In this document: positions 1-41,793 of the stretch, piece by piece
How the letters are laid out: each line of letters starts with the position of its first letter
Position numbering within the stretch: the stretch's first letter is position 1
NCBI RefSeq assembly: GCF_026122815.1
Contig: NZ_JAIWQW010000006.1
Span: 1 to 41,793, forward strand
Origin: Buchnera aphidicola (Pemphigus obesinymphae)
GTDB taxonomy: Bacteria > Pseudomonadota > Gammaproteobacteria > Enterobacterales > Enterobacteriaceae
Length of the DNA: 41,793 nt
Direction of reading: 5' to 3'
Translations under genes and position numbers: made by a program
Notes under the pieces: model-generated
The model's database searches: none
What the model was told of the DNA's origin: nothing
Seen by the model: the letters and a program-made list of their open reading frames with translations, nothing else

Positions 1-22
1 TATGATAAGGTAGATTATACAA

Positions 23-1117
23 ATGAATAAATCTATGCTTGATAAATTACAACATTTACAAGATCGTTTCGAAGAGTTAGAGATGATGCTATCTGAAACT
101 AATCCAAAACTAGATAAAGATAAACTATGTGCTTTATCCAAAGAGTATTTAAAATTATCTAATATTAGTCGTTATTTTTTAGATTGGAAAAAAAATCAGC
201 AAGAAATAGAAAATTTAAGTTTGTTGTTAGATGATAATGAAATTCGCGTGTTAGCTGAAGAAGAGTTATTTTTAGCCAAGAAAAAATCGGAAATTTTAAA
301 TAAAAAAATAAAGACATTGTTAATACCAAAAGATCCTTATGATTCACGTAGTTGTTTTATTGAAATTCGTGCTGCCACAGGTGGAGATGAAGCAGCGATT
401 TTTGCTGGTGATTTATTGCGTATGTATATCAGATATGCAGAGCTTAATTTATGGAAAACAGAAATAATTAGTATTAGTGAAAATGAAAAAGGTGGTTTTA
501 AAGAAGTTATAGCTAAGATTAAAGGGAAAGGTGTGAGTGGAAAGTTAAAATTTGAATCTGGAGGACATCGAGTTCAAAGAATTCCTAAAACTGAGTCACA
601 AGGTCGAGTTCACACTTCAACATGTACAGTGGCTATTATGCCTGAAGTGTTATCATTAGAAAAAATTGTTATTCGTCCAAGTGATTTAAAAATAGACACA
701 TTTCGTTCTTCAGGAGCAGGTGGTCAACATGTAAATACCACTGATTCTGCAATTAGAATTACTCATCTTCCAACAGGTCATGTAGTAGAATGTCAAGATG
801 AACGTTCGCAACATAAAAATAAGGCTAAAGCTTTATCTGTTTTATCTGCTCGTATTCATGCTGCTGAGTCTAAAAAAATTCATGAAAACAATGCATTTGT
901 GCGTCGTAATTTATTAGGAACTGGAGAGAGATCTGATCGAAGTAGAACTTATAATTTCCCACAAAATAGAGTAACAGATCATAGAATTAATTTAACTTTA
1001 TATAGTTTAGATGAAGTTTTACAAGGTAATTTAGATCTTATCATTAATCCAATAATTCAAGAGAATCAAGCAGAAATACTTTCCTCTTTATCCGATAAAT
1101 ACGATGACTGTTTATGA
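23..1117 (+). CDS. prfA: Peptide chain release factor 1 (RF1)
   Basis: RF1 recognises UAA and UAG stop codons and triggers hydrolysis of peptidyl-tRNA in the ribosome. The 364-residue protein runs full length against E. coli RF1. The catalytic GGQ sits at 233-235 within the conserved [17 protein letters not shown] block, exactly the E. coli position. The codon-recognition tripeptide at 188-190 reads PKT; E. coli has PAT, but the middle residue is variable in the family. A Shine-Dalgarno-like AAGG lies about 12 bases before the ATG. The last 14 bases overlap prmC, whose product methylates the GGQ glutamine, so the two are probably translationally coupled. hemA, the usual upstream neighbour, would lie outside the window. 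Confidence 0.97.
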
Positions 1118-1934
1118 GTGGTTGCTGTATGCAACGAAAGAATTATCTAGTTGTGGATATTATAAACTTGATGCTGAAGTTTTATTAAGTTTTATTATAA
1201 AAAAATCTAAAGCATGGTTAATAATTAATGAAAACTATCGATTAAATACAGAAGAACTAAATCAAATAAATTATTTGCTAAAACGTCGTATGTTAGGAGA
1301 ACCAATAGCATATTTATTAGGGAAAAAAGAATTTTGGTCACTTACTTTTATCGTTTCGAAATTTGTATTAATTCCTAGAGCAGATACAGAGATTTTAGTA
1401 GAACATACTTTGATGAAGTTAACTGATGCACCATCTAAAATATTAGATTTAGGTACTGGATGTGGATCAATAGCCTTATCTTTGGCTACAATGAGATCTG
1501 ATTGTGATATTACTGGAATTGATTGTATTATGGAATCTATTTATTTAGCTAAACATAATGCTAATAGATTCAAAATAAATAATGTGAGATTTTTCAACAG
1601 TAATTGGTTTTCTTTGTTAGGAAAAGAAAAATTTGATATTATCGTTAGCAATCCTCCTTATATTAAGGTAGAAGATATTAATTTGTTGGGAAAAGACATT
1701 TTTTTTGAACCTTTTATTTCTTTAATATCATCTAATAATGGATTAGCTGATATTGAACATATCATCAAGTATGCAAAAAAACATTTAAATTATTTAGGTT
1801 GGTTATTATTAGAACATAGTCACGATCAAAAAAAAGAAATTCAAAATATGTTTAAACATTATCGTTTTTTTGAAATATCATCTTATAAAGATTATTCAGG
1901 TAATGATCGGATTACCATTGGAAGAAATATATGA
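1104..1934 (+). CDS. prmC: Release factor glutamine N5-methyltransferase
   Basis: PrmC (HemK) uses S-adenosylmethionine to methylate the glutamine of the GGQ motif in RF1 and RF2, which raises termination efficiency. The 276-residue protein has an N-terminal helical RF-binding domain (about 1-80). It then has a Rossmann-type methyltransferase domain with a glycine-rich SAM motif ([15 protein letters not shown]) and the substrate-binding NPPY motif at 183-186, the same place as in E. coli (277 residues). The ATG lies inside the end of prfA, in another frame, with a 14-base overlap. This arrangement is conserved in enterics and suggests coupling by termination and reinitiation. Confidence 0.97.
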
Positions 1935-2242
1935 ACACATGTTATGATAGTAATCATTTTTTAATGTAAAATTTTTTTATAAGAAATAAACTAAGTTAAT
2001 ATTTTTTAAAGAAATTAAATTTTAAATCATAAATGTTATGTACTATATTCTTTAATGTCTTTCATTTTTATTAATTAAAATATTTGTGTTATGATAATGT
2101 ATAATATGTGTTCATGTAAATTATTGAATTGAAAAAAATAAAACTAGTATTTGGTGCGAAGAAAGTAAACGTATTTTAGTTAATTTATTTTTAAAATCAT
2201 ATATTTACAGTAAGTTATAAAAATATTATTATTGGGAATAAT
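1935..2242 (+). other. AT-rich spacer, probable site of lost sirB2
   Basis: This 308-bp gap separates prmC from sirB1. In E. coli sirB2 lies between these genes. No open frame here resembles SirB2 and I see no RNA gene. A TATAAT hexamer at 2100-2105 could be a -10 box for sirB1, but no convincing -35 lies 16-18 bases upstream. The gap is best read as eroded gene remnant plus a promoter. Confidence 0.5.
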
Positions 2243-3052
2243 ATGACATCATTTGTTAATCTTGATTTTTCTAAATTACCACTTTGTGAGACTATTATAA
2301 CTGCTTTTCGGACTATTCGTAAAGATTTTCCTTCAGAAGATGTTTTTTCTGAATTGCAAGATAGAATAGATGAAGCCAGGTCATATATCTCTAACGAAAC
2401 TAATAAAACCAATCAGTTAAAAAAACTAATAGAATTATTTTATAATCATTGGAAATTTGGAGGAGCTGATGGTAAATATTTGCTTTCAGATGTACTGTGG
2501 TTAGATTACGTATTGAAAACACGCCAAGGAACAGCTGTATCATTAGGAATAATATTATTGCATATTGCTCATAAATTAGAGTTACCGTTAATGCCTGTTA
2601 TTTTCCCCACTCAATTAATTTTACGTTCTGATAAAAATGATAATGAAGTATGGTTAATAAATCCTTTTAATGGTGAAACTTTAGATGAACATATTTTAGG
2701 AGTATGGTTAAAGGGGAACATTAGTCCAACCACAGAATTATATGAAAATGATTTGTATGAAGCTAATTCTTTTGCCGTCATGAGAAAAATATTAGATACT
2801 TTAAAGTCAGCACTAATGGAAGAAAAAAAAATGGAATTAGCATTAAACGTTAGCAACGTATTGTTAAAAATTAATCCGGACGATCCTTATGAAATTCGTG
2901 ATCGAGGATTAATTTATGCTCAATTAGAATGTAATCATATTGCTTTGACAGATTTAATTTATTTTGTAGAGCATTGTCCTGAAGATCCAATCAGCGAAAT
3001 TATAAAAGTACAAATTCATTCTATTGAACAAAGGAGAATAATATTGCATTAG
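2243..3052 (+). CDS. sirB1: SirB1 family protein (transglutaminase-like plus TPR)
   Basis: The 269-residue product has the same length as E. coli SirB1 (YchA) and aligns along its whole length. Shared blocks include PLCETIITAFRTIRKDFPS, RQGTAVSLG, LPVIFPTQLILR, WLINPFNGETLDEH, VWLKGNISP and the C-terminal NPDDPYEIRDRGLIYAQL. The N-terminal two thirds belong to the transglutaminase-like SirB1 fold and the C-terminus resembles a tetratricopeptide repeat. The precise biochemical role is unknown; the name comes from an old link to Salmonella invasion-gene regulation that cannot apply here. A GGGA ribosome site stands about six bases before the ATG. Retention next to prfA-prmC in a reduced genome hints at a housekeeping role, which is inference. 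Confidence 0.93.
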   Translation: MTSFVNLDFSKLPLCETIITAFRTIRKDFPSEDVFSELQDRIDEARSYISNETNKTNQLKKLIELFYNHWKFGGADGKYLLSDVLWLDYVLKTRQGTAVSLGIILLHIAHKLELPLMPVIFPTQLILRSDKNDNEVWLINPFNGETLDEHILGVWLKGNISPTTELYENDLYEANSFAVMRKILDTLKSALMEEKKMELALNVSNVLLKINPDDPYEIRDRGLIYAQLECNHIALTDLIYFVEHCPEDPISEIIKVQIHSIEQRRIILH

Positions 3053-3952
3053 TTTTTTAATGATGTTTATTTATATGTATTAGTATAATTGGTGAAATAT
3101 GTTCATAACAGTAATTCAAGTATATATTTTTATATTCGTTTTTTTATAAATATGTATTCTATTAATGTATGCATGCTACTATCTTTGTTTTTTTTAAATA
3201 AACATTTATATCAGAATATTAAATTTTTAACATATGTATCTGCGAAATATTATTTTAAAGATTGACAACAATATTTTAAATATACAGATATGAAGTAAGG
3301 TTTATTAAGTAATGTTGGTATTTTCCTCCTTGACGTTTATTTAGGTTAGCGATAGGATATATTGATATCGCTTCCTCTATTTTTATCTTTAATAAAATCT
3401 TGTTATATTTTCTGCAACGGGTTTATATTCTGCTATATAATACTCTTTTTAATAAAAAAATAGTATTTACTTTTTTATATTTTTTCGCTGAGATGTGATT
3501 AAAAATCATATTTTATGATTTTAAATCATATTTATTTTTTAGTATATGATGATTTATTATAACGGTGATTATTTTATACAAGCGAAAAAACTAATAGTGT
3601 TAAATAATACTTTATTTGAATATATGTTAATTTTAAGATAATAAAATAATATTAATAAGTAATGATTAATATTGTTTTATATTTTAATTTTTCAGAAATA
3701 TTTGGTGTATTTTAAATTTTAAATAATTTTTAGTTCTTACTTTTAATATTTTAATAATAATATTTTTAGTTTTATATCTTATTTAAAATTTAAATATTTA
3801 TTTATTAATGAAATGTTATTAGATTTCAGTATTATTTAATTTACGTCTTATTTAAAATTAAGAATTAATAGTTTCTATTTTTAATAATGTAAAAATTAAT
3901 TTTTAATTATATTTTTTATGTTTAATATTATTTTTTTTTAATGGGTTAATAA
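3053..3952. other. 900-bp non-coding spacer between sirB1 and ackA
   Basis: This is the longest gap in the window. Most of it is nearly pure A+T with no credible open frame. Around 3260-3500 the composition is noticeably less AT-biased. That part contains a TTGACA hexamer (3263-3268 or within a base of it) and a 6-7 bp hairpin whose arms GCGATA (3349-3354) and TATCGC (3366-3371) enclose an 11-base loop. I could not match it to a tRNA, 4.5S RNA, RNase P RNA or any protein in six frames. In E. coli yfbV lies upstream of ackA and kdsA follows sirB1, so this may be an eroded gene. A small RNA is possible but unproven. Confidence 0.5.
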
Positions 3953-5167
3953 ATGTTAAATCAATTGGTATTAGTATTAAATTGTGGTAGTTCTTCTTTG
4001 AAATTTTCCATTATTAATCCCAATAATGGTAAAAAATTTTTATTTGGTATAGTAGATTCTTTATTGTTACCAAAATCACGTGTTATTTGGACGAATAATT
4101 CTATTCAACATAAACATTTTTTGAATGAAAAAACGTCACATATAATGGCCCTTAACTTTGTTTTTAAAAAAATTCTAAAAAAAGAGGTAAAATTATTTCA
4201 GTCTATTGTTGCAATAGGACATCGGGTAGTTCACGGAGGAGAAAAACTAAAAAAATCTGTTCTTATAGATACCAAAGTGATTAATCATATTGAAGAGGCT
4301 TCTTGTTTTGCTCCTTTACATAATCCTATAAATATTTGTGGAATAAAAACCACTTTAAACCTTTTACCTAATTTATCTGAAAAAAATGTCGCTGTATTTG
4401 ATACAGCTTTTCATCAAACTATGCCAGAAACATCTTATTTGTATGCAATACCTTATTTTTATTATAGTAATTATAATATAAGAAGATATGGAGCACATGG
4501 TATTAGTCATCAATATATTACTTATCAGACTGCAAAAATATTAAATAAATCATCTGTATCATTAAATATTATTTCTTGTCATTTAGGAAACGGTGCTTCT
4601 GTAGCTGCTATTTGTCGGGGTTTGTGTGTAGATACTTCAATGGGATTAACTCCTTTAGAAGGTTTAGTAATGGGGACCCGAAGTGGAGATATTGATCCTG
4701 CTATTATTTTTTTTATGAATAATAAGTTAGGTATTTCAATACAAGAAATTTATAAGATTTTAACTTTAGATTCTGGTTTATTGGGATTAAATGGTAAAAG
4801 TAGTGACTTACGTTATGCAGAAAACAAATATTATTTTGACAAAAATTCAAAAAGATCGATTGATGTTTTTTGTCATCGATTAGCGAAATATATTGCAGGT
4901 TATACTGCTTTAATGGAAGATCGATTAGATGCTGTCGTATTTACAGGTGGAATTGGAGAAAATTCCGTATTAGTGAGAGAATTGACTTTATCTAGATTAT
5001 CTTTATTGGGAATAAAAGTAGATGTTAAACGTAATTTGCAAGTAAGATCGGGTCTTTGTGGATTTATAAATATAGAAGGGACTACGCCAGTTCTAGTTAT
5101 TCCTAGTAATGAGGATTTAATTATAGCACAAGAAACGATTTCTTTAATTAATAAGATCAATGAATAA
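3953..5167 (+). CDS. ackA: Acetate kinase
   Basis: Acetate kinase converts acetyl phosphate and ADP to acetate and ATP in the cytosol, completing substrate-level ATP formation from acetyl-CoA together with Pta. The 404-residue protein (E. coli 400) shows the ASKHA-fold phosphate motif LNCGSSSLKF near the N-terminus, Arg91 in IGHRVVHGG, and the catalytic Asp150 in FDTAFHQTMP. It also has RRYGAHGISH, CHLGNGASV, MGTRSGDIDP and FTGGIGENS. All known catalytic positions appear intact. The start gives MLNQLVLVLNCGSS, aligned with the E. coli N-terminus. pta begins about 60 bases downstream on the same strand, so the two are probably one transcript. Confidence 0.97.
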   Translation: MLNQLVLVLNCGSSSLKFSIINPNNGKKFLFGIVDSLLLPKSRVIWTNNSIQHKHFLNEKTSHIMALNFVFKKILKKEVKLFQSIVAIGHRVVHGGEKLKKSVLIDTKVINHIEEASCFAPLHNPINICGIKTTLNLLPNLSEKNVAVFDTAFHQTMPETSYLYAIPYFYYSNYNIRRYGAHGISHQYITYQTAKILNKSSVSLNIISCHLGNGASVAAICRGLCVDTSMGLTPLEGLVMGTRSGDIDPAIIFFMNNKLGISIQEIYKILTLDSGLLGLNGKSSDLRYAENKYYFDKNSKRSIDVFCHRLAKYIAGYTALMEDRLDAVVFTGGIGENSVLVRELTLSRLSLLGIKVDVKRNLQVRSGLCGFINIEGTTPVLVIPSNEDLIIAQETISLINKINE

Positions 5168-5227
5168 CTAAAAGAAATAAATGTTTTTTATATTGTAAAT
5201 ATGATTCAAAATTATGAGAGGTATTTA

Positions 5228-7372
5228 ATGTTACGCAATATAATGTTAATTCCAGTGGGAAGTCATGTTGAATTAACAGCTATTACTATTGGATTAATAA
5301 AATCGATAACAGATCAAAATTTAAACGTTTGTTTTTTTAAACCTGTTGTTGAATGTCATAATAATAAAATTAAGCATAATACCACAAGTTTATTTCTTGA
5401 GAATGATTCTATATTTTGTGTTAAACCTATTAAATTAGTGTATACAGAATCTTTTTTTAGTATCAATTATACTAATATATTACTAGATAAAATTTTTACT
5501 CAATTTAACAAATATAAAAAAGAATATGACATTATGGTGATAGAAGGATTCTTATCTACTGAAATAGGTATAATGTCCAATATATTAAACTACAAGATTG
5601 CAAAAATATTAAATTCTGAGATCATTTTTATTATTAAAGAAGATAATAAAATTGATAGTTCATTAATAGAATGCACATATTTTTTAAAAAAAGTTTTTGA
5701 AGAGGAAAATGGTCTAAAGAAATCGGGTATTATCATTGATAAAACTAATAAAGAAATTGTCGATAATACAAAATGTTTTTTTAACAAAGATAAGAATGAT
5801 ATAGCAATAAAAAAAATAAGTACCTGTGATAACTTTTATAAGAATGAATATTTGTTTTTTAAAAAAAATAAATTACAATTATTAGCTGTTATTCCATTTA
5901 GTAAAAAATTAATTAAAATACCAATTATCTACTTTTTTAAGTATTTAGATGTGCATATAATGAGTATGGGTGAAATAAATTGTTATTTTATAGAAAAGAT
6001 TATTTTATTTGATCAATATTGTTCTATTTTACAAAACGATAAGATTTTAAATTCTGTTTTAATAATTCCTTTTGATCAATTGCAATGGGTAGCTAGAACA
6101 TTTTTAGATAAAATAAAAAACAGTAAGGTTGTTTTAATTTTGTTAACTGGAATGAAAGAATGTAAGTATAAGAATACTGTTTTTTTTAAAAATTATAAAA
6201 AAATTCGTGTACCTATTTTATCAGTCAGTACGAATACATTAAAAATATTATCAAAATTATATTCTTTTAACTTAAAAGTTAATTTTAAAGATTCTATCCG
6301 ATTAGAGATGATAAAAAATCATGTTTCTGATTATATTAATCGTGATTGGTTATTATCTTTAAAAAAATCGATAGTATTAAATAAGAATATAAGTCCTACT
6401 TTGTTCCTTAATCGTTTAATAAAATTATCGAGCAGAGTGAAAAAAAGAATTATCTTACCTGAAGGTTATGATAGTCGTATAATTAAATCTGCATTTATTT
6501 GTCAAGAAAAAGGTATTGCTGATTGTATATTATTAGGAAATCCCAAAAGGATACATGATATAGCGTTGAAAGAAGGGATTTTATTGAACAAATACAATAA
6601 TATTATTGATCCTGAACAAATAAGAAATAATTATTTAACGCGGTTAGTTAACTTAAGAAGTCATAAAGGAATGACTTTTATACATGCTAAAGAAATGATC
6701 AAAGATAACATAGTTTTAGCAACTTTGATGTTAGATAATAATGATGTTGATGGTATAGTTGCTGGAGCTATCAATTCTACGGCGAACACTGTTCGACCTG
6801 CATTACAGTTTATTAAAATGAAATCAGGTTTTTCTTTAGTATCTTCTTTATTTTTTATGTTGCTGCCAAACAAAATATTAATATATGCAGATTGTGCAAT
6901 TAATATTGAACCTAATTCTGATGAATTAGCTGATATCGCTATTCAATCGGCAGACACTGCCAAATTGTTAGGAATAGATCCCAAAATAGCTATGATTTCA
7001 TATGCAACGTATACATCTGGATCTGGTAAAACGGTCGATAAAGTAAGAAAAGCGACATATATAGTAAAACAAAAACGTCCGGATTTAATTGTAGATGGTC
7101 CTCTTCAATATGATGCGGCTACAGTTCCACAGATCTCTATTTTGAAATCACCTAAATCTTGTATTGCTGGTTGCGCAAATATATTGATATTTCCAGATCT
7201 TAATACTGGTAATACAGTATATAAAGCAGTTCAACGTTTGGCTAAAGTAATTGCTGTTGGTCCAATTTTGCAAGGTTTTAAAAAACCGGTGAATGATTTA
7301 TCACGGGGTGCTACGATTGAAGATATAGTTTATACTATTGCAATGACATCTATTCAATCTATATCGTTATAA
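5228..7372 (+). CDS. pta: Phosphate acetyltransferase
   Basis: Pta interconverts acetyl-CoA plus phosphate and acetyl phosphate plus CoA, feeding AckA. I chose the ATG at 5228, nine codons inside the longest open frame. It follows GAGAGG at good spacing, gives MLRNIMLIPVGS matching the E. coli N-terminus, and yields 714 residues, the E. coli length. The catalytic PTA/PTB domain occupies roughly 390-714 and is well conserved (LPEGYDSRIIKSA, DGIVAGAINSTANTVRP, RPDLIVDGPLQYDAA, FPDLNTGNTVYKAVQR). The N-terminal BioD-like and middle DRTGG-type regions are far more diverged and rich in Lys, Asn and Ile. The P-loop-like stretch of the N-terminus is altered (GSHVELT where E. coli has GTSVGLT). Confidence 0.96.
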   Translation: MLRNIMLIPVGSHVELTAITIGLIKSITDQNLNVCFFKPVVECHNNKIKHNTTSLFLENDSIFCVKPIKLVYTESFFSINYTNILLDKIFTQFNKYKKEYDIMVIEGFLSTEIGIMSNILNYKIAKILNSEIIFIIKEDNKIDSSLIECTYFLKKVFEEENGLKKSGIIIDKTNKEIVDNTKCFFNKDKNDIAIKKISTCDNFYKNEYLFFKKNKLQLLAVIPFSKKLIKIPIIYFFKYLDVHIMSMGEINCYFIEKIILFDQYCSILQNDKILNSVLIIPFDQLQWVARTFLDKIKNSKVVLILLTGMKECKYKNTVFFKNYKKIRVPILSVSTNTLKILSKLYSFNLKVNFKDSIRLEMIKNHVSDYINRDWLLSLKKSIVLNKNISPTLFLNRLIKLSSRVKKRIILPEGYDSRIIKSAFICQEKGIADCILLGNPKRIHDIALKEGILLNKYNNIIDPEQIRNNYLTRLVNLRSHKGMTFIHAKEMIKDNIVLATLMLDNNDVDGIVAGAINSTANTVRPALQFIKMKSGFSLVSSLFFMLLPNKILIYADCAINIEPNSDELADIAIQSADTAKLLGIDPKIAMISYATYTSGSGKTVDKVRKATYIVKQKRPDLIVDGPLQYDAATVPQISILKSPKSCIAGCANILIFPDLNTGNTVYKAVQRLAKVIAVGPILQGFKKPVNDLSRGATIEDIVYTIAMTSIQSISL

Positions 7373-7432
7373 ATGTATTATCATTTTTTTATGTTCATAA
7401 AACTAATTGCATTAAAAATTTAAACATAATTT

Positions 7433-7699
7433 TTATATTTTTATTTCAATATTTTCTTTGATTTTACAACAACAAGGTAAAATTTCTCCCGGATTAAGAT
7501 AAACTATCGGTTGAGATTTTGGAGATGTAATAACGGTACCTTTAATTAAATCTATTTTACATGATCCACAGTATCCTTGTCTACATTGATAATCAATTTT
7601 TATATTGTGAGACTCTAATATTTCTAAAAGGGTTTTATTTTTTTTATTTTTTTTTATTTGATAATTTTTGTTATATATTTTAATGTTCATTTTTGTCAT
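7433..7699 (-). CDS. yfaE: YfaE, 2Fe-2S ferredoxin for ribonucleotide reductase maintenance
   Basis: YfaE is a small plant-type ferredoxin that delivers electrons to NrdB to rebuild its diferric tyrosyl-radical cofactor. The 88-residue protein (E. coli 84) has the cluster motif CRQGYCGSC, giving Cys-x4-Cys-x2-Cys, and the fourth ligand within ILPCCCKIKEN. The reading frame opens at 7699, three bases after the nrdB stop. A second in-frame ATG three codons later (7690) aligns better with the E. coli start, so the exact start is uncertain. It is the last gene of the nrdA-nrdB-yfaE transcript, which meets pta convergently across a 60-bp AT-rich gap. Confidence 0.93.
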   Translation of the reverse strand: MTKMNIKIYNKNYQIKKNKKNKTLLEILESHNIKIDYQCRQGYCGSCKIDLIKGTVITSPKSQPIVYLNPGEILPCCCKIKENIEIKI

Positions 7700-7702
7700 A
7701 TC

Positions 7703-8833
7703 TTATAATTTGAAGTCGCTAAATTCAGAATCACTAATTTTAGAATCTATTTGTCCTATTAAATATGAACTAAGTTCTACTTCTTGAGGTGCATTTTGAA
7801 CATAATCTGAATTTAACCAAAAATTAATCCAAGGAATAGGATTAGTGTTTATTTTGAAAGGGGGTTTTAGTCCTATTGCTTTCATTCGAACGTTAGTAAT
7901 ATATTCTATATATTGGCAAAGAATATCTTTATTTAAACCCAACATAGAACCATCTTGAAATAAATATTCAGCCCATTTTTTTTCTTGATAAGCTATTAAT
8001 TTAAATAATTCGAATGCTTCTTTTTGACATTCTAATACGATTTTGTGCATTCCTTCATTATATTTTTTATTTTTAAAAATATTTAAGATATGTTGGGTTC
8101 CATTAAGATGTAAAGCTTCATCTCTAGCTATTAATCTGATTATTTTTGCATTTCCTTCCATCATTTGCTTTTCTGCAAAAGCAAAAGAACAAGCAAAACT
8201 AACATAAAATCGAATAGCTTCTAATGCATTTACACTTATGAAGCACAAATATAATTTTTTTTTCAATGAATTTAAATTAATATTAATTTTTTTATTTTTT
8301 ATTACATGGATACCTTCTCCTAAAAGATGCCAATAGCTAGTCATTGTAATAAGACTATCATAATAATAAGAAATATCTTTTGCACGTGTGGCAATATTTT
8401 CATTAACGATAATATCATCAAATATTAATGACGGTGAATGTATAATATTCCTTATTATGTGGGTGTATGATCTTGAATGAATTGTTTCTGAGAAAGACCA
8501 TGTTTGTATCCATGTCTCTAATTCAGGAATAGATACTATTGGCAAAAAAGCAACATTTGGACTTCTACCTTGAATAGAATCTAGAAGAGTTTGATATTTT
8601 AAATTACTAAGAAAAATGTGCTTTTCATGTTTTGGTAAATTTTGAAAGTCAATAAAGTCTTTAGAAAGATCTATTTCTTCAGGTCTCCAAAAGAAAGAAA
8701 GTTGTTTTTCTATTAATTTTTCAAAAATATTGTATTTTTGTTGGTCATATCGAGCAATATTAACTGGTTGTCCAAAAAACATCGGTTCACATAATTGATT
8801 ATTTTGTTTTTTGGAGAATGTTGTATATGCCAT
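7703..8833 (-). CDS. nrdB: Ribonucleoside-diphosphate reductase class Ia, beta subunit
   Basis: NrdB carries the diiron-tyrosyl radical that starts catalysis in NrdA, which reduces ribonucleoside diphosphates to deoxyribonucleotides for DNA synthesis. At 376 residues it equals the E. coli protein. Iron ligands and radical are all visible: Asp85, Glu116, His119 and radical Tyr123 ([11 protein letters not shown]), followed by the second ligand set in EKQMMEG and ARDEALH. The C-terminal tail ending [10 protein letters not shown], which docks into NrdA, is kept. It lies 74 bases after nrdA and 3 bases before yfaE in a conserved operon. Confidence 0.98.
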
Positions 8834-8907
8834 GAGGTTGTTATCCTATATAATATATATTTTTAGTTAAATTTATTATTGCAATCATTTTTGTAAAAAG
8901 TGTAATT

Positions 8908-11193
8908 TTATATTTTACAAGCTCCACCATCGCAATTTCCATCTTGTATAGGAGTTGTAAAAATAGATTGATTATCTTCCGCACCATCTCTGGTATTTTG
9001 ATAATACAATGTTTTTATTCCTAGTTTATAAGCAATCAGTAAATCTTTTAGTAATTGTTTCATAGGAATTTTCCCGTTAGGGAATAATTTAGGATCATAA
9101 TTAGTATTAGCAGAAATAGATTGATCTATAAATTTTTGCATAATACCAACAAGTTGTAGGTAACCTTTGTTGTTTGGAATGTTCCATAGTAATTCATAAT
9201 TTTTTTTTAGTTTTTTATATTCAGGAATTACTTGACGTAACATACCATTTTTTGATGCTTTAATACTAATATAACCTCGAGGTGGTTCTATGCCATTAGT
9301 AGAATTAGAAATTTGCGAAGATGTTTCAGATGGCATAATTGCTGATAGTGTTGAATTACGTAATCCATATTTTTTTATTTTTTTTCTGAGCAATTCCCAA
9401 TTTAAATGCAGTGGTTCATCACATATGGTGTCTATGTATTTTTTATAAGTATCTATCGGTAAAATACCTTGATAATATGTGGTATGATGAAACCAAGGAC
9501 AAGATCCTTTTTCTTTTGCAAGTTCACAAGATGCACTAAGTAAATAATATTGAATAGCTTCAAAGGTTTTATGTGTCAAGTTATTGGCAGATCCATCAGA
9601 ATAACGAACTCCATTTTTTGCTAAATAATATGCAAAGTTGATTACCCCGATTCCCAATGATCTTCTTCCTTTTGCTCCTCTTCTAGCGCTAAAAACGGGA
9701 TAATCTTGATAATCGAGTACTGCATCTAGTCCTCGAACTATGAGAGTAGTAAGATCTGCCAGATCATTAAGATTATTTATACTACCCAAATTTATAGCAG
9801 AAAGAGTACAAAGTGCTATTTCACCATTTTTATCATGAATGTCATTTAAAGATTTTGTTGGTAATGTTATTTCTAAACACAAATTAGATTGTCGAATTGG
9901 AGCAATATTAGGATCAAAGGCACTATGTGTGTTACAATGATCAACATTTTGAATATATATACGTCCAGTAGATGTTCTTTCTTGCATTATAAGTGAAAAC
10001 AAATCTATTGCTTTTATATGTTTTTTTCTGATATGTATATCATTTTCATATTGAACATATAATTTTTCAAATATATTTTGATTAGAAAAAAAAGTATCAT
10101 ATAAATGAGGTACATCTGATGGACTAAATAAAGTGATATTTTTTCCTAATATCATACGTTGATACATTAATTTATTAATTTGTAATCCGTAATCTATATG
10201 TCTTACTCTATTTTCTTCTATTCCTCTATTATTTTTTAGTACAAGTAAATTTTCTACTTCAAAATGCCAAATAGGATAAAATAGAGTAGCAGCTCCTCCT
10301 CTTACTCCACCTTGTGAACATGATTTCACGGCTGTTTGAAAATGTTTATAAAAAGGAATAGAACCTGTATGGAAAGCTTCTCCTGATCGAATAGGACTTC
10401 CAATAGCTCGAATTTGTCCAGCATTAATCCCTATACCAGCTCTTTGAGAAACATATTTAATAATAGCACTGCTGGTAGCGTTAATTGAATTCAAAGTATC
10501 TGCACATTCAATTAATACGCAAGAACTAAATTGACGACTAGGAGTTCTAACACCAGACATTATAGGTGTAGGTAAAGAAATTTTGAATGTAGAAATAGCA
10601 TCGTAAAAATTTTTAATGTAATTCATTCTTTTTTCTTGAGGATAACTAGAAAATAAACAAGCAGCAATAAGAACATAAAGAAATTGAGCACTTTCGTAAA
10701 TTTTTCCATTTACTCTGTTTTTTATTAAATATTTTCCTTCTAATTGTTGAACCCCTGCATAGGAGAAATTCATATCTCTCCAATGATTAATAAAAGAGTT
10801 CATAACGATATATTCTTGTGATGAGTAATCAATTAATAAACGTTCATCATATTTTCCTAATTTAACCATTTTTTTTACGTGTGTATATAATGAAGGAGGT
10901 TCAAATTGACCATATGCTTTTTTCCGAAGATGGAATATAGCTAATCTAGCCGCCATGTATTGATAATCTGGCGTATCTTCAGAAATCAGATCTGCTGCAG
11001 TTTTAATGATAGTTTCATGAATATTAATAGTTTTAATGCCATTATAAAATTGTATTTGTGAGCTTAATTTTACTTGAGATATAGAAATATTATTCAGGCC
11101 TATTGCTGCCCAAGTTAGAACTCGGTGAATTTTATCCAAATTAATGGGTTCTTTTCTGCCATCTCGTTTGGTTACAAATAAACTATGATGCAT
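8908..11193 (-). CDS. nrdA: Ribonucleoside-diphosphate reductase class Ia, alpha subunit
   Basis: This is the catalytic subunit of aerobic ribonucleotide reductase; it binds NDP substrates and allosteric nucleotides. Its 761 residues match the E. coli length exactly. The N-terminal ATP-cone (VTKRDGRKEPINLDKIHR) is present, so overall activity control by ATP/dATP is probably kept. Active-site cysteines are visible in FSSCVLIEC, QSNLCLEI and IALCTLSA, the radical-transfer tyrosine pair in TLYYQNTRDG, and the C-terminal redox pair in CDGGACKI. That tail implies reduction by thioredoxin or glutaredoxin. The 221-bp gap behind gyrA holds its promoter; I saw no convincing NrdR box. Confidence 0.98.
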   Translation of the reverse strand: MHHSLFVTKRDGRKEPINLDKIHRVLTWAAIGLNNISISQVKLSSQIQFYNGIKTINIHETIIKTAADLISEDTPDYQYMAARLAIFHLRKKAYGQFEPPSLYTHVKKMVKLGKYDERLLIDYSSQEYIVMNSFINHWRDMNFSYAGVQQLEGKYLIKNRVNGKIYESAQFLYVLIAACLFSSYPQEKRMNYIKNFYDAISTFKISLPTPIMSGVRTPSRQFSSCVLIECADTLNSINATSSAIIKYVSQRAGIGINAGQIRAIGSPIRSGEAFHTGSIPFYKHFQTAVKSCSQGGVRGGAATLFYPIWHFEVENLLVLKNNRGIEENRVRHIDYGLQINKLMYQRMILGKNITLFSPSDVPHLYDTFFSNQNIFEKLYVQYENDIHIRKKHIKAIDLFSLIMQERTSTGRIYIQNVDHCNTHSAFDPNIAPIRQSNLCLEITLPTKSLNDIHDKNGEIALCTLSAINLGSINNLNDLADLTTLIVRGLDAVLDYQDYPVFSARRGAKGRRSLGIGVINFAYYLAKNGVRYSDGSANNLTHKTFEAIQYYLLSASCELAKEKGSCPWFHHTTYYQGILPIDTYKKYIDTICDEPLHLNWELLRKKIKKYGLRNSTLSAIMPSETSSQISNSTNGIEPPRGYISIKASKNGMLRQVIPEYKKLKKNYELLWNIPNNKGYLQLVGIMQKFIDQSISANTNYDPKLFPNGKIPMKQLLKDLLIAYKLGIKTLYYQNTRDGAEDNQSIFTTPIQDGNCDGGACKI

Positions 11194-11414
11194 GTGAGAC
11201 TATATACCTATATTAAATGTTTAATTTTTAATCAAATTAAATATTTGTTATGTTAAAGAAAAAATAGTATTTTAAGGTTAATAATTTATTTTTATAAAAT
11301 ATTTTAATACTTATGAATGTTAAAAATTCAATTATTTAAAAATAAAAAAATATAAAATAAACTTAAATACAACATTTTAATAATAGTATTATAATATTTT
11401 AATGTATATTAATT

Positions 11415-13982
11415 TTATGTTACATGGATAGTATCTATTTTTTCGGATAAATAAGATTCATTTACTTTTTGTAAAGCCACTACTTTTTCTTTTTCTGTAG
11501 TACGTATTAAAATAACACCTTGCGTATTTCTTCCTAAAATACCAACTTCCGATACCCTGGTTCTTACTAAAGTTCCGGCGTTGGTAATCATCATAATTTG
11601 ATTATTTTCTAGTACTTGAATTGCTCCAATCATTATGCCATTTTTTTTAGTTATTTTAATTGCAATTATTCCTCGTGTTGCTCGTGATTTAATAGGGAAA
11701 TCAGAAATCTTAGTTCTTTTCCCGTAACCATTTTCTGTTACTGTTAAAATATTTCCTTTTCCATTAGGAACAATTAAGGATACTACTTGGTCTTTTTTAT
11801 GAGTTTTTATTCCTTTCACTCCTGAAGCTGTGCGTCCCATATTCCTGACTGATTTTTCAGAAAAATGAACAACTTTTCCAGTAGAAGTAAATAACATAAT
11901 ATTATTTTTCCCATTAGTTAAAGCTACTCCTATTAATTCGTCATTTTCTTTTAAGTTAATGGCAATAATTCCTGTACTACGAGGTCTGCTAAATTCACTT
12001 AAAGCAGTTTTTTTTACTATTCCTTTTGCAGTAGCCATAAAAATATTAATGTTGTTATCTTGATTTTTTTTTACTGGTAGTATAGCTGTAATTCTTTCTT
12101 TTTTATTTAAAGGTAAAAGATTAACAATAGGACGACCTCGAGCATGTCTACTTGCTTCGGGTAATTGGTATACTTTCATCCAATATAGTATTCCTGTGCT
12201 AGAAAAACAAAGAATAGTATCATGCGTATTGGCAACTAATAAACTTTCTATAAAATCTTCTTCTTTTATTTTTGCTGCTGATTTACCTTTTCCTCCTCTT
12301 TTTTGTGCATTGTAATCTGATAAAGGTTGATATTTGACGTATCCCGAATGTGATAAAGTTACTACAACATCTTCTTTGGTAATTAAATCTTCAATATTAA
12401 TATCTGAGGTATTTTCGTTAATTTCAGTTCTTCTTTTATCTCCAAAAGTATTTTTTATTAAAACTAATTCCTCTTGGATTACAGAAACCATGCGGTCAGG
12501 ATTATTTAAAATATCAGTTAATTTTAAAATTTCTTTTGTAATAGTATTGTAATCTTCTATTAATTTATCTTTTTCTAAATTAGTTAATTTATTTAAACGT
12601 AAATCTAAGATAGCTTGTGCCTGTATTTCAGTTAATAAATATTGATTTTGGTTTGTAGATTTATTTTTTTTTTCATTATTTGATAGTGTGACTGAATCGT
12701 TTATTTTAAATTGTAATAAAATATCGTTTTTTAAAGTCCAGTGATTAGTCATTAAAAAATTTTTAGCAACCGACGAATTTTTTGATTTTTTAATAAGTTC
12801 AATTATTTTGTTGATGTTACACAATGCTAAGATTAATCCTTCAATAACGTGAACTTGTTTATGTGCTTTTTTTAATTCAAAAATTGTACGACGAGTTACT
12901 ATCTCTTTTCGATGAGTAGTAAAAGATTCTAGTATTTCCTTTAGAGATAAAATTTTTGGTTGTCCGTGACATAAGGCAACCATATTTATACCAAAGGAAG
13001 TTTGTAATTGTGTCAGTAAATATAATTGATTTAACACCACTTCTGCTATTGCGTCTTTTTTAATTTCAATGACGATACGCATACCTTCTTTATCAGATTC
13101 ATCTCTTAATGCACTAATTCCTTCAATTCTTTTTTCTTTGACTAGTTCAGCTATTTTTTCTATTAAACGAGATTTATTTACTTGATAAGGAATTTCGTTT
13201 ATGATGATACTGGATTTGTGAGTTTTTATATTTGTTTCTATTTTACTGCGTGCTCGAATATAGATTTTCCCTTTTCCTGTTTTATAAGCTTTTTCTATAC
13301 CTAAACGACCATTGATTATTCCTGCTGTTGGAAAATCAGGTCCTGGTATATATTCCATTAATTTTTTCAAATTAATGTTATTATTTTCTATATATGCTAA
13401 ACATCCATTAATAACTTCAGTTAAGTTATGTGGTGGGATGTTTGTAGCCATACCGACTGCAATTCCTGAAGCTCCATTAATTAAAAGGTTTGGTATTTTA
13501 GTTGGTAGCACCTCAGGTATTTTTTCAGTATCATCGTAATTAGGTATAAAAGGAACAGTATTTTTTTTTAAATCTTTCAGCAATTCATGCGCAATTTTAG
13601 ACATTCTTATTTCTGTATAACGCATGGCAGCAGCAGAATCTCCGTCTATGGAACCGAAATTACCTTGACCGTCTATCAACATGTAACGTAATGAAAAATT
13701 TTGGGCCATTCTTACTATTGCATCATATACAGCTGAATCTCCATGAGGATGGTATTTTCCTATTACGTCTCCTACTACTCTAGCTGATTTTTTATACGGT
13801 TTATTCCAGTCGTTACTTAATATGCTCATGGCAAAAAGTATGCGTCTATGTACTGGTTTTAAACCGTCTCTTACATCCGGTAAAGCTCGACCAATAATAA
13901 CTGACATAGCATAATCTAGATAAGAGTGTTTTAACTCTTCTTCAATATCAACCTGTACAATTTTTTTAGTAAGGTTTTTCAT
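11415..13982 (-). CDS. gyrA: DNA gyrase subunit A
   Basis: GyrA cuts and rejoins DNA in the A2B2 gyrase that introduces negative supercoils. The 855-residue product (E. coli 875) keeps catalytic Tyr122 in [11 protein letters not shown] and the quinolone-region residues Ser83 and Asp87 in wild-type form. The C-terminal pinwheel domain has a GyrA box reading QKRGGKG, one conservative change from the usual QRRGGKG. The acidic C-terminal tail of E. coli is shortened. An in-frame run of ten A (coding strand; 12664-12673) occurs in a Lys/Asn-rich linker around [10 protein letters not shown]. The gene is transcribed towards nrdA and diverges from the DUF2076 gene. Confidence 0.98.
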
Positions 13983-14568
13983 AGAGGTATCGTCTCTTTA
14001 TAAATTATTTATAGAATCAAGAGTAACAAATGATACCACAATGGACATATTCAGTGAATGAAAAGATAAACTTTAATTTAAAGAAATATTTTTTATAAAT
14101 GATAAATAAATTAGCTGTACTTTTATTTTTTAATAAGGAATTATGTTATTATGTTTAATATTTAATTTAATTTTGTATATATTAAAAAATATTTTTAAAA
14201 ATAAAACATTAATTTTTTAATAAAATGTTATTTTTTGATAAAATTAATATTTTATAATGATGTATTTGAATTTTAATTAAATTATAACATGAAGACTATC
14301 GATTACTATGAATAATTTTTAGTAGCGATAAATTTGTTAATATTTTATATTAATAAAAAATGGTATATTGGCATATTCTGTGATGAATTTAATAAAAAAT
14401 TTATTTTATAGATATATAAAAATATATAAATTATTTTATAATAATATATTATATTAAATAAAAATAATGTTTTTGTACTTTTTTACTATTCGAAATATAA
14501 ATTAAAAAATGTTTTTTAAGGAACATTGTATATTTATTAAAACATAAAATTTTGATCATAGGTTAATT
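13983..14568. other. Divergent intergenic region gyrA / DUF2076 gene
   Basis: This 586-bp gap must hold the promoter of gyrA (leftward) and of the DUF2076 gene (rightward). It is almost pure A+T, with no credible open frame and no tRNA-like fold. In E. coli gyrA is also divergently flanked (by ubiG), so the gap may be partly an eroded gene. No operator could be identified. Confidence 0.5.
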
Positions 14569-15288
14569 ATGGAACAAAAAGAAAAAATTTTAATAGAAAA
14601 TCTATTTAATAGATTAGAAAATGTAGAAAAAAAATCTTCGGTTCGAGATGTATCAGCTGAAAAATTAATTCAAGAATTATTAATGAAACAACAGAATGCT
14701 CCTTATTATATGACTCAAATTATTTTGGTACAAGAAGAGGCAATAAAAAAACTTAATGAACATATAAATCAATTAGAATCTGAAGTTTCGTTAATGAAAG
14801 AAAAAGAAAATAAAAATAATTCTACCAGTTTTTTATCTGGTTTGTTCGGTTCTAGCAATGTGGCATCTTCACCAAATAATATAAAAAACGCTTGGGGTAA
14901 TACATCAGGTAAACTAGATTATAATTCATTACCAATTAATAATGTACCTACAGGAAATATAACTACACCTGGTAGTTCTGGTAATGTAGGTAGTTTTCTT
15001 GGAAGTGCTTTACAAACAGCAACAGGTGTAGCTGGCGGTATGATTATGGGTAACATGTTGATGAATCTTTTTCAACATAAGAATTCTGGAGAAGATTTTT
15101 TAAATGATGTAAATATCTCTTCAGAAAAAAAAATAGATTCTAATATAGACAATCATGATGTTAATAATCATTATATTGATAATAATAATTCTAATATCCA
15201 TGAAAATATTGATAACGATATAATTTCAGTAAATGATGATACTATGGATACGGATATTGATGTATCGGATGATAGTAGTTTTATTTAA
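14569..15288 (+). CDS. DUF2076 (COG3416) family protein of unknown function
   Basis: The first 85 residues match the DUF2076 family: short helices with EKILIENLFNRLENVEKKS, then the signature NAPYYMTQIILVQEEAIKKLNEHINQLE, which looks like a coiled coil. A Ser/Asn/Gly-rich linker follows (about 90-140), then a Gly/Ala/Met-rich hydrophobic segment near 150-170 (TATGVAGGMIMGNMLMNLF) that resembles a glycine-zipper membrane segment. The last 60 residues are an Asp/Asn/Ser-rich acidic tail. There is no signal peptide. The function is unknown in all relatives I know of; the family has been loosely described as periplasmic or membrane associated. An AGG ribosome site lies six bases before the ATG. 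Retention in so reduced a genome is notable. Confidence 0.85.
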   Translation: MEQKEKILIENLFNRLENVEKKSSVRDVSAEKLIQELLMKQQNAPYYMTQIILVQEEAIKKLNEHINQLESEVSLMKEKENKNNSTSFLSGLFGSSNVASSPNNIKNAWGNTSGKLDYNSLPINNVPTGNITTPGSSGNVGSFLGSALQTATGVAGGMIMGNMLMNLFQHKNSGEDFLNDVNISSEKKIDSNIDNHDVNNHYIDNNNSNIHENIDNDIISVNDDTMDTDIDVSDDSSFI

Positions 15289-15307
15289 TAAAAAAAAATA
15301 GTATAAA

Positions 15308-15380
15308 TAAATATGCATTATATTTTTTGTTAATAGCTTTTTAGCTTTTTTAACATTTTTATGTTTATAATGCATATTTA
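15308..15380. repeat. Nested inverted repeat between convergent genes
   Basis: A perfect 15-bp inverted repeat (arms 15308-15322 and 15366-15380, each centred on ATGCAT) flanks 43 bases. Inside it is a second 6-bp inverted repeat, TGTTAA (15328-15333) with TTAACA (15350-15355). The tandem AGCTTTTT units lie in the loop. It lies between the DUF2076 gene (+) and the peroxiredoxin gene (-), so it probably serves as a bidirectional transcription end. A run of seven A follows the right arm. Confidence 0.55.
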
Positions 15381-15419
15381 AAAAAAATTAAATTATTACA
15401 GCGAATTTATATAATTATT

Positions 15420-16025
15420 TTAAGAACAGTAATTTATATTTTTACTTAGATATTTAGACACTCCAGAAGGAGATGCTTCCATAGCTTCTTTTCCTTTTTC
15501 CCATTGAGCAGGACAAACTGAACCGTTTTTTTCATGAAATTGCATAGCATCTATCATACGTATCATTTCTTTGATATTTCTACCAAAAGGTAAATCATTA
15601 ATTACTTGATGACGAATAATACCGTTTATGTCTATTAAGAAAGATGCTCTTAGTGCTATACCTAAATCAGGATGTTCGATTCCATACATTTGTTGTATAT
15701 TTCTTTTAATGTCTGAAACCATGGTATATTTAATATTTCCGATACCACCTTTATCGATAGGGGTATTACGCCAAGCATTATGGACAAACACTGAATCAAA
15801 TGACACTCCAACAATTTTTACATTGCGATTTTTAAATTCTTGATAAAATTGATTAAATGCTATAATTTCTGAAGGACAAACGAATGTAAAATCCATAGGC
15901 CAGAAAAATAATACAGCAGATGTATTTGAAGTGTATTTTTTAAAATTGAAGTTTTCGATTATTTCACCGTTGTGTAGTATTGCTGGAGCTGTAAAATCTG
16001 GCGCTTTTTGCGTAACTAGAATCAT
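15420..16025 (-). CDS. ahpC: Typical 2-Cys peroxiredoxin (AhpC/TSA family)
   Basis: This thiol peroxidase reduces hydrogen peroxide and organic hydroperoxides. I set the start at 16025: the ATG follows GAGGG at ideal spacing and gives MILVTQKAPDF, whereas the longer frame adds 18 AT-derived residues. The resulting 201-residue protein has the peroxidatic Cys50 in DFTFVCPSE and the resolving Cys171 in GSVCPAQW. It also has a GGIG segment (93-96) and a C-terminal KYLSK helix like those of overoxidation-sensitive peroxiredoxins. It is called tsaA or ahpC in related symbionts. No ahpF reductase gene is in the window, so the electron donor is unknown; thioredoxin is likely. Confidence 0.93.
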   Translation of the reverse strand: MILVTQKAPDFTAPAILHNGEIIENFNFKKYTSNTSAVLFFWPMDFTFVCPSEIIAFNQFYQEFKNRNVKIVGVSFDSVFVHNAWRNTPIDKGGIGNIKYTMVSDIKRNIQQMYGIEHPDLGIALRASFLIDINGIIRHQVINDLPFGRNIKEMIRMIDAMQFHEKNGSVCPAQWEKGKEAMEASPSGVSKYLSKNINYCS

Positions 16026-16196
16026 TTTTCCCTCATTTTTTATTAAATAAATATTTAATATGATATATTTTAAATTCATATTATATCTTGAATATGAGCT
16101 TAATACTGTTATTTATAATAGTTTATTATTTAAATATTTTCATTATATATAATTATATTAATTAATAAAATTATTTTCACTCGTATTGGAGTAATT

Positions 16197-16863
16197 ATGT
16201 CAAATAATAATTTAAATTGGTACGATGTATTAAAAAAAGAAAAAAAAAACTTATTTTTTAGATATAATTCATTTCATATCTAATGAAAGATTAAAAAAAA
16301 TAATTTATCCACCTAATAAAGATATATTCACAGCCTTTCTATTAACTCCATTTACTTCTATTAAAGTAGTTATTTTAGGACAAGATCCATATTATCATTA
16401 TAAACAAGCACATGGTTTGGCTTTTTCTGTTAATTTAGGAGAAATTATTCCACCTTCTTTAAAAAACATATATCAAGAAATATCCGATAATTTTTCATCA
16501 GATTATATCTTTCAGGATGGTTTTTTAAATAATTGGGCAAAACAAGGTGTTTTTTTATTAAATTCTATTTTAACAGTAGAATCCGGAAAACCAGGTTCTC
16601 ATTCCCAGATTGGTTGGCAGTTATTTACAGATAAAGTAATTAAAGTCATAAATGAACATTTAAATGGTGTAGTTTTTTTACTATGGGGTAATAGTGCTAA
16701 AAGTAAAATTAGTATTATTAATAGAAAAAAACATTATATTTTACAGGCGTCGCATCCATCACCTTTATCAGTTTATCGTGGGTTTTTTGGATGCCGCCAT
16801 TTTTTTATTGCTAATCAGATATTAATAAAGCAAGGTAAAACACCTATCAATTGGTTTTGTTAA
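16197..16863 (+). pseudogene. ung: Uracil-DNA glycosylase, frame broken at an A10 tract (possibly rescued by slippage)
   Basis: Ung removes uracil from DNA to start base-excision repair. The ATG at 16197 follows a good GGAG site and gives MSNNNLNWYDVLKKEKK, matching the E. coli start. A run of ten A (16240-16249) then throws the ribosome into a stop at 16281. Downstream, in the other frame, TYFLDIIHF resumes and continues to the TAA at 16861-16863. With nine A (or twelve) the gene would read through as about 221-222 residues (E. coli 229). Catalytic Asp is present in GQDPY. The Asn of LLN and the His of HPSPLS are also kept, but GQDPYHG has become GQDPYYH. Polymerase slippage on the tract could restore some full-length protein; otherwise this is a recent pseudogene. 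Confidence 0.88.
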
Positions 16864-16893
16864 TAGTATACTTTTTTAGCAAGATATTTTTTT

Positions 16894-17487
16894 TTAAAGA
16901 GATATTTCTACTTTAGCTTTTCTTAATACAGTACCATTTAACGTATAACCGTGTTGTATTACAGAAATAATATGATTGGATTGTGTGTTTTTAGATTTTT
17001 TACTTAGTATAGGTTGATGTAAATTTGATTGGAATATTGTATTTTTGTGTCCTTCTCTTTTTATACCGAATTTTGAAATAACATTTAACATAGATTTTAA
17101 AGTTAAACTAATACCTTGTACCATGATTGTTTCTTGATTTTTTTTTTGGTCAGCTATTTTTAATATTTCTTCTAAAGAATCAATAATAGGAAGTATTTTT
17201 TTTGCAAATTTTTCTAATTGAGAATTTTTGATCATTTTTATATTTTGTTCACTTTTTTTTCTTATATTTTCTATTTTTGCTTGTCCTCGTAATTGTATAT
17301 CGGTTATATCATTTTTTACATTTGATATTTTTTTTCTTAAATCTATTATTTGATATTTTTTATTATTTATATCAATTTTATTTTTATCATTTTTTATGTT
17401 TAATTTGTTTTTTTTTTCAGTATTTAATTCTAATTTATCTTCATTGATTTGTTTTTCATTTTTTGATTCTAATTTTTGATTATTCAT
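16894..17487 (-). CDS. grpE: GrpE, nucleotide exchange factor of DnaK
   Basis: GrpE is the homodimeric co-chaperone that releases ADP from DnaK. The 197 residues equal the E. coli length. The N-terminal 50 residues are very rich in Lys, Asn and Glu and poorly conserved. A long coiled-coil helix follows, then the C-terminal beta domain containing HQPILSKKSKN and IISVIQHGYTLNGTVLRKAKVEIS. Two in-frame runs of ten A interrupt the coding strand (17408-17417 and 17138-17147). A strong sigma-32-type promoter lies upstream at 17529-17556, so heat induction is probably kept. It ends 30 bases from the end of ung, convergently. Confidence 0.95.
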   Translation of the reverse strand: MNNQKLESKNEKQINEDKLELNTEKKNKLNIKNDKNKIDINNKKYQIIDLRKKISNVKNDITDIQLRGQAKIENIRKKSEQNIKMIKNSQLEKFAKKILPIIDSLEEILKIADQKKNQETIMVQGISLTLKSMLNVISKFGIKREGHKNTIFQSNLHQPILSKKSKNTQSNHIISVIQHGYTLNGTVLRKAKVEISL

Positions 17488-17528
17488 AATGTGTTCTATT
17501 TTTTATATTAATTTTGTTAATTAATTTA

Positions 17529-17556
17529 GTATGAGGGTTATAAGAAAATTTTCAAG
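17529..17556 (-). promoter_or_regulatory. Sigma-32 (heat-shock) promoter of grpE
   Basis: Read on the minus strand, CTTGAAA (17550-17556) is followed after 13 bases by CCTCATAC (17529-17536). The known RpoH consensus is CTTGAAA, 11-16 bases, CCCCATnT, so the -35 is perfect and the -10 nearly so. The predicted start near 17521 leaves a leader of about 34 bases before the grpE ATG. Its GC content stands out in this spacer, which argues for selection. Confidence 0.7.
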
Positions 17557-17604
17557 ATTATTTTATTAAAAAAAATCGCTTTTAACATTAGGAAAATAAA
17601 ATAG

Positions 17605-18489
17605 ATGAAACCATTTTTAAATTATATTGGTTTAGCAGGTATTCCACGAAATTCTCAATCATTAGAAACACATAAAATACTTTATGATTGGTTAATAAAG
17701 AAAGGTTATAAAGTAATGATTGAATATCAAATAGCAGAACAATTATTATCGATTAAGAAACCTAATGTTGGCACATTATCACAAATCGGTCAATATTGTG
17801 ATTTAGCTATAGTTGTAGGAGGTGATGGTAATTTGTTATGTGCAGGTTATATCTTGTGTGGTTATAACATAAAAATAATTGGTGTAAATAGAGGAAATTT
17901 AGGTTTTCTTACTGATTTAAGTCCTGATAAAGTGTTAAAACAGTTATCAGATGTTTTATCTGGGAAATATATATTAGAGAACAGGTTTTTACTGGAGATT
18001 CAAATATGTCAAGAACACGGAGAAAGTTATGTTAATACTGCTATAAATGAAGTAGTTTTGCATGCGGATAAAGTAGCTCATATGATAGAATTTGAAGTTT
18101 ATATTGACGAAAGTTTTGCTTTTTCTCAGAGATCAGATGGTTTAATTATTTCTACTCCTACAGGTTCGACAGGTTATTCACTTTCAGCTGGTGGACCAAT
18201 ACTTTCTGCATCTTTAGAAGCAGTTGTATTAATACCTATGTTTCCTCATACCTTGTCGGCTCGTCCGTTAGTAATTAGTAGTGATAGCAAGATTTGTTTA
18301 AAATTCCCAAACACTTATAAAAATTTAAAAATTAGTTGTGATAGTCAAAGAGTGTTATCTGTTAATTACAAAGATAAGATATTCATTCGTAGAAGTCATT
18401 ATTGCCTTAATTTTATTCATCCCAAAAGTTATAACTATTTCGATAGATTAAGTTCTAAATTAAACTGGTCAAGAAATTTTTTTAATTAG
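17605..18489 (+). CDS. nadK: NAD kinase
   Basis: NAD kinase phosphorylates NAD to NADP with ATP and is the only source of NADP. The 294-residue protein (E. coli 292) shows GGDG at 72-75, the NE/D-type segment [11 protein letters not shown], and the glycine-rich substrate loop [16 protein letters not shown]. It is divergent from grpE, separated by a 117-bp shared promoter region; the same neighbours occur in E. coli. Genes that follow there (recN, bamE, smpB) are missing here, leaving nadK to meet ssrA convergently. Confidence 0.97.
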
Positions 18490-18493
18490 TATC

Positions 18494-18516
18494 AAATATG
18501 TGTATAGTACATGTTT
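18494..18516 (+). terminator. Possible nadK terminator hairpin
   Basis: Arms AAATATGT (18494-18501) and ACATGTTT (18509-18516) pair over eight positions, one a G-T wobble, around a seven-base loop. CAATTTTAAATTTT follows. The structure is weak and AU-rich, but it is well placed 5 bases after the nadK stop and before the convergent ssrA. Confidence 0.4.
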
Positions 18517-18544
18517 CAATTTTAAATTTTAAATACAAATAAAA

Positions 18545-18908
18545 TGGAGCTGGCGGGAGTCGAACCCGCGTCCAAAATTTCTACAACTTCAGCACTACAT
18601 GCTTAGTCTATTTTTTAATAAAAAATTATTCTTATTTTTTATAGACTTAAAATAAGATTTTAGCTTAATTTAGTTTTAACGTATATCTCTCTTAAGCAAA
18701 GGGTTTATACGAATCTCTGTAGTTTTGACCTTCTTTAATATCTAATTTTAAGAGAATAAATTAGATTGAAGGGCTTTAGATAGTTTATTAAGCTGCTAAA
18801 GCGTAATGTTTTTGATTTGCATTTGTTTTTTACGGCTTTTAACGAGGCAAACCGTTCCTCGGCATGCACTTTAGTTTTCGATAATCTTGTCGAATCCAAA
18901 ACAGCCCC
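18545..18908 (-). ncRNA. ssrA: Transfer-messenger RNA
   Basis: tmRNA rescues ribosomes stalled on broken messages and tags the product for proteolysis. The 5' end GGGGCTG and the 3' end CAGCTCC plus discriminator A form the seven-pair tRNA-like acceptor stem. GGGTTCGACTCCC forms the T arm (revcomp of 18554-18566 region). The first pseudoknot segment GTGCATGCCGAGG is conserved. The message part (18788-18820) encodes ANQKHYALAA followed by TAA TAA. The E. coli tag is ANDENYALAA, so the degradation signal ALAA is unchanged. The gene does not encode the 3' CCA, which must be added by nucleotidyltransferase. smpB, its usual neighbour, is not in the window. Confidence 0.95.
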
Positions 18909-19167
18909 AAAATTATTTTTATATTATTACAAAATAAAATAAAATAGTCTATATATTATTTTTATAATAAAAATATTATGTTTATAAATAAAAATATTAT
19001 TTTTAATATCAATGAGAAAAATAAAAAACATGAATTTATTTACTTCATTAAACAGTACTATTTTATAATATGTATTATGATATTGATCGATTATTTATAC
19101 ATGTTGAGAAAATAACATTATTAGTCTATTTTATAGACATAGATATAATATTATAAGGGAGTATAAA

Positions 19168-19203
19168 ATGCATAAATTTGTTGATAACATTTTAAGGAAT
19201 TAG
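19168..19203 (+). other. Micro-ORF with strong ribosome site just before grxD
   Basis: AAGGGAG (19155-19161) stands six bases before an ATG that opens an 11-codon frame (MHKFVDNILRN) ending in TAG three bases before the grxD ATG. The end of the micro-ORF contains AAGGAAT, which is the ribosome site of grxD. This could be a leader peptide coupling translation to grxD. It could also be the eroded start of a lost gene. No homologue is recognisable. Confidence 0.35.
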
Positions 19204-19206
19204 AAT

Positions 19207-19539
19207 ATGAATGTTTTAGAAAAAATTAAGAGTCAAATTGAAGAAAATCCAATTTTAATTTATATAAAAGGAAGTCCTGATGCACCAGAATGTGGTTTTT
19301 CTGCTCAAGCAGTTCAGGCATTATCTTCATGTGGAGAAAAGTTTGCATACGTGGATATTTTAAAATATCCAGAAATTCGAACTGAGTTACCAAAGTTCGC
19401 CAATTGGCCAACTTTTCCTCAATTATGGATAGAAGGAGAACTTATTGGAGGATGCAATATAATTATGGAAATGGTAAGTAACGGTACTCTTAAAAAATTA
19501 ATCAAAGAAACAGTAATAAAATATAAAAAAAATAAATAA
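19207..19539 (+). CDS. grxD: Monothiol glutaredoxin 4
   Basis: GrxD binds a 2Fe-2S cluster with glutathione and works in iron-sulfur cluster trafficking. The 110-residue protein (E. coli 115) has the monothiol active site CGFS with Cys29, plus ENPILIYIKGSPDAPECG, WPTFPQLWIEGELIGGC and the C-terminal helix. A ribosome site AAGGA lies upstream, inside a possible micro-ORF. In E. coli grxD, rnt and a sod gene also lie near each other. It is convergent with rnt. Confidence 0.96.
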   Translation: MNVLEKIKSQIEENPILIYIKGSPDAPECGFSAQAVQALSSCGEKFAYVDILKYPEIRTELPKFANWPTFPQLWIEGELIGGCNIIMEMVSNGTLKKLIKETVIKYKKNK

Positions 19540-19598
19540 TTATTATATTAAAAAATAGATATTAGTCAGTTACTAAAAAATTTTCTAATATTGAATAC

Positions 19599-19654
19599 TA
19601 TATCTACTATATGTTTTATATGTACTTTGAAATATAAAATATGTAGTAGATATA
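19599..19654 (+). terminator. Long hairpin between convergent grxD and rnt
   Basis: Arms 19599-19621 and 19632-19654 pair over 23 positions around a ten-base loop. Two positions deviate from Watson-Crick: T19610 opposite G19643 and G19613 opposite T19640. Both make G-U wobbles in plus-strand RNA but A-C mismatches in minus-strand RNA. The structure therefore favours the grxD transcript, as a terminator or 3'-end protecting stem. No long U run follows. Confidence 0.5.
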
Positions 19655-19715
19655 AAAAATTGATAATTAGATTATTTTAAATAAATTTAATAAGAAATAT
19701 ATGTAAAATTTGTAT

Positions 19716-20348
19716 TTATGATAAAGGCCATCCTCCTAATCTTTTCCAACGATTTACTAATTCACAAAATAGTTCAGCAGTTTTTTGAGAGTCATAGAGT
19801 GCTGAATGAGCTTGTTTGTTATCAAATAGTAATCCAGCAGCTTTACATGATTTTGCTAGCACAGTTTGTCCCAATGCTAATCCACTTAAAGTTGCTGTAT
19901 CAAAAGTTGCAAAGGGATGAAAAGGATGATTTTGTATCCCCGTTCTTTGAATTGCAGCCATGATAAAATTATGATCGAAACTCGCATTGTGAGCAACTAT
20001 TATACTACGATTACAGTTTTTAATTTTCATACCTTTGTTTATGGCATTGAATATGCAAAAGAGAGCTTCTTGTTCACTGATTGCTCCTCTTAACGGATTA
20101 AAAGGATCAATTTTGTTAAAAGCAATGGCTTCTGGTTGAATAAAAGATCCATTAAAAGGGATAATATGAAAATGTAAGCAGGATTCTTTTTTTAACCAAC
20201 CTTCTGAATCCATGTATAACGTATACATTCCTATTTCTAATATAGCATCAGTTTGTGAATTAAATCCCGCTGTTTCTATATCTATTACTACAGGATAGAA
20301 ACCACGGAATCTTTTTTTTAATAAATTATCTTCTTGATTTATAGACAT
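19716..20348 (-). CDS. rnt: Ribonuclease T
   Basis: RNase T is a DEDDh 3'-5' exoribonuclease that trims tRNA, 5S and 23S rRNA ends. The 210-residue protein (E. coli 215) shows Exo I with Asp23 and Glu25 (VIDIETAGF), Exo II in [11 protein letters not shown], and Exo III in [16 protein letters not shown]. It stops right after [11 protein letters not shown], lacking the last few E. coli residues. GAG lies about eight bases before the ATG. The upstream 355 bp are shared with sodA, which diverges. Confidence 0.96.
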
Positions 20349-20703
20349 TTACATCTCATATAACAATATTAGTAATATATTATTTACACATTTTCATTAT
20401 AAATTTTTATTAAAAAATAAATAAATTTTTTTTTTATTTAGATATAATAAATTTATATTAATGATTTTTATATATATTTTAAAATAAATAAATGCAGTAT
20501 ATATTTAAAAATAAATGTAGTATTTATTTTATTCATAAATTAATAATGTTATATTCAATATAACATTTTTTTAAAATAAAGAGTAATAAAATCTTGTATT
20601 TTAATATTATTAAAAACTTTTGGTGTTAAATATATTTATAAGTTTAAATATTAATTGAACAAGAATTTTAATATTACTAATAAAATATTAAAGGAAGTAA
20701 AAA
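20349..20703. other. Divergent intergenic region rnt / sodA
   Basis: This is a 355-bp spacer, almost only A+T, with no credible gene. A TTGAAC at 20655-20660, followed after 17 bases by TAATAA, is a weak candidate promoter for sodA. I see no OxyR, Fur or SoxS-like site. Confidence 0.4.
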
Positions 20704-21333
20704 ATGATTCATATGTTACCTGTATTACCTTATTCTTATGATTTTTTAGAGCCATATTTTGATAAAGAAACTATGTTTATTCATCATACTAAACATCATC
20801 AAACATATATCAATAATTTAAACATAGCTTTAAAAGGAACAAAATTTTTAAATTTATCTATTGATAATTTAATCATCCAATTAGATAAATTATCTTTTGA
20901 TAAAAGAAAAATAATACAAAATAATGCTGGTGGACATATTAATCATAGTCTATTTTGGAAAGGGTTAAAAATAGGAACAAATTTAAGTCCTATTTTAAAA
21001 AAATCTATTGAAAAAGATTTTAATTCTATTTCAAATTTTAAAAAAAAGTTTGAAGAAGCAGCATTAAATCATTTTGGTTCTGGATGGGTATGGTTGATAA
21101 AAAATAATTCTACTTTATCTATTGTAACAACTGTTAATCAAGATAATCCATTAATGGGTCAAAATATTGCTGGAGTTTACGGAATACCTATTATATCTTT
21201 AGATTTATGGGAGCATGCGTATTATTTAAAATACCAAAATAAAAAAATTGATTATATTAAAGCATTTTGGAACGTGGTAAATTGGGATGAGGCATTAAAT
21301 CGTTTTACAAATAAAAATTGTTTTTTTAATTAA
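20704..21333 (+). CDS. sodA: Superoxide dismutase, Mn type
   Basis: The enzyme converts superoxide to hydrogen peroxide and oxygen in the cytosol. The 209 residues carry the metal ligands His27, His81, Asp167 and His171 (LDLWEHAYY). The second-sphere glutamine falls at 146 (VNQDNPLMG), with Gly77 in [11 protein letters not shown]. This is the Mn-SOD arrangement; Fe-SOD puts the glutamine near 69. Overall it resembles E. coli SodA, with SodA-type [12 protein letters not shown] and [10 protein letters not shown]. The start follows AAGGAAG at good spacing. The hydrogen peroxide product would be handled by the peroxiredoxin encoded at 15420-16025. Confidence 0.95.
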
Positions 21334-21432
21334 TTTAAGATGCATGTTATTTAATTAGTAATTTTTACATATTGTTCGTATTAATTATATAATTATAAAT
21401 TAGTTTTATTGTACTTTTAAGTAAGGTGTTTT

Positions 21433-21975
21433 TTGAATAAAATAAAAATGATGGTAGGTTTAGCAAATCCAATAATTAAATATGGTAAAACTAGACATAA
21501 TATCGGTTCTCGTTATTTGCAAATGGTTGCTAAACATTATCGTGAACATTTAAAGGAAGAAAAAAAATTTTTTGGATATACTGGTGTCGTTTTTATAAAA
21601 AATAAAATTCGTTTATTAATACCAAATACATATATGAATATTAGTGGTAAATCTGTTTTTTCAATGGCTTCGTTTTATCGTATTCCCTTAAACGAAATTT
21701 TATTAATTCATGATGAATTAGATCTTTTCCCAGGAATTATTAAATTTAAATATGGTATTGGTCATAATGGACACAATGGATTAAGGAACGTTATTAATAC
21801 ATTTGATAAAAAAGAATCTTTTCCACGCATTTCTATAGGTATTGGTCGTCCTATTCAAAAGAAGGAAGTAGCATGTTTTGTATTGTCTCCACCAACAGAA
21901 CAAGAAAATATTTTAATTAATCGAGCGATAGGAAAATCAATTAATAAAATTACCAAATTTATTAATTTATCTTAA
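21433..21975 (+). CDS. pth: Peptidyl-tRNA hydrolase
   Basis: Pth recycles peptidyl-tRNA that drops off ribosomes. Active-site residues are visible: His in TRHNIG, the Asn of TYMNISGK, Asp in HDELDL and the Asn of GHNGLRN. The start is a TTG at 21433, preceded by TAAGGTG. It gives MNKIKMMVGLAN, aligned with E. coli MTIKLIVGLAN; the first ATG (21448) would cut into the first beta strand. At 180 residues it is about 14 shorter than E. coli at the C-terminus. ychF follows 57 bases downstream, as in E. coli. Confidence 0.95.
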   Translation: MNKIKMMVGLANPIIKYGKTRHNIGSRYLQMVAKHYREHLKEEKKFFGYTGVVFIKNKIRLLIPNTYMNISGKSVFSMASFYRIPLNEILLIHDELDLFPGIIKFKYGIGHNGHNGLRNVINTFDKKESFPRISIGIGRPIQKKEVACFVLSPPTEQENILINRAIGKSINKITKFINLS

Positions 21976-22032
21976 AGTATAGAAAATATTATGTTCATTT
22001 TTTACATTTCTTCAGTAAAATAGGATATTAGT

Positions 22033-23124
22033 ATGAGTTTTAAATGCGGCATAATAGGATTACCTAATGTGGGTAAATCGACTTTATTTAATGCTTTAAC
22101 TAAAAGTTCTGTGGCAGCTGAAAATTTTCCATTTTGTACTATAAAACCCAATATAGGTATGGTTCCAATTTTTGATAATCGTCTTTACAAAATAGCAGAG
22201 ATAGAAGGATCTTCACGAATTGTTAAAAATTTTATAGAATTCATAGATATAGCTGGATTAGTTAAAGGGGCTGCTCAAGGTGAAGGATTAGGGAATAAAT
22301 TTCTAGAATATGTAAAAGACACTGATGCTATTATACATGTTGTACGTTTTTTCCATGATCTTAGAGTAACTCATATTTATGGAAAAATCCAACCGATAGT
22401 AGACATTGAAATAGTTAATATGGAATTATGTTTGTCGGATTTAGATTTATGTGAATCACAGGTTTTAAAGATTAAGAAAAAAATAAACATGAAAAATTTA
22501 TTTTTAAAAAAAGAACTTTCTCTTTTAGAGAAATGTATTGCTCATCTAAAAAAATTTAAGATGTTGAGAACATTAAAAATAAATCAAGAAGAAAATTCAT
22601 TGATTAGCCATTTAAGATTAATTACATTAAAGCCAGTAATGTATGTAATAAATACCAATGATATGTTACGCAATGAAAACAAAAATATAGAAAAAATTTA
22701 TGATATAGCTGAAAAAGACGACGCTAAAGTTATTCAATTATCTGCAATGCTTGAATTAAATTCTGTCAATTTCAATCAGATAGGAAATAATAAATTTTCG
22801 GATGAATCAGAAGTAAAAAGATCTGGTTTAGACAGAGTTTCTTCATTAGGTTATTCTTTATTGAAATTAGAAACATTTTTTACTGCTGGTATAAAAGAAG
22901 TGAGGGCATGGACAATTTCCAAAGGTACTACAGCAATAGAAGCAGCAGGTAAAATTCATTCAGATTTTAAAAAAGGTTTTATTCGAGCTAAAGTAATTAG
23001 TTATACTGATTTTATAAAATATAAAGGAGAAAGGAATGTTAAAGAATTGGGGAAAATTAGAGGTGAAGGTAAAAACTATGTTGTTCAAGACGGTGATATC
23101 ATAAACTTTTTGTTTAATGTTTAA
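22033..23124 (+). CDS. ychF: YchF, Obg-family ribosome-binding ATPase
   Basis: YchF binds ribosomes and hydrolyses ATP rather than GTP; it modulates the oxidative-stress response. Its 363 residues equal E. coli. Seen are the P-loop GLPNVGKST (9-17) and DIAGLVKGAAQGEGLGNKFL. The latter has a hydrophobic residue in place of the usual catalytic glutamine. The coiled-coil middle and the C-terminal TGS domain ending YVVQDGDIINFLFNV are also present. The nucleotide-base motif NxxE, which gives ATP preference, here reads NTND at 207-210, so Glu has become Asp. Paired with pth. Confidence 0.96.
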   Translation: MSFKCGIIGLPNVGKSTLFNALTKSSVAAENFPFCTIKPNIGMVPIFDNRLYKIAEIEGSSRIVKNFIEFIDIAGLVKGAAQGEGLGNKFLEYVKDTDAIIHVVRFFHDLRVTHIYGKIQPIVDIEIVNMELCLSDLDLCESQVLKIKKKINMKNLFLKKELSLLEKCIAHLKKFKMLRTLKINQEENSLISHLRLITLKPVMYVINTNDMLRNENKNIEKIYDIAEKDDAKVIQLSAMLELNSVNFNQIGNNKFSDESEVKRSGLDRVSSLGYSLLKLETFFTAGIKEVRAWTISKGTTAIEAAGKIHSDFKKGFIRAKVISYTDFIKYKGERNVKELGKIRGEGKNYVVQDGDIINFLFNV

Positions 23125-23241
23125 CTAAATATTTTTATTTTGATTTATTGATAAATACTTTTTATTTATATAATTTTTTTTTGTAAAAAATGAAATTAGT
23201 TTTTAAATATTATTAAATTTAATCAATTTTTAATATAAGAG

Positions 23242-23272
23242 AGAGAGGATAGAATATATGATTCTCCTCTCT
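23242..23272. terminator. Bidirectional terminator between ychF and thrC
   Basis: Arms AGAGAGGA (23242-23249) and TCCTCTCT (23265-23272) pair perfectly. After a two-base bulge, GAAT (23252-23255) pairs with ATTC (23261-23264), leaving a five-base loop. It is by far the most GC-rich element of the spacer and lies between convergent genes, 17 bases from the thrC stop. U tracts on either side are imperfect. Confidence 0.7.
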
Positions 23273-23288
23273 GTTAAATAGAAAATTT

Positions 23289-24584
23289 TTATATATCTAG
23301 TAAAAATTTACGTAATTGAGAAAAATTTGGTAACATGTTGTGTGATAACAAGGGTAAATTATTAATTTTTGCCAATTTTTTAGGTAGTGGTAAAGTGATA
23401 TCTAAAATATTTTCAATAGTTTTTTTAAATTTTGCAGGATGTGCTGTGCCTAAAAATAATCCAAATTGATCATCTTTTAATTTATTTTTGAGTAATTTAT
23501 ATGCTATTGCAGCATGTGGTTCTGAAATATAACCTAATTTTTTTAGTTCTAATAAAGTATGTTTCGTTTCGGTATCAGATACACTGCCATAACCTAATTT
23601 TTTTAAGTTCCATTTTTTACGATGGAATAATTCTTCCACTCTCGGCCAATTGTTAGGTTGACTAATGTCCATTGCATTAGAAATGGTAGAAATAGTGGTA
23701 TATGGTTTCCATTGACCTGTTGCAAGGAAACGAGGTACGGTATCGTTAGCGTTAGTGGATGCTATGAATGATAAAATAGATAAACCAAGAGATTTCGCTA
23801 GTAATCCTGCAGTTAAGTTTCCAAAATTACCGCAAGGAACAGAAATGACTATTTTTTCCCTTTTTTCTTTTGGTATTAATGAAAAAGCTTCAAAATAATA
23901 ACAAATTTGCGCTAATAATCGACTAATATTAATGGAGTTAGCAGAATTTAATCCTGTACTTTTTTTTAAAACTATGTCATTAAAAGATTTTTTAACGAGT
24001 GTTTGGCATTCATCAAAACTACCGTTAATAGCTATGGTGTGAATATTGCCACCTAATGTACAAAATAACTTTTCTTGAAATTCGCTAATTTTACCTTTAG
24101 GATATAAAATGATTACACGTACATTTTTCATGCCATAAAAAGCATGAGCTACTGCTGCACCTGTGTCTCCTGATGTTGCAGTTAAAATGGTGATCAGTGA
24201 ATTGTTTCCATCTTGATTAAGATGCGATAACATTTGAGCCATAAAACGTGCACCAAAATCTTTAAATGCTAAGGTTGGTCCGTGAAATAGTTCAAAACAT
24301 GCTATGTTTTTTGTAATTTTTACTAATCTTGGAGGAGAAAATAAAAATGCTTTTTTAACACGATTATGTAATTCTTTTTGGTTTATTTCATCACCAATGA
24401 AATATGAAAGAATATTACTACTTCTTGTAATAAAATCCATTTTTAAGAGTTCTTCTAATTTTTCTTTTTCAATTTTAGGTAAATCTAAAGGGAAAAAAAG
24501 TCCTTGTTTTTGACCTAATCCTAATTTAATAGCTTGAAAGAAATTTACTTTTTCATTACTATCTTTAAGATTATAAAGTTTCAT
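23289..24584 (-). CDS. thrC: Threonine synthase
   Basis: ThrC converts O-phosphohomoserine to threonine with pyridoxal phosphate, the last step of the pathway. The 431-residue protein (E. coli 428) shows the PLP lysine Lys108 in FHGPTLAFKDFG, the phosphate-binding TATSGDTGAAVAHAFYG, GLNSANSINISRLLAQ and SEPHAAIAYKLL. The ATG directly abuts the thrB stop (TAAATG), with AGGAG inside the end of thrB, so translation is coupled. It closes the thrABC operon. Retention suggests that threonine is made for host and symbiont, which is inference. Confidence 0.97.
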   Translation of the reverse strand: MKLYNLKDSNEKVNFFQAIKLGLGQKQGLFFPLDLPKIEKEKLEELLKMDFITRSSNILSYFIGDEINQKELHNRVKKAFLFSPPRLVKITKNIACFELFHGPTLAFKDFGARFMAQMLSHLNQDGNNSLITILTATSGDTGAAVAHAFYGMKNVRVIILYPKGKISEFQEKLFCTLGGNIHTIAINGSFDECQTLVKKSFNDIVLKKSTGLNSANSINISRLLAQICYYFEAFSLIPKEKREKIVISVPCGNFGNLTAGLLAKSLGLSILSFIASTNANDTVPRFLATGQWKPYTTISTISNAMDISQPNNWPRVEELFHRKKWNLKKLGYGSVSDTETKHTLLELKKLGYISEPHAAIAYKLLKNKLKDDQFGLFLGTAHPAKFKKTIENILDITLPLPKKLAKINNLPLLSHNMLPNFSQLRKFLLDI

Positions 24585-25517
24585 TTATTCTCCTATTTGA
24601 CGTGCACCAATATTATCTAAATTACAGATATGTACGAATCCTTTTTTATTTTGTAAATAATTAATGGTAAGCCATTTAGCTATTTTTTTTGCAAGAGCAA
24701 TGTTTTCACATATAGCGAATAAAGTTGGTCCTGATCCAGAAATACCACAACTAAGGGCTCCCATTTCTAAAACATTTTTTTTTGCATAAGAAAAACTGGG
24801 TATTAATTTCATACGATGTGGTTCAGCAATTATATCTTTTATGAACGCAGTAGCTAGAAGAGATTGTTGTGTATAAGATGCATGAATAAATCCAGCTAAG
24901 TTTTTGCTATGTTGGATACATGTTTCTTTTGTATATTTTTTAGGTAATAAAGATCTTGATACCTCAGTTGATAAATTTACTCCTGGCCAAGCAACAATCC
25001 ATAACCATTTTTTAAATATAGGAATGGATTGACTAATAATATTATTTTCTTCAATAATTAATTGTAATCCTCCGAGATAGGAAGGTGCAACATTATCATA
25101 ATGTATACTTCCAGATATATTTCCTTCTAATTTTCCCATTAAATTTAATAATTTTGATGTAGTTAAAGGTTTATTGCAAAATTCATTCATTGCAACTAAT
25201 CCAGCTACTATAGAGCATGCACTGGATCCTAAACCAGAACCAATAGGCATATTTTTTTCCAATGTAATGGTAACTGGAACATCTTTTTTTATGATTTTAC
25301 AAAAATGATGCCAACATTGCCATACAATATTTTTTTTATTATCTGATGGTAATTCATTAGCGAATTTCCCTTTATTAATTAAATAGAATTGATTAGATGA
25401 AACAATTTTGATTGAATCTCCTAATAAATTTCCGTCTATTGGTGATATAGCTACACCGAGGACATCAAATCCAACTCCTACATTGCCAATAGAAGCAGGA
25501 GCGAAAATTTTTATCAT
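24585..25517 (-). CDS. thrB: Homoserine kinase
   Basis: ThrB phosphorylates homoserine with ATP. I chose the ATG at 25517, two bases after the thrA stop. The frame starts seven codons earlier inside thrA, but [18 protein letters not shown] aligns with the E. coli start, CAGGAG lies upstream, and the length becomes 310, the E. coli value. The GHMP-kinase phosphate loop [17 protein letters not shown] is intact, as is the C-terminal [14 protein letters not shown]. It is the middle gene of thrA-thrB-thrC. Confidence 0.96.
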
Positions 25518-25519
25518 TT

Positions 25520-27982
25520 TTATACTCCTGACTTGCATGGTAATGTACGTAATATATCGGAAAATACACCTGCTGCTGTTACATTATTTCCTGCACCGTA
25601 TCCTCTTAATACCAACGGTATTGGTTGGTAATATTTGCTATAAAATGCCAATGCATTTTCTCCGTTCTTTATTGTATATAAAGGGTCTTCCTTGTCTACT
25701 GCTTCAATTTTTACTTGACATTGACCTATCGGATCTATTATTCCGACGAAACGTAATACTTTCCCTTTATTTTTTTCTTGTCTTACTCGTACAGAAAATA
25801 AAGGATCTAATTCTTTTAGTTTTTCCATAAAATTTTTTACATTTGGAATGTCTTGAAATGTATCAGGTAATAAATTTTCTATTTTAATATCTTTTAATTC
25901 TATTTCGTATCCCACTTCTCGAGCTAAAATTAATAATTTTCTCGCGACATCAATACCTGATAAATCATCGCGAGGGTCTGGTTCCGTGAAGCCTATTTCT
26001 TTGGCGTTTTGAGTGGCTTGAGATAAAGGAATACCTTCTTCTAATTGTCCAAAAATAAATGATAAAGAACCAGATAAGATACCTCTAAAATGGATTAATG
26101 TATCTCCTGAATTCAATAAATTTTGTAGATTATCGATAACAGGTAATCCAGCTCCTACATTTGTATCGTATAAAAATTTTTTTTTAAATTTGACAGCAAT
26201 GTTTCTAATTTTTTTGTAATATGATAAATCTGTGGTATTTGCTTTTTTATTAGAAGTAACAACATGGAAACCATTAGAAAGGAAATTAGTATATTGATAC
26301 GATAAATGTTCATCTGCTGTACAATCAATTAGAACAGGATTTATTAAAGGATATTCTTTAATGATATTAATTATTTTTTTTACAGTAAAAGAATTTTTTG
26401 TATTTTCAAAATATTTTTTCCAGTTTTCTAGTGGAATGCCTTGCATGTTTATGAGTAATTTTTTAGAGTTAGCTATTCCACATATTTTAAGATCTATTTT
26501 TTTTTCTTTTAACCAGTTCTTTTGATGATAGATTTGTTGTAATAAAGTGTTACCGATGCCACCAATTCCTATTAAAAATATTTCAATAATTTGATTTTTA
26601 TTAAATAAAACTTGATGAGTTGTCTTTATTGCATTTGTTAAATGAGAATTACTAATAACTACAGATATAGAATTTTTAGATGACCCTTGTGCTATAGCTA
26701 CAATGTTAATTTTAGCATTGGCTAAAGCTGAAAGAAAATAGGCAGAAATATGTGGTTTATTTTGTATATCAGAACTTATTATTGACACAATTGATAAATT
26801 TTTGATTATATTAAAAGAGTTTAATAATCCATTTTTTAGCTCAAGATGAAATTCATTTTTTAATATAGATTCTACCCGCATAATATTTTTTTGAGGTATA
26901 CAAAAATTGATGCTATTTTCCGCGGAAGATTGTGTAGTTAGCATTACCCAAATTTTGTTATACGAAATGACAGAAAATATTCGAGCTGTAATTTCTGATG
27001 CATTTTCCATACCTGGTCCTACTATGTGAAACATAGATATATTATTCAGATAAGTAATTCCTTTTATATTTTCTTTTTTTTCTTTATTTTCAGCGCAAAT
27101 TAATGTTCCCATGGCACTAGGTTTGGAAGTATTTTTAATTAAACAAGGAATTTTTAACTTAGCGATTGGGGAAATAGTTCGTGGATGTAATACTTTTGCT
27201 CCAAAATAAGATAATTCTATTGCTTCTTGATATGTTAGTGACGTTAATAATTTTGCGTCTGGTACTTTTTTGGGATCGCAAGTATAGATGCCATCTACAT
27301 CTGTCCAAATTTCGCAATAATTTGCGTTTAAACAAGAAGATAAAATTGAAGCGGAATAATCAGAACCATTCCGACCTAACACCACCAATTCTCCTTTTTT
27401 ATTACCGGCTATAAATCCAGACATAAGGATAATATGGTCATTAGGAATATTCATTGCATTAATTCGTTTACTAGATTCTATAATATCAATTTCGGATTCC
27501 ATATAATTACCTATGCCAAGCAAATTTTTGACTGGATCAATTATAGTAATTTTATAATTACGGGACTCAAGTATTCCTTTCATAATAATTACTGATAATA
27601 TTTCACCACGACAAATAATGTTAGCATAAATGTTGTCAGGACATTGACTTAATAAATGAATTCCATAAAAAATTTTTTTTAATTTTATAAATTCTTCATC
27701 GATAATAATTTTTAATTTTTTGTAAGGAAATTTATTTTGTAATAAATTTATTTCTTTTAAAATTTTTAAAAAAATATGTTTTGTTTCATGAACATAGGAC
27801 TCTATATTTTCTTGTTTAATAGTTTTTTCAATGATTTTAATTAAACAGTTAGTAACTGTTGCAGGAGCAGAAAGAACTATTCCTATTTGTTCGTATTTAA
27901 TTTTATTTTCAATAATGTTAGCTACATGTAAAAATCTTTCTGCATTTGCGAGTGATGTACCGCCGAATTTTAAAATTCGCAT
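25520..27982 (-). CDS. thrA: Bifunctional aspartokinase I / homoserine dehydrogenase I
   Basis: ThrA catalyses the first and third steps from aspartate to threonine. At 820 residues it equals E. coli. The N-terminal aspartokinase (about 1-290) has [28 protein letters not shown] and [14 protein letters not shown]. Two ACT-type regulatory domains follow (about 310-460), with [13 protein letters not shown]. The C-terminal homoserine dehydrogenase (about 465-820) has [38 protein letters not shown] and [13 protein letters not shown]. Threonine feedback control is plausible because the ACT region is intact, but key residues were not checked individually. AGGAG precedes the ATG; an attenuator-like terminator lies upstream. 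Confidence 0.97.
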
Positions 27983-28008
27983 GATTCAAATTCTCCTGAA
28001 TTTATGCC

Positions 28009-28044
28009 AAAAAAAAGCCGCATTAGTTATGATGCGAGCTTTTA
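28009..28044 (-). terminator. thr operon leader terminator (attenuator remnant)
   Basis: On the minus strand AAGC-T-CGCAT pairs with ATGCG-GCTT, leaving one bulged base and an eight-base loop, and runs straight into eight U. It sits 26 bases before the thrA ATG. E. coli has the thr attenuator terminator at the equivalent place, with the same GC-CGCA...TGCG-GC plan. The leader peptide that should control it is not recognisable. Confidence 0.75.
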
Positions 28045-28047
28045 TAT

Positions 28048-28079
28048 TTTTACATATTTAAACCTAAAAATATGTAAAA
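28048..28079 (-). repeat. Second hairpin in the thr leader
   Basis: Arms 28048-28059 and 28068-28079 (TTTTACATATTT and its complement) pair perfectly over 12 positions around an eight-base loop. It lies immediately upstream, in transcription terms, of the thr terminator. It could be a pausing or competing structure, or just an AT palindrome. Confidence 0.4.
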
Positions 28080-28568
28080 TATTTTTGTATTTAGGTGGTT
28101 AATGTAGATTTTTAATCTTGTTAAATATATTTTTTAAATCAGATATTTTTTACGTTAATTTTTTAATATTTTTATTATTTTGAATATTAATATATTATTA
28201 TATGCATTGATGATGAAAAGGATCTAAATTATAACATATATTTACATATTATTCTTTATTTTACTTAGGATTGTTATTGAATGTAATTTTTATTATGTTT
28301 AATTTGATTTTCATAACATTTAATTGTTTTTTTTATATAAATTTTTATGTTATTAAGTTTGATTTTTATGTTGGAGAAGTTTTATAAAATTTTTTTTATA
28401 TTCAGGGTAAAAAATATGTATCTAATATACAATGGATATTGTAGATTATAATGTAATTTATATTGAATTATTTTTTATAAAAATCAATATATTTGATAAA
28501 GTTATATTAAGTATGTAATTGTTTCTTAATTTTTATCAAATTTATTCGAACACACTACATTAATTGTT
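28080..28568. other. Divergent spacer thr leader / hpt
   Basis: Nearly pure A+T. On the minus strand a TATAAT (28228-28233) could be the -10 of thrABC, though no good -35 accompanies it. No thrL-like frame rich in Thr and Ile codons is found. No gene is seen on either strand. Confidence 0.4.
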
Positions 28569-29102
28569 ATGAAACATACAGTGAAAGTTATTATTTCTGA
28601 ATCAGAATTACATACGAGAATTAATGAGTTAGGTAAACAGATTACTAATAATTATAAAAACAGCAATAGTAATATTTTATTAATAGGATTGTTAAGGGGT
28701 TCTTTTATTTTTATGGCTGATTTATGCCGTGCTATTCAAATTTCTCATGAAGTAGATTTTATGACTATATCTAGTTATGGAAGAGGCATGCTATCTAGTC
28801 AAGATGTTAAAATCTTAAAAGATTTAAATGAAGATATTTTGGGGAAGCATGTTTTAATTATAGAAGATATAATTGATTCTGGAAATACATTAAGTAAAGT
28901 ATTAGCTATCTTAAAACTTAGAAAACCTAAATCTTTGGCGGTATGTACATTGTTAGATAAACCTGATTGTCGTGAAAAAAATATTGTTATAGATTATATT
29001 GGATTTTCTATTCCTAATGAGTTTATGGTAGGATATGGTATTGATTATGCACAATGTTATCGTCATTTACCTTATATTGGTAAAGTTGTTTTATTTAAAT
29101 AA
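28569..29102 (+). CDS. hpt: Hypoxanthine phosphoribosyltransferase
   Basis: Hpt salvages hypoxanthine (and guanine) with PRPP to form IMP (GMP). The 177-residue protein (E. coli 178) has the PRPP motif [14 protein letters not shown] with Glu99, Asp100 and Asp103. It also has [22 protein letters not shown] and the C-terminal [20 protein letters not shown]. The last block has Cys where E. coli has Arg. The N-terminus begins at MKHTVKVII, slightly shorter than E. coli, and no clear ribosome site precedes it. With guaC in this window it forms a purine-salvage set. Confidence 0.95.
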
Positions 29103-29283
29103 AATTTTATTGATAGATAATAGAATTTTTATAAAGACAATATAAATAATATTTTTTATTAACTTTTTATTAAATATTTTTAATATAATTAAATTTATAT
29201 TTATCCTTAAATAATTTAATTTTTAATTATTTTAAAGAGTATTGATTTTTTAAAAAATTGATAATTATGTAATAAAATTTATA

Positions 29284-29312
29284 AGTGAAATAGGATTTAT
29301 TCCCATTTCACT
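29284..29312 (-). terminator. dksA terminator hairpin
   Basis: Arms AGTGAAAT (29284-29291) and ATTTCACT (29305-29312) pair over eight positions. Three further pairs, including one G-U in minus-strand RNA, close the stem on a seven-base loop. It lies 23 bases past the dksA stop, between convergent hpt and dksA. The U tract is imperfect. Confidence 0.6.
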
Positions 29313-29334
29313 AATAATAAATTTTTATAATAAA

Positions 29335-29790
29335 TTAACCTGACATTTGTTTTTTACGTATTTCTTCTAATGTTTTACAGTCAATACATAGATTAGCAGT
29401 GGGACGAGCTTCAAGTCTGCGAATACCGATTTCAATATTACAGGAATCACAGTATCCGAAATTTTTATTTTCAACTTTTTTTAAAGTTATTTGTATATTT
29501 TTTATTAATTTTGACTCTCTTGCTCTGTTCCTTAATTCAATACTAAATTCTTCTTCTTGTGTTGCTCGATCAACAGGATCAGGGAAATTGCTTGATTGAT
29601 CTTTCATATAGGGAGTAATATGATTTGTTTCACTTTGTAATTGATATTTCCAAGCTTCGAGAATTTTTTTAAAGTGATTTATTTGATTTTTATTCATATA
29701 TTTTTCATCTTTTTTAACTTGATATGGTAAAACTCCAGCCATAGCAAGAACACTTAGTGATGATATTTTTCTATTTTTTTCTTTTTTCAT
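29335..29790 (-). CDS. dksA: DksA, RNA polymerase-binding transcription factor
   Basis: DksA enters the RNA polymerase secondary channel and, with ppGpp, tunes rRNA and amino-acid promoters. The 151 residues equal E. coli. The coiled-coil tip residues Asp71, Asp74 and Ala76 (PDPVDRA) are intact, as are the four zinc-finger cysteines Cys114, Cys117, Cys135 and Cys138 (CDSCNIEIG and CIDC). AGGA precedes the ATG. Keeping a complete DksA is notable in a genome with few regulators. In related symbionts panB/panC lie between hpt and dksA; here only 232 AT-rich bases remain. Confidence 0.97.
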
Positions 29791-30258
29791 ATTTTTCCTA
29801 TATAATGTATTATATACAATTTAATAAATAGCAAGAGATATTGTTTTTTTATATGTATGATTTTTTATACATAACTTTCACAATACTATATTTCTATTTT
29901 AAATTGTAATTTAATCTTGTTTAAGATTATTTTTATAACGTGCATATATTTTTTAATTTTTTATAAAAATAAATAAATTAATTTTTAGAAATTTTATGAA
30001 ATATTATTCATTAATAATGCAAATATATTTTAGGATGTATAGATATACTTAAAAATTTGACATTATTTTTTTTGTATATAGCAACAAACAGAGAGGTATA
30101 TTAAAATATTTATTTTATTATAAAATATTTTATATAAAAAATGTATTTTTTTGAGTTTAAAGAAAATGTTTTTTAATGCACATTTGAAATTTAATATATG
30201 TTTTTTAAAATTGTGTTTTTGAAAAATAATCTTGCATAGATGGTAAAATAATAATTTT
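29791..30258. other. Divergent spacer dksA / truA
   Basis: This 468-bp gap is strongly AT-rich. It must hold the promoters of dksA (leftward) and truA (rightward). No gene, tRNA or strong inverted repeat was found. Confidence 0.4.
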
Positions 30259-31047
30259 ATGAAATTTGCATTAGGAGTTGAATATGATGGTTCTTTATAT
30301 CATGGATGGCAATTTCAAAAAGAAGTAAGTAGTATTCAAGGAGAATTAGAAAAAGCGCTATCTTATATCGCTAATCATAAAGTCAATGTAATATGCGCAG
30401 GAAGAACCGATGCTGGTGTACATAGCACATCACAGGTAGTACATTTTAGAACTTTTTCTATTCGTTCAGAACGTTCTTGGACTATTGGAGTGAATAGTTA
30501 TTTACCCAATAATATCACAGTTTTATGGATTAAAGAGGTTTCAGAATATTTTCATGCACGTTATAGTGCTTTATCACGTACTTATCGTTATATAATTTAT
30601 AATCATGTTTTTCGTTCTTCAATTTTAGAAAATAAAATATTAAATTTTCATAAAAAATTGGATGTTGATAATATGAATAAAGCAGGACAATATTTGGTTG
30701 GAGAACATGATTTTACTTCATTTAGAGGAAGTTTTTGTCAATCATTTACTCCTTATCGTAAAATAACTCATTTTCAGGTAACACGTATAAATCATTTTGT
30801 GATAATTGATGTAACAGCAAATGCTTTTTTATATCATATGGTTCGAAATATAGTGGGTTGTTTGTTAGATATAGGTACTCATAAGCGTAAAATAAATTGG
30901 ATTGTGTCAGTATTAAATTTAAAAAATAGACAAGCAACAGGATCGATAACAGCTAAAGCGCAAGGTTTGTATTTGGTTTCAGTAGATTATCCTACTTACT
31001 TTAATATTCCTCGATTACCCTTAGGTCCGTTGTTTTTTCAAAATTAA
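30259..31047 (+). CDS. truA: tRNA pseudouridine synthase A
   Basis: TruA makes pseudouridine at positions 38-40 of the tRNA anticodon arm. The 262-residue protein (E. coli 270) has the catalytic aspartate Asp51 in CAGRTDAGVHS. It also has ALGVEYDGSLYHGWQ at the N-terminus, RTYRYIIYN, DFTSFRGSFCQS and AFLYHMVRNIVG. The shorter length comes from a trimmed N-terminus. No strong ribosome site is seen before the ATG, but the N-terminal alignment supports it. Confidence 0.96.
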   Translation: MKFALGVEYDGSLYHGWQFQKEVSSIQGELEKALSYIANHKVNVICAGRTDAGVHSTSQVVHFRTFSIRSERSWTIGVNSYLPNNITVLWIKEVSEYFHARYSALSRTYRYIIYNHVFRSSILENKILNFHKKLDVDNMNKAGQYLVGEHDFTSFRGSFCQSFTPYRKITHFQVTRINHFVIIDVTANAFLYHMVRNIVGCLLDIGTHKRKINWIVSVLNLKNRQATGSITAKAQGLYLVSVDYPTYFNIPRLPLGPLFFQN

Positions 31048-31576
31048 TAAAATTAATAAAAATATTCATATTGGAGTGTTTTATTAAATAATTTTATTAC
31101 ATTGGATATTTAAATTTAAAATTATGAGTTTAAAAAATATTAATTCTAATGGTATTTAGATTATTTAATCTGTTTTATATATGATAGACATCATAGGAAT
31201 TTATTTATAATTTTGAATTTTTATTTTTATGACATATCCATACATGATATTAATGTCTTTTTTTTATAAATTATATAATTGGTTTATAAATCAAATTTAT
31301 TTTTATTAAAAATTATGATTTTTAAATTAAAAATTTTTGAATATAAAAAATATCTGTAATATCGAAAATTATGATTATAATTGTATTTTTATAAAAATCA
31401 GATGATCAAAGGATATCATGTTAATATTAAAATATAAATAATAATTTTAAATTATAAAATTATCAATCGATATCAAGTAATTTTAGTAAAATTTTATTTT
31501 AGAAAATTTATTCGAAAATAATTTGGTACATATATACAATTTTACACATTATATTCGTTTTTATGAGAATATTGAC
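31048..31576. other. Spacer truA / secA
   Basis: 529 bp of AT-rich sequence. In E. coli secM precedes secA and stalls the ribosome to regulate it. I see no SecM-like arrest peptide (FxxxxWIxxxxGIRAGP) here in any frame. The gap presumably holds the secA promoter. Confidence 0.45.
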
Positions 31577-34150
31577 ATGTTAATAAAAACATTAACCAAA
31601 ATTTTTGGTAATTACAGTGATCGTATTTTAGGAAGAATGCAAAATATTGTTGATAAGATTAATCAAATAGAATCTGATTTTGTAAAAATGTCTGATTCTG
31701 AATTACAAAAACAAACTGAAATATTTCGTTCTTCTTTGAGGAAAGGATCAAGTTTGGATAGTTTACTTCCAAAAGCATTTGCTACCGTCAGAGAAGCAAG
31801 TAAACGTATATTTGGTATGCGACATTTTGATGTTCAATTACTTGGAGGTATAGTTTTACATCAGAAATGTATTGCTGAAATGCGAACTGGAGAAGGTAAA
31901 ACTTTAACTGCTACTTTACCAGCTTATTTGCACGCTTTAATTGGAAAAGGTGTGCACATAGTTACTATGAATGATTATCTTGCTCAACGTGATGCTAAAA
32001 AAAATAAACATTTGTTTGAATTTTTAGGTTTAACTGTTGGTGTAAATGTGACAGGTATGTCATTTGAATTAAAAAAATCAGCTTATCTTTCTGATATAAC
32101 ATATGGTACAAATAATGAATATGGTTTTGATTATCTTCGAGATAATATGATTTTTCATACTTCAGAGAGAGTACAAAGAAAATTATATTATGCGCTAATC
32201 GATGAAGTTGATTCTATATTAATAGATGAAGCTCGTACTCCTTTAATCATTTCTGGACAAGCTGAAGACAATGCTGAATTGTACATTTTAATTAATAAAA
32301 TCGTACCAAAATTAATTCAACAAGAAAAAGAAGATACAGATTCTTTTCATGGAGAAGGGCATTTTTCAGTTGATGAAAAACAGAAACGAGTTTATTTAAC
32401 TGAAAGAGGTTTAATTGCAATTGAAAATTTGTTAGTTTGTAACAATATAATGAAGAAGAATGATTCTCTTTATTCTAAAAAAAATATAGTATTAATGAAT
32501 CATATTATCGTTGCTTTACAAGCACATAGTTTATATATTAGGAACATAGATTATCTTGTAAAAGATAATCAAATATTAGTAGTAGATGAACATACTGGAC
32601 GAATTGTAAAAGGAAGGCGTTGGTCGGACGGATTGCATCAAGCTATTGAAGCTAAAGAAGGTGTGACAGTAAATAATGAAAATCGGACTTTAGCTACTAT
32701 CACTTTTCAAAATTATTTTCGTTTATATGATAGATTATCGGGTATGACAGGTACTGCAGAGACTGAATCACTTGAATTTAGTTCTATATATAATTTAGAT
32801 ACTGTCATTATTCCGACTAATTTCCCTATGATACGGAAAGATTTACCAGATTTAGTCTTTATAACTGAAAATGAAAAGATTGATGCCATTATCAATGATA
32901 TTAAAGATTGTATAAATAGAAAACAACCTGTTTTAGTAGGTACAATTTCAATTGAAAAATCAGAACTAATATCTTCTAAATTAAATTCATTAAAAATAAA
33001 ACATAATGTATTAAATGCAAAGTTTCATAAAAAAGAAGCTGAAATTATTTCTGAAGCCGGTAAATTAGGTTCTGTTACCATAGCCACCAATATGGCTGGT
33101 AGAGGGACAGATATAGTTTTAGGAGGAAGTATAAATTTAGATAAGAATTGTTCTTCTAGAATAAATAATAAGAATAAGGAGATTATTGAAAAAAAATGGG
33201 AAAATGAACATAATACAGTTTTATCTGTAGGAGGATTGCATATTATTGGGACGGAAAGACATGAATCTCGTCGAATTGATAATCAATTACGTGGAAGATC
33301 AGGTCGTCAAGGTGATAGTGGTTCTTCTCGTTTTTATTTATCCATGCAAGATACTTTGATCAGGTTGTTCGCTTCTGATCATATGGTATCGATTATGCAA
33401 AAGTTAAAAATAAAACCAGGAGAAGCAATTACACATCCTTTTTTAACAAAATCTATTTTATATGCTCAAAAAAAAGTAGAAAATTATAATTTTGATATTC
33501 GTAAACAAATTTTAGAGTACGATAATGTTATTAACGAACAACGACGTGTTGTTTATGAGCATAGAAATTTTTTAGTAGATTCCGAGGATATCAGTATCAT
33601 AGTAGTAAATGTTTTAAAAGATGTATTTTATAGAGTTATTAATAATTATTTATTGGAAAAATCATTGAAAGAAGAAAGTGTAATTTTAAATTTAGAAAAT
33701 AAATTAAATAATATGTTTAATTTAAATTTATCTTTCTCTTGTTTTTTAAATAAAAATTTTTTTTTAGAAAAAAGCAATTTTATTAATGTAATCATAGAAA
33801 AAATTAAATCAAATTATGTTAATAAAGAACATATTATTGGTTTTATGGATATGAGAAAATTAGAAAAATCGATAATGTTACATACCTTAGACATATTTTG
33901 GCAAGAACATTTGTCGGCTATGGATGATTTAAGACAAGGTATACATCTACGAGGATATGCTCAAAAAAATCCTAAAGAAGAATATAAAAGAGAAGCGTTC
34001 AATATGTTTTCTTCTATGTTAGAATCTTTAAAATATGAATTTGTTTTGCTATTACATAAGATTAATATTCTTAATTTAAGAAAAAAAGACGCTATTAATG
34101 ATTATACTTTATTTAACTTCAGAGATTGGCAAAATGCAATAAATGATTAA
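31577..34150 (+). CDS. secA: Protein translocase ATPase SecA, without C-terminal zinc domain
   Basis: SecA drives preproteins through SecYEG with ATP. I chose the ATG at 31577 ([11 protein letters not shown], matching E. coli); the frame extends 18 codons upstream only from a TTG. Walker A ([16 protein letters not shown]), Walker [28 protein letters not shown], and [23 protein letters not shown] are intact. At 857 residues it is about 44 shorter than E. coli (901). The loss is at the end: the linker and the cysteine-rich CPCGSGKKYKQCHG domain, which binds SecB and phospholipid, are absent. Cytosolic and membrane-associated. Confidence 0.97.
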
Positions 34151-34617
34151 TTTATATGTAATTGCAGTTTAAAAAAATTGAAAATTAATTTTATGCTTGC
34201 AGATTATAAAATTATAATTTTTGTAACTGTTTGATATTAATTTTTTTTATGTATAAGGATTATGAAAAGTTATATAAATATAAAAATTTTTACTAGTGAT
34301 TAATATTAAGAACAGTAATAATTATTGATTAAAATTATGATTGTCAATAATCATTGATAATTATAGTAAAATAATATTTTTTATTATATTAGTATAGTAT
34401 ACGAATTTCCCTAATTGTAAATTTCGATATGAATTTAATTTAATATTTTAATATATCTTTTTTAAAAGATGATTATGTACATGACTCGTTATTTTTAGTA
34501 TTTTTATACTAGTATTTTTTGAATTATTAACTAAATTTGTTTTATTAGAAGCGAGATATATATTTTAAATATCATTAATTGTAAGTTTGATTCTATCTAA
34601 TTAGGAAAAGATTATTG
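34151..34617. other. Spacer secA / guaC
   Basis: 467 bp of AT-rich sequence. In E. coli mutT, yacG, zapD and coaE lie between secA and guaC, and I recall mutT and coaE here in some Buchnera. No remnant of their motifs (Nudix box, coaE P-loop) or of the lost SecA tail is readable in any frame. Confidence 0.45.
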
Positions 34618-35673
34618 ATGCGTATTGAAGAAGATATAAAGTTAGGTTTTAAAGATGTTCTAATTCGTCCTAAACGTTCAACGTTAATAAGTCGATCACA
34701 GGTGGATTTATATCGTAAATTTATTTTTAAAAATTCAAAATTAATATGGTCTGGAATTCCTATTATTGCTGCTAATATGGATACTATAGGTACTTTTAAT
34801 ATGGTGAAGACTTTATCTAATTTTCATATATTGACGGCGGTTCATAAATATTATTCTATAATTGAATGGGAAAAATTTATAAATAGTGTGTCTGAAGAAA
34901 TATTAAGATATGTTATTGTGTCTACAGGTACATCTAATGCTGATTTTTTAAAAATAAAAAAAATTTTTTCTTTATCATCTAGTTTAAAATATATTTGTAT
35001 AGATGTAGCTAATGGTTATTCTGAACATTTTATTAATTTTTTAAAGAAAGTGCGTGATTATTTCCCTAACAAAACGATTTGTGCGGGAAATGTAGTAACC
35101 GGTGAAATGGTAGAAGAATTGATATTATCTGGGGCGGATATAGTTAAAGTAGGTATTGGTCCTGGTTCGGTATGTACTACTCGTCTTAAAACCGGTATTG
35201 GATATCCTCAGTTATCGGCTATTATAGAATGTGCTGATGCAGCGCACGGTTTAGGTGGACGTATAATTAGTGATGGAGGATGTGTATTTTCAGGAGATCT
35301 TGCAAAAGCATTCGGTGGTGGAGCTGATTTTATAATGTTAGGAGGTATGTTAGCTGCGCATGAACAATGTGATGGGAAAATAATTGAAGAAAATGGTAAA
35401 CAATTCATGTTGTTTTATGGAATGAGTTCACAGGAGGCCATGGATCTTTATATTGGAGGAGTGGCAAAATATAGATCTACCGAAGGTAAGACGATAAAAT
35501 TATTATTTCGTGGTTCAGTTGAGGTAACCATAAGAGATATTTTAGGAGGATTACGTTCTGCTTGTACTTATGTTGGAGCGGAAAGTTTGAAAGAATTAAC
35601 TAAAAGAACTACTTTTATACGTGTTTCTGAACAAGAAAATCATGTTTTTAACAATAAATCATATTGTTTTTAA
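34618..35673 (+). CDS. guaC: GMP reductase
   Basis: GuaC reduces GMP to IMP with NADPH, linking guanine and adenine nucleotide pools. I use the ATG at 34618, one codon inside the frame, because [21 protein letters not shown] matches E. coli from its first residue. A ribosome site AGGAAAA lies upstream. The 351-residue protein has catalytic Cys186 in [12 protein letters not shown], the same number as E. coli. It also has [26 protein letters not shown] and [11 protein letters not shown]. Together with Hpt it supports purine interconversion. Confidence 0.96.
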
Positions 35674-36300
35674 TTTTATTTTTTCATTTATTTAGTAAAA
35701 TAATTAGTAATATTGATATTATATTTTTTAAAATTATTCTTATTAAATTAAACATTGTTATGTATTTGATATGATATTAAAAATCATTGACAATAAATAG
35801 TTAATTTTTAATTTAATAAAAAATTTAAAAGATAATATTTATAAACATTTTTTAAAGAATATTTTCATAAAGAAAGTTTTTTACTAAATAAAATTTAATA
35901 TTTTTATATGATATTGATTTATCATTATTTTTTATAAATTTAGTTGATATATTTTAATTTTTAGCAACTATTCTTTATTTTTTACCTTTCTTGATTACAT
36001 ATAAAATTAATAATTTTATTTTCATATTTAATTAAGCTTTTATAAAAAAGTTGACTTAATATAATTTTTTAATTGCAAGAATAAGTATATTTATACTAAA
36101 AATTTTTATATATGGAAAATATATTTTAGTACGCAAAGAAAAATTTAAAAAGGTTTTTTCTCTATTGTAAAGTAGTTCAAATGTAAATTATCTTGATAGT
36201 TATTAAAAAATTAGTTTAATAAAACTTAAAATAAAATAGTATATATACTGTATTATTTATTTTTTATTAATAAATGTTAAATAAAATAAGGAATTATACC
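35674..36300. other. Spacer guaC / aceE
   Basis: 627 bp, almost only A and T. In E. coli the repressor gene pdhR lies directly upstream of aceE; no winged-helix remnant is recognisable here. A PdhR-type operator (ATTGGTnnnACCAAT) is also not seen. The gap presumably holds a constitutive aceEF-lpdA promoter. Confidence 0.45.
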
Positions 36301-38967
36301 ATGTCAGAAAATTTAAATCATGACGTGGATCCAATAGAAACTCATGATTGGATACAGGCAATCAAATCAGTTATTCATAAAGAGGGAGTTAAAAGAGCAG
36401 AGTTTTTAATTCGAAATGTACTTAAAATAGCAAAAAAATGTGGAATAAAAAATTTTAGAGATATATTAATAAACGATTATATTAATACTATTTCTGTTAA
36501 AGATGAACCTCATTATCCTGGAAATCTTATTTTAGAAGACCGTATTTGTTCTTTTATTCGTTGGAATGCCATTATGATGGTTTTACGTGCTTCTAAAAAA
36601 AATTTAGATCTAGGTGGGCATTTATCTTCTTTTCAGTCATCAGCTTCTTTATATGAAGTATGTTTTAATCATTTTTTCCGTGCATATAATAAAAAGGATG
36701 GTGGTGATTTAGTTTATTTTCAAGGTCATATTGCTCCAGGTGTGTATGCCCGATCTTTTCTCGAAGGAAGATTGACACAAGATCAGATGGATAATTTTAG
36801 GCAAGAAATAGATGGTACAGGGTTGTCTTCTTATCCCCATCCTAAATTAATGCCAAATTTTTGGCAATTTCCCACTGTATCTATGGGATTAGGTCCTGTC
36901 TGTGCTATTTACCAAGCAAAATTTTTACAGTATTTAAAAAATAGGGGTTTAAAAGATACTTCGAATCAAACAGTTTATGCTTTTTTGGGTGATGGAGAGA
37001 TGGATGAGCCGGAATCCAAAGGAGCTATTTCTATAGCATCACGAGAAAGGTTAGATAACCTTATTTTCATAATTAATTGTAATTTACAAAGGTTGGATGG
37101 TCCAGTTATTGGAAATGGTAAAATAATTAATGAATTGGAAAGTATTTTTAGTGGTGCTGGTTGGGAGGTTATTAAAGTTATATGGGGTGGTAAATGGGAT
37201 GAATTGTTTAGTAAAGATACTAGTGGAAAGTTAATTCATTTGATGAATGAAACTTTGGACGGTGACTATCAAACTTTTAAATCAAAAAATGGGGCTTATA
37301 TAAGAAAAAATTTTTTTGGAAAATATAAAGAAACAATGAAATTAGTAGATAATATGACTGATTCTCAAATTTGGGATCTGAACAGAGGAGGACATGATCC
37401 TAAGAAAATATACGCTGCTCTTAAAAAAGCTAAAGAAACAAAAGGCAAACCTGTTGTTATTTTAGCTCATACAGTTAAAGGATATGGAATGGGACCTGTA
37501 GCAGAAGGGAAAAATATTGCACATCAAATAAAAAAAATGAATTTAGAAGCGATATTATATATTAGAGATAAGTTTAATATTCCTGTTAAAAACAGCGATA
37601 TTAAAAACTTACCATATGTTACGTTGAGTAAAAAAGATCCTGCATATCATTATATTCATGCAAAAAGAAAAATTTTAGGAGGTTATCTTCCTATGAGGTT
37701 ATCTAATTTCACTCAGACGTTAAAGTTGCCAATTTTAAATGATTTTAAATCTTTATTAAATGAACAAAAAAAACATATTTCTACAACAATAGCTTTTGTA
37801 CGCGTATTAAACATTATTTTAAAGAATAGTGAAATTAAAAATTTAGTAGTACCCATAATTGCCGATGAAGCACGTACATTTGGTATGGAAGGACTATTTC
37901 GTCAGATTGGTATTTATAGTTTGCAAGGTCAAAAATATATTCCGCAAGATCTCGAACAATTGGCTTATTATCGGGAAGATAAAAGAGGTCAAATTTTGCA
38001 AGAAGGAATTAATGAATTAGGAGCGGCTGCATCGTGGTTAGCTTCTTCTACTTCATATAGTACCAATGATTTTCCTATGATTCCATTTTATATTTATTAT
38101 TCTATGTTTGGTTTTCAAAGGATAGGAGATTTATTTTGGGCTGCTGGAGATCAACAAGCAAGGGGCTTTTTAATAGGTGGTACATCTGGCAGAACAACAT
38201 TAAATGGAGAAGGATTGCAACATGAAGATGGTCATAGTCATATTTTGTCTTTGACAGTACCTAATTGTATATCTTATGATCCAGCTTACGCTTATGAAAT
38301 TGCTGTTATTATTTGTGATGGCTTACATCGTATGTATGGTCCTAAACAAGAAAATGTATATTATTATATTACTACATTAAATGAAAATTATCCTATGCCG
38401 GCTATGCCTAAAGGTGTAGAAATAGGTATTTGTAAAGGAATATATAAGTTAAAAACCATAAAAGGTACGCATGATTATTCAGTTCAATTAATGGGTTCTG
38501 GAGCCATTTTACGTATTGTTTGTATGGCTGCGCAAATTTTGTTACAAGATTATGGTATAGGATCAGATATATATAGTGTGACTTCTTTTACAGAATTAGC
38601 TCGAGATGGTCAAGATTGTGATAGATGGAATATGTTAAATCCAAATAAAAAATGTAAAATACCTTATATTGCACAGGTAATGAATTCATCACCAGCTATT
38701 GCTGTAACTGATTATATGAAATTATTTAGTGAACAAGTGCGTGCTTATATACCAGCAATAAGTTATCGTGTTTTAGGTACAGATGGATTCGGTCGTTCCG
38801 ATAGCAGAGAAAAACTTCGTCATTATTTTGAAATTGATGTTAGTTATATTGTTGTTATCTCTTTAGGGGAATTATCTAAATTAGGTAAAATTAATAAAAA
38901 AGTTATTTCTGATGCTATTAGTAAATATAATATCGACGTAAATAAAATTAATCCGCGTTTGGCATAA
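36301..38967 (+). CDS. aceE: Pyruvate dehydrogenase E1 component
   Basis: AceE decarboxylates pyruvate with thiamine diphosphate and acetylates the lipoyl domain of AceF. I chose the ATG at 36301, nine codons inside the frame. It is preceded by AAGGAAT and gives MSENLNHDVDPIETHDW, matching E. coli MSERFPNDVDPIETRDW. The length is 888 against 887. The ThDP motif FLGDGEMDEPESKGAI followed by NCNLQRLDGPV is intact, as are LVPIIADEARTFGMEGLFRQ-type and GGTSGRTTLNGEGLQHEDGHSH segments. First gene of aceE-aceF-lpdA; aceF starts 13 bases later. Confidence 0.98.
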   Translation: MSENLNHDVDPIETHDWIQAIKSVIHKEGVKRAEFLIRNVLKIAKKCGIKNFRDILINDYINTISVKDEPHYPGNLILEDRICSFIRWNAIMMVLRASKKNLDLGGHLSSFQSSASLYEVCFNHFFRAYNKKDGGDLVYFQGHIAPGVYARSFLEGRLTQDQMDNFRQEIDGTGLSSYPHPKLMPNFWQFPTVSMGLGPVCAIYQAKFLQYLKNRGLKDTSNQTVYAFLGDGEMDEPESKGAISIASRERLDNLIFIINCNLQRLDGPVIGNGKIINELESIFSGAGWEVIKVIWGGKWDELFSKDTSGKLIHLMNETLDGDYQTFKSKNGAYIRKNFFGKYKETMKLVDNMTDSQIWDLNRGGHDPKKIYAALKKAKETKGKPVVILAHTVKGYGMGPVAEGKNIAHQIKKMNLEAILYIRDKFNIPVKNSDIKNLPYVTLSKKDPAYHYIHAKRKILGGYLPMRLSNFTQTLKLPILNDFKSLLNEQKKHISTTIAFVRVLNIILKNSEIKNLVVPIIADEARTFGMEGLFRQIGIYSLQGQKYIPQDLEQLAYYREDKRGQILQEGINELGAAASWLASSTSYSTNDFPMIPFYIYYSMFGFQRIGDLFWAAGDQQARGFLIGGTSGRTTLNGEGLQHEDGHSHILSLTVPNCISYDPAYAYEIAVIICDGLHRMYGPKQENVYYYITTLNENYPMPAMPKGVEIGICKGIYKLKTIKGTHDYSVQLMGSGAILRIVCMAAQILLQDYGIGSDIYSVTSFTELARDGQDCDRWNMLNPNKKCKIPYIAQVMNSSPAIAVTDYMKLFSEQVRAYIPAISYRVLGTDGFGRSDSREKLRHYFEIDVSYIVVISLGELSKLGKINKKVISDAISKYNIDVNKINPRLA

Positions 38968-38980
38968 TGGGGTATAATGG

Positions 38981-40207
38981 ATGGTAATTGAAATTAAAGT
39001 TCCTGATATTGGTTTAGAAAAGGTAGAAGTGACTGAAATTTTAGTTAATGTAGGAGATTTAGTTACATTGGAAGAAGGATTAATTACTGTAGAAGGACAA
39101 AAAGCTTCTATGGAAATTCCTGCTCCTGTAAATGGAGTAGTGAAAGAAATTAAGGTTAATGTTGGAAATATAATTAATACTGGTGATGTAATGATGGTGT
39201 TTGAAGTTCAAGATAATATTAATTTGAAAAATTCAACATTAGAAGAAGAAAAAAAATTATATAACATTGGAAATGATGAAAACAAAAAAAAAATAGATGA
39301 GATACATGCTACTCCATTAATTCGTCGTTTAGCAAGAAAATTAGATATTAGTTTACAAAATGTTAAAGGAACTGGTCCAAAGAATAGAATTTTGAAAGAA
39401 GATTTAAAAAAATATAATAAAAACAGTTGTAAAAAGGATGATATAGATTACATTAACAATTATTTAAATTTAAATAATAAAAATGAAATTTTGGAACCAA
39501 TAGATCAATCTTTTAAAAACCTTAAATTAAATCATGTTCAAATAATTTCAGGTCAGAATTTAAGTCAAAGTTGGAGACAGATACCTCATGTAACTCATTT
39601 TTATGAATCTGATATCACAGAATTAGATGAATTTCGTAAGAAATGTAATATGAAGTATCAGGATGATACGTTAAATATTAAATTAACAATATTAGTTTTC
39701 GTTATAAAAATAGTTTCTAAAGCTTTGCAAGAATTTCCACGATTTAACAGCAGTATTTCTAATGACCAAAAAACATTAATAATTAAAAAACATATTAATA
39801 TAGGTATTGCTGTAAATACATCCAAAGGTTTATTAGTGCCCGTATTAAAATTTATAGAAAATAAAAATTTATTAGAAATTTCTAAAGAATTAATTAGTAT
39901 TTCTAAAAAAGCAAGAGAAGGTAATTTAGCTTTGTCAGATATGCAAGATGGTTGTTTTACAATATCTAATTTAGGGGGGTTAGGAGGAATTGGATTTACT
40001 CCTATTATAAATATGCCTGAAGTTGGTATTCTCGGAATTTCTAAATCATCGATAAAACCTATTTGGAATGGAAAAAAATTTGTACCTAAATTGATTTTGC
40101 CTTTTTCTCTTTCTTACGATCATCGGGTGATTGATGGAGTATATGCTGCCCATTTTATGGATTTTATAAATACATTACTGTTAGATATTCGTTTTATAAT
40201 GATGTAA
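38981..40207 (+). CDS. aceF: Pyruvate dehydrogenase E2, dihydrolipoyl acetyltransferase with one lipoyl domain
   Basis: AceF forms the core of the complex and transfers the acetyl group to CoA. The 408-residue protein has one lipoyl domain (about 1-75, lipoyl Lys41 in VEGQKASMEI). An E1/E3-binding domain follows (about 108-143, ATPLIRRLARKLDISL and GTGPKNRILKEDL). The catalytic domain (about 185-408) ends SYDHRVIDGVYAAHF with catalytic His and Asp. E. coli has three lipoyl domains and 630 residues; one suffices for activity in E. coli constructs. An in-frame A10 tract occurs at 39284-39293 in the Lys-rich linker. Confidence 0.96.
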   Translation: MVIEIKVPDIGLEKVEVTEILVNVGDLVTLEEGLITVEGQKASMEIPAPVNGVVKEIKVNVGNIINTGDVMMVFEVQDNINLKNSTLEEEKKLYNIGNDENKKKIDEIHATPLIRRLARKLDISLQNVKGTGPKNRILKEDLKKYNKNSCKKDDIDYINNYLNLNNKNEILEPIDQSFKNLKLNHVQIISGQNLSQSWRQIPHVTHFYESDITELDEFRKKCNMKYQDDTLNIKLTILVFVIKIVSKALQEFPRFNSSISNDQKTLIIKKHINIGIAVNTSKGLLVPVLKFIENKNLLEISKELISISKKAREGNLALSDMQDGCFTISNLGGLGGIGFTPIINMPEVGILGISKSSIKPIWNGKKFVPKLILPFSLSYDHRVIDGVYAAHFMDFINTLLLDIRFIMM

Positions 40208-40306
40208 TGAAAGTATATAAATTTTTCTATTGGTACAGCTTATGAAGTTATTTAAAAAAGAAGTTTATTATTTACACAATATTTTATTAATAATAATGGA
40301 TTTATA

Positions 40307-41710
40307 ATGGAAAAAAAATTTTATACCCAAGTAGTTGTTATAGGATCAGGACCTGCTGGATATTCTGCTGCTTTTCGTTGTGCAGACTTAGGTTTAAAAA
40401 CAACATTAATAGAAAAATATGATGTATTAGGCGGTGTTTGTTTGAATATTGGATGTATTCCTTCTAAGGCTTTATTACATATATCTAAAGTAATAACAGA
40501 GTCTAAAGAATTATCTGAATCTGGTGTTTCATTTGATAAACCTATAATAGATATTAATAAAATGCGGATATGGAAAGAGAAAATTGTGGGTTCTCTTAAT
40601 ATAGGTTTAAGTAGTATGGCTAAGCAGCGTAATATCAAAGTGATAATAGGAAAAGCTAAATTTTTAAATACCCAATCTTTGTTAGTAGAATCAAAAAAAG
40701 AAAAAGTAATAATTACGTTTGAAAATGCAATTATTGCTACGGGTTCTCGCGCTATAAAATTACCAAATTTTCCGTATAATGATAAACGTATATGGGATTC
40801 TACTGATGCTTTAAATTTACAAAAGATACCTAGTCGGTTATTGATAATTGGAGGAGGAGTAATTGGTTTGGAGATGGCTACTTTTTATGGTTCTTTAGGC
40901 TCAAAAATAGATGTTATAGATTCGGGTATGCGACTTTTGCCAATTGTAGATAAAGACGTGATTGATATTTTTGTTTCTGCAACTAATAAAAAATTTAATT
41001 TAATGTTAAATAAAGTTATATCTAAAGTCGAATTAGAAAATCAAGGTATTGTTGTGACAACAAATGATAACGAAGAAAAAAATTGTTATGATGCGATATT
41101 AGTGGCTATTGGTCGAAAACCTAATTATGCAGATTTAAATATTGATACCTTAGGAATGGAAATTGATGAATCAAATTTTATAAAAACAGATAAACAATTA
41201 CGTACAAATATATCTAATATTTTTGCTATTGGTGATGTTATTGGACAACCTATGTTGGCTCATAAAGGAATACATCAAGGACATATAGCTGCAGAAGTTA
41301 TAGCTGGGAAAAAACATTTCTTTATGCCTAAAGTTATTCCATGTGTGGCATATACTGATCCGGAAATCGCTTGGGTTGGTATAACAGAACAAGAAGCCAT
41401 AAAGTTAAATATTAATTATAAAAAGGCAGTTTTCCCCTGGTCTGCATCTGGAAAAGCTGTTACTTCCCATGCTCATATTGGATTAACTAAGTTAATTTTT
41501 GATAAGGAGACTAATAGAATAATTGGAGGTATAATTATGGGAAGAAATGCCAGCGAATTGTTGTCAGAAATCAGTTTAGCTATTGAGATGGGTTGTGATG
41601 CAGAAGATATTAGTTTAACTATACATGCTCATCCGACTTTGTATGAATCAATAGGATTAGCAGCAGAAGTTTTTCAAGGGAAAATTACAGATCTAATGAA
41701 TATTAAATAG
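40307..41710 (+). CDS. lpdA: Dihydrolipoamide dehydrogenase (E3)
   Basis: Lpd reoxidises the lipoyl groups of AceF (and of 2-oxoglutarate dehydrogenase or glycine cleavage, if present) using FAD and NAD. The 467-residue protein (E. coli 474) has the FAD motif VIGSGPAGYSAAFR and the redox disulfide Cys45-Cys50 in GGVCLNIGCIPSKALL. The NAD motif IIGGGVIGLEMA, IFAIGDVIGQPMLAHKG, and the catalytic His-Glu pair in HAHPTLYESIGLAAEVF follow. It ends aceE-aceF-lpdA, 99 bases after aceF. A GGA lies about eight bases before the ATG. Confidence 0.97.
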   Translation: MEKKFYTQVVVIGSGPAGYSAAFRCADLGLKTTLIEKYDVLGGVCLNIGCIPSKALLHISKVITESKELSESGVSFDKPIIDINKMRIWKEKIVGSLNIGLSSMAKQRNIKVIIGKAKFLNTQSLLVESKKEKVIITFENAIIATGSRAIKLPNFPYNDKRIWDSTDALNLQKIPSRLLIIGGGVIGLEMATFYGSLGSKIDVIDSGMRLLPIVDKDVIDIFVSATNKKFNLMLNKVISKVELENQGIVVTTNDNEEKNCYDAILVAIGRKPNYADLNIDTLGMEIDESNFIKTDKQLRTNISNIFAIGDVIGQPMLAHKGIHQGHIAAEVIAGKKHFFMPKVIPCVAYTDPEIAWVGITEQEAIKLNINYKKAVFPWSASGKAVTSHAHIGLTKLIFDKETNRIIGGIIMGRNASELLSEISLAIEMGCDAEDISLTIHAHPTLYESIGLAAEVFQGKITDLMNIK

Positions 41711-41737
41711 AAATATTTATATAGATATAAAATTTTA

Positions 41738-41780
41738 GGAAATAGAGAAAATTAGATATAAATATATATTCTCTATTTCC
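41738..41780 (+). terminator. Terminator hairpin after lpdA
   Basis: Arms GGAAATAGAGAA (41738-41749) and TTCTCTATTTCC (41769-41780) pair perfectly over 12 positions around a 19-base loop, 27 bases past the lpdA stop. AAATTTTGATTTT follows. It probably ends the aceE-aceF-lpdA transcript. Confidence 0.65.
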
Positions 41781-41793
41781 AAATTTTGATTTT

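Follow-up and report, generated by a model that had tools for sequence, protein, structure and literature searches.

The uracil-DNA glycosylase gene (ung) of Buchnera aphidicola (Pemphigus obesinymphae) was examined in the first 41,793 nucleotides of contig NZ_JAIWQW010000006.1, a stretch referred to here as the window. It is flanked by a divergently oriented gene that is presumably an ahpC/tsaA-type peroxiredoxin and by a convergent gene presumed to be grpE (Table 1); both were named from their sequences, as were the other genes mentioned below (gyrA, nrdB, aceF, prmC etc.), excepting ung, murF and leuB. The genome is Buchnera-like in its leuB, which reaches at most 75% identity to the leuB of named Buchnera plasmids; such plasmids make up 64 of the 85 matching records. 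Translation from the ATG at 16197 yields MSNNNLNWYDVLKKEKKNLFFRYNSFHI and then a stop at 16281-16283, and a second frame, beginning KKKTYFLDIIHF..., runs without a stop for 207 codons until the TAA at 16861-16863. The earlier note on this DNA had placed an intact N terminus and an intact remainder of Ung in two frames meeting at a run of exactly ten A residues (16240-16249), and direct reading confirmed this arrangement. Five NCBIfam ung models matched the main frame; it scored above the cut-off for four of them, including TIGR00628 (250.6 bits, cut-off 185.75) and NF003589 (294.9, cut-off 223), and fell short only for NF003591 (222.8, cut-off 237). Against 1eui, an Ung of solved structure, it aligned in a single stretch, to residues 14-220. 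It also contains the motifs GQDPYY and HPSPLS, which we take to be the catalytic motif and the second active-site motif of Ung, respectively, and on the strength of the profile scores and these motifs it was assigned to the Ung family. By arithmetic, one base less at the run would give 221 codons from the ATG, and two bases more would give the spacing of enterobacterial Ung (for example, EKQQPYF in genome G060), in agreement with the lengths proposed previously; likewise, no second lesion was found downstream of the run in the window.

Table 1. Features of the ung locus (positions in the window)
Feature	Positions	Strand	Basis and remarks
ahpC/tsaA-type peroxiredoxin (presumed), divergent neighbour of ung	15420..16079	-	Open frame, intact
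GGAG, Shine-Dalgarno-like, 5 nt before the ung ATG	16188..16191	+	Read directly
Start of ung in frame 0 (28 residues followed by TAA)	16197..16283	+	Translation; has the conserved L.W..VL..E start
A10 run, junction of the two ung frames	16240..16249	+	Read directly
Main frame of Ung, shifted +1 from the ATG frame; 207 codons plus TAA	16240..16863	+	Translation, NCBIfam, 1eui alignment
GQDPYY motif of Ung	16378..16395	+	Translation; GQDPY in 112/112 aligned loci
HPSPLS motif of Ung	16753..16770	+	Translation; exact form in 85/112 loci
grpE (presumed), convergent neighbour of ung	16894..17487	-	Open frame, containing two A10 runs

The frame of ung was read in 115 loci; of 381 matching genomes, part contributed (G279 of genus g92, for example, did not). 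Of these loci, 112 were placed by an N-terminal pattern, and the three that missed the pattern (G086, G152 and G177) were read separately as in frame. The Buchnera-like set within this collection comprises 93 genomes with 12 genus codes; six genera were searched whole (g1, 4 genomes; g74, 36; g45, 11; g11, 16; g53, 6; g60, 11; 84 genomes together) and the remaining six were sampled (12 genomes). Genomes were taken as Buchnera-like on their size and, for the 80 with longer loci, also on ahpC, a match to which lies beside ung on the same 3.6-kb locus in all 80. A further scan of genome contigs yielded 57 stretches matching the pattern; two relatives were confirmed, neither carrying the name Buchnera, and they stayed outside the counts. 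In the genera searched whole, three of 84 genomes had no ung match (G435 and G438 of g11, and G187 of g60), and ung thus seems to have been lost, and to be dispensable, in some lineages. As for upstream signals, ATTGGAG precedes ung in the window and in two of the three other genomes of its genus (G002 and G003), the third (G001) having ATTGGAA, and a GGA-type motif is found within 20 nucleotides of the ung start in 37 of the 93 Buchnera-like genomes; a promoter scan of 16050-16950 in the window returned 6 sites, against 8.6 in shuffled sequences.

Among the 93 Buchnera-like genomes, ung is in frame in 44, one base long in 24 and one base short in 25, so that 49 genomes, the window's included, are out of frame at this site. 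Downstream of the run, all 49 copies are free of any second break. In the genus of the window (g1), all four genomes have ung out of frame: G002, which is 94% identical to the window (G000) downstream, has the same A10 run and the same offset, G003 has the same offset at A12, and G001 has the other offset at A13. Because the same break recurs in relatives, the break in the window is more than a chance event. Two further out-of-frame copies were found outside the 12 genera (G018 and G126). In G294 (locus L075), ung is broken at a T10 run a few codons upstream of the usual site, where no A run exceeds 3.

Frame state depends on the length of the run, defined in the 112 placed loci as the longest A or T run between a conserved W and IYPP. 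With runs of 4 to 9, ung is in frame in all 27 loci, and with runs of 10 to 16 it is out of frame in 51 of 85 (Fisher p 3e-9 for length of at most 9 versus at least 10, kinship ignored). The division is the same when only runs at the site itself are counted, 28 of 28 being in frame at lengths up to 9 and 51 of 84 out of frame at 10 or more. In the Buchnera-like genomes with runs of at least ten, ung is in frame in 33 of 82 (32 of 81 by the stricter at-site count); compared with the one third expected if frame were random, 33 of 82 gives a binomial p of 0.20, for lineages that are not independent.

The history of the frame was followed on a rapidly built protein tree with 99 rows, comprising the 93 Buchnera-like genomes and six others; the tree is weakly resolved, 40 of its 96 inner branches being drawn open. 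The three frame states require at least 34 changes by parsimony, with no fewer than nine returns to frame in the histories of minimal length; 40 changes are needed if returns are forbidden. Collapsing the weak branches gave 36 changes with nine returns, or 42 changes with returns forbidden. Frame follows the tree in part, since 34 changes compare with a shuffle mean of 43.1 and none of 500 shuffles was as low; for runs of at least ten only, 32 changes compare with a mean of 39.4, and one of 500 shuffles was as low. Within g74 alone, the 15 changes are close to the shuffle mean of 15.6.

The behaviour of ung was compared with that of its surroundings in 40 kb around the gene in ten relatives and the window, a control of 29 other genes and 278 gene-by-genome cases. 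Nineteen cases were flagged, of which nine were inspected (four frame breaks, one degraded hpt and four others); the other ten (ahpC, secA and aceE) were judged from summary output alone to be differences of start or of stretch end. No frame break was detected at the 532 runs of 8-9 in the control genes, and 47 of their 51 runs of at least ten are in frame. The four broken runs are in prmC (A11) and pth (A10) of G112 (L113-L114), where ung is out of frame too, in ackA (A11) of G260 (L111-L112), and in truA (A11) of G390 (L105-L106), where ung is in frame. In the same genomes ung is out of frame in 10 of 11, versus 4 of 51 for the control runs (Fisher p 1e-7), and the window's four other A10 runs (one in gyrA, two in grpE and one in aceF) are all in frame. 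Proximity to the 5' end was rejected as a sufficient cause, as nrdB has an A12 run approximately 20 nucleotides from its start in G001, G402 and G112 and yet is in frame. In G260, hpt is reduced to a short weak match.

These counts bear on two explanations that place the variation in the DNA data or in the DNA itself. Homopolymer error in assemblies has some grounds, in that sequencing through long stretches of A is difficult, coverage of poly-A regions was low in a Buchnera project described in PMC3890641, and the assembly of the window (GCF_026122815.1; 680,759 bases, 99.78% complete, 8.55% contamination) is in 146 contigs. Such error would, however, strike all genes alike, which is at odds with the contrast between 4 of 51 comparable runs and 10 of 11 ung copies in the same genomes, and the separate genomes G000 and G002 both have A10; it is considered very unlikely. 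Symbiont cells carry many chromosome copies, and replication slippage could keep several run lengths within each cell or population, in which case in-frame copies would supply Ung and the assemblies would show the commonest length. Such a mixture would agree with a phase that drifts freely and with a threshold in length, as long runs also mutate fastest in DNA, and single-base indel polymorphisms have been described from deep sequencing of Buchnera in PMC3164680. The runs of at least ten in other genes share the same mutability, yet 47 of 51 are in frame, which counts against mutation alone and not against mixtures tolerated at ung; on the whole, a DNA mixture is regarded as unlikely.

Purifying selection was evident on the part of ung downstream of the run. 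Between the window and G002, both out of frame, dN/dS of this part is 0.136 at dS 0.23, a mid-range value, 11th lowest among 26 genes of the neighbourhood compared between these two genomes, and the 40 differences include no stop, where neutral simulation at the same dS gave a mean of 7.4 stops and zero stops in 0.015% of runs. The downstream part gave dN/dS of 0.14-0.42 (median 0.24) in ten out-of-frame pairs, and ung gave 0.09-0.57 (median 0.17) in six in-frame pairs; the pairs were chosen manually on the tree, G390 occurs in two of the in-frame pairs, and the members of one out-of-frame pair (G419 and G402) have different phases. The medians suggest a possible mild relaxation of selection when ung is out of frame. 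The signal from the short N terminus is weaker: the window and G002 differ there by 2 non-synonymous and 0 synonymous changes, dN/dS pooled over the ten out-of-frame pairs is 0.32 (Fisher p 0.005), and the in-frame pairs, with very few changes, give a pooled value of 0.64.

Decay of ung as a pseudogene would be consistent with the three genomes that have no ung match and with the somewhat higher dN/dS of the out-of-frame pairs. Against it stand 49 out-of-frame copies free of downstream lesions, the range of dN/dS in the ten out-of-frame pairs, and 40 differences without a stop where neutrality predicts about 7, and it is accordingly thought highly improbable. The earlier note had offered either a slippage-rescued gene or a very young pseudogene. 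The second alternative is disfavoured: a recent pseudogene should have a break restricted to one lineage and relaxed selection, whereas the A10 break is shared unchanged with G002 at dS 0.23, its offset recurs with A12 in G003, dN/dS is low and no stops have accumulated. Rescue by a presumed slippage is the better supported alternative.

The explanation favoured here, with a probability of roughly two in three, is that ung of the window is a functional gene of low demand that is out of frame in the DNA and is read through slippage at the run, likeliest by RNA polymerase. RNA polymerase, whose RNA:DNA hybrid spans 9 bp, would lose its register at A runs of about this length and above (ten or more), and those transcripts with a usable A-run length would be the fraction that yields full-length Ung. 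The enzyme would be required in small amounts only, and its N-terminal Lys stretch would tolerate one residue more or less, so that the exact length and phase of the run would be unseen by selection and the run could drift through all three phases while ung stayed conserved. The occurrence of both wrong phases, the floor of ten and the conserved downstream part fit slippage that gives a spread of lengths. In the account of Buchnera transcription errors in PMC5574713, 151 of 157 insertions were in homopolymer runs and their rate grew exponentially with run length; the same account reports no frame-restoring transcription error, and among published results this one weighs most against the reading of ung given here. 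More tentatively, and with the odds perhaps slightly against it, selection may effectively not act on the frame at this site throughout the Buchnera-like radiation: any run of at least ten A would work, a usable frame would be regenerated stochastically at each transcription, and the floor at ten would be set by the RNA polymerase hybrid.

Two routes to Ung at the level of translation were also considered. Poly(A) codons are slippery, and the change of frame at the poly(A) run, or at the poly-lysine codons within it, might be made by ribosomes rather than by RNA polymerase; a one-directional mechanism of this kind would also give the pattern of murF, in which 23 of 24 broken copies have one offset. 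The offsets of ung are about equal (24 and 25 of 49), and the window would need the +1 direction of ribosomal shifting. Polymerase slippage fits better than one-directional ribosomal frameshifting because both wrong phases occur, and the ribosomal route is judged improbable. Programmed ribosomal frameshifting of the dnaX type, which has a fixed direction, was rejected on the same two offsets. Alternatively, initiation at an internal or alternative start in the Ung frame might produce a slightly shorter enzyme for which the broken N terminus would be irrelevant. In 12 of the 49 out-of-frame genomes an Ung-frame ATG lies over 15 codons ahead of IYPP, approximately level with the run or upstream of it, and in 29 an ATG, GTG or TTG is so placed. 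Such starts cannot serve in the window, however, because none of these three codons occurs in its Ung frame ahead of GQDPYY; eight of the 49 genomes (the window and 7 of the 48 others) lack all three there and 24 have no ATG. The frame-0 N terminus, moreover, is open from the start codon in 112 of 115 loci by pattern and in the other three by separate reading, and internal initiation appears, if anything, a shade less probable than ribosomal shifting.

Rescue of frameshifts at poly(A) tracts by slippage in Buchnera and Blochmannia, to which the earlier note had appealed, has indeed been published (Tamas et al. 2008, as told in PMC5009743, PMC3164680 and PMC3017870; see also PMC3890641), with 12-50% of transcripts corrected in the cases so described. 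Like those cases, ung belongs to a reduced, AT-rich symbiont and has a single break at a long A or T run in a gene that is otherwise intact, and the break is common to diverged lineages (the offset is shared by G000, G002 and G003, and 49 of 93 genomes are out of frame). The cases named in these sources are cell-wall genes and a histidine gene, whereas ung is a repair gene whose break lies close to the 5' end and recurs, in either wrong phase, across dozens of lineages. The title of Wernegreen et al. 2010, by which alone that paper is compared here, refers to selection that maintains homopolymer frameshifts, as at ung; the frame state of ung, by contrast, itself turns over. In the Buchnera of Myzus persicae, genes annotated across two frames at poly-A, with sequence conserved on either side as in ung, are deemed functional by the authors of PMC3890641.

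Repeated homopolymer frameshifts in Buchnera murF are described in PMC3164680. In the 30 murF loci read from the 36 genomes of g74 (L143-L172; G076 has no murF match and five other loci were left out), the gene is broken at a run of A10-A14 in 24, of which 23 have one offset, and in g45 the search rows alone give full-length matches in 5 of 11 genomes and split matches in 6 of 11. Thus murF resembles ung in its repeated homopolymer frameshifts and differs in the use of a single offset, both being used by ung.

A literature search found no published account of an ung frameshift in Buchnera, although supplementary tables, which lay outside the search, may list ung; in the portion of PMC1440324 that was retrieved, the gene is merely listed on an array. 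Slippage rescue itself is already published, and what looks new here is a single site whose frame is, in effect, unconstrained throughout a radiation of symbionts. The 81 genomes with runs of at least ten at one codon position form a natural series in which symbiont tolerance of frame errors through slippage can be tested with RNA reads. The findings also set apart genes whose frame seems protected when runs are equally long (nrdB and gyrA in the sampled genomes) from those whose frame is not (ung and, in part, murF). The gene for Ung, which is central to countering C-to-T damage, could be recorded as absent, or as a pseudogene, in genomes where the enzyme is probably still produced.

The 3.6-kb loci were also examined for the consequence for mutation pressure that the earlier note had suggested, and a crude comparison of GC content showed no lowering with out-of-frame ung in three genera: in g74 the values were 0.243 for in-frame (n=11) and 0.249 for out-of-frame loci (n=19; p 0.12), and no such difference was seen in g45 (n=3 and 8; p 0.78) or g11 (n=7 and 5; p 0.43). 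On the same loci, ahpC has no break in 80 genomes, with just four runs of at least ten, and nadK is split at A11 in 2 of 56 genomes, G180 (L017) and G424 (L061), its first 33 residues being in another frame. Length differences of grpE were flagged in 26 of 72 genomes without a second-frame match. In 12 of the 16 genomes of g53 and g60, the grpE frame is 47-73 residues short at its end, with no match in another frame, and the grpE frames over all genera contain runs up to A24.
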